Assembly (NCBI RefSeq): GCF_030846775.1
Contig: NZ_CP132910.1
Location: 654,001-718,000 of the forward strand
DNA length: 64,000 nucleotides
Direction: 5' to 3'
Source of the DNA: Geothrix sp. 21YS21S-2
GTDB lineage: Bacteria > Acidobacteriota > Holophagae > Holophagales > Holophagaceae
Shown: positions 1-64,000 of the stretch, piece after piece
How the letters are laid out: every line of letters starts with the position of its first letter
Position numbering within the stretch: the stretch's first letter is position 1
Notes under the pieces: generated by a model
Databases searched by the model: none
Told to the model about the DNA's origin: nothing
The model's input: the letters and a program-made list of their open reading frames with translations, nothing else
Translations under genes and position numbers: made by a program

Positions 1-468
1 CCCTGGCTGATGGGGTCCTTCCTCCACTGGATCGACCTGCCCTTCCACGAGGCCGGCCACGTGGTCTTCAGCCCCCTGGGCACCTTCCTCCAGATCCTGG
101 GGGGGACCCTGGGGCAGCTGCTGGTGCCCCTCCTGGTGGCGGGGGTCTTCCTGAAGCAGGACAACCCGTTCGGAGCGTGTTCGGGGGCGTGGTGGCTGGG
201 CCAGAGCCTCCTGGACTGCGCGCCCTACATCGCCGATGCCCGGGTGCGCCAGCTGCTGCTCACCAGCGGGGAGACCGGGCAGACGGATTGGGAGGGCCAC
301 GACTGGTTCCAGCTCCTCTCCCGCACCGGGCTGCTGCTCCACGATGTCCGCATCGCGCGGCTGTTCTGGCTCGCCGGAGCCGGCCTCATGCTCGCCGCGC
401 TGGCCTGGGGGGGCTACATCGTCTGGAAACAGTGGGGACCCGGCGGGACGGACGGCGCGCCTTCCTGA
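1..468 (+). CDS. Membrane protein with HExxH motif, 5' end cut by window
   Basis: The reading frame is open to the first base, so the true start may lie upstream; the first ATG inside the window is at 10. The visible 152 residues carry a HEAGH motif about 14 residues after that Met, next to a hydrophobic stretch, which resembles the zinc-binding helix of membrane metallopeptidases (M50-like). A second hydrophobic helix lies near the C-terminus. The motif and helices are seen; protease activity is inference, because the second metal ligand region of M50 enzymes is not recognisable. The gene converges on tatC with a gap of about 50 bp. Confidence 0.5.
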   Translation, partial: PWLMGSFLHWIDLPFHEAGHVVFSPLGTFLQILGGTLGQLLVPLLVAGVFLKQDNPFGACSGAWWLGQSLLDCAPYIADARVRQLLLTSGETGQTDWEGHDWFQLLSRTGLLLHDVRIARLFWLAGAGLMLAALAWGGYIVWKQWGPGGTDGAPS

Positions 469-520
469 TGGTGCGTTCGGGAAATGCCGACGCCCCTTTC
501 CAGCGCCCTTGCGAACACCC

Positions 521-1300
521 TCAGCCGCGCGCCCGCCGCGGTTCAGCCGCCCAGGCCACCAGCACGGACACGAAGTAGAGGCCCAGGAGCACGAAGCTGA
601 AGAAGAGCGTCGTCAGCACCACGTCGCCGGGCGTGAAGAAGGCCGACGCCACCACGATCGCCAGCGTGGCGTGGCGCCAGTACTTCAGCATCATCTTCGC
701 CGTGACGATGCGGAAGCGGGCCAGGAAGAAGGTGAGCACCGGCAGCTCGAACATCAGCCCGGTGACGACCAGCGTGGAGAGGAAGAGATCCAGATAGCTG
801 TCGATGTGGAGGTTGGCCCGAAGCCCCGCCCCGGCGGCCTCCTGGAAGAGGATGTCCCCCAGGAACCGGAAGGCCTGGGTGTACGCGAAGGCCAGCCCCA
901 GCAGGAACATGCCGCTGGTGGCCAGGATGAAGGGGATGAACAGGCGCTTTTCCCGCGGGCCCAGGGCGGGCTTGATGAAGCCCCACACCTGCAGGAAGAT
1001 CACGGGCGCGGCCAGGAAGGCGGCGACCCAGACGCTCAGGCGCATGAGGCTGAAGAAGGGTTCGGTGAGGTCGGTGAAGGCCCAGGGCTGCAGCCTCGCC
1101 GGGTCCTGTTTCAGCTGGCGCCCCATGGCCTGCAGGAAGGGCCACTGGGCCCAGGTCCACAGGCGGAGGCGGAAGGCGTAGGTCAGGGCGAAGGCCCCCG
1201 CCACCGTGAGGGCCGAGCGCACCAGGCGCACCCGCAGTTCCTGCAGATGCTCCCGGAAGGACATGCGTTCGTCGGCGGTCGTCACGGCGGCGGAGTCCAT
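521..1300 (-). CDS. tatC: Sec-independent translocase subunit TatC
   Basis: This is the multi-spanning core of the twin-arginine translocase, which recognises RR signal peptides and exports folded proteins across the inner membrane. The 259-residue length is normal for the family. The N-terminal cytoplasmic stretch has the expected 'FREHLQELR' pattern, followed by about six hydrophobic helices and the typical proline-rich 'FIKPALGPREKR' loop. It starts 3 bp after the tatA stop, so the two are co-transcribed. They sit downstream of a flavoprotein with an RR signal, which suggests a locally dedicated Tat system. The C-terminal tail is short. Confidence 0.95.
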   Translation of the reverse strand: MDSAAVTTADERMSFREHLQELRVRLVRSALTVAGAFALTYAFRLRLWTWAQWPFLQAMGRQLKQDPARLQPWAFTDLTEPFFSLMRLSVWVAAFLAAPVIFLQVWGFIKPALGPREKRLFIPFILATSGMFLLGLAFAYTQAFRFLGDILFQEAAGAGLRANLHIDSYLDLFLSTLVVTGLMFELPVLTFFLARFRIVTAKMMLKYWRHATLAIVVASAFFTPGDVVLTTLFFSFVLLGLYFVSVLVAWAAEPRRARG

Positions 1301-1303
1301 GGC

Positions 1304-1471
1304 CTAGGCCTTTTCGTCGGTGACGGAGCTGGTCAGCTCCTTGCTGGCCTTCTTGAATTCCTGGATGCCCCTGCCCAGGGACTTGCCCAGCTCGGGCAGC
1401 TTGGACGGCCCGAAGAAGATCAGCAGGCAGACGCCGATCAGAAGGATTTCAGTGATGCCCAGGTTGCCCAT
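1304..1471 (-). CDS. tatA: Twin-arginine translocase subunit TatA
   Basis: A 55-residue protein with one N-terminal membrane helix, then the family-typical 'FFGPSKLPELGKSLG' hinge and an amphipathic helix ending in charged residues. TatA forms the oligomeric pore partner of TatC at the inner membrane. The start at 1471 encodes MGNLGITEIL, which is the usual TatA beginning. It lies between the cytochrome gene and tatC on the same strand. Whether it acts as TatA or as a bifunctional TatA/B cannot be told from sequence; no separate tatB is visible here. Confidence 0.93.
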   Translation of the reverse strand: MGNLGITEILLIGVCLLIFFGPSKLPELGKSLGRGIQEFKKASKELTSSVTDEKA

Positions 1472-1499
1472 GGTGTGCTCCGGAAAAGGTCGCTCGTGC

Positions 1500-1976
1500 T
1501 CAGGGCACGGGCCAGTTGTAGGAATGGCAGGTCAGACAGTGGTTCTTGGACGGCTTGTGCTGGTGGTGGCAGAGGTTGCAGTTCGCCGCGTAGCCGTGCT
1601 GGTCGGCGTGGGGGTTGTGGTCCTTGGCCTGGGCGGTCCTGGCGATGAGGGCGTCCATTTCGTGGCAGCGCACGCAGGCTTCGGGCTTGGCCTTGGCCTC
1701 GGGCCTGCCTTTGCCGTGGCAGTCCGCGCAGGTGACGCCCGCGAGGGCGTGGCGGTGCGACAGGGGGAGCCTGGCCCGAAGGGCCGTCTCGCCGGAGTGG
1801 CATTCGCCGCAGGAGCCCGCCTTGGCCTTGCGGATCTCGGCGTGGCCGGCGGGCAGCACCTTCTCCTTGCCGTGGCAGGTGGCGCACTGGGTGGCCGCCA
1901 CCCCCGGCTGCCGCTTGGGGGCGGCAGCCAGGGGCAGGAGCATCCCCAGCGAAAGGAGGATGGAGACGAGCTTCAT
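1500..1976 (-). CDS. Periplasmic c-type cytochrome with six CxxCH motifs
   Basis: A 158-residue exported cytochrome. A signal peptide covers roughly residues 1-19, followed by six haem-binding motifs: CATCH, CGECH, CADCH, CVRCH, CNLCH and CLTCH. Several extra histidines could be distal haem ligands. The haem count is seen directly. The role as electron donor to the neighbouring flavoprotein is inferred from position, because the flavoprotein stop is 2 bp upstream of this start. In Shewanella-type fumarate reductase the haem and flavin domains are fused; here they are separate genes, as in some methacrylate-type systems. Six motifs exceed the four of the classical flavocytochrome c haem domain. 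Confidence 0.85.
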   Translation of the reverse strand: MKLVSILLSLGMLLPLAAAPKRQPGVAATQCATCHGKEKVLPAGHAEIRKAKAGSCGECHSGETALRARLPLSHRHALAGVTCADCHGKGRPEAKAKPEACVRCHEMDALIARTAQAKDHNPHADQHGYAANCNLCHHQHKPSKNHCLTCHSYNWPVP

Positions 1977-1978
1977 GG

Positions 1979-3562
1979 CTAGCCCCAGGCCTTCGCCTTG
2001 GCGGCGTTGGAACCGGCGGCCCGGCCCATCACGAGGCAGTCGATGACCGCGCAGCTGCCCAGGCGCACCGCGCCGTGGACGCCGCCCGTGGCTTCGCCGG
2101 CCGCGTAGAGGCCTTCGATGGCCTTGTCCGTGGAGACGTCCATGGCCTGGGCTTCGGTGTTGGTGTAGATGCCGCCCATGCAGTGGTGGACCTTGGGGAG
2201 CAGGCGGGAGACATAGAAGGGCGCGGTCTCCAGGGGCAGGGTGCCCTGGGGGAGCTTCGTGCTGACCTTGATGTCGTCCTTGGGATCCTTGGGATCGCTG
2301 TTGCGGATGTTGGTGTTGTACTTGGCGACGGTCTCCAGGAAGGCGGCCCGGGGCATGCCGTAGGCGTCCGCCACGGCTTCAAGGCTGTTGAAGGCCTTGA
2401 CCACGCCGGACTTCTGCAGCTTGTCCATGACGCCGGGGGTGAGCCGGGAGACGGCCTTGGCGTCGGCGAAGGCGATGCATTTGTGGCCCTGGTTCATGAG
2501 CATCATGATGGCGTCGGCGCGGATCTTGCGGTTGGCCAGCTCGTCGATGAAGCGCTTGCCGGTGGTGGCGTCCACCCAGATGCCGTACATCGAGGCGGCC
2601 TCCTGGGCGAAGTGGGGAGCCAGGCCGAAGCCCTTCTCGTCGGGGCTGGCCCAGGGGCCCACCTGGATCCAGTCGCCCTGGATGATGTTGCAGCCGATGC
2701 GGGAGGCCTCGCGCCACAGCTCGGCGGTGGCTCCGGGCTGGTTGGTGCTCTCGACCTTGGCGGTGAGCTTGGGGTCCTGGATCATGCGGTAGGCCACGTC
2801 CTGCCCGAAGCCGCCGTGGGCCAGCACGACGCCCTTGCGGGCGCGGATGGTCCTGAGCTTGCCGCTGTCGGCCTTGGGGAACTCGTAGCCTTCGCGGACC
2901 TGCAGGCCCTTGACCCGGCCGTCCTTGTCCCGGTAGATCTTCGTGACGAAGGTCTCCAGGCGGGGCTCCACGCCCAGGGCCTTGAGCTTGGCCAGCTGGG
3001 GCAGCACGATGGCCGAGCCGCTGGAGTTGTAGGTCTTGTAGCTGCGCTTGACGGTGTGGCCACCCTCCTGCACGAGCTCGTTGTCCAGGTACTTCACGCC
3101 CAGCTCGCTGATGGTCCACAGCACCGTCTCCGTGGACTTCTCGGAGATGAGCTTGACCAGGCCGGGGTGGTTGAGCCCGAGGCCCGCCACCATCATGTCC
3201 TTGGCCATGAGCTCGGGGGAGTCCTTGATGCCCATCTTCGCCTGCAGCGGGCTGCCGGCGGCCGACACGATGCCGCCGTTGATGATGGAGTTGCCGCCCG
3301 GGGTGGGCATCTTCTCCAGCACCACCACGGAGGCCCCGGCCTTCCTGGCCTCGTACGCCGCGGCCAGGCCTGCGAAGCCGCTGCCCACGATCACCACGTC
3401 GAAGGTCTCGTCCCACTTGCGGGGCATGGTGGAATCCACGACCGTTCCACCCTTGGGGGCCGCGCCCTCCAGGGGCAGCTGGGTCAGGGCCAGGCCGCCC
3501 ATGATGGCGCCGCCGGCGCCCAGGAAGCCCCGCCTCGAAAGTCCGTTCTTCTCGTCACTCAT
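1979..3562 (-). CDS. Tat-exported FAD-dependent reductase, fumarate reductase/flavocytochrome c family
   Basis: A 527-residue periplasmic flavoprotein. The N-terminus has a Tat signal (SRRGFLG at about residues 9-15). A Rossmann FAD-binding motif (VVIVGSGFAGLAAA) follows, and the C-terminus has the family signature with 'HCMGGI', 'GLYAAGEATGGVHGA' and 'RLGS'. It should reduce an unsaturated carboxylic acid using electrons from the adjacent cytochrome. The substrate histidine and the TEAVRG segment typical of fumarate enzymes seem replaced ('WIQVGPW', 'FAQEA'), so fumarate may not be the substrate; this comparison is by eye. The start at 3562 has AAGGAGG six bases upstream. It sits after a porin and before the cytochrome, tatA and tatC. 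Confidence 0.85.
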   Translation of the reverse strand: MSDEKNGLSRRGFLGAGGAIMGGLALTQLPLEGAAPKGGTVVDSTMPRKWDETFDVVIVGSGFAGLAAAYEARKAGASVVVLEKMPTPGGNSIINGGIVSAAGSPLQAKMGIKDSPELMAKDMMVAGLGLNHPGLVKLISEKSTETVLWTISELGVKYLDNELVQEGGHTVKRSYKTYNSSGSAIVLPQLAKLKALGVEPRLETFVTKIYRDKDGRVKGLQVREGYEFPKADSGKLRTIRARKGVVLAHGGFGQDVAYRMIQDPKLTAKVESTNQPGATAELWREASRIGCNIIQGDWIQVGPWASPDEKGFGLAPHFAQEAASMYGIWVDATTGKRFIDELANRKIRADAIMMLMNQGHKCIAFADAKAVSRLTPGVMDKLQKSGVVKAFNSLEAVADAYGMPRAAFLETVAKYNTNIRNSDPKDPKDDIKVSTKLPQGTLPLETAPFYVSRLLPKVHHCMGGIYTNTEAQAMDVSTDKAIEGLYAAGEATGGVHGAVRLGSCAVIDCLVMGRAAGSNAAKAKAWG

Positions 3563-3602
3563 GATGTTCCTCCTTGCGGGCCCGCGGGCCCGGATTCTGC
3601 GG

Positions 3603-4859
3603 TTAGAAGGTGTAGAGCACGCCCACGCCGAAGGCCCGGGTGTCCGCGCCGGGGTTGATGCCGGCGAGGACGGGGAAGGCGCCGTACGTCGCGGCGGCCT
3701 TGTTGACGACGGTGTAGTAGGTGGCGAAGACGTCCGCGGTCCGGGTGATGGCGTAGTTGTAGCCCAGGGTCACCTGGGTGGCGCCCAGGCCCTCGACGTT
3801 CGCGCCGGCGCCGCCCACGAGCTTGGCGCTGCCCTTGTCGGCGGTGCCGTAGAGGCCCCAGATCTTGTGCTGGCCGAAGCTCTGCTGGGCGGACACGCCC
3901 CAGGCGGTGCGCTTGTATTCGCTGACCTTGCCGGCCACGGTCTCGTCGTTCCGGTAGGTCAGCTGCTCCACGATGCCGGTGATGCGGGTGCCGGTGGAGG
4001 GGATGGCGTAGAACACCGCCAGTTCCTGGCCCTCGTCCTTGGACGAGGCGTTGGTGAGGCTGGGGGCGGTGGCGCCGGCGGTGAGCTGGCTGAGGCCGAA
4101 GTAGTCGTTGTGGCGCTCGTAGCCGTAGTGCACCGTGAGGCCGCCGGTGCGGTAGCTCAGCAGGGCGGAGATGACGGTGGGGGAGTACTGCACCTGGGTG
4201 GGGGCGTCGGAGGTGGGCTTGGTCTCGTTGACCGAGTAGGCCACCCGGGCGCTGAAGCCCGACATGTCGGGGGTCCAGTACTGGAGGCTGTTGCCCTGGC
4301 GGCGGTTGAAGGAGGCGTCGTTCTTGGTGCCGGCGCGGCCTGAGTTGGTGACGGTGCCGGGCACGTTGAAGCCGGGGTTGCCGGTCAGGCTGTTGTCGAA
4401 GGGGAAGAGCCCGCGCTGGGTGCCGGTGAAAAGGGTGGGGAACTTGTAGGGGGTGTCCCAGTTGCCCACGAGGACGGTGCCCCAGGAAGCGCCGGAGAGG
4501 CCGATGGCGCTGTTGCGGCCGGCCAGGACGCTGGGCTGGTCCCCGTCCACGCTCACGGAGCTCTCCACCTGCCAGATGAGCTTGAGGTCGTCGCCCTTGA
4601 TCTTGAAGTCGCCCTTGAAGCCCAGGTTGGACGTGCTGCAGGTGATGCGCAGCTTGGAGGGGACGTTGGTGGCGGTGGGCGAGACGGTCACCAGGGAGTT
4701 GCCGTCCGCGGCGCGGGTGCTGGCATCCGAGGCCTGCACGTTGTCCGCGAAGGCGATGAGGGTGCCGTAGATGGTGACGTTGGGCTTGTCCTGGGCCTGG
4801 CCGGCGGCGGCAACCGCGAGGAGACCGGTGGCAAGTGAGAGCGTACGCCTTGAAATCAT
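3603..4859 (-). CDS. Outer-membrane porin (Gram-negative general porin type)
   Basis: The start at 4859 is chosen over an earlier in-frame one because AAGGAG lies about six bases upstream and the protein then begins with a clear signal peptide (MISRRTLSLATGLLAVAAAG, then QAQ). The 418-residue mature chain starts 'VTIYGTLIAF', the classic first beta strand of trimeric porins, and ends in 'VGVLYTF', an outer-membrane targeting C-terminus with terminal Phe. It probably admits the small anionic substrate of the flavoprotein encoded 40 bp downstream. The specificity is inferred from context only. Confidence 0.88.
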   Translation of the reverse strand: MISRRTLSLATGLLAVAAAGQAQDKPNVTIYGTLIAFADNVQASDASTRAADGNSLVTVSPTATNVPSKLRITCSTSNLGFKGDFKIKGDDLKLIWQVESSVSVDGDQPSVLAGRNSAIGLSGASWGTVLVGNWDTPYKFPTLFTGTQRGLFPFDNSLTGNPGFNVPGTVTNSGRAGTKNDASFNRRQGNSLQYWTPDMSGFSARVAYSVNETKPTSDAPTQVQYSPTVISALLSYRTGGLTVHYGYERHNDYFGLSQLTAGATAPSLTNASSKDEGQELAVFYAIPSTGTRITGIVEQLTYRNDETVAGKVSEYKRTAWGVSAQQSFGQHKIWGLYGTADKGSAKLVGGAGANVEGLGATQVTLGYNYAITRTADVFATYYTVVNKAAATYGAFPVLAGINPGADTRAFGVGVLYTF

Positions 4860-4902
4860 TGTAACTCCTTTGAATGGGCAGGCCGCTGGCCGCCCAGGTG
4901 GG

Positions 4903-4936
4903 GTAGAGGTTTCAGGCTTGACCCGTGTCAATTGAC
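4903..4936 (-). promoter_or_regulatory. Candidate porin promoter/operator with perfect palindrome
   Basis: Upstream of the porin, a TTGACA hexamer reads on the minus strand at 4931-4926, but the matching -10 region is poor. It overlaps a perfect 10-base palindrome, GTCAATTGAC, at 4927-4936, and GGTCAA occurs again next to it. This is a plausible site for the AraC-type regulator encoded just upstream. The repeats are seen; regulation is inferred. Confidence 0.35.
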
Positions 4937-5106
4937 CAGCAGGTCTTTTATTAATCCTAGGGCTGGGGGTCTGGGCGACCCAGGGAACAATCACTCAGGT
5001 TCCGGTGGAATCCCGGCTGGTTTACCGGGCCCTTGGAACCGCGCCGGCAGTGGGTTTCACCGAAGGGGCGGACCCTTCCCGGGCTGGGCCCGGCGAGGTC
5101 CTGGTA

Positions 5107-5967
5107 TTAATGGGTCGCGGGCTGGTAATTCCTGGCCCATTCCGGGTTCAGGCCCAGGCGCTGGTTGCGGTAGTCCGTGGGCGTCTGGCCCACCACCCGG
5201 CGGAAGGCCTTGGCGAAGTAGGACGGGTCTTCGAAGCCCAGGTCCAGGGCGATCTGCTGCACGGACTCCGCGCCCTGGGTGAGCATCCGCCGGGCCTCGA
5301 TCATCCGGCGTTCCTCCAGGGCGGCGTGGGGGGACTTGCCCAGGGTGCGCTGGCAGATGGTGACCAGCTTGCGCTGGGAGCAGCGCAGCTCCCGGGCGAA
5401 GCGCCCCACCTCCCACCGGGACCGGTAGGCCTCGTCCAGAAGCCGGGTGAAACGCTGGAACAGGAGGTGGTCCGCCAGGGGCAGGCTCCGGTCGGCGGGC
5501 TGCTGCAGCTGGCAGGCGTGGTGCAGCAGCTGCAGGAAGGCGGCCAGCACGTGGAACTGCACCGTGGGGCAGCTGCCGCTGGCCTCCCCCTCGCCTTCGT
5601 GGAGGATGCGGGCCAGCCCGCAGAGGCGCTCGGCGATGCCGGGGACCGCCACCGCCACGCCCCCGGCCGGGAAGGCATTGGACGCAAGGAGGGTGCTTCC
5701 GGGGGGGAGGTATTCGTCCGTGAACCCGATGGACCAGCCCTCGGAGTCCGCCGAAGGGAGGTACAGGTGCGCCTGGCCCCGGGGGATCACGAGCACCCAG
5801 GGGGCCTTGAACGCCACGGTCTCGCCGTGCATGGTCTGGGTGCCCCCGCCCCGGGTGAGCACGAAGATCTGGTGGAAGGGGTGCGCGTGCAGGGCCGGCT
5901 CGCTGCACTGGAAGCGCAGGTTGCGGACCTCGGTGATGGGGAAGATGGACAGGGCGCTGCGGGGCAT
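5107..5967 (-). CDS. AraC-family transcriptional regulator
   Basis: A 286-residue regulator with an N-terminal cupin-like sensing domain (HPFHQIFVLTRGGG near residue 25) and a C-terminal double helix-turn-helix. The second HTH carries the family hallmark 'IALDLGFEDPSYFAKAFRR' followed by 'G-TP-YR'. The start at 5967 gives the usual short lead into the cupin; longer in-frame starts exist but add a non-conserved tail. It lies upstream of, and on the same strand as, the porin and reductase genes, so it is the likely substrate-responsive activator of that module. The ligand is unknown. Confidence 0.85.
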   Translation of the reverse strand: MPRSALSIFPITEVRNLRFQCSEPALHAHPFHQIFVLTRGGGTQTMHGETVAFKAPWVLVIPRGQAHLYLPSADSEGWSIGFTDEYLPPGSTLLASNAFPAGGVAVAVPGIAERLCGLARILHEGEGEASGSCPTVQFHVLAAFLQLLHHACQLQQPADRSLPLADHLLFQRFTRLLDEAYRSRWEVGRFARELRCSQRKLVTICQRTLGKSPHAALEERRMIEARRMLTQGAESVQQIALDLGFEDPSYFAKAFRRVVGQTPTDYRNQRLGLNPEWARNYQPATH

Positions 5968-6094
5968 GGAATCCCTGGGAATGCATGCAGAATAACAGGA
6001 TTCCAGCCATTCGTGATTAAAAGATCGAATGCCCGGAGGCCCCGGCGTGGCTGGATTCCGCGGGGATGGTATCCTGGACGCGATGGAGGAACGC

Positions 6095-6262
6095 ATGGCC
6101 GAAGCAGTGCCCGCCACGCCCGCAGCGGAAAAGCAGGAAGTCCCCAAGCAGGTCTGCCAGAAGTGCAGGATCGAGTATCCCCTGGAGGCCTTCAATCACG
6201 CCGTGGAGGGCCAGGAGTGCATCTGCCGCCGGTGCCTGGCCGTGATGGGATACAAGGTATAG
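6095..6262 (+). CDS. Small Cys4 zinc-ribbon-like protein preceding mqnC
   Basis: A 55-residue protein starting at 6095, where GGAGGA lies four bases upstream; an upstream Met at 6083 is less well placed. It has an Ala/Glu-rich N-terminus, then CQKC and CRRC pairs about 20 residues apart, the spacing of a small zinc ribbon. The stop is only 2 bp before mqnC, so the genes are surely co-transcribed. I do not recognise a named family. Metal binding is inferred from the cysteines, and a link to menaquinone synthesis from position only. Confidence 0.6.
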   Translation: MAEAVPATPAAEKQEVPKQVCQKCRIEYPLEAFNHAVEGQECICRRCLAVMGYKV

Positions 6263-6264
6263 CC

Positions 6265-7359
6265 ATGGAGTCCATGGCAGCGAGCACCTCGTCCATCCTC
6301 CAGGCGGTGATGGCGGGCCGGCGCATCAACGCGGATGAGGCCCTGCGCCTCTTCGAGGACGCCAGCCTCCCGGACCTCTCCGCGGCGGCCTCCGCCGTGC
6401 GCAGGCGCCTGAACGACCCCGCCCGGGTCAGCTACGTGGTGGACCGCAACGTCAACTACACCGACATCTGCAACGTCTACTGCACCTTCTGCGCCTTCTA
6501 CCACAAGCCCGGCAGCCGCGCCGGCTACCTCCTCACCCGCGAGCAGCTGCGCCAGAAGGCCGAGGAGACCAAGGCGGTGGGCGGCACGGGCTTCCTGCTG
6601 CAGGGCGGGGTGAATCCCGATCTGCCCTGGAGCTACTACCTGGAGCTGTGCTCGTACCTGCGGTCCCTGGGCATCTGGGTCCACGGGTTCAGCCCGGTGG
6701 AGATCCAGATGATGGCCAAGCTGAGCGGCCAGTCCCTGGAAAAGACGATCCTGGACCTGCGCGACGCGGGCCTGGGGAGCATCCCGGGCGGCGGGGCCGA
6801 GGTCCTGGTGGAGCGCGTGCGCAAGCGCATCGCCCCCCTCAAGGGCGGACCGGAGAAGTGGCTGGAGGTCATGGAGGCCGCCCACGCCGTGGGCATGAAG
6901 ACCACCGGCACCATGATGTTCGGCATCACCGAGACCCTGGCCGAGCGGGTGGAGCACTTCCGGGTGCTGCGCGAGCAGCAGGACCGGGCCCTGGCCAGGG
7001 CCAACGGCGGAGGCCACACGGCCTTCGCGGCCTGGCCCTTCCAGAGCGGGCACACCCTCTGGGAAGGCAAGGTGCCCCGGCCCACCGACTCCGAGTACCT
7101 GCGCACCATCGCCATAGCCCGCATCTACATGGACAACATCCCCCACATGCAGAGCTCCTGGGTCACCATGGGCCGCAAGACCGGGCAGATGGCCCTCCAC
7201 TACGGCTGCGACGACATGGGCAGCCTCATGCTGGAGGAGAACGTGGTGAGCGCCGCCGGCACCTGCTATTCGGTGAACCGGGAGGAGATGGAACGCATGA
7301 TCCGCGGGGCGGGCTTCGAACCCTGGCAGCGGGACAACATCTACCATCCCGTGGCCTGA
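6265..7359 (+). CDS. mqnC: Cyclic dehypoxanthinyl futalosine synthase (radical SAM)
   Basis: A 364-residue radical-SAM enzyme of the futalosine pathway of menaquinone synthesis. It cyclises dehypoxanthine futalosine. The cluster motif CxxxCxxC is at Cys69, Cys73 and Cys76 (CNVYCTFC), preceded by the family pattern 'DRNVNYTDICN' and followed by 'FLLQGGVNPDLP'. The C-terminal half has the conserved 'MQSSWVTMG' and 'ENVVSAAG' stretches. Length is normal. The start at 6265 follows the small Cys4 gene; Met at 6274 is an alternative. Other mqn genes are not in the window. Confidence 0.95.
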   Translation: MESMAASTSSILQAVMAGRRINADEALRLFEDASLPDLSAAASAVRRRLNDPARVSYVVDRNVNYTDICNVYCTFCAFYHKPGSRAGYLLTREQLRQKAEETKAVGGTGFLLQGGVNPDLPWSYYLELCSYLRSLGIWVHGFSPVEIQMMAKLSGQSLEKTILDLRDAGLGSIPGGGAEVLVERVRKRIAPLKGGPEKWLEVMEAAHAVGMKTTGTMMFGITETLAERVEHFRVLREQQDRALARANGGGHTAFAAWPFQSGHTLWEGKVPRPTDSEYLRTIAIARIYMDNIPHMQSSWVTMGRKTGQMALHYGCDDMGSLMLEENVVSAAGTCYSVNREEMERMIRGAGFEPWQRDNIYHPVA

Positions 7360-7361
7360 CC

Positions 7362-8909
7362 ATGGTCCTCGGAACCGCACTCAGCCTGGCGCTGGTCCTG
7401 GCACCGGGAGCCGTGAAGCCCCGGCCCCCCAAGGCTCCCAGGGCCGCCGCCCCCGCCGTGAAGGGCGACCCCACCGTACCGGCGGCCGGCAGTTCTGCCG
7501 AGCGCGTGGACCCCGCCACGGGCCGGGGCCGCTCCGTGGGCTCCTTCCTGGAATCCCGCACGGACTTCCAGGCCACCCCCATGCCCGACGGCCGCGTGCT
7601 CATCACCGGCGGCACCCTCAAGGGCCCCACCACCGAGTGGTTCGATCCCGCCACCAACCGCTTCACCCCGGGCCCTCCCCTGACCCGGGCCCGGCAGGGC
7701 CACCGCGCCCTGGCCCTGAAGGACGGCCGGGTCCTGGTGCTGGGCGGCACCGAGGCTCCGGCCCCGGCCGAGGTCCTGGAACCGGGCGCCGCGGCCTTCA
7801 AGGCCCTGCCCGAGGCCGCCTTCGCCCTTTCCGCGGATGCCGTGGAACTGGACGACCGGGTGCTCCTGGTGGACGGCGCCTCCGGATCCCTGTTCACCTG
7901 GGACGGCCGGAAAAGCCCCTCCTCCAAGGGCACCCTGGCCCGTCCCCGGAACTTCTTCCGGCTGGTGCGCCTGAAGGACGGCCGGGTGGCCATCACCGGA
8001 GGCTGGCCTTCCGAGCAGAAGGTCCGTGGCCGGCGTGCCGCCTCCGGCCCCAGCCTCCCCGTGGAGGTCTTCAATCCCCGCTGGTCCACGCTCTCCTCCT
8101 GGTCCCAGGCCCCCCAGCCCCGGGCCCGGCACCAGGCCGAAGTGCTGGCCGATGGCCGGGTCTGCCTGTGGGCCGGGGTGGGCCTGGACCCCGATGTTCC
8201 CGTGGCGGACATGGACATCCTGGATCCCGTCAAGGAGACGGTCACCCGCGGCCCCGCCCTGGACCTCCAGGGCAATCCCAGCCCCGCCTGGAACGGCGGC
8301 TTCTACCTGGCGGAGCGAAGCCTGCGCATCCTCGCCTGCGCGGATCCCCTGGCCCTGCCCGCGGCCGTTCCCGGCCCCCGCCTGGCCAACGGCTACCTGG
8401 GTCCCGTGCTGGTGCCCCTCAAGGACGGCGGCGTCCTGGTGATGGGCGCTCCCGCCTTCGGCGATCCCCTGGACCGCTGGGATGCCCGCACCCGTCAGGG
8501 GGCGGTGGTCGGAACCCTGCGGGAGGGCACGACCCAACTGGGCCTCCTGCCCGACGGCCGGGTCCTGGCCATCGGCGAGGTGGTGGACCAGGTGGATCCG
8601 CGCACCGGCGGCATGACGCCCCTCGGTTGGCGGGAGGACCTGCAGGCGCTCCTGGCGACCCTGCGGCCCGCGCCCGCCGGTCCCGACGTGAAGGATCGCC
8701 CGGGCGCGGCCGTGGTGCCCCTGGACAAGACCCGGGCCCTGGTGGTCGGCGGCGGTTCCCCCGACGCGCCCTCGGGCTCCGTGGAGATCCTCGACCTCAG
8801 GAAGAAGACCCTCGTCCCCGCCGGATCCATGAGGATCCGGCGCGCCCGGCCGGCGGGGCTGAAGCTCAACGACGGTTCCGTCCTGGTGTGGGGGATGGGC
8901 AAGGAGTGA
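7362..8909 (+). CDS. Exported kelch-like beta-propeller protein
   Basis: A 515-residue protein with a hydrophobic N-terminus (ALSLALVLAPGA) that looks like a signal peptide, then a proline/alanine-rich linker. At least six repeats of the kelch type follow, each with 'DGRVLITGG' or 'DGRVLVLGG' and a 'VEVFNP' or 'TEWFDP' strand. Kelch propellers bind ligands or proteins; the partner is not evident. It starts 2 bp after mqnC stops and is followed closely by udk, but a functional link to either is not apparent. Weaker similarity to galactose-oxidase-type propellers is possible; no catalytic residues were identified. Confidence 0.7.
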   Translation: MVLGTALSLALVLAPGAVKPRPPKAPRAAAPAVKGDPTVPAAGSSAERVDPATGRGRSVGSFLESRTDFQATPMPDGRVLITGGTLKGPTTEWFDPATNRFTPGPPLTRARQGHRALALKDGRVLVLGGTEAPAPAEVLEPGAAAFKALPEAAFALSADAVELDDRVLLVDGASGSLFTWDGRKSPSSKGTLARPRNFFRLVRLKDGRVAITGGWPSEQKVRGRRAASGPSLPVEVFNPRWSTLSSWSQAPQPRARHQAEVLADGRVCLWAGVGLDPDVPVADMDILDPVKETVTRGPALDLQGNPSPAWNGGFYLAERSLRILACADPLALPAAVPGPRLANGYLGPVLVPLKDGGVLVMGAPAFGDPLDRWDARTRQGAVVGTLREGTTQLGLLPDGRVLAIGEVVDQVDPRTGGMTPLGWREDLQALLATLRPAPAGPDVKDRPGAAVVPLDKTRALVVGGGSPDAPSGSVEILDLRKKTLVPAGSMRIRRARPAGLKLNDGSVLVWGMGKE

Positions 8910-8914
8910 ACGGA

Positions 8915-9553
8915 ATGGAAAACAAGACCCTGCTCTTCGGCATCGTCGGCGGCTCCGGCAGCGGCAAGACGTCCATCGCCAACGCGCTCCTGCGGCGCAT
9001 GGGCGAGGAGGGCGTCGACGCCCTCCTCCTGGACATGGACGCCTACTACGCCCCCCTGGAAGTCGTGAAGGCCCGCTTCCACGGCGGCCCCATCAACTGG
9101 GACCATCCCCACGCCTTCGACCTGGAGCTCATGGCCTCCCACCTCAAGGCCCTGGCCCAGGGGCAGCCCATCCGCAAACCCATCTATGATTTCAAGACCT
9201 CCGACCGGGTGGGCTGGGAGGAACCCCTCTCCCCCGGCCAGGTGGTGGTACTCGAAGGCCTGCTGCTCTTCGCGCTGCCCGAGCTGCGCGACCAGATGGA
9301 CGTGAAGATCTTCGTGGACACCGACGCCGACATCCGGATCCTGCGCCGCATCCAGCGCGACACCGCCGAGCGCGGCCGCTCCATCGAGAGCGTCATCGAC
9401 CAGTACCTGAACTCCGTGCGCCCCATGCACCTGGAATTCGTGGAGCCCAGCAAGCGCTGGGCCGACCTGATCGTCCCCGTGGGCGTCGAGAACACCACGG
9501 CCCTGGACATGCTGCTCCACCACGTGCTGGGACGCCTGGGCGCCCAGGGCTAG
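8915..9553 (+). CDS. udk: Uridine kinase
   Basis: A 212-residue cytosolic kinase that phosphorylates uridine and cytidine in pyrimidine salvage. The Walker A motif GGSGSGKT lies near residues 12-19, followed by 'LLLDMDAYYAPL', the substrate-binding 'INWDHPHAFD', and 'YDFKTSDR'. The 'VLEGLLLFALPELRD' and 'FVDTDADIRILRRIQRD' stretches are family-typical. The length matches Udk. AAGGAG lies eight bases before the ATG and overlaps the end of the kelch gene. Confidence 0.93.
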   Translation: MENKTLLFGIVGGSGSGKTSIANALLRRMGEEGVDALLLDMDAYYAPLEVVKARFHGGPINWDHPHAFDLELMASHLKALAQGQPIRKPIYDFKTSDRVGWEEPLSPGQVVVLEGLLLFALPELRDQMDVKIFVDTDADIRILRRIQRDTAERGRSIESVIDQYLNSVRPMHLEFVEPSKRWADLIVPVGVENTTALDMLLHHVLGRLGAQG

Positions 9554-9606
9554 GCCCACGGGTCCAGAAGATCCGGAATCGCCAGCCGCTTGCGTATCCG
9601 GCTTCC

Positions 9607-10116
9607 TTATCGGCCGGAGCCCGCCGGAAGGTAGGCCGCCCGGTCCTTACCCAGGTAATCCGGCCGGCCCCTTCGCCCCGCCCTCCGGTCGAAGCGCTCC
9701 CGCCGGGCCCGTCCCAGGAGATGGAAGCCGTAGGCGGCGAGGAACAACAGCGACGACGGACCGTGGACCCAGGCCAGGGCCGCGCGCCACGCCGGATCCA
9801 CGCAGACCTGCATGCCATAGCCCGCCATCACCATGGGGGCCAGGATGCCCGCCACCCAGAGCCCGGACCGGCGTCCCCTGCGGGTGCCCGACCGAAGTGC
9901 GGGCACCACGTGCCCCCGCACCATCACTCCCAGCGTGAAGACCAGCAGGGGCCCCAGGACCACGTGGGCGTGCTGGCTCCAGCCCTGCAGCCGGTAGGGT
10001 TCGGGGCCGAAATCCCCCGCGCGCTGGTGGAAGTACTTGAGCCAGCCGTACAGCAGGCCCGTGAGCGCCATGCCCGCGGCGGACAGATGCAGGCTCCACC
10101 TTTCCAGGGGCCTCAT
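9607..10116 (-). CDS. Four-helix membrane protein, probable b-type cytochrome
   Basis: A 169-residue membrane protein with four hydrophobic helices. Histidines lie in helices 1, 2 and 4: 'SLHLSAAG', 'SQHAHVVLG', and a pair spaced 15 apart in 'WVHGPSSLLFLAAYGFH'. This pattern fits a small haem b bundle. The start at 10116 overlaps the stop of the FMN-binding gene (ATGA), so translation is coupled. The inferred role is to pass electrons from quinol to the periplasmic FMN protein. The family name is not certain; related proteins accompany ApbE/FMN-binding genes in many bacteria. Confidence 0.55.
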   Translation of the reverse strand: MRPLERWSLHLSAAGMALTGLLYGWLKYFHQRAGDFGPEPYRLQGWSQHAHVVLGPLLVFTLGVMVRGHVVPALRSGTRRGRRSGLWVAGILAPMVMAGYGMQVCVDPAWRAALAWVHGPSSLLFLAAYGFHLLGRARRERFDRRAGRRGRPDYLGKDRAAYLPAGSGR

Positions 10117-10553
10117 CTCGCCGCTCCGTAGAGCGCCTGGAACTGCGCCAGGGCGCGTTTCGCCGCATCCGTGAGCGCGGCGGCCGTGAGGGTGGATCCG
10201 GCCAGGGGCTTGATGGTCCTTCCCAGGACCACCTCCTCGCGCTTCCCGTCGAACTGCCTGAGCCATGCGCCCCGGGCCATGTATTCGGCCGGTTCGGAAA
10301 AGGCCACCACCTCCACCCGGAGGATCCGTCCGTCCGCGCCGATGGCCACCATGGCCGTCTCCATCTGGGCGCGCACCCGGTGCGTGTCGAAGAAGGCCAC
10401 CCCCACGAGCTTCCCGCCGCTGCGGGCCTCGAAGGCCGCGGGGTGGTCCCTGCGGGTCACGGTCGCGCCGGGAAAGGCCAGGGCCAGGGCCTCCTGCTGG
10501 GAAGGTAGGGCGGCCGCGAGGGGCAGGGCGCAGAGGAACAGGAGCCGGCGCAT
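10113..10553 (-). CDS. Periplasmic FMN-binding domain protein
   Basis: A 146-residue exported protein with a signal peptide (LLFLCALPLAAALP). The C-terminal part has 'PLAGSTLTAAALTDAAKRAL', matching the flavinylation motif in which a Thr of an S/T-x-x-T segment carries covalent FMN, as in NqrC/RnfG. The neighbouring ApbE gene encodes the transferase that would attach it, 4 bp upstream. The protein lacks a membrane anchor, so it should be a soluble periplasmic electron carrier. The exact modified Thr is inferred from the family. Confidence 0.75.
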   Translation of the reverse strand: MRRLLFLCALPLAAALPSQQEALALAFPGATVTRRDHPAAFEARSGGKLVGVAFFDTHRVRAQMETAMVAIGADGRILRVEVVAFSEPAEYMARGAWLRQFDGKREEVVLGRTIKPLAGSTLTAAALTDAAKRALAQFQALYGAAR

Positions 10554-10557
10554 GCGG

Positions 10558-11475
10558 TCACCTCGCCTTCAGGGCCGCGAAGGCCGCCGTTTCGCGCACC
10601 TCGCCGCCGTGGAGGAGGAAGGCCGCGGCCGCCCCGTGGTCCGCGGCCCAGAGGAACCCGCGGTCCGGCCCCATGACGTAGAGGGCCGTGGAGAGCACGT
10701 CCGCGTCCAGCCCGGAGGCCGCCGCCACGGCCACCGCGCCCCAGTCGGGGCAGGGCCCGCCCGTGGCGGGGTCCAGGATGTGCCGGCCCCGTTCCGCGCA
10801 GCCGCTGGAGGAAAGGGACATGCCGTCCGGAAGCACCAGGGTGAACCGGGTGGCCCCGCGGTCGTCCGCGTCGGCCACCCCCACCTCCCGGGGCGCGCCC
10901 CAGGCGAGGATCTGGCCCCCGAAGTCCAGCCAGCCCGAGGTTCCGGCCGCAACGCGCCGGGCCGCGTCCAGCGCGTAGCCTTTCAGGAAGCCGCCCTCCT
11001 CCAGGGCCGCCTCCGGATCCAGGAGCCGGGCGCTGCCGGGCTCCAGCACCAGGAGCGCGCTGCCCGAAGCCCGGCGGGCCCGGTCCAGCTCCGCCGCCGA
11101 AGGGACCCGCCCCCCCGACCGGATGCCCCAGGCCGCCAGGAGCCGCCCCAGCACCGGATCGAAGGCGCCCCCGGTCCGCCGGCTCCAGGCCTTGGCCGCG
11201 CCCAGCAGGTCCAGCCACTCGGCGTCCAGGTTCACCGGCGCGCCCTTGGCGGCGTTGAGCCGGCTCCAGGGCGTGCCGGGGTCCCAGGTGGAGCAGGCGC
11301 GCTCGATCCGGTCCAGCTCCCGGAGGATGCGGCCCGAGGCCTCGGTGACCCCGGGGCCTTCCAGGTGGATGCCCAGGCGGGTTCCCATGCAGAGGACCTC
11401 CCGGTCCAGGGTCGCGGCGGGCGCGCCCAGGACGGCCAGGGGAAGGAGGAGGGGGAGGAAAGACATGAGACTCAT
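10558..11475 (-). CDS. apbE: FAD:protein FMN transferase (ApbE)
   Basis: A 305-residue exported enzyme that transfers FMN from FAD to a Thr of target proteins, needing Mg2+. An N-terminal signal peptide (SFLPLLLPLAVLGAPA) is followed by 'CMGTRLGIHL', 'STWDPGTPWSRLN', 'GGFLKGYALDAA', 'WLDFGGQILAWG', 'HILDPATGGP' and the metal-binding 'GLDADVLSTALYVMGP'. All are typical ApbE blocks. ATG at 11475 is used; ATG at 11466 is equally possible. Neither has a strong Shine-Dalgarno sequence. It heads a three-gene operon with the FMN-binding protein and the four-helix protein. Confidence 0.9.
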   Translation of the reverse strand: MSLMSFLPLLLPLAVLGAPAATLDREVLCMGTRLGIHLEGPGVTEASGRILRELDRIERACSTWDPGTPWSRLNAAKGAPVNLDAEWLDLLGAAKAWSRRTGGAFDPVLGRLLAAWGIRSGGRVPSAAELDRARRASGSALLVLEPGSARLLDPEAALEEGGFLKGYALDAARRVAAGTSGWLDFGGQILAWGAPREVGVADADDRGATRFTLVLPDGMSLSSSGCAERGRHILDPATGGPCPDWGAVAVAAASGLDADVLSTALYVMGPDRGFLWAADHGAAAAFLLHGGEVRETAAFAALKAR

Positions 11476-11480
11476 TCTCA
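11466..11480 (-). promoter_or_regulatory. Fur-like 7-1-7 palindrome at apbE start
   Basis: The 15 bases form TGAGAAT-n-AGTCTCA on the minus strand, one mismatch from a perfect 7-1-7 palindrome and close to known Fur-box variants of the TGAGAATnATTCTCA type. It overlaps the apbE start codon, which could permit iron-dependent repression. The palindrome is seen; Fur binding is inferred. A similar site occurs at 43587. Confidence 0.4.
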
Positions 11481-11576
11481 ACAAAATGGAAGGCTTGTCA
11501 AGCTCCTGGCGGACCGGGAATCGCCCTTCCTTCGCGCGGGTGGGCACCTTGCCTCCCGACCCCCATCCAGGAGAGC

Positions 11577-12353
11577 ATGGCTTCCATGCGACTCCATGCC
11601 CTCCTCCTCCCCTGCGCCCTGCTTTCCGCCGCCGACCGCTACCCGGTGCCGCCCGTCCCCGCGGACCTGATCGCTCCCGCCCAGGCCGCCCTGACCGCCA
11701 CGGGCCTGGCCTCGGTGGTGCTCCGCCCCGGCACCGGGCCCAGGCCCGGCCCCGAGGACCTGGTGACGGTCGAATACACCCTCTGGGGCCCGGACGGCAA
11801 GGTGGTGGATTCCACCGCCCGCCATGACGGCCCCTTCACGCGGCCCTTGCCGCGGCTCATGAAGGGCATGGCCGAAGGGCTCCAGCTCATGCGGTCGGGG
11901 GAGCAGCGGCGCTTCTGGATTCCCCCGGCCCTGGGCCGCCCAACCGGAACCCTCGTCCTGGAAATGGAACTGGTGGAAACCGCGCCTTCCCCCTTCAAGG
12001 CCCCGGCCGACGTTGCCGGTCCGGGCGAGGGCGCCCGCGTCCTGTCCTCGGGCCTGGCCATCCGCATCCTCAAGGAGGGGAAGGGGCCCCACCCCACCTA
12101 CAAGAGCCGCGTCCAGGTGCACTACACCGGGTGGACCACCGACGGACGCATGTTCGACAGTTCCTGGAAGACGGGCCAGCCCGCCGCCTTCGCCCTGGAC
12201 CAGGTCATCCGCGGCTGGACCGAAGCCATCCCGCTGCTTTCCCCCGGCGCCAAGGCCCGCCTGTGGGTCCCCGAGAAGCTGGCCTACCGGGGCGAGAAGG
12301 GGATGCCCGCCGGGATGCTGGTTTTCGACGTGGAGCTGGTGGATATCCTCTAA
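11577..12353 (+). CDS. Tandem-domain FKBP-type peptidyl-prolyl isomerase
   Basis: A 258-residue exported protein with a signal peptide and two FKBP domains. Domain 1 (about 45-135) begins 'DLVTVEYTLWGPDGKVVDST' but has a shortened core, so it may be structural. Domain 2 (about 165-258) is complete: 'VQVHYTGWTTDGRMFDSSW', 'VIRGWTEAIPLL', 'GMPAGMLVFDVELVDI'. FKBPs catalyse proline isomerisation and chaperone exported proteins. The start at 11577 follows AGGAG closely; Met at 11586 is an alternative. Confidence 0.88.
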   Translation: MASMRLHALLLPCALLSAADRYPVPPVPADLIAPAQAALTATGLASVVLRPGTGPRPGPEDLVTVEYTLWGPDGKVVDSTARHDGPFTRPLPRLMKGMAEGLQLMRSGEQRRFWIPPALGRPTGTLVLEMELVETAPSPFKAPADVAGPGEGARVLSSGLAIRILKEGKGPHPTYKSRVQVHYTGWTTDGRMFDSSWKTGQPAAFALDQVIRGWTEAIPLLSPGAKARLWVPEKLAYRGEKGMPAGMLVFDVELVDIL

Positions 12354-12491
12354 CAGCGCCACGACTTAGGTTTTTTACCGGCCCGCGGTCACAGGGGGTG
12401 GCCGGGGTCATCTAACCTCCTGTTCCACCGTTGACGCTCCCCTCCGACAAGCGGGGAGGGCCTGTCGAAACCGCGCCTCCAGGAGGATTCC

Positions 12492-12845
12492 ATGGAAAAG
12501 CGAAAGTATTCCCGCACGTCCCTCGTCTCGGACTACACCACCCAGTTCCACCTGGGCGGCAAGGAATTCAACAAGATCCAGGTGTCGAACATCGGCACCC
12601 ACGGGTGCTGCGTCAAGCTGCCCATCGGCTCGGCCCAGTACCTCAAGGGCAAGCCGATCCTGGAGAACATGATCCTCTTCCACTCCGACGCCAAGAAATA
12701 CTCCCTGAAGGGCAAGGTGGCCTGGCACAGGGACGCCGCGGGGCCCAAGGACCAGTGGATCACCGCCGGCGTGGAGTTCGTGGAGACGCCCGCGGACTGC
12801 GAGCGGGAGATCTCGGAGTACGTGATCGCCACCGTGCCTAAGTAG
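12492..12845 (+). CDS. PilZ-domain protein (c-di-GMP binding)
   Basis: A 117-residue single-domain protein. The N-terminal RKYSR matches the RxxxR c-di-GMP-binding motif, and 'VSNIGTHGCCVKL' fits the second motif, although it has N-I-G rather than the usual D/N-x-S-x-x-G. The rest is beta-strand rich, ending in a short helix. It should act as a cytosolic effector of c-di-GMP, produced for example by the GGDEF protein at 54887. It overlaps the end of the opposing kinase gene by 8 bp. Confidence 0.75.
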   Translation: MEKRKYSRTSLVSDYTTQFHLGGKEFNKIQVSNIGTHGCCVKLPIGSAQYLKGKPILENMILFHSDAKKYSLKGKVAWHRDAAGPKDQWITAGVEFVETPADCEREISEYVIATVPK

Positions 12846-14799
12846 GGATTTCCCTCCAGGGCGCCATCCGCGCGAAGGCCGCCTCCAGGTCGCTTGCGGA
12901 AAAGGGCTTGGGAACGAGAAGGACCGCGGGGTAGGCGGAGGCCAGATCCAGGGCGGTCTGGTCGGCCCGCCCCGTGGCCAGGAGGACCGGCACGTCCGGC
13001 AGAAGGGCCCGTAGGCGGGGGAGGGATCCGGCCCCCCCCAGTCCGGGCATGTTCAGGTCCAGGATGACGACGTCGGGCCTGCAACCGGCCTGGACCCGCG
13101 CCAGGGCCTCCTCGCCGCTGACCGCCCCCTGCACCGCGTGGCCTCCCATGCCAAGCACCTGGGCCAGGGACGTCTGGATCAGTTCGTCGTCGTCCACCAG
13201 CAGGACCTTCAGGCCCGCGCCCGCGGGCCGGTTCCGGGCCGGTTCCGCCCCCTCGGCGAGGGGCGGGAACCGCATCCGGACGCAGGTGCCGTGGCCCGGT
13301 TCGCTCTGGAGGTCCATCTCGCCCCGGTGGGCCCGCACGGTGCTGAAGACCATCGCGAGTCCGAGCCCCGTGCCCTTGCCCACCTCCTTGGTGGTGAAGA
13401 AGGGATCCAGGGCGCGTTCCAGGACCTCGCGGGCCATGCCCCGGCCGTTGTCCTCGACCCGGACCTCGATCCAGCCGTCCTCGCCCCTCAGGGTGCGGAG
13501 GGTGATCCGGCCGGGTCCGTCCATGGCTTCCATGGAATTCGAGCAGAGGTTCATCACGGCGGTGGTGAGGGCGGCGGCGTCCCCGAGCATGGGCGGGAGG
13601 TCCTCTGCCAGGACCATTTCCAGCTCAACCGTGGATTGGGTGGTGAGCTCCAGGAGACTCGCCTGGGCCCGGAGCAGGGTGTTGATGTCCAGCCTGCGCT
13701 CCTCCGCTGGTTTGCTTCGGGCGAAGCCCAGGAGGCTCTTCACCACCTTCCCGCCGCGTTCCGCGGCCTGGGCGATGACGGCGAAGGCCTGCCGTACGGG
13801 GCTTCCGGCCGGCTGCACTTCCAGATGGGCCGAGGCCAGGCCGAGGATGGCCCCGAGGACATTGTTCATGTCATGGGCCACCCCTCCCGCCAGGCTGCCG
13901 AGACTCTGCATCTTCTGGGCACGCTGAACCTGGAGTTCCCTTTCCCGAAGCCCGGCCTCGGCGGCCCGGCGCTCGGTGATATCCAGGAGGGAAAGGACGA
14001 TGCCTTCACCGGAAAGGGGCATCGCGTCGAACAGGAGGTTCCGGGAGGCGCCCTCCGGGGTGCGGAGCAGGGTCTCGAATTCCGCCTTGGCGGTCCTGCC
14101 GGTGGCCAGGTCCAGGAGCTGGGCTTCCACCTGGGACCGGTGCTCGCCTTCGAAGAGGCCGGCCATGGTCCGCCCCGCAAGGTCCGCCCGGGGCCGTCCC
14201 GCCAGCGTCCTGAACCGCCCGTTGAAGTGGCTGATCCGCCCCTGGCGGTCCAGCACCACGATGGCGTTGCTGCAGGCCTCCATGACCTCCCGCAGGAAGG
14301 CATGGCCCTGGGCCGCAGCCTGGAAGGGCAGGAAACGGCGCAGCCAGAGGCCCCCCGCCAGTCCCGCCAGCGAAAGGAGCACCGACGCCGCCAGCGCGGG
14401 CAGGAAGGAACGCTCGATCTCGATACGCCCCACGGCCGCCCCTGCGTCCAGGATGGGGAAGGCGATCCGGACGGTGGGGAACCGGAGCCGTTCAGCGCTT
14501 TCGCAGATCAGGGTCCCTTGACTGTCGAACAGGCGCCGGGCCTCCGGGGTCCGGGACCGCCCCCTGCGCGCCAGCAACTCCTCCAGGCGGGCCGTCTCGT
14601 AGCGCCACAGGTCCGGATTCGCGGTGATGATCCGGCTGACCAGGTCGGCGTTCAGCTCCGCCTCGGTCTCCATGATGCCCCTGAGGCTGCCGATGGACCG
14701 GGCCACGAACACGGCGGGCAGGACGAACCCCGCGACCAGCGAGAAGATCGTCGTGAACAGAACGGCCCGGGTCAGGATCCTGCCGTCCGGGCCGATCAA
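12838..14799 (-). CDS. Hybrid sensor histidine kinase with C-terminal receiver
   Basis: A 653-residue kinase. The start is taken as TTG at 14799, because AAGAAGG lies six bases upstream and TTGA overlaps the upstream gene's stop. Order: N-terminal membrane helix (AVLFTTIFSLVAGFVLPAVF), periplasmic region, second helix near residue 180, PAS domain, HisKA with phospho-acceptor in 'GGVAHDMNNVLG', HATPase with 'DNGRGMA' and 'GKGTGLGLAMV', and a receiver with 'VLLVDDDELI' and phospho-Asp in 'VILDLNMPG'. The periplasmic region is a plausible reader of the binding protein encoded immediately upstream. The ligand is unknown. Confidence 0.88.
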   Translation of the reverse strand: MIGPDGRILTRAVLFTTIFSLVAGFVLPAVFVARSIGSLRGIMETEAELNADLVSRIITANPDLWRYETARLEELLARRGRSRTPEARRLFDSQGTLICESAERLRFPTVRIAFPILDAGAAVGRIEIERSFLPALAASVLLSLAGLAGGLWLRRFLPFQAAAQGHAFLREVMEACSNAIVVLDRQGRISHFNGRFRTLAGRPRADLAGRTMAGLFEGEHRSQVEAQLLDLATGRTAKAEFETLLRTPEGASRNLLFDAMPLSGEGIVLSLLDITERRAAEAGLRERELQVQRAQKMQSLGSLAGGVAHDMNNVLGAILGLASAHLEVQPAGSPVRQAFAVIAQAAERGGKVVKSLLGFARSKPAEERRLDINTLLRAQASLLELTTQSTVELEMVLAEDLPPMLGDAAALTTAVMNLCSNSMEAMDGPGRITLRTLRGEDGWIEVRVEDNGRGMAREVLERALDPFFTTKEVGKGTGLGLAMVFSTVRAHRGEMDLQSEPGHGTCVRMRFPPLAEGAEPARNRPAGAGLKVLLVDDDELIQTSLAQVLGMGGHAVQGAVSGEEALARVQAGCRPDVVILDLNMPGLGGAGSLPRLRALLPDVPVLLATGRADQTALDLASAYPAVLLVPKPFSASDLEAAFARMAPWREIPT

Positions 14800-15635
14800 G
14801 GCGCACCTTCTTCCGGCAGATGGCCCGTGGCCGAAAGCAGGGCGCGGCCCCGGCCGGAGCGGATGAACCGCAGGAACGCCTGGACCAGGGCAGGGGACCG
14901 GGGCGCGGACACCAGGGCCATGCGTTTGGCCAAGGGATAGCGGCCTTCCGCCAGGGCCTGGAGGCCGGGCACCACGCCGTTGTGGCTGAGCACCTTCACG
15001 GCATGCGGCTCGGTGGAGAGCTGGGCCAGGCACGTGGTGCCCAGGGCGCCCGGGATCCGGCCCACCGAGGCCAGGGCCTCCTGATCGGTGGCCGCTACGA
15101 ACATGCCCGGCCGGTCGTGGGCCTCCTTCAAGGCCGGACCCAGGTCCGGCGAGAGGGCGATGAGAATCGCCGTGTCCACATCCGTCACCGGCCGGAGGAT
15201 CACCCGGATGCGCCCGCCATCGGCCCAGGCCGTACGGCTGCCCTTCAGGATCCGGGCCAGCCCGGCGGTGGTGAGGTCCGTTTCCGGAACGTCCCGGTTG
15301 GCGATGAAGACGAATGGAGTCCGGCCATAGGGGTGGAGCCGGGCTCCGGCCTGGATTTCGGCGGGCAGCAGAGGCCGGGCGCTGATGGCCAGATCGACCG
15401 CGCCGGCCAGAAGGGCCTTGATCCCCCCGGAGGTCCCCAGGTTGGGGACGATCTTCACCTGGGTCCCCGGATGGGCTGTTTCGAATTCCCCGGCCAGGAT
15501 CCGCAAGGTCCCCAGTCCCGCGCCCGCCCCTCCGATGCGGAGCACGCCCCCGGCATCCGCGGTCAGGGTCGCGGCCAGGGCCAGCCAGAGGGCTGGAACC
15601 AGAAGCATTCTGGTGATTCCACGCGCTAGATCCAT
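14796..15635 (-). CDS. PstS-like periplasmic binding protein, sensor partner of a kinase
   Basis: A 279-residue exported protein. A signal peptide (MLLVPALWLALAATLTADA) precedes a type 2 periplasmic-binding fold with 'LRIGGAGAGLGTLRILAGEF' and 'NLGTSGGIKALLAGAVDLAISARPLLPAE', similar to phosphate and anion binders. No permease genes are adjacent. Instead its stop overlaps the hybrid kinase start, so it likely presents ligand to that kinase rather than feeding an importer. The start at 15635 is chosen because it leads directly into the signal peptide. The ligand cannot be assigned. Confidence 0.75.
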   Translation of the reverse strand: MDLARGITRMLLVPALWLALAATLTADAGGVLRIGGAGAGLGTLRILAGEFETAHPGTQVKIVPNLGTSGGIKALLAGAVDLAISARPLLPAEIQAGARLHPYGRTPFVFIANRDVPETDLTTAGLARILKGSRTAWADGGRIRVILRPVTDVDTAILIALSPDLGPALKEAHDRPGMFVAATDQEALASVGRIPGALGTTCLAQLSTEPHAVKVLSHNGVVPGLQALAEGRYPLAKRMALVSAPRSPALVQAFLRFIRSGRGRALLSATGHLPEEGAP

Positions 15636-15832
15636 GTTCAACTCGCCGTCAGGAAGGCGCCCAGGCCATAGCAACATGCCGACCCGTCGCAAAACGTCCG
15701 TTCGGGCTCGATCATGGGTTTCCTTCAACCATGATGTGCTCTCCCGGGCATGAGGGGGTATCATTTGATAAATATTTTTCACGGCATCTTCGCCGAGTAA
15801 CAAATTTATCATCGCAGGAAAGGGAGCGTCGC

Positions 15833-16693
15833 ATGGGCCGGCAGATCTTTTTCAACGGGGGGTTCCACGAGGAGACCGACAAGCTCCTGAGCATCCAGGA
15901 CCGCGGTCTGTGCTTCGCCGACGGGTTGTTCGAAGTGATCCGCTGCGTCAACGGCAGGTTCCTGCTTTTCGCCAAGCACATCGCCCGCATGCGCGACAGC
16001 GCCGCCGCCCTCCGCATGGAATTCCCCTACTCCGACGCCGAGCTGCTGGAGGCCTGCCGGGAATTGTCCCGGCGCAACGGCGTCCTGGACGGCGAGCTCT
16101 ACCTGGAGATCACCCGGGGCGAGGCCCCCCGCTACCACACGTTCCCCGAAGGCGTGCGCCCCACGTTCTTCATCGTCCTCATCCCCCTGCGGAAGATGCC
16201 CGAGAACTGCTGGAGCGTGGGCGTCAGGACCGTCACCTTCCCCGACACCCGCGGCGGCTACTGCCACCTCAAGACCATCAACCTCCTCTCCAACGTCCTG
16301 GGCAAGCAGCACGCCAAGGAGAAGGGGGCCTTCGAGGCCCTGTTCTTCCGCGAGGACGCCGGGGGCCCCTATCTCACGGAAGGCCCCAGCTCGTCCATCT
16401 TCTGCATCAAGGACGGCGTCCTGCTCACCCCCGAACTCGACAACATCCTGCCCGGCACCACGCGCCACTTCGTCATGGAACTGGCCCGCAAGGACGGCAT
16501 GGAGGTGCGGGAGCAGCGCCTCCACCTCCAGGACTTCGCACGTGCGGATGAGAATTTCATCTCAAGCACGGTCTCGGAAGTGATGCCGGTGATCCAGGTG
16601 GACGACACCGTCCTGTCCGGCGGCTCCAAGGGGCCGATCACCGATCGGCTGCAGAAGCTCTACGCGGCTTTCAAACGGGACCACCTCGAATAG
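15833..16693 (+). CDS. dat: D-amino acid aminotransferase (class IV PLP enzyme)
   Basis: A 286-residue PLP enzyme similar throughout to Bacillus-type D-alanine aminotransferase: 'IQDRGLCFADGLFEVIR', 'YLEITRGEAPRYHTFPE', catalytic Lys147 in 'HLKTINLLSNVLGKQ', and 'TEGPSSSIFCIKDG'. The reaction interconverts D-amino acids and 2-oxo acids, giving D-Glu/D-Ala for peptidoglycan. A branched-chain or aminodeoxychorismate enzyme is less likely because the RxH-type segment (RYHTF) is of the D-AAT kind. AAGGGAG lies before ATG 15833. It is divergent from the binding protein gene. Confidence 0.82.
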   Translation: MGRQIFFNGGFHEETDKLLSIQDRGLCFADGLFEVIRCVNGRFLLFAKHIARMRDSAAALRMEFPYSDAELLEACRELSRRNGVLDGELYLEITRGEAPRYHTFPEGVRPTFFIVLIPLRKMPENCWSVGVRTVTFPDTRGGYCHLKTINLLSNVLGKQHAKEKGAFEALFFREDAGGPYLTEGPSSSIFCIKDGVLLTPELDNILPGTTRHFVMELARKDGMEVREQRLHLQDFARADENFISSTVSEVMPVIQVDDTVLSGGSKGPITDRLQKLYAAFKRDHLE

Positions 16694-16694
16694 C

Positions 16695-16710
16695 CCGCGG
16701 CTTGCCGCGG
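16695..16710. terminator. GC hairpin after dat
   Basis: CCGCGG-CTTG-CCGCGG lies immediately after the dat stop, between convergent genes. There is no T-tract, so it may be a weak or Rho-assisted stop. Confidence 0.4.
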
Positions 16711-16734
16711 CACCCGGACCCCGCCTGCGGGACG

Positions 16735-17811
16735 TCAATCCACGGTCAGCAACCGGGTGGCTCCGGGGTGTTTCGGGTCCAGCTTCAGGGCGGATTCAGC
16801 GGCCATTCGGGCCTCCTCGTGCTTTCCCAGCGCCTTCAGGATCTGCCCCTTCCGCCAGCCGGCTCCGGCATGGCCCGCCGAACCGCCCTCCATGGGCTCC
16901 CTCAGGGCCTGCTCCAGATAGGCCAGGCCCTCCTCCTGGTGCAGCCCGCTGCGAGCGGCCAGTTTGCCCAATTGAAGGCGCACCAGGCTCGGGGCGTCCG
17001 TCTGGTCGATGGCTGCCTTGGAAATGCTCCAGGCTTCTTCAGGCTGTCCGGCGTCGAGAAGGGCATCCGCAATGGCTTCGATCGCCCTGGCGCGGGTCTT
17101 CACCAGAGGCAGCAGCCGCCGGGCCTCCTTGGCCAGGCGATGCTTCTGCTCGGTCTCGCCCAGGTACCTGCGGACGTTCCGGCTGCCGAGGGCATCCAGA
17201 TAACCGTAGACGATTTCGGGATCGGCTGGATCCTGCGCCAGGGCGCGGTCGAAGCACGGCTCGGCCTCCACCCAGCGGTTGCCCATGGCCAGCACGACGC
17301 CTTGAAGCAGCTCCCCACGGGCGGGGGCGAGGCTGCGCAGGCTCCCGGCGCAAGCCAGTGCCTTCTGAGTGGAACCACCCATGATTCTAGGGATTTGCTG
17401 ATAGGCAAGCCCAAGGGTCATCCAGGCCGTCGCCAGGCGAGGGTCCGCCTTGGCAGCGGCTTCCAAATCCTTCATCGCCCCCAAGGCGCGATTGAGGCTT
17501 CCCGGGTTTCGCTGCTGGAGGGCCAGCCCCGCCTTGGCCAGCCCTCGGGCCATCATCGCATCCGCGAGCCGGGGGGCGAGGACCAGCGCCTTCTCGGCCG
17601 CCGCGAGGCCCTCCCCGAAGCGCTGCATTGCCGTAAGTGCTTGGGATTTCGCTGCCCAGGCCAGAGCGTTCCCCGGCTCAGCCTGAATCCGGGTCTCGGC
17701 GCCCCTGAGCGTCTTGAGGTAGCGCCCGGCCTCAAGATCAGGCCTGGGATCGTAGGTTCCGGCCACCAGGGCCGGCATGACGGTGAGGGAAAGGAAAAGG
17801 CGGGAAATCAT
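16735..17811 (-). CDS. Exported tetratricopeptide-repeat protein
   Basis: A 358-residue protein with an N-terminal signal peptide (MISRLFLSLTVMPALVAG) and several TPR helical pairs, for example 'NALAWAAKSQALTAMQRFGEGLAAAEKALVLAP', 'TAWMTLGLAYQQIP', 'EAEPCFDRALAQDPADP' and the C-terminal 'LGKHEEARMAAESALKLDPKHP'. TPRs scaffold protein complexes. It lies 53 bp downstream of the large lipoprotein on the same strand, so the two may work together at the cell envelope. The specific function is unknown. Confidence 0.78.
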   Translation of the reverse strand: MISRLFLSLTVMPALVAGTYDPRPDLEAGRYLKTLRGAETRIQAEPGNALAWAAKSQALTAMQRFGEGLAAAEKALVLAPRLADAMMARGLAKAGLALQQRNPGSLNRALGAMKDLEAAAKADPRLATAWMTLGLAYQQIPRIMGGSTQKALACAGSLRSLAPARGELLQGVVLAMGNRWVEAEPCFDRALAQDPADPEIVYGYLDALGSRNVRRYLGETEQKHRLAKEARRLLPLVKTRARAIEAIADALLDAGQPEEAWSISKAAIDQTDAPSLVRLQLGKLAARSGLHQEEGLAYLEQALREPMEGGSAGHAGAGWRKGQILKALGKHEEARMAAESALKLDPKHPGATRLLTVD

Positions 17812-17864
17812 GGGAGCAGTCTCCAGGAATCGTCGTTGGGATCAGGGGGGGGTCCTGGAGTTGA

Positions 17865-20492
17865 TCAGCCGGGGTTCGTGACCGCTGAGAAGTTCTTGGC
17901 CGTCTGGTCGGCCTGGACATGGGTGTAGACCTTGCTGGCCGGCGTGAAGACGGATCCCGGCTTGGAGGGCGTCACCGTCCCCGACCAGTCGGGGGACACG
18001 CTGAAGCAGTAGTTCCCGTCCCCGTCGGCCACGGCGGTCCTGGTCGTCCCGTCCGTGTAGGTCAGCACCGCCCGCGCCACTCCCGCGTTGCCTGAAATGA
18101 TGTAGGAAGGGGCCACGAAGGAAAGGGGAATCCCGGGACTGGCAGGGTCGGGGGAGGGGAGGCTGAACCAGGTCCCATTCTTCCAATAGCCTGTGACCGT
18201 CACGTCCGCGGTCGTGCTGGCCCCCGTCACGAAGACGTCCTTCCCGGACGCGACGAGGACCGTACTCACCGAGGATCCATCGACCGACAACGGGGGAAGG
18301 ACGACCCAGGCTCCGTTCTTCCAATACCCGGCGATGGATGCACCCATCGTATTGGCCAGGCTGAAGCCCATTGCATAGACATCACTGCCAGAAACGGCCA
18401 GGCTGATGACCATCCAGTCCGTGTTGCTGTCTGGCCGATCGAGACCCGTCCAGATCCCGTTCTTCCAGTAGCCCGGAATCTGCACCCCAGAGGAATCCGT
18501 GCTGAAGCCGCCGGCATAGACGTCATCCCCGTCCACGACCACGGCGGTGGCGGACGATTCCCTGGTGATATCCAACTGGGACAGGGGTCTCCAGACCCCG
18601 TTCCGCCAGTAGCCGGGAACCCCTACGTTGTTGACGTCGCTGCTGTAGCCCGCGGCAAGGACCTCGCTCCCGGAGGTTGCCAGGGCGACCACCAGGGAGT
18701 TCCGGTCACTGGCCAGGGGCGTGAGGCCGATCCAGGCCTCGTTTTTCCAATAGCCCGGAACAACCACACCCGAGGTACCGTTAATGAGGCCTGCGACGTA
18801 GACGTCGCCCCCGGACACGAGGATGGCGGTGGCCTGGGCGTCCCCGCCTCCATTCAGCACCGGGAGGCCAACCCAGGTCCCGTTCTTCCAATACCCTGGG
18901 ACGCTCCCCCCGGCATCGCGCGTGCAGAAGCCGACCGCAAGGACGTCCCGGTCCCGCCCGGACACGGCGAGAGCGGTGACCCATGCATCCTGGCCGGGCT
19001 CCAGGAGCGGGAGATCGAACCAGGTCCCATCAACCCAGTAGCCGGGCATGGACCCTCCGCCGCTATCGCCGGAACCCAGGCCCATGAAGCACCCCGCATA
19101 GCTGGGCGGCACCCTCACCGCGGTCAGGGTGTAGTCCTGGGCCGTCTGGTCGGCCAGGACATGGGCGTAGGTCCGGCTGTCGACCGTGAAGACGAAGCCC
19201 GCAAGGCTCGGGGTGACCGTGCCTGACCAGTCATAGGACACCGTGAAGGCGTAATGGCCTGAAGCATCGGCCGTGGCCGTCTTGGCCGAGCCGTCGGTGT
19301 AGGCCAGGGAAGCCCCGGCACCGCTGGCGCCCAGGGCGCCCGAGATCGTGAAGGTGATGGCCGTCGCCGTGTAGTCCTGGCCGGCCTGATCCGCCACGAT
19401 GTCGGTGTAGGTCCTGGGGGCCGAGAAGGTGTAGCCCGCCAGGGCCGGCGTGACCGTCCCGGACCACCCGTAGGCCACGCTGAAGGTGTAGTTGCCCGAT
19501 CCATCCGCCGTCGCCGTGCCGCCGGAACAGGTCATGAGCACACCCGCAGCGCCCGCGTTGCCGGCGATGATGACGGTCGCCTCATGGACGGTGATCGTCA
19601 GGTCCTGGGTGGTGCTGCCGCCCGTATTGGTCGCCGTCACCGTGTAGGTCGCCAGGGCTGCCACCGCCGTGGGCGTGCCCGTGATCTGGCCGGTGCCGGT
19701 GTTCAGAATCAACCCCGCCGGCAGTGCCGGAGACACCGAATAGGAAACCACCGCGCCGCCCCCGCTGGTGGGGCTGTTGGGGGGGATGGCGGATCCCTTG
19801 GCATAGACCGCAGCGCTGAGGGTGTAGGCCAGGCCGCTGGGCGCAGCATCATTGACGGTGATCGTCAGATCCTTGGTGGTGCTTCCGCCCGTATTGGTGG
19901 CCGTCACCGTGTAGGTCGCCAGGGCCGCCACCGCCGCGGGGGTGCCCGTGATCTGGCCCGTGGCGGTGTTCAGGCTCAGCCCCGCGGGCAGGGCAGGGGA
20001 CACCGAATAGGACACCACCGCGCCGCCCCCGCTGGTGGGGCTGTTGGGGGCGATGGCGGATCCCTTGGCGTAGACCGCAGCGCCGAGGGTGTAGGCCAGG
20101 CCGCTGGGCGCAGCATCATTGACGGTGATCGTCAGATCCTTGGTGGTGCTGCCTCCGGTATTGGCTGCCGTCACCGTATAGCTGGCGAGAGCCGAAACCG
20201 CCGTGGGCGTGCCGCTGATGACGCCGGTGCCGGTGCTCAGGACCAAGCCCGCGGGCAGGGCCGGGGACACCGAGTAGGACACCACCGCGCCGCCCCCGCT
20301 GGAAGGGCTGTTGCTGGCGATGGCGACACCCTTTGCGTACACGGCCGTGTTGAGGGTATATATCAATCCCGTGGGGGGGTGGACCCCTGCTTCACGAAAT
20401 GAGTCGTCACGGCCCAGGCAAGCCGGCATCAAGAAGCAAAGGGTCAAGCCAGCAATATTCGCAATGCAGCGCAAAACGGAAGCGTGCTTCAA
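17865..20492 (-). CDS. Large modular lipoprotein: Ig-like repeats, seven GYW repeats and CarboxypepD-like domains
   Basis: An 875-residue predicted lipoprotein. TTG at 20492 is chosen because GGAGG lies six bases upstream. The signal peptide ends in a lipobox, LMPAC. Order: three near-identical 89-residue putative Ig repeats ('VVSYSVSPALPAGL', 'GTPTAV', 'NTGGSTTKDLTITV'); two domains ending 'WSGTVTPALAGYTF' with 'DYTATA'; seven repeats carrying 'PGYWKNGTW' and 'SGSDVYA' that probably form a propeller; and one final domain like the earlier pair. Such modules suggest surface binding or display. No catalytic residues are evident. The Ig repeats are also DNA repeats of 267 bp. A TPR gene follows. 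Confidence 0.75.
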   Translation of the reverse strand: MKHASVLRCIANIAGLTLCFLMPACLGRDDSFREAGVHPPTGLIYTLNTAVYAKGVAIASNSPSSGGGAVVSYSVSPALPAGLVLSTGTGVISGTPTAVSALASYTVTAANTGGSTTKDLTITVNDAAPSGLAYTLGAAVYAKGSAIAPNSPTSGGGAVVSYSVSPALPAGLSLNTATGQITGTPAAVAALATYTVTATNTGGSTTKDLTITVNDAAPSGLAYTLSAAVYAKGSAIPPNSPTSGGGAVVSYSVSPALPAGLILNTGTGQITGTPTAVAALATYTVTATNTGGSTTQDLTITVHEATVIIAGNAGAAGVLMTCSGGTATADGSGNYTFSVAYGWSGTVTPALAGYTFSAPRTYTDIVADQAGQDYTATAITFTISGALGASGAGASLAYTDGSAKTATADASGHYAFTVSYDWSGTVTPSLAGFVFTVDSRTYAHVLADQTAQDYTLTAVRVPPSYAGCFMGLGSGDSGGGSMPGYWVDGTWFDLPLLEPGQDAWVTALAVSGRDRDVLAVGFCTRDAGGSVPGYWKNGTWVGLPVLNGGGDAQATAILVSGGDVYVAGLINGTSGVVVPGYWKNEAWIGLTPLASDRNSLVVALATSGSEVLAAGYSSDVNNVGVPGYWRNGVWRPLSQLDITRESSATAVVVDGDDVYAGGFSTDSSGVQIPGYWKNGIWTGLDRPDSNTDWMVISLAVSGSDVYAMGFSLANTMGASIAGYWKNGAWVVLPPLSVDGSSVSTVLVASGKDVFVTGASTTADVTVTGYWKNGTWFSLPSPDPASPGIPLSFVAPSYIISGNAGVARAVLTYTDGTTRTAVADGDGNYCFSVSPDWSGTVTPSKPGSVFTPASKVYTHVQADQTAKNFSAVTNPG
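19584..20384 (-). repeat. Three 267-bp tandem repeats inside the lipoprotein gene
   Basis: The Ig-like part of the lipoprotein gene is three tandem copies of a 267-bp unit (89 codons). The recurring ATTGACGGTG-like marker sits at 19584, 19851 and 20118. Middle copies are nearly identical and the outermost copy is more diverged, as expected for expansion by slippage or recombination. Copy number could vary between strains. Confidence 0.85.
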
Positions 20493-20870
20493 GGGTGGCC
20501 TCCAGCCAGAAATTTCACCGGCTCAATTGGCCAATGTTTTTTACTTGATACCTTTTGCAACCTGGCCGATCTTTTCGGCTTATTGCTTAACAAACATGGA
20601 ATTCGGATCGGTGGATTTGTTGAATGGAAACTGGAAGCCACCAGTGGAATCGTTGCCTATTTGGGCCTAAATTATGGCCTGATTGGGCCTTCTTCGGCAA
20701 GGGCCCAAAGGCGATTGTCCTGGCCCGGACCGCACATCTGCGCTTTGCCCTGTCTTTTCCCCGAATTTCTAGTGAAAGGTCGTGAATTCCCTCCGAATGG
20801 GCTATCCCGTTAGGGTCGGCGATGGAAGAACCCTCGCGAGAACACAAGGCCGGGCGTGGCTGCGCATGGA
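20493..20870. other. Gene-free AT-richer region upstream of the lipoprotein
   Basis: No convincing coding frame is seen. The stretch around 20530-20600 is AT-richer than its surroundings and probably holds the promoter of the lipoprotein gene, but no clear -35/-10 pair could be defined. It runs into the 171-bp repeat array. Confidence 0.5.
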
Positions 20871-20980
20871 GATTCCCCTCCGGGCCGCGGCACTGGCTGC
20901 GCACGGGCATCTCCCTTCGGGAGACCGGCGGCCGCGCGGGGCGCGTCCGCCTTGCCCTACCTGCGCACCATTGCCGATTC

Positions 20981-21046
20981 GAATCCTTCCTCCCCAACCA
21001 AATCAGGCCCCTTCCGGGGCCCGTTTTGGTTGGGGAGGAAGGATTC
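20981..21046. repeat. Long hairpin, copy 1
   Basis: A 22-bp perfect outer stem, a 3-nt internal loop on each side, a 6-bp inner stem and a TTCC tetraloop. The outer stem matches the acceptor/T-arm 3' strand of the neighbouring tRNA-Gln. Confidence 0.85.
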
Positions 21047-21151
21047 CCCTCCGGGCCGCGGCACTGGCTGCGCACGGGCATCTCCCTTCGGGAGACCGGC
21101 GGCCGCGCGGGGCGCGTCCGCCTTGCCCTACCTGCGCACCATTGCCGATTC

Positions 21152-21217
21152 GAATCCTTCCTCCCCAACCAAATCAGGCCCCTTCCGGGGCCCGTTTTGG
21201 TTGGGGAGGAAGGATTC
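21152..21217. repeat. Long hairpin, copy 2
   Basis: Same structure as copy 1, displaced by exactly 171 bp. Confidence 0.85.
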
Positions 21218-21322
21218 CCCTCCGGGCCGCGGCACTGGCTGCGCACGGGCATCTCCCTTCGGGAGACCGGCGGCCGCGCGGGGCGCGTCCGCCTTGCCCT
21301 ACCTGCGCACCATTGCCGATTC

Positions 21323-21388
21323 GAATCCTTCCTCCCCAACCAAATCAGGCCCCTTCCGGGGCCCGTTTTGGTTGGGGAGGAAGGATTC
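21323..21388. repeat. Long hairpin, copy 3, overlapping the tRNA 3' end
   Basis: Same structure, but the right arm is the real 3' end of the tRNA-Gln gene. The inner GC stem followed by TGATTT on the minus strand is therefore the likely intrinsic terminator of the tRNA. Confidence 0.8.
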
Positions 21389-21443
21389 GAACCCTCGATA
21401 GGCAGGATCAAAACCTGCTGCCTTACCACTTGGCGACTCCCCA
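21369..21443 (-). tRNA. tRNA-Gln (anticodon TTG)
   Basis: A complete cloverleaf can be drawn: acceptor TGGGGAG with CTCCCCA, D-arm, anticodon stem GCAGG/CCTGC with loop TTTTGAT (anticodon TTG, reading CAA), T-arm with GTTCGAAT, discriminator A and encoded CCA. It charges glutamine, directly or via Glu-tRNA amidation. The 3' end is copied in the adjacent repeat array. Confidence 0.95.
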
Positions 21444-21483
21444 AGTGACTGGATTCTAGCGTGTCCCCGGGTCCCGGGTCCAG

Positions 21484-21843
21484 TCAGGGGTTGGCTTTGG
21501 GCGTGAACCCGAACTCCTCCACGCCCAGCAGGTCGGCGCGCACGGTGGTGGCTTCACCCTGTTCGATGCGGGAGATGGCGCGGTTCCCGGTGGCGGCCTC
21601 GTAGGCCACGAGGACCTTCTGCTCGATGAATTCCTTCGTGTCGGGGTTCAGGGGGTAGGCGATGTCCTTGAAGGAGCCGTCCCGCTTGCGCTTGCTGGGC
21701 ATGGTGACGTAGTAGCCCTCCTCGTTCTCCATGACCCGCAGGTCGCCCACGAGGAAGCACTCGTCCAGGACCATCCCCGCGAAGGCGCGCAGCTTGTCGT
21801 CCCCGTCCACTTTGGTGATCCGCACTTCGGTAATGTTCAGCAT
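21484..21843 (-). CDS. spoVG: SpoVG family RNA/DNA-binding regulator
   Basis: A 119-residue cytosolic protein with the SpoVG core: 'ITEVRITKVDG', 'LRAFAGMVLDECFLVGDLRV', 'YYVTMPSKRKRDGSFKDIAYPLN'. SpoVG proteins bind nucleic acids and modulate gene expression; the sporulation name does not imply spores here. The C-terminus is longer than that of the Bacillus protein (about 97 residues) and is not conserved. It lies 40 bp upstream, in its own direction, of the tRNA-Gln. Confidence 0.92.
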   Translation of the reverse strand: MLNITEVRITKVDGDDKLRAFAGMVLDECFLVGDLRVMENEEGYYVTMPSKRKRDGSFKDIAYPLNPDTKEFIEQKVLVAYEAATGNRAISRIEQGEATTVRADLLGVEEFGFTPKANP

Positions 21844-21951
21844 GGCGTGTCGTCCTCAGACCTCCAGTCTACCTGGGTTTGCGGGCACCGTGGGCCTCCT
21901 GGTCGGGCCCTGCTACCATGGGGCGGTGCACAAGGAAGCAAGGAGGGCAGG

Positions 21952-22953
21952 GTGACGCAACGTTCCGGTTCATTCCAGGCCGAGGCCCAGGCCCCGTCCC
22001 TGGCGGCGCTCCAGGTCATCACCGCCACCCGCAGGGCCATGGAGGCCCTCGAGGCCCACTGGGATCCGGCGCTGCTGGAGGCCTTCACGGACCACCTCGT
22101 GGGGCGCCGGGGCAGGGTGGTGCTCACCGGGGTCGGGAAGTCGGGCCTCATCGCCCAGAAGATCTCGGCGACCCTCGCCTCCACCGGCTGCCCCAGTTTC
22201 TGCATCCATCCCACGGACGCCCTCCACGGGGACCTGGGCATGATCACCGCCCAGGACACCGTGCTCATCCTGAGCAACAGCGGCGAGACCGAGGAGGTCC
22301 TCAAGCTCCTTCCGAGCCTCCTCCGCCTGGGCGTGGGCATCGCCTCCATCACCTCCAACGGCGGAAGCCGCCTGGCGACCGCCTCGGCCTGGTGCTTCAC
22401 CTACGAGCTGCCCGACGGCGAAGGCTGCCCCCTCAACTTCGCACCCATGGCCTCGACGACCCTCCAGCTCCTGTGGGGCGACCTCCTCGCCGCCTACTTC
22501 ATGACCCGCACCGGGTTCACCCTCGAGCGCTTCGCCCAGCTGCACCCCGCCGGAAACCTCGGGGCCCGGCTGTTGAAGACCAGCGAGCTGATGCACCGCG
22601 ATTTCCCGAGGGTCCCCAAGGACGCCACCCTGGTGGACGCCCTGGCCGCCATGACCGGGGGCAAGCTGGGCATGACCACCGTCATGGACGGGGAAACCCT
22701 CCTGGGGATCATCAGCGACGGCGATATCCGCCGCGCCCTGGAAAAGGCCCAGCGCGAGAACCTCAACCCCCTGGGTCTCTCGGCCCAGGCGATCATGACC
22801 GCCAACCCGGTCTCCGTGGAATCGAAGACCCTGGCCCAGGAAGCCGCCAGGATCCTGGAGTCCCGCAAGATCACCTTCCTCGTCGTGAAGGATGGGGACC
22901 AGGCGGCCGGCATCCTCCACATCCACGATCTCCTGGGCGCCAAAGTCATCTAG
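21952..22953 (+). CDS. kdsD: Arabinose-5-phosphate isomerase (KdsD/KpsF)
   Basis: A 333-residue enzyme that interconverts ribulose-5-P and arabinose-5-P, the first step to Kdo of LPS. GTG at 21952 is preferred because AGGAGG lies five bases upstream. The SIS domain (about 45-185) has 'VVLTGVGKSGLIAQKISATLASTG', 'DLGMI' and 'ILSNSGETEE'; two CBS domains follow (about 205-330) with 'GIISDGDIRRALE' and 'GILHIHDLLGAKVI'. It is followed by the fused LPS permease gene, consistent with an LPS locus. Neither other kds genes nor kdtA are present. Confidence 0.93.
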   Translation: MTQRSGSFQAEAQAPSLAALQVITATRRAMEALEAHWDPALLEAFTDHLVGRRGRVVLTGVGKSGLIAQKISATLASTGCPSFCIHPTDALHGDLGMITAQDTVLILSNSGETEEVLKLLPSLLRLGVGIASITSNGGSRLATASAWCFTYELPDGEGCPLNFAPMASTTLQLLWGDLLAAYFMTRTGFTLERFAQLHPAGNLGARLLKTSELMHRDFPRVPKDATLVDALAAMTGGKLGMTTVMDGETLLGIISDGDIRRALEKAQRENLNPLGLSAQAIMTANPVSVESKTLAQEAARILESRKITFLVVKDGDQAAGILHIHDLLGAKVI

Positions 22954-22954
22954 C

Positions 22955-22973
22955 GCTGAGAACGCCTCTCAGC
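22955..22973. terminator. Hairpin after kdsD
   Basis: GCTGAGA-ACGCC-TCTCAGC follows the kdsD stop by one base. There is no T-tract. Beyond it lies an AT-rich stretch (22991-23025) that may hold the promoter of the next gene. Confidence 0.4.
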
Positions 22974-22990
22974 TTCGCCGGTCTGGGTCT

Positions 22991-23025
22991 TAGGTTACAT
23001 AATATACATTATCGAAAGTTAGATT
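22991..23025 (+). promoter_or_regulatory. AT-rich leader before fused lptFG copy A
   Basis: A short stretch rich in A and T (TACATAATATACATTAT) lies directly before the GTG start, in strong contrast to the GC-rich surroundings. It includes TATACA- and TAATAT-like -10 candidates, but no paired -35 could be set. Confidence 0.3.
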
Positions 23026-25248
23026 GTGCGGTCGACCATCGGCAGATACCTCCTGAAAAACTGGACCTGGCCCTTCCTGGCGGCCCTGGTTTTCTATGGC
23101 GGACTTCTCATGGCCTACGAGGTGGTGGGACTGTCCAAGGAGATCTTCTCCATGGGGGCGCCCTTCCGGTGGGTGGTGCCCCTGCTCCTCCTCAGCGTCC
23201 CGGACAACCTCGGCATGGTGCTGCCCATGGCGGCGGTGCTGGGCGGTCTCATGGGCATGCAGCACCTCTCCGACGGTTCGGAGACGGTGGCCGCCCAGGG
23301 CCTGGGCGTCGGCATGCGGGCCATCGTCAAACCCTGGCTCGTCCTGGCGGGCATCCTTCTGGCGGTGGCCACCTTCAATGCTCATGTGGTGGTGCCCTGG
23401 GCCAACACCACCCAGCAGATCGCCCAGGCCAGCATGGTCGAGGAGGCCCGGACCCGGTTCCTCCGCCCCGGTTCTCCCCCCTGGTTTCCCAGCACCGCCC
23501 CCGGCGACGCCGTGTGGATGGCCCCGGACGGCCAGGTGCACCTCATGGAGGTCAACCGGGAGGGCGTCCAGCACCTGGTGGCCCGCTCCCTCCTCTGGGG
23601 GCCCGGCGATAAGGGACATGAGAAGACAAGCATTAATCTAAAAATGGTTGACCTTAACGGGTGCGTTTATCACCGGACGGATGGCAGCATCGTGCATATC
23701 CAGGAAAAGGAGCACCTGTACGCCATCAAGGTGCCCGAGGTGCCCAAGCTGCTCCAGGCCACCAATGCCCGGTTCAAATCGACCCGGGAGCTCCTGGGTC
23801 ATCCCGGCGTCGAGGCCTCCGTGGAGCTCACCCGCCGGCTCACCCTCCCCGTCGCCTCCTGTGCCCTGCTCCTCCTGGGCATCGCCCTGGGCCTCGGACA
23901 TCCACGGTTTCAGCGCGGCGGAGCCATCGTCAAGAGCCTCGGGGTGATCCTGCTCTATTATCTCCTGCTTAAGTACTTTGAAAGTCAGATTATATACGCC
24001 AAATCCCAACTCCTCTTCCCCCGGATGGCGCTGCTCGCCCTGCCCTGGGTCTTCCTGGCGGCGGGGTTTGTGCTCCTGCGGCGGAAACTCCAGCCGCACC
24101 ATTCCAACCGGCTCCTTCGGCTGCTTCCCGTCAAGACGGTCATCCACCTGGACGAACTTCGGCAAAAGGCGTCGGAGATCTGTTTGGGTTTCGTTTCCAA
24201 ATACTTGAAAACGTTGGTTTCATTCCTGGCGGCGATTCGAAAGCGCAGGTCCCGGCGGGATATCCTGGCCAGCTGGACCGACGGCCTGTGGTGGAAGAAC
24301 TGGGGGGGCGTCATGGGGACCTTCCTGGCCCTGAGCCTGCTCATCGAATACGCGACCCTCGCCGGGGACATGGCCCACAACCACGTTTCCATGCTTGTCT
24401 TCCTCAAATACTGGCTGTGGAACCTGCCGCCCTTCCTGTCGGTGGTGCTGCCGCTGGCCTTCCTCCTGGGCGGCGTCCTCGCCCTTTCGGACGCCGCGGT
24501 GTCCCGGGAGTGGGTGGCCCTGCGGGCCGGCGGGGCCAGCCTGGCCCAGTGGTGCCGGGCCGGGTTCAAGGCATGGGGGAGCGTCCTGGTGCTCACGTTC
24601 ATCCTCCAGGCCTTCCTGGCGCCCTTCGCCTACCGCCAGGCCGACCCCATCTACCGGCAGATCCTGGGCCGCCCGGCCCGCGCGGCCGCGACGAAGCCCT
24701 GGCTGTACCTGGGGTCCACCGGCGTGGTCTGGTTCCTGGACGGCTCGGCCCGCTGGGGCTTCCCCCTCAAGGCTCCCGGCGAGGCCCCCATCCTCCTCAA
24801 GTGGAGGATGGGGGACGTCCAGGCCGAGGGCCTTCCCTGGGGCGGCATGGCCTTCGAAGAGGGGCCTGCGGCTTCCCGGCTCTTCCCCAGCCGGGCCCTG
24901 CGGGACTCGGCCTCGGCGGACAGCGCCGCGACCCTGGACCTCTTCCAGTGGCAGCGCTGGGCGCCGGATCCTGAAAGAGCCACACTGATTTGGAGCCGAA
25001 TCCTGAACTGGCTTGCGGGACCCTGCCTCCTCTTCGCCATGCTTCCCTACGCCTTCCCTTCCCCCCGGGGGGGCCGGGGTTCCGCCCTGGGGTTCAGCCT
25101 CGTGGCGGGGCTGGTCTTCATGGGGCTGCAGGCGCTCTTCAGCGGCGCGGCCAAGGCGGGCGACCTGCCTTCTGCCTGGGGGGTTCTGTGCCCCATGCTG
25201 CTGCTGTTCGGGTTCGGACTCCTGCGTCTGAACCGCCTCCGCACATGA
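23026..25248 (+). CDS. Fused LptF-LptG family LPS permease, copy A
   Basis: A 740-residue membrane protein, about twice the length of LptF or LptG. The first half (1-330) has the LptF/G pattern: two N-terminal helices with 'LGMVLPMAAVLGGLMGMQ', a periplasmic beta domain, then a helix set with 'SVELTRRLTLPVASCALLLLGIALGLGHPRF'. The second half (about 420-740) repeats the fold with 'VVLPLAFLLGGVLALSD' and 'LGSTGVVWFLDG'. LptF and LptG form the transmembrane part of the LptBFGC exporter, so fusion keeps both halves in one chain. GTG 23026 aligns with the same start of copy B. Patches near 23615-23700 and 23950-24240 use AT-rich codons unlike the rest. Its stop overlaps the next start. Confidence 0.87.
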   Translation: MRSTIGRYLLKNWTWPFLAALVFYGGLLMAYEVVGLSKEIFSMGAPFRWVVPLLLLSVPDNLGMVLPMAAVLGGLMGMQHLSDGSETVAAQGLGVGMRAIVKPWLVLAGILLAVATFNAHVVVPWANTTQQIAQASMVEEARTRFLRPGSPPWFPSTAPGDAVWMAPDGQVHLMEVNREGVQHLVARSLLWGPGDKGHEKTSINLKMVDLNGCVYHRTDGSIVHIQEKEHLYAIKVPEVPKLLQATNARFKSTRELLGHPGVEASVELTRRLTLPVASCALLLLGIALGLGHPRFQRGGAIVKSLGVILLYYLLLKYFESQIIYAKSQLLFPRMALLALPWVFLAAGFVLLRRKLQPHHSNRLLRLLPVKTVIHLDELRQKASEICLGFVSKYLKTLVSFLAAIRKRRSRRDILASWTDGLWWKNWGGVMGTFLALSLLIEYATLAGDMAHNHVSMLVFLKYWLWNLPPFLSVVLPLAFLLGGVLALSDAAVSREWVALRAGGASLAQWCRAGFKAWGSVLVLTFILQAFLAPFAYRQADPIYRQILGRPARAAATKPWLYLGSTGVVWFLDGSARWGFPLKAPGEAPILLKWRMGDVQAEGLPWGGMAFEEGPAASRLFPSRALRDSASADSAATLDLFQWQRWAPDPERATLIWSRILNWLAGPCLLFAMLPYAFPSPRGGRGSALGFSLVAGLVFMGLQALFSGAAKAGDLPSAWGVLCPMLLLFGFGLLRLNRLRT

Positions 25249-26141
25249 GCGCCCGCCGGCACCACGCCCGGCGGGGGGTGCAGATCCTGGTCCTCGTCGC
25301 GGGAACCCTCGTGCCCTGGACGGGCTTCTTCCGCATCGACGCGCCCGGGGTGCGGGTGGTGTACCTGGGAACCTCCTACCCGCTGGAATGGCCCTATGTG
25401 CTGGGGATGATCATTCCTTTCCTGGTGGGGGTGTGGGCCCTGGCGCTGCTGTCCTTCCTCAAGGGACGTGTGTTCTGCGGCTGGGCCTGCCCCTACGGGA
25501 GCCTGGTGGAATTCTTCGAGGGGCTCCGCACGGCGGCGGGCTGGGGCTCGAACCGGCTGGTGGCCGCCTGGATGAGGCGGTCCCCCCTGCACCGCCTGGG
25601 GCTGAGGGCAGGGGCCCTGCTGACCCTGGCCATCGCCCCGCTGCTGCTGGGGGCGAGTCTGGCGGCCTATCTGTATCCCCCAGCCCGTATCCTCCGGGAG
25701 CTGGGTTCGCCCCTGGACCTGCGCAACCACGGCCAGGTGGTGCTGTGGGCCTGGATGGCCCTCGTGCTGGTCTCGAGTTGGCTCGCGGGTTTCCTGGTTC
25801 GTTTCCACTTCTGCCGCATGGTCTGCATCTACGGCATGGGGCAGGCCATGGCCGCCTCCGCCGCGGACCCGGCCAAGGTGCTCCGACCGCGCTACCGACC
25901 CGAGGACCTCGGCGCCTGCGGATCCTGCCAAGCCTGCCTGAAGGCCTGCTTCGTGGAGGTGGACCCCCGGGACAGGGAGCTGCAGCTCGGCTTTTCCGCC
26001 GGCTGCTTCAACTGCGGGGACTGCGTGGACGTGTGCGAGACGGTGCAGGGGCACAAGGGGCGCCCTTCCCTGCTGACCTTCGAGCGGCCCGCGGCCCCCC
26101 GGGAGACGCCCAGGGTCGAGGAGTCCGGGGATTCCTGGTAG
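25245..26141 (+). CDS. Membrane polyferredoxin, NapH/CcoG-like
   Basis: A 298-residue protein with four or five membrane helices. Two cytosolic CxxxC-type motifs occur in loops ('CGWACPYG', 'CRMVCIYG'), followed by two 4Fe-4S ferredoxin motifs at the C-terminus ('CGSCQACLKAC', 'CFNCGDCVDVCE'). Such proteins move electrons between quinones and periplasmic reductases or assist cytochrome oxidase maturation. The ATG overlaps the stop of the LPS permease (ATGA), an unexpected coupling. NapH versus CcoG cannot be settled by eye; the length is below the ~470 residues of CcoG. Confidence 0.8.
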   Translation: MSARRHHARRGVQILVLVAGTLVPWTGFFRIDAPGVRVVYLGTSYPLEWPYVLGMIIPFLVGVWALALLSFLKGRVFCGWACPYGSLVEFFEGLRTAAGWGSNRLVAAWMRRSPLHRLGLRAGALLTLAIAPLLLGASLAAYLYPPARILRELGSPLDLRNHGQVVLWAWMALVLVSSWLAGFLVRFHFCRMVCIYGMGQAMAASAADPAKVLRPRYRPEDLGACGSCQACLKACFVEVDPRDRELQLGFSAGCFNCGDCVDVCETVQGHKGRPSLLTFERPAAPRETPRVEESGDSW

Positions 26142-26181
26142 GCCCTCAGAGGGTGTCTGCTAAAAGGAAGGCCCCGCGACG

Positions 26182-27288
26182 TCAGACGAAGGTCACGGCA
26201 TGCACGGGCGGCAGGTGCTCTGAGACGGTGAGCCAGTCGTCCCCGCCGTTCTCCGACACCCACAGGGAACCGGTGGTGCTGCCGAAGGCCAGGCGGGAAC
26301 CGGTGGCGTCCACATCCAGGGCGTGGCGGAACACGAGGTCATAGGCGTGCTCCTGGGGCAGGCCCCGGCGCAGGGTCTCGAACGTTCGGCCGCCGTCCCG
26401 GGTGCGGGCCACCACCACCCTGCCCTCCAGCGGGATGCGGCGCTCGTCCTTGTCGGAGGGCACGAACCAGGCGGTTTCGGGGTCTGCGGGGTGCACGGCC
26501 ACCGCGAAGCCGAACACCGAGGGCGGGACGCCCGTGATCTCGTGCCAGGACGAGCTGTCGTCCACGGACCGGAAGACGCCGTTGTGGTGCTGGCACCAGA
26601 AGACGTCGGGGTGGGACGGGGACTGGACCACCCGGTGGGGGTCCTGGGCCACCGGATCCAGGGCCCGGTCCGCCGGCATGTAGTCGGCGCGCATGCCGTG
26701 GGAGCAGCAGGTCCAGGTGCGGCCCCGGTCCCGGGTGCGCCAGGCGCCGCCGCAGGAGACCGCCACCGTGACGGTTTCCCCGTCCCGGGGGTCCACGCAG
26801 ATGGAATGGATGCCGGGGTAGTCGGTGCCGCCGCCCATCCAGGCGCGCCGGTCGGGGTGGTCCCAGAGGGGGCGCACCAGGGACCAGGTGGCGCCGCGGT
26901 CCGCGGAGCGGAAAAGGCCCCCCGGCAGGGTGCCGGCCCACAATTCGCCGGCCTCGCTTCCCGCCGCCAGGGACCAGATCCGGATGAGCTTCCAGGGGAT
27001 CGCGCGGCCCAGGGTGTCCACCTCCTCGCCCTGCCCCTCCGGGGGCGCGGGGTAGGCGGGCGCGGCCACCTCCTCCCAGGTGGCGCCGCGGTCGGGGGAG
27101 CGGTGCAACTTCACGCCGAAGTGGCCGTGGTCCAGGGCGGCATACCAGTGGCCGTCGCGGGCGTCCGCAAGGGCGAGGGTGACGTTGTCCCCGCGGAAGG
27201 CGAGGTCCTCCACGCCCCAGCGGCCCGGCCCCTGCCGGCGCACCTGGAAGAGGCCCTTGCGGGTGGATACGAGGAGCGCTCCGGTCAT
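26182..27288 (-). CDS. BNR/sialidase-like repeat protein
   Basis: A 368-residue protein with about six Asp-box motifs of the S-x-D-x-G-x-T-W type, for example 'SPDRGATWEEV', 'SADRGATWSLV', 'TRDRGRTWTCC' and 'TRDGGRTFETL'. This indicates a beta-propeller like sialidases or photosystem stability factors. The catalytic residues of sialidases are not recognisable and no signal peptide is present, so a cytosolic binding or scaffolding role is more likely. It starts 1 bp after the MoaD-like gene, with which it pairs in many genomes. Confidence 0.75.
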   Translation of the reverse strand: MTGALLVSTRKGLFQVRRQGPGRWGVEDLAFRGDNVTLALADARDGHWYAALDHGHFGVKLHRSPDRGATWEEVAAPAYPAPPEGQGEEVDTLGRAIPWKLIRIWSLAAGSEAGELWAGTLPGGLFRSADRGATWSLVRPLWDHPDRRAWMGGGTDYPGIHSICVDPRDGETVTVAVSCGGAWRTRDRGRTWTCCSHGMRADYMPADRALDPVAQDPHRVVQSPSHPDVFWCQHHNGVFRSVDDSSSWHEITGVPPSVFGFAVAVHPADPETAWFVPSDKDERRIPLEGRVVVARTRDGGRTFETLRRGLPQEHAYDLVFRHALDVDATGSRLAFGSTTGSLWVSENGGDDWLTVSEHLPPVHAVTFV

Positions 27289-27289
27289 T

Positions 27290-27559
27290 TCAGCCTCCTG
27301 AGAGGGCCTGCATCACCACCACCTCGTCCCCGTCGGTCACCGGGTCCGAGAGCCCGCGCCGGTCGGCGCAGGCGATCCCATTGACGAACACCACCATGTG
27401 GTGGCGCAGCTCCCCGTGCTCGTCCACCACGTAGCCCCGCAACCGGGGCTCCCGGGCGAAGGCGTTGTCCAGGGCCTCCCGGACCGTGGCGCCGCCCACC
27501 GCGCAGGGCGGGCACGGCACATGGCGCTGGAGGTTGGCGGTGAAGACGACGCGCGGCAT
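27290..27559 (-). CDS. MoaD/ThiS-family ubiquitin-like sulfur carrier
   Basis: An 89-residue beta-grasp protein ending in Gly-Gly (LSGG), the feature by which MoaD/ThiS proteins accept sulfur as a thiocarboxylate. The core includes 'VREALDNAFAREPRLRGYV', 'VVFVNGIAC' and 'VTDGDEVVVMQAL'. No MoaE, ThiG or E1-like enzyme is nearby, so whether it serves molybdopterin, thiamine or a private pathway is unknown. It lies in an apparent operon with a VOC protein and a BNR protein. Confidence 0.8.
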   Translation of the reverse strand: MPRVVFTANLQRHVPCPPCAVGGATVREALDNAFAREPRLRGYVVDEHGELRHHMVVFVNGIACADRRGLSDPVTDGDEVVVMQALSGG

Positions 27560-27565
27560 GGCGGA

Positions 27566-28039
27566 CTATTCGCCCCGGAAGGCCTTCTCCAGGACGGCCA
27601 GGTCCAGCTTCTTCATCTTCCATACCGCCTGGACCATGCGCTGCACGGCGGCGGCGTCCCCGCTGGCCATCATGGCGCCCAGGGACCTGGGGACGATCTG
27701 CCAGGAGAGGCCGAAGCGGTCCGTGACCCAGCCGCACTCCACCTCCTTGCCCCCCTCCGAGAGCCGGGCCCAGTAGCGATCGATCTCCTCCTGGGTGTCG
27801 CAGTTCACCATGAAGGAGACGGCCGGGGAGAACGTGAAGGCGGGCCCCCCGTTCAGGCCCATGAAGGTCTGGCCGTTGACCGTGAAGTGGACGGTCATGA
27901 CCGTGCCGGCGGGGCTGGGGGCGTTCTCGCCGTAGTGCGTGACCGCCAGGATGCGCCCGTCCTCGAAGATGGACACGTAGAAGCGGGCGGCCTCTTCGGC
28001 CTGGCCGTCGAACCAGAGGCACGGGGTGATCTTCTCCAT
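27566..28039 (-). CDS. VOC-superfamily protein, PhnB-like
   Basis: A 157-residue protein of the glyoxalase/dioxygenase fold, of the PhnB/3-demethylubiquinone methyltransferase-like type: 'ITPCLWFDGQAEEAARFYVSIF', 'VHFTVNGQTFMGLNGG', 'VECGWVTDRFGLSWQIVP'. Enzymatic function is not established for this subgroup. The start at 28039 has GAGGAG five bases upstream. It is first in the VOC, MoaD and BNR operon. Confidence 0.85.
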   Translation of the reverse strand: MEKITPCLWFDGQAEEAARFYVSIFEDGRILAVTHYGENAPSPAGTVMTVHFTVNGQTFMGLNGGPAFTFSPAVSFMVNCDTQEEIDRYWARLSEGGKEVECGWVTDRFGLSWQIVPRSLGAMMASGDAAAVQRMVQAVWKMKKLDLAVLEKAFRGE

Positions 28040-28235
28040 GGGGACTCCTCGCAGGGCCCTCAAGGGTAGTCAGAGCCGCATCCCGATTCAAGCGTCCCGG
28101 TCAGGGCTGGAACAGCGCCAGGGGAAGGTCCCCGGTCCCGCAGTCCGGGCGGTTCCGCACGCTTCACTGGTTATGATTTGCAAGCGTTGAGGATACCAAA
28201 CCTGCCCCTGGGCACAGGGCCGGTTCGGCCTGGCT

Positions 28236-28997
28236 TCAGGGTGGGTTCCCGGAACGCCTGCGGCGCGGGTGGGCCTTGGGGGCCGGGTCCTCGCCCCGGT
28301 CCACGTAGGGCTTCAGGGCCAGCCCGGCGAGGCGGGGCTTCAGCTCCTGGAGCCGGGCCTTGGCGGCGCGGGGGGTGGCGAAGGGACCGAGGCGGACCCG
28401 CTTGAGGGTGAGGCCGGGGACCTGGGGGTCGGCCACGTCGGAGAGGACCGTCTCGATGCCCGCGGCGCGCCGCAGGTCGCCCTGGAGGCGGGCGATGCTG
28501 GCGGGGGCGGACAGGGCGGCGAACTGGATCCAGATCGCCCCGGCCTCGGCCGGGGGAGCGGGCATGGCAGACGGCTTGGCGACCTTGGGAACGGGTGCCG
28601 GCACGGGCGAGCTGGCGGCCGATTTTGCGGGCGGCTGAACGGGCGGTTGCACGGGCGGCGGAGTGGGCGGGGCGATGGCGGGCGGGGGGGACGGCGGTTC
28701 GTCGGGGAGGACGTCCACCACCACGGGAAGGGTCTGGCCGCCCCAGGCGTTGACGGCGCTGAGCCAGAAGGTCGTGCGGCCGATGAGGGCGTGGTTGAGG
28801 GTGCCCTTGGAGGGGAGCTGCACGCCCAGGGGTTCCAGTTTCACCCGGTCCGTGCCGGTGGCGGACCACGTGAGGGTCACGGGGCTGCCCCGCCGCACGA
28901 CCGCCGGCATGGCCATGAAGACCTGGATCCGGGCCGGTTCTTCGGCCAGGATGGAGCCTCCGGCAGTGCACAGCAGGAACAGGACACGAGGATTCAT
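28236..28997 (-). CDS. Exported SPOR-domain protein with proline-rich linker
   Basis: A 253-residue protein. A signal peptide is followed by an Ig-like region (residues about 20-95, with 'SPVTLTWSATGTDRV'), a long proline/alanine-rich linker (about 100-150) and a C-terminal SPOR domain with 'IWIQFAALSAPASIARLQGDL' and 'LKRVRLGPFATPRAAKARLQEL'. SPOR domains bind denuded peptidoglycan glycans at division sites. The start at 28997 begins MNPRVLFLL. It probably localises to the septum. Confidence 0.8.
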   Translation of the reverse strand: MNPRVLFLLCTAGGSILAEEPARIQVFMAMPAVVRRGSPVTLTWSATGTDRVKLEPLGVQLPSKGTLNHALIGRTTFWLSAVNAWGGQTLPVVVDVLPDEPPSPPPAIAPPTPPPVQPPVQPPAKSAASSPVPAPVPKVAKPSAMPAPPAEAGAIWIQFAALSAPASIARLQGDLRRAAGIETVLSDVADPQVPGLTLKRVRLGPFATPRAAKARLQELKPRLAGLALKPYVDRGEDPAPKAHPRRRRSGNPP

Positions 28998-29100
28998 TGG
29001 CGGACTGGGGCTCCAGGAAGCGGGGTAATAATCAGCCCAACCCGTGCCGGAATTCAATCCTTTTCATGCACCGGCGGCGCCGGACCGGTCCCCGTGGCGG

Positions 29101-31269
<2,169 letters not shown>

Positions 31270-31331
31270 GGGAGTTCTCTTCTGATGACACAGGATAGCC
31301 CTTTTCCGCGCCAGGCTGGTTCAATGGAGGG

Positions 31332-31922
31332 ATGAGCGCACAGGACCGCACTTTCTGGGAGGACATCTACCGGGATACCCCCAGGCCCGGCTGGGACATG
31401 GGCCGCGCAACGCCCGTCCTGGCCGAGCTGCTGGACCTGCCGGCGTGCCGGGAGTCCGGCCCCGCCTGGGTGGTGCCGGGCTGCGGCTTCGGTCATGACG
31501 CCGCCGAGCTGGCCCGCCGCGGGTTCCGGGTGACCGGGGTGGATTTCGCCCTGGCGGCGGTCCAGGGCGCGCGGGAACGCTACGGGGATCTCGTCCGGTG
31601 GGTCCAGGAGGACTGGTTCGCACCGTCCGTCGACGTGTACGACGGCATCTTCGACTACACCTGCTTCGCGGCCATGGAACCGGACCGGCGCGGGGCCTAC
31701 CTGGATGCCTGCGCCCGCCGGTTGCGGCCGGGCGGGCTATGGCTGGCCGGTTGTTTCCACGCGGTCACGACGCCGCCGGGTCCGCCCTACGCCATGACCC
31801 TGGACGAGGTCCGCAGGCTGGTGGAACCCCGGTTCGAGGTGCTCCACCTGGACCATGCGACCCGGAGCCATCCCCGGCGGCAGGGCCGGGAGTTCCTTGT
31901 CGCGGCCAGGTTCAGGGGGTAA
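31332..31922 (+). CDS. SAM-dependent methyltransferase, TPMT family
   Basis: A 196-residue class I methyltransferase. The opening 'FWEDIYRDTPRPGWDMGRATPVL' and the glycine motif 'WVVPGCGFGHDAAELARRGF' followed by 'VTGVDFA' place it with thiopurine/thiol methyltransferases. 'FDYTCFAAMEPDRRGAY' is the usual loop. Bacterial members methylate thiols, selenium or tellurium species; the substrate is not evident. It is divergent from the kinase gene, 62 bp apart. Confidence 0.85.
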   Translation: MSAQDRTFWEDIYRDTPRPGWDMGRATPVLAELLDLPACRESGPAWVVPGCGFGHDAAELARRGFRVTGVDFALAAVQGARERYGDLVRWVQEDWFAPSVDVYDGIFDYTCFAAMEPDRRGAYLDACARRLRPGGLWLAGCFHAVTTPPGPPYAMTLDEVRRLVEPRFEVLHLDHATRSHPRRQGREFLVAARFRG

Positions 31923-32020
31923 GAAATTTTTAAGAAGACCTTAACCTATTCTTCTGTTTTTCCAAGTCGCATCACGCCGTAGCCTTGCTGTGGGACATAC
32001 CTGACCCATAGGAGGCAATC

Positions 32021-32692
32021 ATGAGCAACAACCCGAACGGCCGGTTTGACGGCTACGCGGATATCCACAAGGCCCTACGGGCTTTCATGGGCGACACCCT
32101 CGCCAAGGTGGGGAGCCTGGATCCCGAGGACCCGGCCGAGACGGCCGCCGTCACCGGCCAGGTCGGCGACCTGCTCCGCCTGTGCCGGACGCACCTGGAG
32201 CATGAGAACGATTTCATCCACACCGCCATGGAGGCTCGCGCGCCCGGTTCCACCCAGGCCTTCGCCGAGGACCACGAGGGGCACGAGCGGTCCCTGCGGA
32301 ACCTGTGGCTGGACCTCGACGCGGTGGCCACCGGCGGCGAGCAGGCGGTGGCCCGGCTCTACCGTGGCCTGGCGGTCTTCGTGGCGGAGAACCTGGAGCA
32401 CATGGACCGGGAGGAGATCGAGAACAACGCCGTGCTCTGGGCCAACTACACGGACGCCGAGCTGATCGGCATCGAGCGGGCCCTGGTGGCGTCCCTGAAG
32501 CCTGAGGAGCTGAGCATGGCGCTGGCGTGGATGATCCCGGCCCTCAGCCCCCGTCAGCGTGCCGCAAAGCTGGCGGGTATCCGGGCCGGGGCCCCGGAGC
32601 CGATGTTCAGGAAGGTGCTGGACCTGGTGCGTCCGACCCTGCCGGGGAAAGGGTGGGAGAAGCTGAAGCGGGACCTGGAACTGGCGGGCTAG
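32021..32692 (+). CDS. Hemerythrin-domain protein
   Basis: A 223-residue cytosolic protein with a hemerythrin HHE fold. Histidine/glutamate ligands appear in 'DIHKALR', 'HLEHENDF', 'DHEGHERSL' and 'NLEHMDREE'. The C-terminal extension (about 150-223) is helical and not recognised. Such proteins bind a di-iron centre and are linked to oxygen or nitric oxide sensing or iron repair. AGGAGG lies six bases before ATG. Upstream 31923-31970 is AT-rich and probably promoter. Confidence 0.82.
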   Translation: MSNNPNGRFDGYADIHKALRAFMGDTLAKVGSLDPEDPAETAAVTGQVGDLLRLCRTHLEHENDFIHTAMEARAPGSTQAFAEDHEGHERSLRNLWLDLDAVATGGEQAVARLYRGLAVFVAENLEHMDREEIENNAVLWANYTDAELIGIERALVASLKPEELSMALAWMIPALSPRQRAAKLAGIRAGAPEPMFRKVLDLVRPTLPGKGWEKLKRDLELAG

Positions 32693-32734
32693 GGTCCCTA
32701 GCCAGGTCGCCTGCCCTTCTGGGATAATCGCGCG

Positions 32735-33979
32735 ATGTCGTCCGAAAAGACCCTTCCCGAAACCATCGACGCCCTCTACCGCACCGAATCCCGGCACGCC
32801 CTGGCCACCTTGATCCGCCTGCTCGGCGATTTCGATCTCGCGGAAGAAGCCATGCACGAGGCGTTCCGGGCGGCGCTGGAGCAATGGCCGGCGGAAGGCG
32901 TGCCGGCCAGGCCCCGGGCGTGGATCATCTCCACGGGCCGCTTCAAGGCCATCGATGCCCTCCGCCGGCGCGCGAAATTCGAATTCCCGCTGGACACGCT
33001 GACCGAGGCCCAGCTCCCGGCCACGCCTGACGAGCCGGGAGACGCGGAAGAGCCCATCCCGGACGACCGGCTTCGACTCATCTTCACCTGCTGCCATCCC
33101 GCCCTGGGCGCCGAAGCCCGTTCAGCGCTCACGCTTCGGGAGGTCTGTGGTCTGACCACCGAGGAGATCGCCCGGGCGTTCCTTGCCTCCCCCTCCACCA
33201 TCGCCCAGCGCATCGTGCGTGCCAAAGCGAAAATCCGCGACGCGCGCATTCCCTATGAAGTTCCGTCGCCCGCCGAACTGCCGGATCGCCTCGATACCGT
33301 CCTCCAGGTGATCTATCTCGTCTACAACGAAGGCTATTCGGCGTCCTCCGGCGAATCGCTGATGCGCGCAGACCTCTCCGGGGAAGCCATCCGCCTCGGA
33401 CGGCTCCTGAAAGGACTTCAACCGGAACCGGAGGTCCTGGGACTTCTCGCGCTCATGCTTTTGCAGGAATCGCGACGTGCTGCGCGGACGTCCCCCTGCG
33501 GGGACCTGGTCCTCCTGGCCGACCAGGACCGGGGGCGATGGAATCGGGCCCTCATCGCGGAAGGCTCGGCGCTGGTGGCCCAGGCCATGGCCTCCCGCCG
33601 GATCGGCCCCTACACCTTGCAGGCCGCCATCGCCGCGGCCCACGCCCAGGCGCCCAGCACCGCCGCCACGGACTGGCGCCGGATCGTCGGGTACTACGAC
33701 CTCCTGGCCAGGATCGCTCCTTCGCCCGTCATCAGCCTCAACCGCGCGGTCGCCGTGGCCATGCGGGACGGTCCTTCAGCGGGCCTGGCGCTCGTCGACG
33801 CCATCCTGGAGGGAGGCGATCTGGCCGCCTACCATCTGGCCCATTCCGCCCGCGCGGATCTCTGCCGGCAGCTGGGGCTGGCGGAGGAAGCCCGGGCCTC
33901 CTACCGCACCGCCCTCGCCCTGGCCCGCCAGGACCCCGAGCGGCGGTTCCTGGAGCGCCGGCTGAGCGAATTGGGCTGA
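32735..33979 (+). CDS. ECF sigma factor of the ECF42 type with C-terminal extension
   Basis: A 414-residue sigma factor. Region 2 is at about 10-85 ('[23 protein letters not shown]') and region 4 at about 115-170 ('[35 protein letters not shown]'). A long C-terminal part follows, with the DUF6596-type '[15 protein letters not shown]' and TPR-like helices. ECF42 members lack an anti-sigma factor and control DGPF proteins, as found next door at 34066. The promoter at 34003 fits the published ECF42 motif. No such motif is seen upstream of the sigma gene itself. Confidence 0.92.
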
Positions 33980-34002
33980 TTTCCGGAATTCGGCACGCGC
34001 CC

Positions 34003-34029
34003 TGTCGATCCGGGCCATCCCCGATCGAC
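34003..34029 (+). promoter_or_regulatory. ECF42-type promoter before DGPF gene
   Basis: TGTCGA at 34003-34008, a 17-base spacer, then CGAC at 34026-34029. This matches the ECF42 target described in Streptomyces (TGTCGA and CG[A/T]C). It lies between the sigma gene and the DGPF gene, with room for a transcript start before the Shine-Dalgarno at about 34053. Confidence 0.7.
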
Positions 34030-34065
34030 TAGAAGGTGAAGGCACGACCTTCAGGGAGAACCGCC

Positions 34066-34449
34066 ATGAAATACATCTGCTTCGGCTACCTGGACGTGGA
34101 CAGCTGGGAGAGGAAATCGCCCAGCGAACAAAATGCCATGATCGACCAGTGCTTCGCGTATGACGAGGTGCTGAGGAAGAACGGCAGCTGGGTGAGCGGG
34201 GAAGGCCTCCAGGGCGCCACCACCCTCAGCTTCCAGAACGGCAAGGTGTCCGTTTCGGACGGCCCCTATGCGGAGACCAAGGAATTGCTGGGCGGCCTTC
34301 TGATTCTGGAAGCCAAGGACCTGAATCACGCCATCCAGCTCATTTCGAACCACCCCGGCATCCGGATGGGCCGCTGGGAGATCCGGCCTGCGCAGGACCT
34401 GAAGCCCATGATCGAGGAAAGCGAACGGCGCCGCTCCGTCGCGACGTAG
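34066..34449 (+). CDS. DGPF-domain (YCII-like) protein
   Basis: A 127-residue protein with 'MKYICFGYLD', 'WVSGEGLQGATTL' and the signature 'DGPYAETKELLGG', placing it in the DGPF/YCII family. These proteins are small ferredoxin-like folds that accompany ECF42 sigma factors; the biochemical role is unknown. The start at 34066 has AGGGAGA five bases upstream. It is predicted to be driven by the ECF promoter at 34003. Confidence 0.9.
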   Translation: MKYICFGYLDVDSWERKSPSEQNAMIDQCFAYDEVLRKNGSWVSGEGLQGATTLSFQNGKVSVSDGPYAETKELLGGLLILEAKDLNHAIQLISNHPGIRMGRWEIRPAQDLKPMIEESERRRSVAT

Positions 34450-34458
34450 GCGTCCGGC

Positions 34459-35598
34459 CTAGGACAGCGCCGCGTGGGCCTCCCGGAGCTTTTCCTTGAT
34501 GGGGATCTGCTGAGGGCACTTGGGTTCGCACGCACCGCAGGCCTCGCACCGGTCCCCGCCATGGCCGGCGCCGGCGATGAACATGTCGTAGACGCCCTTG
34601 GCGGTGGCCCAGTTGCCGAACATGCCTCCGGTGTTCCAGCTGGAGAAGACGTCGGGGATGGCCACGCCGCTGGGGCACGGGGCGCAGTACCCGCAGGTGG
34701 TGCAGGGAACCTTCACCCGGGCGGCGTAGATCCTGCGGACGGCCTCCACCAGCTCCAGCTCCCCGGGGCCCATGGCGCCCGCGGCGGCCGAGTCGCTGAC
34801 GGCGAGGTTCTCCTCCACCTGCTCCATCGTGTTCATGCCGGACAGGAGCGTGACCACCTCGGGGTGGTTCCACACCCACCGCAGGGCCCACTCGGCGGGG
34901 GTCCGGGGCTCCGGGGACCGGGCCCAGACCGCCAGTACGTCCGCGGGCTGCGCTACGGCCAGGGTGCCGCCGCGCAGGGGCTCCATGGCGATGGTCCCGA
35001 TGCCCCGCTCGGCCGCGTAGCGCAGGCCGCGGGTGCCGGCCTGGTAGCCCTCGTCGAGGAAGTTGTACTGGATCTGGCAGAAGTCCCAGGCGTGGCCGTC
35101 GATGATGGTCTTGAAGACATCCAGGGAGTCGTGCATGGAAAAGCCCAGGTGGCGGATGCGGCCGTCCTTCTGGGCCCGCTCCAGGGCGCGCAGGACGTGG
35201 TGGCGGACCACGGTCTCCCAGCGCTCGGCGTTGAGGGCGTGCACCAGGTAGAAGTCGATCGTCCCGGTGTCCAGTTTCCGGAGCTGCTCGTCCAGGAGGC
35301 GCTCCACGTCCCCTTCCCCGCCGACGAGCCAGATGGGCAGCTTGGTGGCCAGGTGCACCCGCTCCCGGTAGCCGTCCCTCAGGGCGCGGCCCACGAAGGG
35401 TTCGCTCTGGCCGCCGTGATAGCCGTAGGCGGTGTCCACGTAGTTCACCCCGCCGTCGATGGCCCGGCGCACCAGGGCCCGGGCGGCCTCCTCGTCGATG
35501 TGCTTCATGTCGCCGCCCACCACGGGCAGCCGCATGCAGCCGAACCCCAGAACGGAGACCTCCGCCCCTGGGATGCGCGGGAATGTGCGGTATTTCAT
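34459..35598 (-). CDS. Aldo/keto reductase with C-terminal 4Fe-4S domain
   Basis: A 379-residue protein. The N-terminal TIM barrel (1-285) has 'LGFGCMRLP', the catalytic-tetrad 'NYVDTAYGYHGGQSE' and 'HLATKLP', with 'DFYLVHALN'. The C-terminal 90 residues carry two ferredoxin-type motifs ('CTTCGYCAPC' and 'CEACGACEPKC'). These are redox enzymes of anaerobes with unknown substrates. It is on the opposite strand to the DGPF gene, and its stop is 10 bp from that gene's end. Confidence 0.93.
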   Translation of the reverse strand: MKYRTFPRIPGAEVSVLGFGCMRLPVVGGDMKHIDEEAARALVRRAIDGGVNYVDTAYGYHGGQSEPFVGRALRDGYRERVHLATKLPIWLVGGEGDVERLLDEQLRKLDTGTIDFYLVHALNAERWETVVRHHVLRALERAQKDGRIRHLGFSMHDSLDVFKTIIDGHAWDFCQIQYNFLDEGYQAGTRGLRYAAERGIGTIAMEPLRGGTLAVAQPADVLAVWARSPEPRTPAEWALRWVWNHPEVVTLLSGMNTMEQVEENLAVSDSAAAGAMGPGELELVEAVRRIYAARVKVPCTTCGYCAPCPSGVAIPDVFSSWNTGGMFGNWATAKGVYDMFIAGAGHGGDRCEACGACEPKCPQQIPIKEKLREAHAALS

Positions 35599-35676
35599 GG
35601 GCTAATCCTTTGCATGGATTTTACCGCCAAAGGGGGGCATCATGAGCGCCTCACCCCACCTTTCAGGAGATCACCC

Positions 35677-35970
35677 ATGAAGCTCTTCGCAGCCGCCCTC
35701 CTGCTTGTGACCGCCTCGGCCTTCGCCCAGGCCCCCGCCGCCAAGAAGCCCGCCCCTGCCCCGGCCCCCAAGGTCGAAGCCAAGCCCGCGCCCAAGGCCG
35801 AAGCCAAGCCCGCCGCCACCGGCTTCGTGGCGAACAAGGCCTCCAAGGTCTATCACAAGGCCGACTGCGCCGTGGGCGCGAAGATCAAGGCCGACAACAA
35901 GGTCATGCTGGCCACCAAGGCCGACGCGGAAAAGGCGGGCTACAAGGCCTGCAAGGTCTGCAAGCCGTAG
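35677..35970 (+). CDS. Small exported Lys/Ala/Pro-rich protein with C-terminal Ada-like metal motif
   Basis: A 97-residue protein. Signal peptide (KLFAAALLLVTASAFAQ), then a repetitive Ala-Pro-Lys linker (about 20-50), then a module with 'KVYHKADCAVGAKI' and 'AGYKACKVCKP'. The H-x-x-x-C plus C-x-x-C pattern resembles the zinc module found at the end of some nucleases and in Ada. The metal site is inferred. CAGGAGA lies six bases upstream of the ATG. The function is unknown. Confidence 0.75.
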   Translation: MKLFAAALLLVTASAFAQAPAAKKPAPAPAPKVEAKPAPKAEAKPAATGFVANKASKVYHKADCAVGAKIKADNKVMLATKADAEKAGYKACKVCKP

Positions 35971-35990
35971 TTCCCTTCTCTTCCTCGGCG

Positions 35991-36014
35991 CCTGCCTTCC
36001 AGATGGAAAGCAGG
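35991..36014. terminator. Convergent hairpin between small exported protein and kinase genes
   Basis: CCTGCCTTCC-AGAT-GGAAAGCAGG forms a 10-bp stem with one mismatch, 20 bp after one stop and 34 bp before the other. It may stop transcription from both sides, though no T-tract is present. Confidence 0.45.
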
Positions 36015-36047
36015 CTCGCGGGTTCCACCGGATCCGCCGGAAGGGGG

Positions 36048-38762
36048 TCAGCGCCATCCTGGCGCCCTGAGGTTCTCCACCACGTAGAGGTCGGTGAGCC
36101 GGCTCTCGCAGCCGATGGCCAAGGTCCTGCCCCCGGGTTCGGCCAGGAGGGCCCGGCACTGGAGATGGCCCGCGGGGCCGGGCGGGGTGAAGGTCGCCAG
36201 GGGGGTGCGCCGCCCGCGCGTCAGGTCCAGGCGGAAGACGGGCACCCCCGGAGCCGGGTCGCCTCCGCGGGCGATCAGGGACCGGCCGTCGGCGGCCCAG
36301 GCCACGGGCCGCTCGCCCCGCGCAAGGCCCGGGATGGGCCGGGGTTCGCCCCCCGCCAGGGGCAGGATGAACCAGTCCAGGCCGTTGCCTGATACCAGGA
36401 AGCGGGTGCCGTCCGGGGAGACCTGGGGTCCGCCGGGGAAGGCGCCGCCCAGGCCCGCGGGGGTCAGGATGGTGGGCGGGCCCCCGCCGCGGTCCAACAG
36501 GACCCAGCCCGAAGGGTCCCCCCAGGCCAGATGGGCCAGGATCCGCCGGCCGTCCGGGAGCAGCAGGGCGCCCTGGCCGGTGGAGGCGAAACCCTCGGGG
36601 ACCGGGATGGCGAAGGGACGGCCTAGGCCGGTGGGCACGAACAGGAGGCACGTCGCGCGGGCCTCGGGATCCCCCTGGTCCTTGGCGGGAAGGCCCGCCG
36701 ACGTGTAGGCCTCGGTCCAGGCGGGGTCGAGGGTGCCGGGCCCCAGGGCGCGGGTGTCCACCTGCACCCAGCCGCCGTCCGCGGACAGGGCGGAGGCCCG
36801 GCCGGGGCCCAGGGCCAGGGCCGGGCCTCCGCCGGCGCCCCGCAGGTAGAGCCGGTCCTGGCGGGTGCCGCCGCCCAGCCCCGGGGATTCCAGCAGGAGC
36901 AGGTTCCGGCCGCCGAACCCCTGGACCTGGGTGTTCCCCTGGATGGACAGGTCCCGGGGGGGGCCGCCGTCCAGGTCCAGGGCATGCACGGAGCGCCGCG
37001 CGTGCTCCTGGGCCAGGAGAAGCCGTCCGCCGGGACCCACGTCCAGGAGGCGCAGCTCCCCCGGCCCGCGCCACACGGTGCGCTTGCGGCCCTGGAGGCC
37101 GAGGGTCCACACCTCCGTCTGGTCCCCGTCCCGTTCGGATCCCCAGAGCACCCCGTCCCCCCAGGCCAGGCCGGTGATGCCGCCCCCCGCGCCGTCCCCG
37201 CCCTTGGCCAGCAGGGTCCTGCGGCGGCCCTCCCGGTCGAAGACGGCCACCTCGGCCCGGCCCCGCGCGGGGTCCCCATCCACCAGGGCCAGGTGTCCGC
37301 CGTCCCGGTCCAGGGCGAGGTGGGCCAGGGTCCGGGCGTTGCTGTCGCACGCGACGAGGGACCGGCCTTCGGGGAAGTCCAGGCGGAGGGTGCCGCCGGG
37401 GGTCAGGCCGAGGGTCGCCAGCTCCCGGCCGTCCCACGCGGCTTCGGCGACCTCGTGGCGCACGTCCCGGGGGATGCCGCCGGCTGCGGAGCGCACGACC
37501 AGGGTGCCCGTGAAGGCCGGGCCCCTCGTGGACAGGGGGCCCTGGATGCAGGCCAGCTCGTCCCGTGGCGAGACGCCGGCCAGGAGGGCGTCCTGGAGTC
37601 CCAGGGGACGAGGCGCGGCGCTCCCCGGATCCAGCGCGAAGATCTCCGGCCGGCCACCGGCCATCCGCTGGGAGTAGAAGATCGTGCGCCCATCGGCCCC
37701 GAACCGGGCCGCTTCGATGGCGCCGGGCGGCAGATCGAGCTGCCTGAACACGGGCGCAGGGGCGGGCCGTCCGCCGAGGGCCCAGGCGATGAGGCCCAGG
37801 CCCAGGAGGGCCCCTGCCCCGGGCCCGGCCAGGCGGCGAAGCCGATGCCGGGCCTCCGGGCCCGGGAAGAGCGGCTCCTCCGCGGCGAAGGAGGCGTCCT
37901 CCAGGGCGAAGGCGATGTCCTCGGCGCTGCGGAAGCGCCGGGAGGGCGCCTTTTCCAGGCAGTGGGCCAGGATCCGCCGGAGCGCCGGGGGCAGTTGCTC
38001 CAGGCCCGGGGAGACCTCGGTGGTCCGCTCCCTCAGGATCGCCGCCAGGGTCTCGGCGGGGGTGGTCCGGGCGAAGGCCCGGCGGCCGGTGAACACCTCG
38101 AACAGCACGGCCCCCAGGCTGAAGATGTCGCTGCGGGGGTCCACCTTCTCTCCCCGCACCTGCTCGGGGCTCATGTAGCCGAGGGTGCCCAGGACCGTGC
38201 CTTCCCGCGTGATGGGCGGGGGCGGGGTGCCGGAGCGGGACATGGAGGAGAACAGGCCCTGGAGCGGGCTCGCGCTCCGGCGGGGCACCTGCCGGGCCAG
38301 GCCGAAGTCCAGGATCTTGAGGACGCCTTCGGTGGTGATCCACAGGTTGCTCGGCTTGAGGTCCCGGTGCACCAGGCCCTTCTCGTGGGCCGCGGCGAGC
38401 CCGCGGGCCATCTGCGCCCCCAGCTCCACCGCCCGGCGCAGGGGGACGGGGCCGGCTTCCAGGCGATGGAGCAGGGATTCGCCTTCCAGGAGCTCCGTGA
38501 CGAGATAGGCGAACTCGCCCCGGGTGTCGAACTCGTAGATGCGCAGGATGTTCGGGTGGTTGAGCGCGGCGGCGGCCCGGGCCTCCCGCTCGAAGCGCGC
38601 CAGGGCCTCGGGGCTGCGCTCCCGCGGGTCCAGGAGGAGCTTGATGGCCACGAAGCGGCCCAGGCGGGGATCCCGGGCCTTGTAGACCTCCCCCATGCCC
38701 CCCGAACCCAGGGGGGTGAGGATCTCGTAGGGGCCGAGGCGGGTGCCGGGGGCGAGGAACAT
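36048..38762 (-). CDS. Ser/Thr protein kinase with propeller domain (kinase 3 of operon)
   Basis: A 904-residue kinase. N-terminal kinase domain (about 10-285): Gly loop 'LGSGGMGEVYKARD', Lys41 in 'FVAIKLL', Asp134 in 'VHRDLKPSN', DFG at 152-154, and 'GTLGYMSPEQV'. One membrane helix lies near 318-336 ('GPGAGALLGLGLIAWALGG'). The remaining ~560 residues are WD40/TolB-like strands, outside the cytoplasm. The kinase should be active. Its start overlaps the stop of kinase 2 (ATGA), and the three kinases form one operon. The propeller probably senses an extracytoplasmic signal. Confidence 0.92.
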   Translation of the reverse strand: MFLAPGTRLGPYEILTPLGSGGMGEVYKARDPRLGRFVAIKLLLDPRERSPEALARFEREARAAAALNHPNILRIYEFDTRGEFAYLVTELLEGESLLHRLEAGPVPLRRAVELGAQMARGLAAAHEKGLVHRDLKPSNLWITTEGVLKILDFGLARQVPRRSASPLQGLFSSMSRSGTPPPPITREGTVLGTLGYMSPEQVRGEKVDPRSDIFSLGAVLFEVFTGRRAFARTTPAETLAAILRERTTEVSPGLEQLPPALRRILAHCLEKAPSRRFRSAEDIAFALEDASFAAEEPLFPGPEARHRLRRLAGPGAGALLGLGLIAWALGGRPAPAPVFRQLDLPPGAIEAARFGADGRTIFYSQRMAGGRPEIFALDPGSAAPRPLGLQDALLAGVSPRDELACIQGPLSTRGPAFTGTLVVRSAAGGIPRDVRHEVAEAAWDGRELATLGLTPGGTLRLDFPEGRSLVACDSNARTLAHLALDRDGGHLALVDGDPARGRAEVAVFDREGRRRTLLAKGGDGAGGGITGLAWGDGVLWGSERDGDQTEVWTLGLQGRKRTVWRGPGELRLLDVGPGGRLLLAQEHARRSVHALDLDGGPPRDLSIQGNTQVQGFGGRNLLLLESPGLGGGTRQDRLYLRGAGGGPALALGPGRASALSADGGWVQVDTRALGPGTLDPAWTEAYTSAGLPAKDQGDPEARATCLLFVPTGLGRPFAIPVPEGFASTGQGALLLPDGRRILAHLAWGDPSGWVLLDRGGGPPTILTPAGLGGAFPGGPQVSPDGTRFLVSGNGLDWFILPLAGGEPRPIPGLARGERPVAWAADGRSLIARGGDPAPGVPVFRLDLTRGRRTPLATFTPPGPAGHLQCRALLAEPGGRTLAIGCESRLTDLYVVENLRAPGWR

Positions 38763-41416
38763 CAGGGCGAGGCCAGGCCGTCGACCAGGTAGAGCTCGGT
38801 GAGCGCCTTGCGGTACGACAGGGCGAAGGAACGGGCATCGGGCGACAGGACGACTTCCGGACAGCCCATGTAGCCCGCGGGATCCGGAATGTTGAAGCTC
38901 AGCACCGGCCTGCGGGCGGCGGTGGCCAGGTCCAGGCGGCTGACGTTCACGGGCGTCTGGGCGAAGCCGGTGCGCACGAAGACGGCGTTACCCTCCGCGC
39001 TCCAGGCCGCCACCCGCTCGCCGGGGAGCACGCCCCGGATGGGCACGAGGGGGCCTCCCGCCAGATTCGCGATGAACCAGGCGTTCCCGTCCTGGGAAAG
39101 GATGAACCGGGTACCGTCGGAGGAAAGGGGATACAGGGTGGCGAAATTGGCCCAGTTGCCCTCGGGCGCCAGGGGGACCGGCGGCGCGCCCCGCCGGTCC
39201 AGGAGGACCCACCCGGCCCGTTCGCCGTGCTGGAGGTGGGCCACCGCCCGTTGGCCGTCCGGCAGGAGGTAGGCGCTGCCGCCGATGGGGTCGTAGGCCC
39301 TGGGGATGGGAATGGCGAAAGGTCGGCCGAGCCCCGTGGGCACGAAGAGGAGGTAGCGCGAACGCGCCCGGGGGTCCTCCAGGTCCCCGCGGGCGAGGCC
39401 CGCCTCCTCCAGGGCCCGGGCCCAGGCCGGATCCAGCTTCCGGGCCGGCTGCGGCCCCAGGACCATGTTCACCCAGCGCCCGTCCCGGGAGAGGGAGTCC
39501 CCGAAGCCGATGCCCAGGGCCAGGGGCGGGCCCCCTTCCGGGGAGCGGAGGTAGGTCCGGTCATCCACCGTGCCGCCGTCCATGATGGGGGACTCCGACA
39601 GGAGCACCTGCCGGCCGTCGGCGCTGATGCCCCGCACCTGGGTGCGCCCCTGGAGGGAGAGCTCCCGCGGGGCGCCGGCCGCGCCCGGCTTCAGGGCGAA
39701 GGCCCCCCGGCGAACGGTCTGGACGGCCAGGAGGGCGCGGCCTTCCGGGGAGACGTCCAGGAGCTGGAGGTTGCCCTGGCTGCGCCACAGGATGCGCCGG
39801 GTTCCCCCCAGGGGGAGCGCCCAGAGCAGCGTCTGGTCCCCCTGGAGCTCGGAACCCCAGAGCTCGCGGCCGGGGCCCCAGGCCAGGCCGGTGATGGTGA
39901 TGCCCTGGTTGTCCTCGGCCTTCGTGTAGAGGACCCGGCGCGCGCCCTTCCGGTCGAACACGCAGATGTCCGAAACGGACCGGGCGAAGTCCCCGTCCAC
40001 GCAAGCCAGCAGGTTGCCGTCCCGGGAAAGGGCGAGGTGGCGGATGGACCGGGGGGGATCGTTGAAGGTGGCCAGGGGCCTCCCCACGGGGAATTCCAGC
40101 TGGAACTGCAGCAGGCCCTCGACCGTGGACAGGGTGGCCAGGCCCGCCCCGTCCCAAACGGCCTCCACGATCCCCTCCCGCAGGGCGCGCTGCGCGCCGC
40201 CGCCCCCCGGAACCTGGGTCAGGGTGCCGAGGAACATGCCCTCCAGGAGCTGGCGGGGGTGCTTCAGGACGGCCAGTTCGTCCGTGGGCGAGACCCCCAG
40301 GAGCATGGCGTCGGGAATGCCCAGGGCCTTGGGTTCGGTGCTGCGCGGGTCGCACACGTAGAGCTCGGGCGGCGCGCCCCCGACCCGCATGGAGAAGTAG
40401 ACGGTCTTCCCGTCCGAACCGAAACGGGCCGCTTCGAGGGTGCCCGCTTCGAAGGTGAGGCGCTGGAAGGAGGGGGGGGGCTGGGACCTGCCGCGCAGGC
40501 CCCAGAGGCCGCCGGCGCCGGCCAGGAGGAGGCCCAGGGCCAGGGCGGCCGGGCGCCAGGGAAAGGGGCGGCGGGCGGCCTCCATGGGTTCCGTGGAGGC
40601 CACGGACAGGTTCTCCAGGGCGAAGGCGAGGTTCTGGGCGTCGTGGAACCGGCGGGCGGGCACCTTCTCCAGGCAGTGGTCCAGGATGCGGCGCAGGGCG
40701 GGCGAGAGGGGGCGGTCCCCGGGTTCGGGCTCCTCCTGGAGGATGGCGGCCAGGGTGTCGGCGGAGGTGGATCGCACGAAGGCCCGCCGTCCCGTGAGCA
40801 TCTCGAAGAACACCGCGCCGAAGCTGAAGATGTCCGTGCGGGCATCCACCTCCTCGCCCCGCACCTGCTCGGGGCTCATGTAGCCCGGTGTTCCCAGGAC
40901 CGCGCCCTGGTGGGTGATGGAGGGGCCCTCGTCCCGGCGGGTCTGGCGGGCCAGGCCGAAGTCCAGGATCTTCAGGCGGCCGTCCCGGGTGACCCAGAGG
41001 TTGGCGGGGGTGAGGTCCCGGTGGATGACGCCCTTCTCGTGGGCTGCGGCGAGGCCCTGGGCCAGCTGGATGGCCAGGTCCGTGGCCAGGCGCGCGGAAA
41101 GCGGACCCTTGGCCAGGCGCGCGTGGAGGGATTCCCCTTCCAGGAGTTCCATCACCACGAAGCGGAGCTCCCCCTCGTTGGCGAAGTCGTAGATGCCCAG
41201 GATGTTGGGATGGTTGAGCGCCGCCACGGCCTTGGCCTCGCGCTCGAACCGCGCCAGGGCCCGGGCGTCGCCGGCCAGGTGCTCCGGCAGGACCTTGATG
41301 GCCACGTAGCGGTCCAGGCGGGTGTCCCGGGCCTTGAAGACCTCGCCCATGCCCCCGGCGCCCAGGGGGCTGATGATTTCGTAGGGGCCCAGGCGGGCGC
41401 CGCGGGTCAGATCCAT
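38762..41416 (-). CDS. Ser/Thr protein kinase with propeller domain (kinase 2 of operon)
   Basis: An 884-residue paralogue with the same layout. Kinase motifs: 'LGAGGMGEVFKARD', Lys41 in 'YVAIKVLPEHL', Asp133 in 'HRDLTPANLW' (Lys of HRDLKP is Thr here), DFG at 151-153, and 'GTPGYMSPEQV'. A membrane helix near 330 precedes a C-terminal TolB-like propeller. The start at 41416 has GAGGG just upstream and is preferred over a longer frame, because it aligns with the other paralogues. It lies 7 bp from the pseudokinase stop. Confidence 0.9.
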   Translation of the reverse strand: MDLTRGARLGPYEIISPLGAGGMGEVFKARDTRLDRYVAIKVLPEHLAGDARALARFEREAKAVAALNHPNILGIYDFANEGELRFVVMELLEGESLHARLAKGPLSARLATDLAIQLAQGLAAAHEKGVIHRDLTPANLWVTRDGRLKILDFGLARQTRRDEGPSITHQGAVLGTPGYMSPEQVRGEEVDARTDIFSFGAVFFEMLTGRRAFVRSTSADTLAAILQEEPEPGDRPLSPALRRILDHCLEKVPARRFHDAQNLAFALENLSVASTEPMEAARRPFPWRPAALALGLLLAGAGGLWGLRGRSQPPPSFQRLTFEAGTLEAARFGSDGKTVYFSMRVGGAPPELYVCDPRSTEPKALGIPDAMLLGVSPTDELAVLKHPRQLLEGMFLGTLTQVPGGGGAQRALREGIVEAVWDGAGLATLSTVEGLLQFQLEFPVGRPLATFNDPPRSIRHLALSRDGNLLACVDGDFARSVSDICVFDRKGARRVLYTKAEDNQGITITGLAWGPGRELWGSELQGDQTLLWALPLGGTRRILWRSQGNLQLLDVSPEGRALLAVQTVRRGAFALKPGAAGAPRELSLQGRTQVRGISADGRQVLLSESPIMDGGTVDDRTYLRSPEGGPPLALGIGFGDSLSRDGRWVNMVLGPQPARKLDPAWARALEEAGLARGDLEDPRARSRYLLFVPTGLGRPFAIPIPRAYDPIGGSAYLLPDGQRAVAHLQHGERAGWVLLDRRGAPPVPLAPEGNWANFATLYPLSSDGTRFILSQDGNAWFIANLAGGPLVPIRGVLPGERVAAWSAEGNAVFVRTGFAQTPVNVSRLDLATAARRPVLSFNIPDPAGYMGCPEVVLSPDARSFALSYRKALTELYLVDGLASP

Positions 41417-41423
41417 GGGTCCC

Positions 41424-43544
41424 TCACGGGGCAAGGCCCTCCACCCGGTAGAGGTCGCTGAGCTCCTTCCGGTAGGCGAGCGCAAGGGCCCGGCCGCCCT
41501 CCGCCACGAAGACCTCCCGGCATTCCAGGAACCCGGCCGGATCCTGGGGGGAGAGGGAGGCGAGGACCTTCCGCTGCGCGGTGGCCGGCTTCAGGCGCGT
41601 GACGGTCACGGGCAGGCGGGTCGGATTCGAACGCACGAAGGCCGAACCGCCATCCTCGCTCCAGCCCACCACCCCCTCCCCGGAGCGCAGGCCGGGGAGG
41701 GCGCCCTGCCCCATGCCCAGGTCCGGGCCCCGCCCCGGGTCCCCGTCCAGGAGCAGCGGGCTCCCGTCGGGGCCGATCCCCCGCAGCCGGGTCCGGGCCC
41801 GGAGGGGGAGGTCCCGCGCCCGGTCGTCGCCGGGCCGCAGCGCCAGGACGCCCTGGCGCACGGTCTGCTGGGCCAGGAGGGCCCTGCCGTCCGAGGCGAC
41901 GTCCAGCAGTTGGAGGTTGCCCTGGCTGCGCATGAGCACCCGCCGTCCGCCCCCGGGTGACAGGGCCCAGAGCACCGTCTGGTCCGCTTCCCGGTCGGAA
42001 ACCCACAGGTCCCCGCCCGGTCCCCAGGCCAGGCCGGTCAGGCTGCTGCCGTCCGTCTCCCGGACCTTGGTGAAGAGGACCTTGCGGCCGCCCTGCCGAT
42101 CGTGCACCGCGACCTCGGTGGTGGCCCGGCTGGCATCCGAGTCCAGGCAGGCCAGCAGGTTGCGGTCCCGGGACAAGGCGATCGCGCCGAGGGTCCGGGT
42201 GGCTCCATCCCAGGTCTCCGCCACCCGGCCCTCGGGGAATTCGAGACGGTCCTGGGCGCCGGCCGGGGCCACGGTGGCGAGCCCTGCCCCGTCCCACCGG
42301 GCCTCGGCCACGTTCTCCCGCACCACCCGGGGCGCCCCGCCGCCCCCGGGAACCCGGATGAGGGTGCCCCGCTGCCGGGTTCCGCCGGCGAACCGGGGTT
42401 CCTGGATCAGGGCCAGCTCATCCGCCGGCGAGACGTCCAGGAGCAGGGCATCGGAAAGGCCCAGGGCCTTGGGCTCGGTGCTGCGGGGGTCCAGCACGAA
42501 GATCTCTGGCGGTCCTCCGGCCACGCGCATGCTGAAGTACACGGTCCGACCGTCGGCCCCGAACCGCGCCGTCTCCACCGTGCCCGCCGCGAAGGTGAGG
42601 CGGTGGAAGACCGGCGCCCTGGGGCGCCGGTTCCCCAGGCCCAGGCCGAGGGCCCCCAGCGCCAGCAGGAGCCCGGCGGCGGCCCAGAGGACGGTCCTGC
42701 GCCGGTTCCCCGGGGCAAGCGGCGCGGCGAGGGTGGAAGGGCCCAGGGAGAGGTTTCCCAGGGCGAAGGCCAGGTCCTGGGCGTCACGGAACCGCCGGGC
42801 GGGCTCCTTCTCCAGGCAGTGGTCGAGGATCCGGCGCAGGGCGGGCGGGATGGGGCGCTCCGGTTCCCCGGGTTCCTCCTGGAGGACCGCGGCCAGGGTC
42901 GCGGCGGCGGAGGCCCGCGCGAAGGCCTTGCGGCCCGTGAGCATCTCGTAGAACACCGCGCCGAAGCTGAAGATGTCGGTGCGGGCGTCCACCTTGCCGC
43001 CCCGCGCCTGCTCCGGGCTCAGGTAGGCGAGGTCCGCGTCCGGCTCGAGGAGGGCTGGAGCCTCGTCCGGCGGCGTCCGGCGGGCCAGTCCGAAGTCCAG
43101 GATCCTGAGCCGGCCGTCCCTTCCGAGCCAAAGCCTGGCCGGGGCGAGGCCGCGGTGGATGACGCCCCGCTCGTGGGCGGCGGCGAGGCCCTGGGCCAGC
43201 TGGATGGCCAGTTCCACGGCCAGGCGCGGGGCCAGCGCCCCCTGCTCCAGGCGGGCCTGGAGGGCTTCCCCGTCCAGCAGCTCCATCACCCCGTAAGGCG
43301 GGTCCCCCCGGGTATCGCGTTCCTGGAAACCCGGGAGGTTCGGGTGGCCGAGCGCCGCGATGGCCTGGGCCTCCTGCTCGAACCGGACCCGGGCGCGGGG
43401 GTCCCCGGCCAGGTGCTCAGGCAGGATCCGGACCACCACCAGACGGCCCTGGCGCGCGTCCCGGGCACGATAGACCTGCCCGCCCCTCCCGAGCGGGTTG
43501 AGAACCTCATAGGGACCGAGTTGGGTGCCTTGCGGAAGATTCAT
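41424..43544 (-). CDS. Predicted pseudokinase with propeller domain (first of kinase operon)
   Basis: A 706-residue paralogue of the two downstream kinases with the same domains but broken catalysis. The Gly loop is two residues short ('LGRGGQVYRARD'). The VAIK Lys is Arg39 ('LVVVRIL'). The HRD Asp is Gly132 and the loop Asn is Arg137 ('IHRGLAPARLW'). DFG (150-152) and 'LSPEQARGG' remain. Each change was checked in the DNA, and the reading frame is intact. It is likely a scaffold or regulator of the two active kinases. It lies first in the operon, downstream of a Fur-like palindrome. Confidence 0.9.
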   Translation of the reverse strand: MNLPQGTQLGPYEVLNPLGRGGQVYRARDARQGRLVVVRILPEHLAGDPRARVRFEQEAQAIAALGHPNLPGFQERDTRGDPPYGVMELLDGEALQARLEQGALAPRLAVELAIQLAQGLAAAHERGVIHRGLAPARLWLGRDGRLRILDFGLARRTPPDEAPALLEPDADLAYLSPEQARGGKVDARTDIFSFGAVFYEMLTGRKAFARASAAATLAAVLQEEPGEPERPIPPALRRILDHCLEKEPARRFRDAQDLAFALGNLSLGPSTLAAPLAPGNRRRTVLWAAAGLLLALGALGLGLGNRRPRAPVFHRLTFAAGTVETARFGADGRTVYFSMRVAGGPPEIFVLDPRSTEPKALGLSDALLLDVSPADELALIQEPRFAGGTRQRGTLIRVPGGGGAPRVVRENVAEARWDGAGLATVAPAGAQDRLEFPEGRVAETWDGATRTLGAIALSRDRNLLACLDSDASRATTEVAVHDRQGGRKVLFTKVRETDGSSLTGLAWGPGGDLWVSDREADQTVLWALSPGGGRRVLMRSQGNLQLLDVASDGRALLAQQTVRQGVLALRPGDDRARDLPLRARTRLRGIGPDGSPLLLDGDPGRGPDLGMGQGALPGLRSGEGVVGWSEDGGSAFVRSNPTRLPVTVTRLKPATAQRKVLASLSPQDPAGFLECREVFVAEGGRALALAYRKELSDLYRVEGLAP

Positions 43545-43586
43545 GTCGGGCTGTCTCGCGGACAGGATAATTCACTTCCCGGTCGT

Positions 43587-43601
43587 TGAGAATGGTTCTC
43601 A
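43587..43601. promoter_or_regulatory. Fur-like 7-1-7 palindrome in divergent region
   Basis: TGAGAAT-G-GTTCTCA, one mismatch from a perfect palindrome, lies in the 162-bp region between the divergent pseudokinase and ornithine aminotransferase genes. Binding by Fur is inferred; either gene could be the target. Confidence 0.4.
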
Positions 43602-43706
43602 TGGTTGATGAAAACGCCAACATGGACCCGGCGTCCCGTTCCTGCATGCCGGTTTTTTGCGCCGGTGTGCGATAGTGTCCGCAGTCCTTTTCCGGAGGAG
43701 GTTTCC

Positions 43707-44921
43707 ATGACCCTGGATGTCACCCCAGCAGCGGCTGCCTTCATCGACCAGGAGAACCGCTTCGGCGCCCACAACTACCATCCCCTGGACGTGGTCTGCA
43801 CCCAGGGCCGCGGGGTCTTCCTCACCGACGTGGACGGCAAGGACTACATGGATTTCCTGGCCGCGTACAGCGCCGTGAACCAGGGCCACAACCACCCCCG
43901 CATCGCCGAGGCCATGATCCGCCAGGTGCGCCGCCTCTCCCTGACCAGCCGCGCCTTCCGCAACGACCAGTTCCCGCCCCTGCTGGAGAAGCTGTGCCGG
44001 CTCACGGGCTTCGACAAGGCCCTCCTCATGAACAGCGGCGCCGAGGCGGTGGAGACCGCGCTCAAGGCCATGCGCAAGTGGGGCTACGACCGCAAGGGCA
44101 TCGAGTATCCCAAGGCGGAGATCATCGTGGCCGACGGCAACTTCCACGGCCGCACCACCACCATCGTCGGCTTTTCCACCGACCCCGATTCCACCAGCCG
44201 CTTCGGGCCCTTCACCCCCGGGTTCCGCATCGTCCCCTACGGCGACCTCCAGGCCGTGCGCGAGGCCATCACGCCCAACACCTGCGCCATCTTCATGGAG
44301 CCCATCCAGGGCGAGGGCGGCGTCATCATCCCCCCGGCGGGCTTCCTGCGGGGCCTGCGCGAGCTGGCCGACCGGAACCGCTGCCTGCTGGTGCTGGACG
44401 AGATCCAGTCCGGACTGGGGCGCACGGGCAAGCTCTTCGCGTTCGAGCACGAGGGCATCCGCCCCGACGGCGTGACCATCGGCAAGGCGCTCAGCGGCGG
44501 CTTCTATCCCGTGAGCGCCTTCCTGGCCACCGGGGAGGTGATGGAGGTCTTCACCCCCGGCATCCACGGCTCCACCTACGGCGGCAACCCCCTGGCCTGC
44601 GCCGTGGCCAGCGCCGCCCTGGACGTCCTGGTGGACGAGAGGCTGGTGGAGAACGCCGCGGAACTGGGCGCCCACCTGCGCCATCGCCTGGAGACGATGC
44701 GCACGGACAAGCTCGCCGAGGTGCGCGTCATCGGCCTCTGGGCCGGCGTGCAGCTCAAGCCCGAGGCCGGCGGGGCCCGCAAATACTGCTACCTGCTCAA
44801 GGACCGCGGCATGCTCTGCAAGGACACCCACGTGGACACCATCCGCCTGGCGCCGCCCCTGGTGATCACGAAGGACCAGATCGACTGGGCCGTGGACCAG
44901 CTGGAGGCGGTGCTGGGCTAG
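43707..44921 (+). CDS. rocD: Ornithine aminotransferase
   Basis: A 404-residue class III PLP transaminase. Ornithine is converted to glutamate semialdehyde, linking arginine and proline metabolism. Motifs: 'NYHPLDVVCTQGRGVFLTDVDGK', 'AYSAVNQGHNHP', 'MNSGAEAVETALK', 'MEPIQGEGGVIIPP', 'LVLDEIQSGLGRTGK', and PLP Lys260 in 'TIGKALSGG'. The 'NYHPL' and 'SAVNQGH' blocks favour ornithine over acetylornithine specificity. GGAGGAG precedes the ATG. Confidence 0.92.
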   Translation: MTLDVTPAAAAFIDQENRFGAHNYHPLDVVCTQGRGVFLTDVDGKDYMDFLAAYSAVNQGHNHPRIAEAMIRQVRRLSLTSRAFRNDQFPPLLEKLCRLTGFDKALLMNSGAEAVETALKAMRKWGYDRKGIEYPKAEIIVADGNFHGRTTTIVGFSTDPDSTSRFGPFTPGFRIVPYGDLQAVREAITPNTCAIFMEPIQGEGGVIIPPAGFLRGLRELADRNRCLLVLDEIQSGLGRTGKLFAFEHEGIRPDGVTIGKALSGGFYPVSAFLATGEVMEVFTPGIHGSTYGGNPLACAVASAALDVLVDERLVENAAELGAHLRHRLETMRTDKLAEVRVIGLWAGVQLKPEAGGARKYCYLLKDRGMLCKDTHVDTIRLAPPLVITKDQIDWAVDQLEAVLG

Positions 44922-45006
44922 GTGTCGGCCAGCACGAGGCTTCCTGGACAAAGGATGAAGGGGAGTTCAAGGCAAGAAGATCCCCATCCATCCCATTAAT
45001 CCGATT

Positions 45007-45096
45007 CCTGTTTCAGCAGGGCGAGCACAGGAATGGGTCGGCGAAAGCCGGTAGCTTGCGCGCCTGTTCATTCCTGGCTGGCCCTGCTGAAACAGG
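45007..45096. repeat. 90-bp imperfect inverted repeat downstream of rocD
   Basis: The outer 16 bases (CCTGTTTCAGCAGGGC, 45007-45022) match the reverse complement of 45081-45096 exactly, and an inner CAGGAATG/CATTCCTG pair extends the foldback. It could be a terminator, a REP-like or MITE-like element, or a relic next to the IS200 insertion. The 361-bp gap between rocD and the transposase otherwise holds no gene. Confidence 0.65.
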
Positions 45097-45164
45097 GAAG
45101 AAATGGATTGACGCGAAAAGGCAGGATAAGGCCTGGCCCGAGCCTTGGGTTTGTCTGAATGGCC

Positions 45165-45825
45165 TAGCAAAACCAGGAGACCCCCCGGCTCTGCCGGGGT
45201 GGCAGTAGAAGTTTGACATTTCAGGGAGTCCATCTTGGAATCTCCGATTGTGAGCCGCCAAGCACACGAAAGGAGGTCCAAGATGGACTCGTCGGAAAGT
45301 CTAAGCCACTCCCGGTGGGAGTGTAAGTACCACGTGGTGTTTATCCCAAAATGTCGAAGAAAGACGCTCTACGAGAAGTTACGACCACATCTGGGTGAGG
45401 TGTTCCGGCAACTGGCCGCGCAGAAGGAATGCCGGATCGAGGAGGGGCACCTCATGGCCGATCACGTCCATATTCTGATTTCGATTCCGCCAAAGTATGC
45501 CGTGGCGCAGGTGATCGGGTTCATCAAGGGTAAGAGCGCGATTCACCTCGCCCGCGTGTATGGGGAGAGGAAGCGCAACTTTGTAGGCCAGAACTTCTGG
45601 GCGCGCGGCTACTTCGTATCGACAGTGGGCCGAGATGAGACGGTCGTGCGCGAATACATCCGAAAACAGGAAAAGGAGGACGAGCGATTTGAGCAACTGT
45701 CCCTGTTTCGCTGACCAGGCACCTCCAAGGTGCCCATCCTATGATTCGGGGCCGCGTTAGCGACCCCGACCAGCCGCTTTGAGCGGCTCACGTTTTAAAC
45801 CCCCCGGCTCTGCCGGGGGATGTCT
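45165..45825 (+). mobile_element. IS200/IS605-family element, tnpA only
   Basis: The single transposase gene is flanked by matching hairpins of the type used by HUH transposases: CCCCGGC-TCT-GCCGGGG at 45183-45199 and CCCCCGGC-TCT-GCCGGGGG at 45801-45819. A third hairpin (GCCGC-TTTGA-GCGGC) lies inside the right end near 45774. No terminal inverted repeats or target duplication are expected for this family. The outer limits are approximate. The right end abuts the stop codon of the LtaS-like gene. No TnpB gene accompanies it. Confidence 0.85.
45283..45714 (+). CDS. tnpA: IS200-type HUH transposase TnpA
   Basis: A 143-residue Y1 transposase. The HUH motif is His61-Val-His63 ('DHVHILIS'), and the catalytic Tyr125 lies in 'YIRKQ' with Gln129. 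It excises and inserts single-stranded DNA. The start at 45283 has AAAGGAGG six bases upstream; an earlier in-frame Met is less well placed. The length is normal, with no frameshift, so the element may be active. Confidence 0.95.
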   Translation: MDSSESLSHSRWECKYHVVFIPKCRRKTLYEKLRPHLGEVFRQLAAQKECRIEEGHLMADHVHILISIPPKYAVAQVIGFIKGKSAIHLARVYGERKRNFVGQNFWARGYFVSTVGRDETVVREYIRKQEKEDERFEQLSLFR

Positions 45826-47765
45826 TAGTCCAGCTTGCGTGCGGTGAAGAGTTCGTACGCCGTCTGGTAGTACGCGATCGCCAGCGCATCCAGGTTGACC
45901 CCCGCCGGCAGGGGCCGGTAGGCGTCCGAGGCGGGATCGTAGCTTTTCGAAACCTTCCCTCCGTGCAGCCCCAGGGTCGTCACCACCCCGTCCTTCATCA
46001 GGGCCACCTGATCGTTGTGGTTGAAGAGCATCACCCGGCCCGCCTCCGGAGTATGGAGGACGTCCTGCCCGAACCATGGGGCCGTGTAGGGAAGGCCCAG
46101 GAGGCCCATGAGGGTCGGCGCAAGATCCATCTGGGACATGAGCCCGTCCGAGCGCCCCGGGGCCAGGTGGGCGGGGGAGTAGAGCATCAGGGGGATCTCG
46201 TAGGTGCGCAGGGGGATCTCCTGGCGGCCGTACACCCGCGCCCCGTGGTCGGCGATGACGATGAACAGGGTGTCCCGGAACCAGGCATGGCGCTCCGCTT
46301 GCCGCAGGAACTGGCCCTGGGCGTAGTCCGCGTACCGCACCCCGGATTCCCGGCCGCCCTTGCTGGCCTTCACGCCGATGGCTTCGAGCCCGGGCCGGAA
46401 GGTGAAGGGCTTGTGGTTCGAGGTGTTCATGATGTGGAGGAAGAAGGGGGCCTTCGCGGTCGCCAACGTGTCCGCATGGGCCAGGGCCATGTCGAAGAGG
46501 TCCTCGTCGGATACGCCCCAGATGTTCTCGAAGCGGGGCGTGGTCTTCAGGTTGGTGCGGTCCAGCACCTCGTAGCCGTTGCTGGAGAAGAAGTCGTTCA
46601 TGTTGTCGAAGTAGCCGTAGCCTCCATACATGAAGGTCGACCGGTAGCCGAGGCCCCGCAGCACGGAGCCCAGGGTGGCCATGGACCCGTGGCCTGGCCG
46701 CCGGAGGATGGCCTCCGTGGGCACGGGCGGCAGGGAGTTGGTGATGGCTTCCAGGCCCCGGACGGTGCGGGTGCCCGTGGCGTACACGTGGCGGAACCAG
46801 AGGCCCTTCTTGGCGAACTGGTCGAACTGGGGCGTCCAGTCCCGTTCCGAGCCGTAGAGGCGGCTGAACTCCGCCCCGAAGGACTCGCTGGAGATGAGGA
46901 CGACGTTCAGCCTGCCCAGGCCTCCGGGGCGGGCCGGGAACTGGCGGTCCAGGCGGCCCTCGGCGAGGCGGGTGAAGGTGCCGCCTCCGGGGGCCAGCTG
47001 CGCCTTGAGCTGCGCGAGGTTCTCGGCCGGGGGCCGGGTGGCGTAGTAGGCGTGGTAGTCGATCTCGCTGGTGCGCAGGGCCCGGAAGAAGCTGGAGGGT
47101 CCGTTGGCCGCCAGTTCATTGGCGACGCGGTTGTGGGACCTGCCCAGGAGGTTTGCGGGTACCCAGAGGATGGCGGCGGCCAGGAGGAGGGCGTAGACCG
47201 CCAGGACCCGGCTCCGGGCCCGGAAGTCCACGGGCGCGGCCAGGGCCGAAGCCCAGGCGGCGCGGAACCACCAGGCCGCCAACCCCCCGATCAGGGCGGA
47301 GGCCAGGATGAGCTTGACCACCGGGTATTCCGTCCAGATGTCCCCGGCCACCTCCGTGGGGTACATGAGGTAGTTCACCGACACCAGGTTGAAGCGGGCG
47401 TTGAATTCCTCGAAGAAGAAGTACTCGCACCCCGCGAGCACGAGCCAGCCCAGGACGCACAGGAAGGTCGCCAGGTGCGGCAGCCCGTTCCGCCCGGAGG
47501 CGGGGCCGGGCTTCAGCCCGAGGTACAGGACCAGGGGGAGCAGGAAGTAGAGCGTCTGCACCGCGTCGGCCGCGCCTCCGGCGGGCAGGATCCAAAGCAG
47601 GGCGGACAGCCCCACGCCGGCCTCGCGGCCGAAGCAGGCCCACAGGGCCAGCCGGGACGCCAGGCCCAGGCCCAGGTAGAGCCCGGCCAGGAGCAGCGCG
47701 GGGCGGAGGCGGGAGCCCGCGGTCTGGAGGAGGGTGGGCGGTGCGGAGGGGGCGGAGTGCATCAT
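45825..47765 (-). CDS. LtaS-like phosphoglycerol transferase/sulfatase-family membrane enzyme
   Basis: A 646-residue enzyme with about five N-terminal helices (1-215) and a C-terminal alkaline-phosphatase-fold domain (about 290-620). Metal and nucleophile segments: 'NVVLISSESFGAEF', the Thr in 'GTRTVRGLEAITNSLPP', and 'IVIADHGARVYG'. This is the architecture of lipoteichoic acid synthase. In Gram-negatives, relatives modify periplasmic glucans or LPS with phosphoglycerol or phosphoethanolamine. The substrate is inferred from context, next to the fused LptFG copy B. Confidence 0.85.
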   Translation of the reverse strand: MMHSAPSAPPTLLQTAGSRLRPALLLAGLYLGLGLASRLALWACFGREAGVGLSALLWILPAGGAADAVQTLYFLLPLVLYLGLKPGPASGRNGLPHLATFLCVLGWLVLAGCEYFFFEEFNARFNLVSVNYLMYPTEVAGDIWTEYPVVKLILASALIGGLAAWWFRAAWASALAAPVDFRARSRVLAVYALLLAAAILWVPANLLGRSHNRVANELAANGPSSFFRALRTSEIDYHAYYATRPPAENLAQLKAQLAPGGGTFTRLAEGRLDRQFPARPGGLGRLNVVLISSESFGAEFSRLYGSERDWTPQFDQFAKKGLWFRHVYATGTRTVRGLEAITNSLPPVPTEAILRRPGHGSMATLGSVLRGLGYRSTFMYGGYGYFDNMNDFFSSNGYEVLDRTNLKTTPRFENIWGVSDEDLFDMALAHADTLATAKAPFFLHIMNTSNHKPFTFRPGLEAIGVKASKGGRESGVRYADYAQGQFLRQAERHAWFRDTLFIVIADHGARVYGRQEIPLRTYEIPLMLYSPAHLAPGRSDGLMSQMDLAPTLMGLLGLPYTAPWFGQDVLHTPEAGRVMLFNHNDQVALMKDGVVTTLGLHGGKVSKSYDPASDAYRPLPAGVNLDALAIAYYQTAYELFTARKLD

Positions 47766-47804
47766 GATGTCCAGAAAAGGCCAGTCTGTTGGGGTGGAGG
47801 GTGT

Positions 47805-50018
47805 TCAGGTCCGGAGCCGGGAGAGCCGCATCAGCCCGAACCCCGCGAGAAGGAGGCAGGGCGCCAGGAAGCCCCAGGCCGCAGGAAGTTCGGAGGCCCG
47901 GGCGGCGCCGCCGAAGAGGGTCTGGAGCCCCAGGAACAGCAACCCGCCCACCAGGCCGGCACCGATGGCTTGGCCGCGCCCCTGGCGGGGTCCCGGAAGG
48001 GCGTAGGAGAGCATGGCCATAACCAGCAGGGGGCCCGAAACCCAACCCAGAAGGCGGTTCCACAGGAGGTAGGCCCGCTCGGGATCGGGCGCCCACCGCT
48101 GCCACTCGACCAGGTCCCGGGTGGCCGCTTCGGAGGCGGAGGGAGCCTTCAGCAGCGCCCGGTCCGGGAACAGGGTGAGGGCGGGGGGGCCGGGCACCAG
48201 GGCCATCCCGCCCCAGGGGAGGGCGTCCACCCGCTCCTGCCCGGGCTTCCAGCGGAGCAGGACGGGCGCTTCGAAGGGGGGCTTCAGGGGGAAGCCCCAC
48301 CGGGCTTCCGGGGAGAGGTGCCACAGGACGCCCGTGGATCCCAGGTACATCCAGGGGGAGGTGTCGCCCTGGGGCGGCGGGCGCCGGAGGATCTGGTGGT
48401 ACAGGCTCCGTGCCCGGGTGCGCGCCGGGGGAGCCAGGCCGGCCTGCAGCAGGAAGGTGGCCAGGGCCACGGCACCCCAGGCGTAGCGGCTTGCCCAGAG
48501 CCACTGGACCAGGCTTACGCCGCCGGCCCGGATGGCCAGCCATTCGCGGGTGAGGCCGCCCTCCGACAGCACCAGCAGGGTGCCCAGCAGAAAGGACACG
48601 GGGAGCGCCACCTCGAGGAAGGGGGGCAGGTCCCACACCCAGTAGAGGAGGAAGTCCGCCAGGCGGATGTGGTTCCGGGTGAGATCGCCCGCGAGGCTGG
48701 AGAACTCCACCAGCAGGTCCAGCACCAGGAGGCTGCCCATGGTCATGCCCCAGCTGCGCCACCAGGCCAGGGTGGCCCAGTGGCGGAGGACGCCCCGGCG
48801 GTTGCCCTGGCGGTGGACCCACTGGGCCAGGGCCGTCCGGGCCTTGGCCAGCCGGGCCTGGAGCGGGGCCAGGCGCAGGCGTTTCCCCAGCCGGTCGAGG
48901 AGGACGCCGGGACCCCGGCGGGTCCGGTGGGGGGACAGCCGCCGGTTGAGGAAGAACCAGCCGGCCCCCAGGAAGAGGAAGGGCAGGAGGAGCGTGGGGC
49001 CCAGGGCGGGAAGCTTGCCGTCCAGCACCAGGTTCTCCAGGGATTTCATCAGGAAGTAGTAGACCAGGATCACGCCCAGGCTCTTGACGAGGGCGCCTCC
49101 GCGGTAGAAGCGCGCATGGCCGAAGCCCAGGCCGATGCCCAGAAGCAGCAGGGCGATCCCCGCCAGGGGAAGGGTCAGGCGCCTGGTGAGCTCGACGGCC
49201 GATTCCCGGCGCTGGGAGGTGGGCGCCCGGGGGTCCCGCCAGACCCGCACCAGGGCCCCGGACGGCGCGTAGCGCATGGCCAGGGGGGCCAGGATGCGTG
49301 GACCGGAGGGCACCACGAGCCGCTGGAGGTGATGCGCTTCCTTCAGGTGGACCGGGCCGCCGCCGGAACCGGGATAGCTGGCACCCCGCAGGTCCTCCAG
49401 GTGCAACTGGACCTCCACCTGGCCGGCGGGCGTGTTCCCCAGGGTGTAGGCCACCCGGGAGGCGGTCAGGTGCCGGACGCCGGCGGCCGTGGCCTCCATG
49501 AGGTGGAACTGGCCGGTCCCGGACAACCAGAAGGCGGAGTCCGGGGACCCGGGAGGATGCCACGGGGGGCTGCCCGGCCGCAGGAATTTCGCGAGGGCCT
49601 CCTCGGCCATCCGGTGGCGGAGGGTCCGCTGCAGCCCGGCGGCCCCGGGCACCAGGAGGTGGGCGTTCAGGGAGGCCAGCGTCAGGAGGCCGGCGCCCAG
49701 GATGGCCCACGGCACGAGCCAGGTGCGGCGCCCCGCCCCGAGCCCCTGGGCCGCCACCAGCTCGGAACCCTCCATCAGCTGCTGGGTGCCCAGGAGCCCG
49801 CCCAGCACCGCCGCCATGGGGAGCACCATGCCCAAGGTCTCGGGCAGGGACAGGAGCAGGAGGGGGACCATCCATCGCAGGGCGGCGCCCTGGGCGAAGA
49901 TCTCCCTGGAGAGCGCGACCGTCTCCCAGGAAATGAGCAACAGGCCATAAAAAAGAAGCGCCCCCAGGAAGGGGGCGAGCCAGCGGCGGAGGAGATAGCG
50001 GGTGAGGGTGGACGGCAC
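47805..50018 (-). CDS. Fused LptF-LptG family LPS permease, copy B
   Basis: A 737-residue double-length permease, clearly a paralogue of the 23026 gene: 'STLTRYLLRRW', 'PLLLLSLPETLGMVLPMAAV', 'FLRPGSPPW', 'SAVELTRRLTLPLAGIALLL', and in the second half 'LGTLLVLSEGGLTREWLAIRAGG' and 'MYLGSTGVLWHL'. GTG 50018 matches the start of copy A. Unlike copy A, it has uniform GC-rich codon use. Two fused copies may serve two lipid cargoes, or one may be a duplicate. It precedes the LtaS-like gene on the same strand. Confidence 0.87.
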   Translation of the reverse strand: MPSTLTRYLLRRWLAPFLGALLFYGLLLISWETVALSREIFAQGAALRWMVPLLLLSLPETLGMVLPMAAVLGGLLGTQQLMEGSELVAAQGLGAGRRTWLVPWAILGAGLLTLASLNAHLLVPGAAGLQRTLRHRMAEEALAKFLRPGSPPWHPPGSPDSAFWLSGTGQFHLMEATAAGVRHLTASRVAYTLGNTPAGQVEVQLHLEDLRGASYPGSGGGPVHLKEAHHLQRLVVPSGPRILAPLAMRYAPSGALVRVWRDPRAPTSQRRESAVELTRRLTLPLAGIALLLLGIGLGFGHARFYRGGALVKSLGVILVYYFLMKSLENLVLDGKLPALGPTLLLPFLFLGAGWFFLNRRLSPHRTRRGPGVLLDRLGKRLRLAPLQARLAKARTALAQWVHRQGNRRGVLRHWATLAWWRSWGMTMGSLLVLDLLVEFSSLAGDLTRNHIRLADFLLYWVWDLPPFLEVALPVSFLLGTLLVLSEGGLTREWLAIRAGGVSLVQWLWASRYAWGAVALATFLLQAGLAPPARTRARSLYHQILRRPPPQGDTSPWMYLGSTGVLWHLSPEARWGFPLKPPFEAPVLLRWKPGQERVDALPWGGMALVPGPPALTLFPDRALLKAPSASEAATRDLVEWQRWAPDPERAYLLWNRLLGWVSGPLLVMAMLSYALPGPRQGRGQAIGAGLVGGLLFLGLQTLFGGAARASELPAAWGFLAPCLLLAGFGLMRLSRLRT

Positions 50019-50154
50019 TTGAAGTTTCCAAATCCTAAAGGATTCCCCTATTCTCCGCGACGGCCGCCGCCGAGGGAAGGGGTTCCCGTCCGCGGCGGGC
50101 GGAAACCTGACCCTGGAATTCAACTACAATGGGGTTCGAAAGGGGGTCTTCCCC

Positions 50155-51309
50155 GTGGGTGGCGAGTCTTCCCTTCTGCTGGACCATGCTCTTGCCTGCA
50201 TCCGGGCCCATCCGGGCCTGAAGGAGGGCGACCGGGTGCTGGCTGCCATGTCGGGCGGCATCGACAGTTCCGTGATGGCGGCCCTGCTCCACCGGGCGGG
50301 CTTCGACGTGGTGGGCGTGTCCATGCAGCTCTTCGACAAGACCCGGGGCGGCACCCGGCCCGAGACGGAGGGCAAGTGCTGCACCCTCGATGATTTTCAG
50401 GACGCCAGGCGGGTGGCCTTCCAGACGGGGTTTCCCCACTACGTGCTGGACCTGGAAGGGCCCTTCAAGGCGACCGTCATCGACCCTTTCGTGCAGGGCT
50501 ATCTGGCGGGTGAAACCCCCAGCCCTTGCATCCGGTGCAATCAGCACCTCAAGTTCCGTGCGCTGCTGGACGCGGCCTCGGACCTGGACTGCGCCTTCGT
50601 GGCCACGGGGCACTACGCGCGGATCACCCGGGACGGCTGGGGCTACCACCTCCTGAAGGCCTCGGACCCGCTCAAGGACCAGAGCTACTTCCTGTTCACC
50701 CACGACCAGGCCACCCTGGCGCGCACCCTGTTCCCCCTGGCGGGCTTCGCCAAGGTCGAGGTGCGCCAGCTGGCCCGGGACCTGGACCTCCACCTGGCGG
50801 AAAAGGCCGAGAGCCAGGAGATCTGTTTCATTCCCGAGCGCTACGACCGCTACATCGAGGAGGAGGGGCTGGCTCCGGCACGTTCGGGGGACGGCCCCAT
50901 CCGGCACCTGGACGGGCGGGTCCTGGGCACCCACGGAGGCACCTGGCGGTTCACGGTGGGCCAGCGCAAGGGGATCGGGGTCGCCTTCGCCGCGCCGCTG
51001 TTCGTGGTCCGGGTGGATCCCGCCACCGACACGGTGTGGGTGGGGGAGGAGGACCGGCTCCTGGAGACCGGGTTCACGGTCAGGGAGGTGTCCTGGTGCG
51101 GCGAGGCCCCGGCCGGATCCCTGGCCTGCCGGGTGCGAATCCGGTCACGGGGAAAAGAGGCCGAGGCGGTGGTCCATCCCCTGGGGGGCGGGCGGGCCCG
51201 GGTCCGGTTCCTTGAGCCCCAGCGCGCCATCGCCCCGGGGCAGGCGGCGGTCTTCTATGTGGCGGACGAAGTGGCGGGTGGAGGCTGGATCGAGCCGCAA
51301 GCCATGTGA
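50155..51309 (+). CDS. mnmA: tRNA-specific 2-thiouridylase
   Basis: A 384-residue enzyme that makes s2U34 in tRNA-Lys, -Glu and -Gln. The PP-loop 'AAMSGGIDSSVMA' lies near residue 31. The catalytic Cys pair is in 'CIRCN' and 'ESQEICFIPE'. The C-terminal domains have 'GTWRFTVGQRKGIGV' and 'YVADEVAGGG'. GTG at 50155 follows AGGGGG. It is divergent from the lptFG gene. The window's tRNA-Gln (TTG) would be one of its substrates. Confidence 0.94.
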   Translation: MGGESSLLLDHALACIRAHPGLKEGDRVLAAMSGGIDSSVMAALLHRAGFDVVGVSMQLFDKTRGGTRPETEGKCCTLDDFQDARRVAFQTGFPHYVLDLEGPFKATVIDPFVQGYLAGETPSPCIRCNQHLKFRALLDAASDLDCAFVATGHYARITRDGWGYHLLKASDPLKDQSYFLFTHDQATLARTLFPLAGFAKVEVRQLARDLDLHLAEKAESQEICFIPERYDRYIEEEGLAPARSGDGPIRHLDGRVLGTHGGTWRFTVGQRKGIGVAFAAPLFVVRVDPATDTVWVGEEDRLLETGFTVREVSWCGEAPAGSLACRVRIRSRGKEAEAVVHPLGGGRARVRFLEPQRAIAPGQAAVFYVADEVAGGGWIEPQAM

Positions 51310-51311
51310 TA

Positions 51312-53858
51312 ATGCCCTTCATGGCGGGCATTCTTCGGGCAGGGGTCGTTCTTCTGGCTTGGGCCGGCGCCGTGACGGCATCCGCTGGTCCCATGGAGCC
51401 CGGGCGGCGTCCCTTCGTCATGCTGGGGACGGACCAGGGCCTGTCCTCGGGTGCCGTCGTGTGCATGGCCCAGGACCAGGACGGGTTCCTGTGGATGGGC
51501 TCGGAGAACGGGCTGCTCCGCTACGACGGCGGTCAGAGCCGCCAGTGGAGCGCCGAGGACGGGCTGCCCTCGGCCTCGGTGGGCAAGCTCCTGGCGTGCC
51601 CCGGCGGCGGCATCTGGGTGGGCACCCTCCGTGGACTGGTGCGCTTCAGGAACGGGCGCTTCGAGAAGATCACCCTCGATGGCCAGCCCTACGCCCACTC
51701 CGTCGCGGAACTGGCCCTGGACCGCCGGGGGCGCCTCTGGGCCTACACCTTCAAGGGCCTGATCCGGCAGAAGGAGGGGCTGGCCTTCGAGACCGTGCCC
51801 TGGGCGACGCCGGACAACGTCTATGGGCTGATGGCGGGCCCGCGCTCGGGAGCGGTCTACGTGGCGGGCCAGCACGGCATCCAGGTGTTCGGGGAGGACG
51901 GCTCCATGGCGAACTGGGGCCCCGCCCAAGGGCTGCCGCCCAAGGGGCCCCTGCTGGTGGCCGAGGACGGCAAGGGGCGGGTCTGGGCCGGCGGCGGCGC
52001 GTCGCTGATGATGAAAGGGCCGGAGGACCCGCGGTTCCATGACGAGTCCAGCCGCCTGAAGGCGAGCATCTCCCCCAACGGGCAACCCTTCCTCGACCGG
52101 GACGGCTCGGTGTGGATCCCCACCCAGAACGGGGCCCAGCAGCTCGACGGCGAGCTCCTGGACACCGCGCGGGGCCTGCCCTTCCGCTGGGTCAGGGGCC
52201 TGTTCCGGGACCGGGAGGGGGCCCTCTGGGTGATGGGGCCGGGCCTGGCCCACATGCTGGGCCGGGGGCGGGTCCTGAACCATCCCCTCACGCGGGGGGA
52301 TTCGGGCGAAGTGGTGTGGTTCCTCGTGCGGGACAGCCAGGGGCGCATGATCGCCGCCACCGACAACGGGGCGGTGCGCATGGAGGCCTCCGGCCCGGCC
52401 GCGATCCCCGGCACGGAGGGCACGCGCATCAAAGGCATGGCGATCGACCGCGCCGGCACGCTCTGGATGGTCAACACCCGGGGACCCACGCTCTGGCTGC
52501 GGTCCGGGCGGACCCGTGCCGAAGTGGCGCCCCTGGGCGACCTGGGCATCGGCGCCAACAGCGTCTTCGAGGACAGCCGCGGCATCGTGTGGGTCGGCGG
52601 GGTGCGCCAGGGCCTGCTCCGCTACGACGCCAGGGCCGGCAGGCTCGTGGAGGACGTGCCCCGGGCCTTCACGGGGAGCGATCAGCTGGGGGTCTACGAG
52701 ATCCATGAGGACGACCGGGGCGGGCTCTGGGCCGGCTGCGACGGGGGGCTGCTGCAAAGGCCGAACGGCGGCGCCTGGACCTTCCATGCCGGCAACGCCG
52801 GCTCCCGGGTGCGGGGCATGGCCCTGCTTCCCGACGGCACCGCATGGATCCACTACGAGGAGCCCATGGGAATCGCCCGCGTGCGTCCCGCGGACGGCGC
52901 CATCCAGGTGCTGGAGCGGCGCACGAAGGGTTGGGGCCTGCCCAGCAACATGGTCTACGGGGTGCGCCGGGACGAGCGCGGGCGGATCTGGGTGTCCACC
53001 GACAAGGGCCTGGACCGGGTGGAACCGGCCCTGCACGTGGGCCGACGGGACGGGATGGTCAATGAGGACTGTTCGATCAGCGCGCTCCTGGTGGAAAAGG
53101 GCGTCGTGTGGGTGGGCACGTCGGGCGGCCTCATGCGCTTCGACAGCACCGGGGCCTCGGCCCCCATGGAGGCGCCCCGGGCCTTCGTGATGCAGCTGGC
53201 CTACGGCAACCGCGTCCTGGAGCCCCCTTTCGGCCAGGTGGATCCCCTGCCCTACGACAAGGCGACGGTGGATTTCCAGGTTGCCGCGCCCTGGTACCTC
53301 AACGAGCTGGACGTGCGGTTCCAGGCGCGGCTCCTGGGGCTGGAGGACGCCTGGCGGGACCTGGAGGGGCGGCGGGTGCACTTTCCCGCCCTGCGCGGGG
53401 GGCGCTACCGGTTCGAGGTGAGGGCCGCCCTGGCCCAGGGGCCCTTCGGCCCCCCGGCGGGCGTGGATTTCCGGGTGACGCCGCCCTGGTGGAGGACGGG
53501 CTGGGCCTATGGCCTGGCTCTGCTCACGGGGACGCTGGCCCTGGCGGGCGTGGGCCGCGTGCGTGGCGCCGCCCTGCGCCGCCGCAGCGCAGCTCTGGAG
53601 GACCTGGTGGCCATGCGCACCCGGGAACTGAGGCAGCGCAACGTCGAGCTGAGCGAGGCCCTGGGCAATGTCAAGCAGCTGTCCGGCCTCCTCCCCATCT
53701 GCGCCCACTGCAAGAAGATCCGCGACGACCGGGGCTACTGGAACCAGCTGGAGCAGTATCTTTCCAGCCACGCGGAGGTCGGCTTCTCGCACGGCATCTG
53801 CCCCGAATGCGCCTCCGAGCTGTTTCCGGACTTCCTCCAGAAGCGCGACAGGGCCTGA
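51312..53858 (+). CDS. Two-component-type propeller receptor lacking a kinase, ending in CxxC module
   Basis: An 848-residue protein with a signal peptide, about 13 propeller repeats ('DGFLWMGSENGLLRYD', 'RIWVSTDKGLDRVE'), a Y_Y_Y-type Ig domain (about 635-710), one membrane helix ('TGWAYGLALLTGTLALAGVG') and a coiled coil. It then ends in 'LLPICAHCKKIRDDRGYWNQLE' with 'HGICPEC'. This is the four-Cys tail often found after kinases or GGDEF domains, but here no histidine kinase or output domain precedes it. The start is uncertain: GTG 51306 overlaps the mnmA stop, and ATG at 51312 or 51321 is also possible. Confidence 0.8.
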   Translation: MPFMAGILRAGVVLLAWAGAVTASAGPMEPGRRPFVMLGTDQGLSSGAVVCMAQDQDGFLWMGSENGLLRYDGGQSRQWSAEDGLPSASVGKLLACPGGGIWVGTLRGLVRFRNGRFEKITLDGQPYAHSVAELALDRRGRLWAYTFKGLIRQKEGLAFETVPWATPDNVYGLMAGPRSGAVYVAGQHGIQVFGEDGSMANWGPAQGLPPKGPLLVAEDGKGRVWAGGGASLMMKGPEDPRFHDESSRLKASISPNGQPFLDRDGSVWIPTQNGAQQLDGELLDTARGLPFRWVRGLFRDREGALWVMGPGLAHMLGRGRVLNHPLTRGDSGEVVWFLVRDSQGRMIAATDNGAVRMEASGPAAIPGTEGTRIKGMAIDRAGTLWMVNTRGPTLWLRSGRTRAEVAPLGDLGIGANSVFEDSRGIVWVGGVRQGLLRYDARAGRLVEDVPRAFTGSDQLGVYEIHEDDRGGLWAGCDGGLLQRPNGGAWTFHAGNAGSRVRGMALLPDGTAWIHYEEPMGIARVRPADGAIQVLERRTKGWGLPSNMVYGVRRDERGRIWVSTDKGLDRVEPALHVGRRDGMVNEDCSISALLVEKGVVWVGTSGGLMRFDSTGASAPMEAPRAFVMQLAYGNRVLEPPFGQVDPLPYDKATVDFQVAAPWYLNELDVRFQARLLGLEDAWRDLEGRRVHFPALRGGRYRFEVRAALAQGPFGPPAGVDFRVTPPWWRTGWAYGLALLTGTLALAGVGRVRGAALRRRSAALEDLVAMRTRELRQRNVELSEALGNVKQLSGLLPICAHCKKIRDDRGYWNQLEQYLSSHAEVGFSHGICPECASELFPDFLQKRDRA

Positions 53859-53895
53859 TAGACTGGTACCTTCACGACCCTTTGCGGAGCTGCGC

Positions 53896-54864
53896 GTGTC
53901 CCATCACAAGATCATCATCATCGGTACGGGCCCCGCCGGCTACACGGCGGCCATCTATGCGTCCCGGGCCAACCTGGCCCCCCTGGTCTTCGAGGGGGCC
54001 CAGCCCGGCGGCCAGCTCACGATCACCACGGAGGTGGAGAACTACCCGGGCTTTCGCGAAGGCGTCATGGGCCCGGCGCTCATGGACGAGATGCGCGGGC
54101 AGGCCGAGCGGTTCGGCACGGTGATCAAGGCCGAGACGGTGCTCAAGGCCGACCTTTCCGCGAGCCCGAAAAAGCTCACCACGGACCAGGGGGCGTACAC
54201 CTGCGACGCCCTGGTCATCGCCACGGGCGCCTCCGCCAAGTGGATGGGCATCCGCAAGGACGAGGAGCTCAGCCGCACCGGCGGCGGGGTTTCCGCGTGC
54301 GCCACCTGCGACGGCTTCTTCTTCCGCGGCAAGGAGATCGCCGTGGTGGGCGGCGGCGACACCGCCCTCGAGGAGGCCACCTTCCTCACGAAGTTCGCCT
54401 CCAAGGTCACGCTCATCCACCGCCGGGACAAGCTGCGGGCCTCCAAGGCCATGCAGGAGCGGGCCATGCGCAACGAGAAGATCGCCTTCAAGTGGAACGC
54501 GGTCGTGGAGGACATCGTCACGAAGGACCAGGCCCTGCCCACCGGCGAGCTGATCCCCAAGATCGCCGTCCTCAAGCTCAAGGACACCGTGACCGGGGCC
54601 CTGGAGGACCTGCCCGTGGAGGGCCTCTTCGTGGCCATCGGGCACCAGCCCAACACCAGCCTCTTCGCCGGGCAGCTGCCCATGAACGAGGCGGGCTACC
54701 TGGACGTGGAGGCCGGTTCCACCCGCACCTCCGTCGCGGGCGTCTTCGCCTGCGGCGACGTCCAGGACCACCAGTACCGCCAGGCCGTCACGGCCGCGGG
54801 CTCGGGCTGCATGGCCGCCATCGACGCGGAGCGCTGGCTGTCGGAGAACGGCCTGGCCGAGTGA
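53896..54864 (+). CDS. trxB: Thioredoxin reductase
   Basis: A 322-residue FAD enzyme. GTG at 53896 has GGAG six bases upstream. FAD motif 'IIIGTGPAGYTAAIYASRA' lies at the N-terminus, redox-active Cys135-Ala-Thr-Cys138 in 'SACATCDGFFF', the NADPH motif 'VVGGGDTALEEA' with 'HRRDKLRA', and the C-terminal 'GVFACGDVQD'. It reduces thioredoxin with NADPH in the cytosol. Length and motifs are canonical. Confidence 0.95.
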   Translation: MSHHKIIIIGTGPAGYTAAIYASRANLAPLVFEGAQPGGQLTITTEVENYPGFREGVMGPALMDEMRGQAERFGTVIKAETVLKADLSASPKKLTTDQGAYTCDALVIATGASAKWMGIRKDEELSRTGGGVSACATCDGFFFRGKEIAVVGGGDTALEEATFLTKFASKVTLIHRRDKLRASKAMQERAMRNEKIAFKWNAVVEDIVTKDQALPTGELIPKIAVLKLKDTVTGALEDLPVEGLFVAIGHQPNTSLFAGQLPMNEAGYLDVEAGSTRTSVAGVFACGDVQDHQYRQAVTAAGSGCMAAIDAERWLSENGLAE

Positions 54865-54886
54865 AAGGCATCGAACACCCAACCCC

Positions 54887-56230
54887 ATGGACCTCCTAGC
54901 CATCACACGACACCACGGACTGGTCGAAGCGCTGCGTACGGCCTTCGGCGGGACCGGGCATTCGGTGGAGCGGGTCGAGGATCCGCTGGAGGCCCTGGCC
55001 CTGGAGGCCTGGAACCGGGCCCGTCTGGTCCTGGTGGATGCCGAGGCGGATCCCATGGACGGGTACCGGCTCTGCAGCCTCCTGCGGGGGGAGTCCCGGA
55101 TGCTGTTCCGGCACCTGCCGGTCCTGCTGGTGGTGGACCACCTGCCCACCCAGGCCGAACGCGATGCGCTGGCGGCGGTGGACGGCGACGGCTTCGTGGA
55201 AGTGGACAGCGGCGTGCACCGGCTCCAGAAGACCCTCGGCCCGCTCCTGGACGGGACCGCCGCCCGCGACGGGGGCGACCCCGTCCCCGCCCTGGCCATG
55301 GGGATCCGCCCGGAAACCGCCGGCAGGATGCGGGAAGCGGTGGCCGCCATCGGCCTCGACCTGCGCACCTGCGCGCGCCAGGACCTCGAGCCCGCCCTCG
55401 CCGCGCTCCGGCCCCCCATCCTGTTCCTGGGGGTGGATGCCTCGGGGGAGCAGGCCCTGGAGGTCCTCCGGACCCTGGACGGCGCCGCGCAGGCCCCCAG
55501 CGTCATCCTGGTGGGCGGCAAGGTGCCCGAAGCCACCCAGTGCAGGCTGCTCGACGCCGGGGCGCGCGACTGGGTCCCCCTGCCCCTGTCCGTGCCCCTC
55601 CTGCTCCACGGCTGCCGTTGCGCGCTGGAATGGACCCACCTCAAGCGCCTCAAGCTGGAATACCAGCACCAGCTCCAGGACATGGCCGAGCGCCGCGGCG
55701 CCCTGGAGCGGGAGGCCTGCACCCTGCGCAGCGAGGTCCTCACCGATCCCCTCACCGAGCTCCTGAACCGGCGCGCCTTCAGCCAGCACCTGGAGCACGC
55801 CGTGAGCCAGTGGGAGCGCAACCGCCGGCCCTTCGTCCTCATCCTGGGGGACCTGGACTACTTCAAGCTCACCAACGACCGCTTCGGGCACCTGGTGGGG
55901 GACGCGGTCCTCAAGGCCGTGGGCCAGCGCATCCGCTCCAGCCTGCGCCGCAGCGACCTGGCCTTCCGCATCGGGGGCGAGGAGTTCGCCATCCTGCTCA
56001 TGGAGACGAGCCTGCGCGCCGGCACCGAGGTGGCGGAAAAGATCCGCGAGCGCATCGAGGCCGCGCCCCTGAAGGTGGAATCCGGCCAGACGGTGTTCCC
56101 GACCATGAGCTTCGGCGTGGGCGCGCCGGACGGCGAGGATTCCGGTCGCCTTTTCCTTCGGGTGGACGAAGCGCTGTATCTGGCCAAACACAAGGGCCGA
56201 AACCGGGTCGAAGTCATGAGCAATCAGTAG
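54887..56230 (+). CDS. Diguanylate cyclase with two receiver-like domains
   Basis: A 447-residue protein with PleD-like order. The first receiver-like domain (about 1-125) keeps an Asp in 'LVLVDAEADPMDGY'. The second (about 135-240) looks degenerate ('ILFLGVDASGEQ'). A coiled coil (about 245-285) leads into a GGDEF domain with 'GGEEF' at 363-367, so cyclase activity is expected. c-di-GMP made here could act on the PilZ protein at 12492. No kinase partner is adjacent. Confidence 0.88.
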   Translation: MDLLAITRHHGLVEALRTAFGGTGHSVERVEDPLEALALEAWNRARLVLVDAEADPMDGYRLCSLLRGESRMLFRHLPVLLVVDHLPTQAERDALAAVDGDGFVEVDSGVHRLQKTLGPLLDGTAARDGGDPVPALAMGIRPETAGRMREAVAAIGLDLRTCARQDLEPALAALRPPILFLGVDASGEQALEVLRTLDGAAQAPSVILVGGKVPEATQCRLLDAGARDWVPLPLSVPLLLHGCRCALEWTHLKRLKLEYQHQLQDMAERRGALEREACTLRSEVLTDPLTELLNRRAFSQHLEHAVSQWERNRRPFVLILGDLDYFKLTNDRFGHLVGDAVLKAVGQRIRSSLRRSDLAFRIGGEEFAILLMETSLRAGTEVAEKIRERIEAAPLKVESGQTVFPTMSFGVGAPDGEDSGRLFLRVDEALYLAKHKGRNRVEVMSNQ

Positions 56231-56296
56231 GCAGGAATATCAGGTGCACTTCCGCCTCATCGGGTCTATGTTGGGTTCCCCAAACGAGGAGGCCCC

Positions 56297-56752
56297 ATGC
56301 GGAACCGAACCTTGATGGTCCTGGCCGGCCTGCCCTGCCTGATCGCCAACGCCCAAGGCCACACGGCCGCCCAGGCGGAGAACGTCGTCAGGCGAGCCAT
56401 CGTCTACGCCCAGAAGAACGGCATGGACAAGCTGATCCAGCAGACGAACCAGTCCAACGGCGTATTCCATGTGGGATCGGGAAGCGATCTGTACCTGCTG
56501 ATCATCGACAGGAAGGGGATCGCCCGGGCCAACGGCTTCAAGGCTGAAATCGTCGGCACCAACCGGCTGGTGGTGAAGGACGTGGACGGGAAGTTCTACA
56601 TGAGGGACCTGGTGGAACTGGCAAAGACGAAGAACTCGGGCTGGGTGGACTACAAGTTCGCCAACCCCGTCAGCGGGAAGATCGAGCAGAAGAGCACCTA
56701 CTTCGAGGTGTACGAGGATGTGATGGTGTGCTGCGGAATCTATAAACCCTGA
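56297..56752 (+). CDS. Periplasmic single-Cache-domain protein
   Basis: A 151-residue protein with a signal peptide (to about residue 20) and a lone Cache fold: 'AENVVRRAIVYAQKNGMDKL', 'DLYLLIIDRKGIARAN', 'GWVDYKFANPVSGKIEQKSTYFEVYEDVMVCCGIY'. No membrane helix or output domain follows, so it is probably a free ligand-binding protein. GAGGAGG lies four bases upstream. It follows the diguanylate cyclase gene and may supply signal to an envelope sensor. Confidence 0.82.
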   Translation: MRNRTLMVLAGLPCLIANAQGHTAAQAENVVRRAIVYAQKNGMDKLIQQTNQSNGVFHVGSGSDLYLLIIDRKGIARANGFKAEIVGTNRLVVKDVDGKFYMRDLVELAKTKNSGWVDYKFANPVSGKIEQKSTYFEVYEDVMVCCGIYKP

Positions 56753-56775
56753 TCTTTCCCCGGCGAACCTCGGCC

Positions 56776-56879
56776 CCTCGGCCGCCTCGGCGATACCTTT
56801 CTTTTCATGACGACTTCGGCGCGAAGATCCTCTGCGCCGCAGGGGCTTGAAACAGGATGCATCGCCGAGGTGGCCGAGG
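56776..56879. repeat. 104-bp inverted repeat between convergent genes
   Basis: 56776-56794 (CCTCGGCCGCCTCGGCGAT) pairs with 56861-56879 with one mismatch. The inner ~66 bases have additional small foldbacks. Its position after a plus-strand gene and a minus-strand gene suggests a bidirectional transcription stop, or a small repeated element. Confidence 0.6.
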
Positions 56880-56900
56880 AAGGAGCGGGAGCGGGATCCT

Positions 56901-59216
56901 CTAGAACGTGTACTTGCCCAGATCCCCCAGGCTGCGCAGCGTGACCACCACGTCCAGCCGGTCCTCCTTCGTCAGCGAACCCGGCACGGTGATGCCGATG
57001 TGGGAGAAGCGGAGCGAGTAGGCCACGCAGGGCGTCACGTAGGCCAGGGCCACCTGGCTGCCGGCGAAGGCGCGGCGCTTGAAGTCGTAGTTGGCCTGGA
57101 ACTCCAGGCGCACGTCGTCGTTCCACAGGCGCTTCAGGCCGCCCAGTTGGATGCCCTTCTGGCGGACCAGGAGGCGGTTGATCCCGGTGGAGTAGTAGGC
57201 CAGGTTGAAACGCGTCCCGTCGCCGGCCTTGTAGTCCGCCGAAAGGGACTGGTCCGCGTCGCTGTCGGACACGTCGCTGCTGCGGCGGAAGCTGATGCGC
57301 AGGGTCTCGTCGGGCTCCACGTCCAGCTCGTTGTCCAGGGTGGCCCAGCCCTTCTTCACCCGGCCGTCGTTGAGGAGGATCGGGGCCATGTGGAACCTGG
57401 AGGAGATGCGCCAGCGCACCAGGTCCAGGAACGGCACGTTGATGCCGGGGCGGCCCAGGAAGTGCTGCTTCACGCCCAGTTCCAGGCTCCGCTCCCCGGC
57501 CGCGCTGTTGCCCACCCCGGGCTGGGAGTCCACGTCGTCGAAGTGGGGGATGCGGCCCTCGGCCGACGCCTTGCTGGTGGTGAGGAAGGCGAAATAGGGA
57601 TTCATGACGTGCTTGATCTCGCCCTTGTACCCGAACAGGCGCACGTCCGTGAAGGATCGTCCGATGGGAGGGCCGGAGAGCTGAAGCCGGGCGGAGCCCA
57701 GGACCCGGTCCACGGAGGGGGCGTCCACCTGGAAGGGGCTGGTGGTGATGGCCAGGTTCCCGTTGGCGACGTTGGCGGTGTCGAACAGGGACCGCCCCAG
57801 GGACTGCGAGTAGCGGGAGTAGCGCCCAAGGGTCTCGAGGTCCGCCCGCAGGGGCCCCCACTGCCCCACCCGGCCCTGGAGGCGCAGGAAGCCGTCGTCC
57901 CTGCGCCAGGCGTAGGTGTCGTTGGGGACGGCGCCGGTGCCGGTGGGGAGGATGTCCAGCTTGTAGGTCATGCGTCCCAGCCGCACGCCGGCGTCCAGGT
58001 AGAAGGAACCCAGGGGCACGGGGTACAGGGAGCCCTGGACGCTGGGCAGCACCTGGCGGCGGAGGGAATTGGGGAAGTTGGGGTTATAGAGGGGCGAGGA
58101 GGAGTCGGACGTGAAGTAGGTCAGCTGCTCGGAGGCGTTGAAGGAGAAGCTGGCCCAGGGGAAGTTCCGGCCCAGGTACAGGGCGCTGTCGAAGGGAGTG
58201 CCGCCCAGGCGGGCCATGCCCTGGCCGTAGTCGGTCTCCAGGAGGGCGTCGGAGGCCCGGTTGACGTCGGCTGCGAGCTGCCAGCCATCTTCCCGTTGCC
58301 AGATCTCCTTCAGGGAGAACCGGTACCGGTGGATGTCGTCGGTCTTCTGCTTGATGAACTGCCCGGCAAAGGAGCCCTGGTGGGTGGGTTCGGGGTTCCA
58401 GCGGGCCTCGCCACCCCACAGGGTGCCCTGCCGGGTGAAGTACTCCGGGGACACCGTCACGTCCGCCGAGTCACCCAGCACCTGGTAGTAGGGCACCTGG
58501 GTCGAGGCGCCCATGGGGCCCGAGAAGGAGAGGGAGATGGGCAGCAGGCCCGAGGTGCGCTCGGCCTTGGCGGGGTAGATGGCCCAGGGCAGGTAGTAGA
58601 AGGTCGGGACGTTGCCCACCCAGATCCAGAGGTTGCGGATGGTGGCGTACTTGTCCAGGTCCACGGTGAGCCGGGACACCAGGGCCTTCCAGCCGGGCTT
58701 CTCCTGGGGGCAGGGGCTGAGTTCGACCTTCTCGAAGTCCCAGTGCTTGAGGGTGGTGAAGGCCACCTTGTCCGACTTCAGGTACCAGCTGGGGGGGAGC
58801 TCCATGTCCAGGGCCCAGGCCTCGCCCACCTGGTGCTTCCAGTCCATGCGGAGCCGGGCGCAGCGCAGGCGCAGCCCGGGCCCTTCCAGGCGGATGCGCC
58901 CCTCGGCCTCGATCTCCCCGGTGAGGGTGCTGTACTTGATGTGGTCGGCCAGCAGGAGCAGGTCGGGGCTGGCCACGGCGCCGTCGTCCATCTCCCAGCC
59001 GCCGGGGGTCTCCTTCACGTCCTTGCCCCAGTAGCGCAGGGGCACGGCCCCTTCCCTGGATTCCACGGACTCCTGGGGACGCAGGGGGAGGAGCTCGCCG
59101 GGGGTGGGGGCCTGCCAGTCGGGCCCCAGGGGCGGAAGGGGCGGCAGTTGGGCGGCCAGGGGACCCAGCCCCAGGGCCGCCACAAGGCCTATGCGGATCC
59201 GCCGCTCACGCGCCAT
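56901..59216 (-). CDS. lptD: LPS-assembly outer-membrane protein LptD
   Basis: A 771-residue protein. Signal peptide, then an N-terminal OstA jellyroll (about 70-190, with 'DLLLLADHIKYSTLTGEIEAEGRIRLE') and a C-terminal barrel with the family strand pattern 'NVPTFYYLPWAIYPAKAERTSG', ending in 'GDLGKYTF'. LptD inserts LPS into the outer leaflet. Together with the two fused LptFG genes it completes much of the exporter. The start overlaps the ZIP gene by 11 bp. Few cysteines are present. Confidence 0.92.
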   Translation of the reverse strand: MARERRIRIGLVAALGLGPLAAQLPPLPPLGPDWQAPTPGELLPLRPQESVESREGAVPLRYWGKDVKETPGGWEMDDGAVASPDLLLLADHIKYSTLTGEIEAEGRIRLEGPGLRLRCARLRMDWKHQVGEAWALDMELPPSWYLKSDKVAFTTLKHWDFEKVELSPCPQEKPGWKALVSRLTVDLDKYATIRNLWIWVGNVPTFYYLPWAIYPAKAERTSGLLPISLSFSGPMGASTQVPYYQVLGDSADVTVSPEYFTRQGTLWGGEARWNPEPTHQGSFAGQFIKQKTDDIHRYRFSLKEIWQREDGWQLAADVNRASDALLETDYGQGMARLGGTPFDSALYLGRNFPWASFSFNASEQLTYFTSDSSSPLYNPNFPNSLRRQVLPSVQGSLYPVPLGSFYLDAGVRLGRMTYKLDILPTGTGAVPNDTYAWRRDDGFLRLQGRVGQWGPLRADLETLGRYSRYSQSLGRSLFDTANVANGNLAITTSPFQVDAPSVDRVLGSARLQLSGPPIGRSFTDVRLFGYKGEIKHVMNPYFAFLTTSKASAEGRIPHFDDVDSQPGVGNSAAGERSLELGVKQHFLGRPGINVPFLDLVRWRISSRFHMAPILLNDGRVKKGWATLDNELDVEPDETLRISFRRSSDVSDSDADQSLSADYKAGDGTRFNLAYYSTGINRLLVRQKGIQLGGLKRLWNDDVRLEFQANYDFKRRAFAGSQVALAYVTPCVAYSLRFSHIGITVPGSLTKEDRLDVVVTLRSLGDLGKYTF

Positions 59217-59949
59217 GGTGGTGATGCGGCGCCAGACCCAGCACTACCAGAAAGATGAGGATCCCCACCAGGAGGCTCGCGGTGCTCTTCCAGCCCTTCT
59301 CCTTCTGGGCTTCGGGCAGAAGGTCCGAGCAGGCCACGTAGAGGCCGAGGCCCCCGGTCAGACCCAGCACCGGTCCCAGCTTGATGTGCAGGAACTCCTG
59401 GCTCATGGAACCCACCAGGGCCGCCATGGCCAGGATGCCCGCGGCGATGATGGACTTCCGGTTGCCGAAGCCCCTCACCAGGAAGATGGAGGAGATCGTG
59501 GCCCCTTCGGGGATGCGGTGGAGGAGCACGCCCGTGAACACCATCAGGCCCAGGCCGCTGTGGGTGCGCATGGCGGCGGTGATGGACATGCCGTCCATGA
59601 AGCTGTGCAGGCTCAGGCCCACCAGGGCGATGACGCCCGTCATGGCCGAGCCGGAGTGCGTATGGGATTCCTCGCCGTAGTGGAAGTGGGGACTGATGCC
59701 GTGCTCGAGCAGGTGGATCAGGAAGAAGCCCGCCACGGCCCACAGGGCCATGGCTTCGCCGCCCTGCTCGACGGCCTCGGGCATGACCCGCACCAGGGTG
59801 ACGGACATGAGGTAGCCGGCCGCCACGCCGGACATGTGGCGCATGAGGCTGGCCCGGCCCTGGAGGAAACGCACCACCAGCCACCCTCCGAGGAGGGTGG
59901 CCAGGGCGGCGATCGGGGCCAGCCAGTAGAGATGGTCGAAGGGCGTCAG
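59206..59949 (-). CDS. ZIP-family metal transporter, apparent CTG start
   Basis: A 247-residue membrane protein if it begins at CTG 59949, which has GAGG seven bases upstream. The only standard start before helix 2 is GTG 59877, which would cut off the first helix (WLAPIAALATLLGGWLVV). ZIP motifs follow: 'GLSLHSFMDGMSI' and 'HRIPEGATI' in helices 4 and 5, and a His-rich loop 'HFHYGEESHTHSG'. The C-terminus is HHHH-G-A. ZIPs import Zn, Fe or Mn. It lies between RNase E/G and lptD, with overlap or near contact to both. Confidence 0.75.
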   Translation of the reverse strand: MTPFDHLYWLAPIAALATLLGGWLVVRFLQGRASLMRHMSGVAAGYLMSVTLVRVMPEAVEQGGEAMALWAVAGFFLIHLLEHGISPHFHYGEESHTHSGSAMTGVIALVGLSLHSFMDGMSITAAMRTHSGLGLMVFTGVLLHRIPEGATISSIFLVRGFGNRKSIIAAGILAMAALVGSMSQEFLHIKLGPVLGLTGGLGLYVACSDLLPEAQKEKGWKSTASLLVGILIFLVVLGLAPHHHHGA

Positions 59950-59964
59950 GGCGTTACCTCACGA

Positions 59965-62184
59965 TCATTTCTTGCGGGCACGGGGCTTGGGAGCGACGGG
60001 GGCCTCGGGCTCGGGGGCGGGCTTGGGCTTGGGAGCGCGCTTGGCGGGCTTGGTGTCCGCCTTGATGGCGACGGCGGGTTCCTCGGCCTTGGGCTCGGCC
60101 TTGGGGGCCTTGGCCTTGGCGGGACGGCCCTTCTTGGCGGGAGCGGGAGCCTCGGGCTCGGGTTCCGGCTTGGACTTGAACTTCATCCGGGGGGCCGGGG
60201 TGAGGAGGTCGGCCAGCAGGTCGGCGGTCAGGAGCAGGGGGGCGGGCTCGGGTTCGGGCACGGCCACGGGCTCCTCGACGGCCACGGCGGTCTGCGGGGC
60301 TTCCACGGCGGCCTCGGGCGCGGCGGCGGCGGGCTTGCGGCCTCCGCGGGAGCGGCGGCGGCCGGCGGGGGCCTTCTCCTCCTCCACGGGTTCGGCGGCG
60401 GGGGCACCATCCTCCTCGTCCAGGGGCTTGGCGGCCTCGAAGAGGGCGCGCAGGCGCTCGCGCTCCTCCAGGGCGGCCCGCTGCGCGTCGCGGCGGTCGT
60501 ACTTGATCTCCGCGTGGGTGGCGGCGGCCACCGGGGCGGGCGCGGCCTCGGGCTCGCGGCGGGGCTCGTTGCGGGGGGCGCGGGCGGGCTTCTTGGGGGC
60601 GTCGTCGCCACCCAGCGCCTTGTCGAAGGAAATGGGGCTGTCGCCGCCCAGGACGACGGTCTCCTCGTCCAGGTCGCGGGGGCGCTCGTTGCGGGCGGCC
60701 ACCTTCTCGGCGGGCTCCTCTTCGGCGCGCTCGATCTCCGCGGCCATCTCCCCGAAGGGGATCTCGGGGTCGGCCACGATGATGATCTTGGAGTCGTGCA
60801 TGTCCTCCAGCGCGGAGAGGTCCTTGCGCTTCTGGTTCAGCACGGCCAGCGCGATGGAAGGCATGAGCTTGACGCGGATCTCGGCGATGGCGTCCCGGCT
60901 GAGGATCGCCTTGATGCGGCGCACCACGGACAGCACCAGGGCCTCGATGCTCTTGACCTTGCCGGTGCCCTGGCAGGTGGGGCAGGCCTCGTGGGTGACG
61001 TGCTGCAGGGAGGGGCGCAGGCGCTGGCGGGTCATGACCAGCACGCCGAAGCGGTTGATCTTGCCCACTTCCATGCGGGCCTTGTCCTCTTCCAGGCATT
61101 CGACCAGGCGTTCCATGACGGCCCGGTTGTTGCCCTCGCGCTTCATGTCGATGAAGTCGATCACCACCAGGCCGGCGAGGTCGCGCAGGCGGAGCTGGCG
61201 GGCGGCCTCCTCGGCGGCCTCCATGTTGGTCTTGAAGGCCATGTCCTCGACGTTGTCGCCGGTGGTCTTGCCGGAGTTCACGTCGATGGCCACGAGGGCC
61301 TCGGTCTGGTCGATGGCCAGCGCGCCGCCGGAAGGCAGGGGCACCTTGCGCCCATAGACGCGGTCGATCTGCTCTTCCGTGGAGAACTTGCTGAAGAGGG
61401 GCTTCTTGCCGATGTAGTGCTTCAGGACCCCCAGGTGCTGGGGCATGGTGCGCTTGAAGAAGCCCTGGGCGGCGTGGAAGGTCTCCAGGTCGTCGATGTG
61501 CACTTCCTCGATGTCCTTGGTGAACGCGTCGCGCAGGGTGCGGGTGACGACGTCGTCCTCCTGCCACACGAGCCCGGCGCCCTGGCGGTGCTTGTAGCGG
61601 TTCTGGACCTCCTTGTAGGTGTCCAGGAGGTAGTCCAGGTCGCGCTGGAAGTCCTCCTTGGTGACCCCGAGGCTGGCGGTGCGCACGATGACGCCGAAGC
61701 TGCGGGGGATCTCCAGCTCGTCGATGAGCTTCTTGAAGTGCTCGCGCTCCTCCCGGCTCTCGATCTTGCGGCTGATGCCGTTGGTGGGGTTGCCCGGGGT
61801 GAGGACCAGGTAGCGGCCCGGCAGGGAGATCTGGGCGGTCATCATGGCGCCCTTGGAGCCCAGTTCCTCGCGCACGGCCTGGACCATGATCTCCTGGTCC
61901 CGGTTCAGCAGGTCCTGGATGCGGCCCCGGCGGCCGTCGGGGCTCACCAGGTCCTTGGGCAGCTCGCCGATGGGCAGGAAGCCGTTCTTCTGGCCGCCGT
62001 AGTGGATGAAGGCGGCCTGGAGGCTCTGGTCCACGCGCACGACCTTGGCCTTGTAGATGTTTCCCTTGATCTTCTCGTTGTGGACGAACTCGATGTCGAA
62101 GTCCGACAGCACGCCGTCCACGAGGGTGGCCACACGGATCTCCTCCGAGTCCGTGGCATTGATAAGCATTGTTTTTCTGGGCAA
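59965..62184 (-). CDS. rng: Ribonuclease E/G
   Basis: A 739-residue endoribonuclease for rRNA and mRNA processing. TTG at 62184 is preferred because AAGGAG lies six bases upstream; ATG 62169 would be 21 bases away. The S1-like region covers about 35-125. Catalytic Asp residues lie in 'ALVAIDVNSGK' and 'VVIDFIDMK', and the zinc link 'CPTCQGTG' follows. The C-terminal ~200 residues are low-complexity, rich in Ala, Pro, Lys and Glu, like the RNase E scaffold tail, though no helicase-binding motif could be identified. Confidence 0.92.
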   Translation of the reverse strand: MPRKTMLINATDSEEIRVATLVDGVLSDFDIEFVHNEKIKGNIYKAKVVRVDQSLQAAFIHYGGQKNGFLPIGELPKDLVSPDGRRGRIQDLLNRDQEIMVQAVREELGSKGAMMTAQISLPGRYLVLTPGNPTNGISRKIESREEREHFKKLIDELEIPRSFGVIVRTASLGVTKEDFQRDLDYLLDTYKEVQNRYKHRQGAGLVWQEDDVVTRTLRDAFTKDIEEVHIDDLETFHAAQGFFKRTMPQHLGVLKHYIGKKPLFSKFSTEEQIDRVYGRKVPLPSGGALAIDQTEALVAIDVNSGKTTGDNVEDMAFKTNMEAAEEAARQLRLRDLAGLVVIDFIDMKREGNNRAVMERLVECLEEDKARMEVGKINRFGVLVMTRQRLRPSLQHVTHEACPTCQGTGKVKSIEALVLSVVRRIKAILSRDAIAEIRVKLMPSIALAVLNQKRKDLSALEDMHDSKIIIVADPEIPFGEMAAEIERAEEEPAEKVAARNERPRDLDEETVVLGGDSPISFDKALGGDDAPKKPARAPRNEPRREPEAAPAPVAAATHAEIKYDRRDAQRAALEERERLRALFEAAKPLDEEDGAPAAEPVEEEKAPAGRRRSRGGRKPAAAAPEAAVEAPQTAVAVEEPVAVPEPEPAPLLLTADLLADLLTPAPRMKFKSKPEPEPEAPAPAKKGRPAKAKAPKAEPKAEEPAVAIKADTKPAKRAPKPKPAPEPEAPVAPKPRARKK

Positions 62185-62540
62185 AACGATCTCCTTGGAA
62201 TAGACCCTCGGCCGTTCAGGGGCAGGAGGTCTTCACGATTGGGTTGTGGATGGGGTTCTGAGAATGGTTCGATTGGGATGGGATTGGGGGGTCTCGATTC
62301 CTTAAGACCGTCCCGGATAGGGATTTACCAAAGTGACGCGCTGGCTCCGGCCCGCTTTGGCTAGGGGCATTGTCCCATCGCCGGGGCCCAAGGGCAAGAG
62401 GACATCAGGTAAATTCCCCAAAATATTCGCTTTGGAGGCCGAAGTTAAAAATTGTGGCCGGTTACACGGAAGTAACATGCGTGTCTCAACATGGTTGAAC
62501 CCGCGGAGGATGCTGAATGACGTTGCCCAAGGAGCATCCC
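62185..62540. other. 356-bp divergent intergenic region, rng/pstS
   Basis: No gene is seen. The half nearest pstS is AT-richer (62405-62460) and contains a Pho-box-like repeat at 62461. The half nearest rng shows nothing clear. Confidence 0.5.
62461..62477 (+). promoter_or_regulatory. Candidate Pho box upstream of pstS
   Basis: GTTACA (62461-62466) and GTAACA (62472-62477) are spaced 11 bases apart, the periodicity of PhoB half-sites, about 65 bp before the pstS start. The match to the Pho consensus is partial. Confidence 0.35.
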
Positions 62541-63509
62541 ATGAAGAACATCCTGAGTCTGGCCGTCGTCCTCGCGATGGGGGGGACCCTTTCCGCCCAG
62601 GCGGTCGTGAAGGTGGACCCCAAGCTGCAGGCCTACAAGAAGGTCGCGGGCGTGACCGGCACCCTCAACTCGGTCGGCAGCGACAGCCTGAACAACTGCA
62701 TGACCTACTGGGTCGAGGCCTTCAAGGGCAGCTACCCCGGCGTGAAGATCCAGGTGGAAGGCAAGGGCTCGGGCACCGCCCCTCCGGCCCTCATCTCCGG
62801 CACCTCCCAGATCGGCCCCATGAGCCGTGAGATGAAGGCCGGCGAGATCGACCAGTTCGAAAAGAAGTTCGGCTACAAGCCCACCCGCATCTCCGTGGCC
62901 CTGGACACCCTCGGGGTCTTCGTCCACAAGGACAACAAGATCAAGTCCCTGTCCGTCAAGGAGCTGGACGGCATCTTCTCCAAGACCCGCAAGTCCGGCG
63001 TGGAGGACATCTCCGCCTGGTCCAAGCTCGGACTGAAGGGCGAGTGGGCCTCCAAGCCCATCTCCATCTACGGCCGCAACAGCGCCTCGGGCACCTACGG
63101 CTTCTTCAAGGAGCACGTGCTGGGCAACGGCGACTACAAGGACACCGTCAAGGAGCAGCCCGGCTCCAGCTCCGTGGTGCAGAGCGTGGGCACCGACAAG
63201 TTCGCCATCGGCTACTCGGGCATCGGCTACAAGACCTCCGAGGTGCGCGCCGTGCCCCTTTCCAACCCCGCCAAGAACGGCGGCAAGGCCTTCGAGGCCA
63301 CCTACGAGAACGCGCTCAACGGCAACTACCCCCTGGCCCGCGCCCTCTACATCTATGTGAACATGGATCCCAGGAAGGGCCTGGATCCGCTGGTCAAGCA
63401 GTTCATCACCTTCATCCTCAGCAAGGAAGGCCAGGGCGTGGTCATCAAGGACGGCTACTACCCCCTCCCCAAGAAGATGGTCGACGAGCAGCTCAAGAAC
63501 CTCAAGTAG
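62541..63509 (+). CDS. pstS: Phosphate-binding protein PstS
   Basis: A 322-residue periplasmic phosphate receptor. The start at 62541 has AAGGAG six bases upstream and gives a clear signal peptide (KNILSLAVVLAMGGTLSAQA). Ligand residues lie in 'NSVGSDSLNN', 'GKGSGTAPPALISGTSQIGPMSREM' and 'RNSASGTYGFFKE'. It delivers phosphate to the permease; a pstC-like gene follows by 19 bp. A possible Pho box is at 62461. Confidence 0.92.
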   Translation: MKNILSLAVVLAMGGTLSAQAVVKVDPKLQAYKKVAGVTGTLNSVGSDSLNNCMTYWVEAFKGSYPGVKIQVEGKGSGTAPPALISGTSQIGPMSREMKAGEIDQFEKKFGYKPTRISVALDTLGVFVHKDNKIKSLSVKELDGIFSKTRKSGVEDISAWSKLGLKGEWASKPISIYGRNSASGTYGFFKEHVLGNGDYKDTVKEQPGSSSVVQSVGTDKFAIGYSGIGYKTSEVRAVPLSNPAKNGGKAFEATYENALNGNYPLARALYIYVNMDPRKGLDPLVKQFITFILSKEGQGVVIKDGYYPLPKKMVDEQLKNLK

Positions 63510-63528
63510 CCGAAGGGAACAGCCCAGC

Positions 63529-64000
63529 ATGCGCAGCGCTTCCTCCATCCTGAACAGGGCCAAGCGCCTGGACCGGGTCATGGACTGGGTCATCACCCTG
63601 GGGGGGATGACCATCATCGCCGCCGTGCTGGGCATCCTCGTCTTCATCGGCAAGGAGGCCTACCCCATCTTCCGCGCGCCCCGGGTCCAGGAACATGCCC
63701 CGGGGCGCCTGCCCGCGTCCGCGTCCCTGTTCGCGGACGAAAGCGGCGAGGGGATCCTGACCGCGGATCCCGCCGCCGGGATCCGCGCCTTCGCCAAGGG
63801 ACGGGAAGTGCCGGTCCCCTCCGGGGGCCCCGCCCTGCCCTGGCTTTCCCACACCCCCATCAACGCCCAGGGGGCCCTGGCCGCCCTGGGTTCCGACGGC
63901 CGCATCGCCTTCGGCGCGCTCGGCTGGGTCAAGCCAGCCGAGGACAGGGACCCCGCCAGCTGGAGCCCGGCCGTGGAGTGGAAGGGGCTCCAGCCCGCCC
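63529..64000 (+). CDS. PstC-like phosphate permease, 3' end cut by window
   Basis: The frame stays open to the window edge (157 codons visible). One membrane helix near residues 22-42 ('VITLGGMTIIAAVLGILVFIG') is followed by a long non-membrane segment rich in Gly, Pro and Ala, with short strand-like repeats. Standard PstC has only a short loop here, so this may be the version with a large periplasmic insert. Position after pstS supports the permease role; the diagnostic permease region lies beyond the window. Confidence 0.65.
   Translation, partial: MRSASSILNRAKRLDRVMDWVITLGGMTIIAAVLGILVFIGKEAYPIFRAPRVQEHAPGRLPASASLFADESGEGILTADPAAGIRAFAKGREVPVPSGGPALPWLSHTPINAQGALAALGSDGRIAFGALGWVKPAEDRDPASWSPAVEWKGLQPA

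Follow-up and report, generated by a model that had tools for sequence, protein, structure and literature searches.

The 3' ends of tRNA genes are among the commonest insertion targets in bacteria, and the elements that we know to insert there rely on double-stranded att sites, each specific to a single tRNA or to a few. The closest known counterpart of the elements analysed here is the rtT repeat family behind tyrT and tyrV of Escherichia coli (RtT RNA, RF00391). The traits held in common are tandem units behind a tRNA (178 bp in rtT), each beginning with the tRNA end (the last 19 nt), an internal GGGGAAGGAT with complementarity to that tRNA end (of 5000 shuffles, 19 matched as well), a structured remainder, and a copy number that varies among strains. 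In E. coli K-12 (L127, 1286000-1288000), the rtT unit holds a 10-nt exact inverted tRNA-Tyr end. The use of folded DNA as a recombination site is known from integron attC hairpins and from the attP of CTXphi, where a folded single strand offers a double-stranded site to the recombinase.

The repeat array behind tRNA-Gln(TTG)

The window (the whole stretch of DNA analysed, 64,000 nucleotides at 654-718 kb of a Geothrix genome, G000, that is a single 5.25-Mb contig) contains a tandem array at 20871-21388, with a period of 171, 3.0 copies and 100% identity according to Tandem Repeats Finder, and with three 176-nt matches at a spacing of 171 in the repeat comparison. The array directly adjoins a minus-strand tRNA-Gln(TTG) gene located by ARAGORN at 21443..21369. 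Read on the tRNA strand, each unit consists of a tRNA 3' end (A), a terminator-like hairpin (t), an inverted tRNA end (A'), a core (C) and a short linker that leads to the next A, and the whole array reads A t A' C A t A' C A t A' C before it breaks off 5 nt into a further A. Its features are as follows.

21369..21443, minus strand: intact tRNA-Gln(TTG), CCA encoded (ARAGORN; Rfam tRNA, 62.5 bits)
21343..21368, minus strand: first copy of t, the terminator hairpin of the tRNA (sequence, inverted repeat I2); further copies 171 and 342 bp lower
21320..21342, minus strand: A', inverted tRNA 3' end, 23 nt perfect (sequence, repeat search); more at 21149-21171 and 20978-21000
21227..21319, minus strand: core C, copy 1, a three-way-junction hairpin (model R1 match, 91.6 bits, G000:C1:675227-675319)
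21198..21217, minus strand: A, direct tRNA 3' end of 20 nt between copies 1 and 2 (sequence, repeat search)
21056..21148, minus strand: core C, copy 2 (R1 match, G000:C1:675056-675148)
21027..21046, minus strand: A, direct copy between copies 2 and 3 (sequence, repeat search)
20885..20977, minus strand: core C, copy 3 (R1 match, G000:C1:674885-674977)
20871..20875, minus strand: truncated start of a further A, which is the array end (sequence, Tandem Repeats Finder)

The inverted copy A' is perfect over 23 nt, CCA included (TGGTTGGGGAGGAAGGATTCGAA), the internal direct A copies have 20 nt in common (GAATCCTTCCTCCCCAACCA), and the terminator-like hairpin between the direct and the inverted tRNA ends is AAACGGGCCCCGGAAGGGGCCTGATTT. 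A sequence-only reading of this locus had described three 171-bp direct repeats abutting the tRNA, stem arms made of the tRNA 3' end with CCA in both orientations, and a direct tRNA end, a terminator and an inverted tRNA end in every unit, all of which was borne out. That description missed the rest of each 171-bp unit, about 105 bp, which is a second, larger structured element conserved elsewhere and contains the core C of about 93 nt. The folding energy of a single unit is -114 kcal/mol for RNA (z -9.0 against shuffled sequence) and -74 kcal/mol for DNA (z -10.4); in the latter fold, A' and A form one long stem capped by C, while t folds separately. In an Rfam search, all matches besides the tRNA were chance-level or sub-threshold. 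A possible leftover of the core at the left edge of the array (20846-20870) is not claimed, because about 6% of random window stretches align equally well. Beside the array, 267-bp repeats (2.8 copies, 88% matches) lie at 19582-20325 within an 875-aa minus-strand ORF (17865-20492).

Recurrence of the core behind tRNAs of Holophagaceae

Searching this genome and related ones for the unit, as had been proposed, revealed the core behind tRNA-Pro in the same genome and behind tRNAs of 16 anticodons in Holophagaceae. The second array of the same genome lies 4 Mb away behind tRNA-Pro(CGG) and comprises two cores and 2.5 units of 207 bp; its core is 85% identical to that of the tRNA-Gln array, and its t, A' and A belong to tRNA-Pro. 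With one DNA query, the core was found in 27 of the 77 genomes of the family. Far from being absent from relatives, it was detected in 24 genomes when a covariance model was run on 396 genomes of the phylum, every one of the 24 being Holophagaceae and none from any other family. The phage, plasmid and viral collections searched yielded no core match, and carriage on phages, plasmids or viral contigs was accordingly rejected.

Among 73 distinct cores, 46 have a same-strand tRNA less than 1 kb upstream, and 20 lie less than 1 kb from a contig or locus start; no tRNA was detected upstream of another six, and the last stands beside an opposite-strand tRNA only. In that opposite-strand case (L064:32-125, G065:C56), the core lies by tRNA-Ser(CGA), and the tRNA, read backwards, takes the place of A'. 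There are 44 distinct tRNA-plus-core units, covering 16 anticodons, behind tRNAs for Gln, Pro, Val, Glu, Met, Ser, Arg, Gly, Leu, Asn, Cys and SeC, in which the core starts 28-77 nt downstream of the tRNA on the same strand. The order A, t, A', C, A is constant across units, with A' and A matching the local tRNA and C common to all. In 40 of the 44 units, no tRNA of a different anticodon matches A' as well as the tRNA of the unit itself does, and for the direct copy after the core the best fit is the own tRNA in 35 of 44. Most of these units carry no cargo, and the element measures about 170-210 bp. The earlier suggestion of a repeat element born from the tRNA comes close as regards recurrence at many tRNAs, but the shared part is the core, and only the arms, which vary with the host tRNA, are tRNA-derived.

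Filled and empty sites were compared at the tRNA-Gln locus of genus g3. Two genomes without the element (G026 and G016) read CCCCAACCA followed directly by ATGCTGTCC (also written as TCCTCCCCAACCA followed by ATGCTGTCCGGGGG), while G009 and G055 carry t-A'-C-A and then continue into the same flank. The exchange point lies within AATCCTTCCTCCCCAAC. As in tRNA-targeting integrative elements, what distinguishes filled from empty alleles is a precise exchange within the 3' end of the tRNA gene, together with a direct repeat of that end. In the filled alleles, the first tRNA copy reads CCCCAAC followed by GAA, having lost the CA of CCA; therefore, the exchange does not always restore the tRNA perfectly. 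In the genus of the window, the tRNA-Gln locus has three units in G000, one in G003 and G005, and none in G001 and G002. The idea of a multiplied attachment site was close in this respect, since the tRNA 3' end is indeed polymorphic for insertion and many tRNAs have the unit behind them. The change between empty and filled states may possibly run as a precise loss via recombination between A copies; because such recombination could delete a unit, the alleles do not by themselves prove the ancestral state of a locus. Mean core similarity is 0.690 for different tRNAs in the same genus, 0.638 for the same tRNA in different genera, and 0.618 for different tRNAs in different genera. As likeness follows genus and hardly tRNA, it is probable that the core spread from tRNA to tRNA inside lineages.

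Fold of the core and competing explanations

The 24 aligned cores share a three-way junction with a three-step outer stem, a four-base bulge, an inner stem and two arms, in which the conserved bulge is GGTA, followed by an invariant G. In this alignment, 92.3% of the cells are paired (74.0% after shuffling), 26 of the 35 pairs show double changes, and covariation is 0.444 against 0.129; one inner helix is off by one column in model R1 and alignment A2, and its pair statistics come from alignment A1 only. A c(GNA)g triloop caps the second arm in 59 of 77 cores, whereas tetraloops predominate in the terminators at these loci (53 of 81). Triloops of the c(GNA)g type are exceptionally stable in DNA. 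Moreover, the outer core helix has G.U in only 21 of about 1090 paired cells; for the adjacent tRNAs, the count over acceptor and T stems is 38 of 575. The triloops, set against the tetraloops of the terminators, and the rarity of G.U in the outer helix suggest that selection acts on a folded single DNA strand rather than on RNA, although helix 3 of the core, with about 5% G.U and no G.U avoidance, counts against this reading.

These features bear on the possibility that the array is an rtT-like set of small-RNA genes, in which C and its arms would be released from tRNA readthrough transcripts and act as RNA. The closest architectural match to the array is the RtT array behind E. coli tyrV, and the conserved structure of C would suit an RNA function as well. 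Like RF00391 members, the array consists of tandem units starting with a tRNA 3' end, and the RtT covariance model gives weak matches on two overlapping stretches of it; their score of 19.7 bits, however, is far under the gathering threshold of 45. Besides the DNA-type triloops and the scarcity of G.U, further points against it are the terminator that separates C from the tRNA and arms that correspond to the tRNA rather than to the core. We thus consider this explanation unlikely, and the production of stable small RNAs, one of the options of the sequence-only reading, is disfavoured yet conceivable.

Our tentative preference, to which we give somewhat less than an even chance, is that the array represents three tandem copies of a gene-less mobile element that lives at the tRNA 3' ends of Holophagaceae, uses its folded strand as the attachment site and depends on a recombinase supplied in trans. 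The working form, we infer, would be single-stranded DNA with A' and A paired to each other, a proposal made because A' has a constant relation to A and both have one to the local tRNA. Folding would give the tRNA end in duplex form, with C as its cap, and this duplex would serve as the attachment site that a recombinase encoded elsewhere could join to the real tRNA end. The core would provide polarity and recognition, t would act as a replacement terminator restoring termination of the tRNA transcript, and tandem copies could arise from repeated insertion or from recombination between A copies. Ordinary recombination logic fails to explain how A' as well as A comes to match each new tRNA, which counts against this proposal.

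The bulge of the core may mark a further point of exchange. Arrays ending in a partial repeat (18 loci) stop from 47 nt before the core to 22 nt into it and never beyond the GGTAG bulge; a few arrays end in a longer truncated core instead, so the stop at the bulge is a tendency and no rule. The bulge is likewise where the core is joined by three nested inserts of 82-107 bp, copies of a second small Holophagaceae repeat running from CTGACTCGG to GAATGGT; at L061:1388-1474, L066:1085-1004 and L119:294-400 this repeat sits exactly between the GG and TA of the core bulge, and it was noted in L227 and L043 as well. The GGTAG bulge may be a cleavage or exchange point, with the element boundary shifted from A to between GGTA and G, and distal duplications that end at or before GGTAG may count against a junction in A. 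In G005 (C158), a gene that we take by eye to be DUF445-like (L114:8412-9732) has its stop codon within GGTAG of a core. This foreign gene was found in one of 12 relatives searched and is joined to the core at the bulge; we initially took it for cassette cargo, which it may be, but a later breakpoint or fusion could equally account for the junction.

Alternatively, the units could be relics of ordinary tRNA-targeting islands, whose repeated integration and loss by tyrosine integrases left att fragments that were then amplified by homologous recombination. Direct tRNA-end copies of 17-20 bp are typical of att repeats, and at tRNA-fMet of G001, serial 3'-end copies separate a tyrosine-integrase island from segments with one large ORF each, one of which ends in a truncated core. 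This locus (L111/L112, G001:C1 about 3985000-3999500) contains two full tRNA copies and two further 3'-end copies, with the truncated core at the end of the last segment, and one large ORF there appears by eye to resemble a DUF4143-type ATPase. However, relics would not have one covarying 93-nt core in common behind tRNAs of 16 anticodons, nor would a matching inverted tRNA end have persisted in them between the terminator and the core, and most units have no cargo. An origin as island relics is therefore improbable.

Hairpin-templated copying would dispense with a dedicated recombinase: a fold-back of the polymerase at the terminator hairpin would make A', a second switch at C would make A, and the outcome would be a rolling-hairpin concatemer A-t-A'-C-A-t-A'-C. 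The array is the exact product expected from unrolling a dumbbell with stem A/A' and loops t and C, and A' starts at the end of the terminator and matches the local tRNA. Of the rivals considered, this is the one that explains how arms are acquired for a new tRNA. On the other hand, it leaves unexplained how C arrives at each tRNA, as well as the covariation and the asymmetric conserved bulges of the core, and we regard it as a rather poor prospect. An assembly artefact or a chance tandem duplication without function, which the perfect identity of the three copies might have suggested, is extremely improbable and is refuted as an explanation of the architecture, because independent genomes share the same plan with differing copy numbers at the same and other tRNAs.

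Candidate enzymes and relation to known systems

The folded-strand element that we prefer requires an enzyme, and none was linked to the elements in the genomes examined. The 171-bp unit is too short for an integrase gene of its own. The absence of a nearby integrase had been pointed out before, and indeed the window has no tyrosine integrase (no PF00589 match), the nearest matches in the genome being at 484 kb and 817 kb. An integron integrase is encoded in this genome (TIGR02249, 448 bits, G000:C1:4037607-4038548; gene L172:1072-2055, G000:C1:4037571-4038554), and TIGR02249 exceeds its cut-off in 46 of the 77 family genomes. G001, whose genome is complete and contains arrays, lacks this integrase, and its co-occurrence with the core is weak (present in 19 of the 24 genomes with a core and in 11 of 20 without one). 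Only in G072 does a core abut intI, at the 3' end of the gene, and a simple search near 15 intI loci, including that of the window genome, found no canonical attC (RYYYAAC ... GTTRRRY boxes); the arms of the elements are tRNA sequences that lack a constant GTTRRRY box. The integron integrase was rejected as the mover on account of this single adjacency, the weak co-occurrence and its absence from G001, and is kept as a candidate only.

A Y1/RAYT transposase was rejected as the mover because it is absent from most core-rich genomes, with no Y1_Tnp found in G001, G058, G059, G062 or G065. The window itself has a Y1_Tnp (IS200/IS605-type) transposase ORF at 45313-45669, and elsewhere in this genome there are three more full-length copies, each with an in-frame TAG, and one partial copy with an in-frame TAA.

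Compared with known systems, the Holophagaceae elements share with REP/REPIN sequences and their RAYT (Y1) transposases the character of short palindromic non-autonomous elements. REP elements carry a GTAG motif, which the conserved (G)TAG of the core recalls; the Holophagaceae elements differ in lying at tRNA 3' ends and in the lack of a Y1 transposase in most core-rich genomes. Islands and satellites that integrate at tRNAs have the same target, the tRNA 3' end, and direct repeats of 17-20 bp, but the present elements are about 170-210 bp long and gene-less, and possess an inverted tRNA-end copy and a covarying core. As in integron cassettes, units are arrayed and end in an imperfect hairpin with conserved unpaired bases, a covarying structure and DNA-type loops, and an IntI gene occurs in most of these Holophagaceae genomes. 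In contrast to cassettes, the units contain no genes, the intI genes tested show no canonical attC motif, the arms follow the tRNA rather than a fixed R box, and the arrays are located at tRNAs instead of attI.

The rtT repeats may belong to the same architectural class as the Holophagaceae elements. They differ in that the E. coli matches listed are all annotated RtT sRNA and the K-12 case concerns one tRNA locus, and in having a distinct core sequence, a weak inverted copy and no clear internal terminator, whereas the Holophagaceae core occurs at 16 anticodons with strong inverted copies. The literature searched, with subscription papers on rtT outside that search, contained no description of the Holophagaceae elements. 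Their recurrence with tRNA-matched direct and inverted ends speaks for a very small mobile element, organised around a DNA hairpin, of a kind not described before. It is possible, if on balance doubtful, that they form a new class of mobile DNA that is gene-less, whose folded-strand arms copy the end of the target tRNA, and that can be retargeted by a change of arms while one DNA hairpin core is kept. If true, a small element present at 16 anticodons with matched arms would represent a novel way of retargeting, and recombination of folded strands would extend beyond integrons and filamentous phages. On the best reading of our analysis, the family would stand close to rtT repeats and tRNA-targeting elements, resembling integron cassettes in its working without being a member, and the long-puzzling rtT repeats of E. 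coli, which have the same anatomy, may in turn be explained by a folded-strand element.
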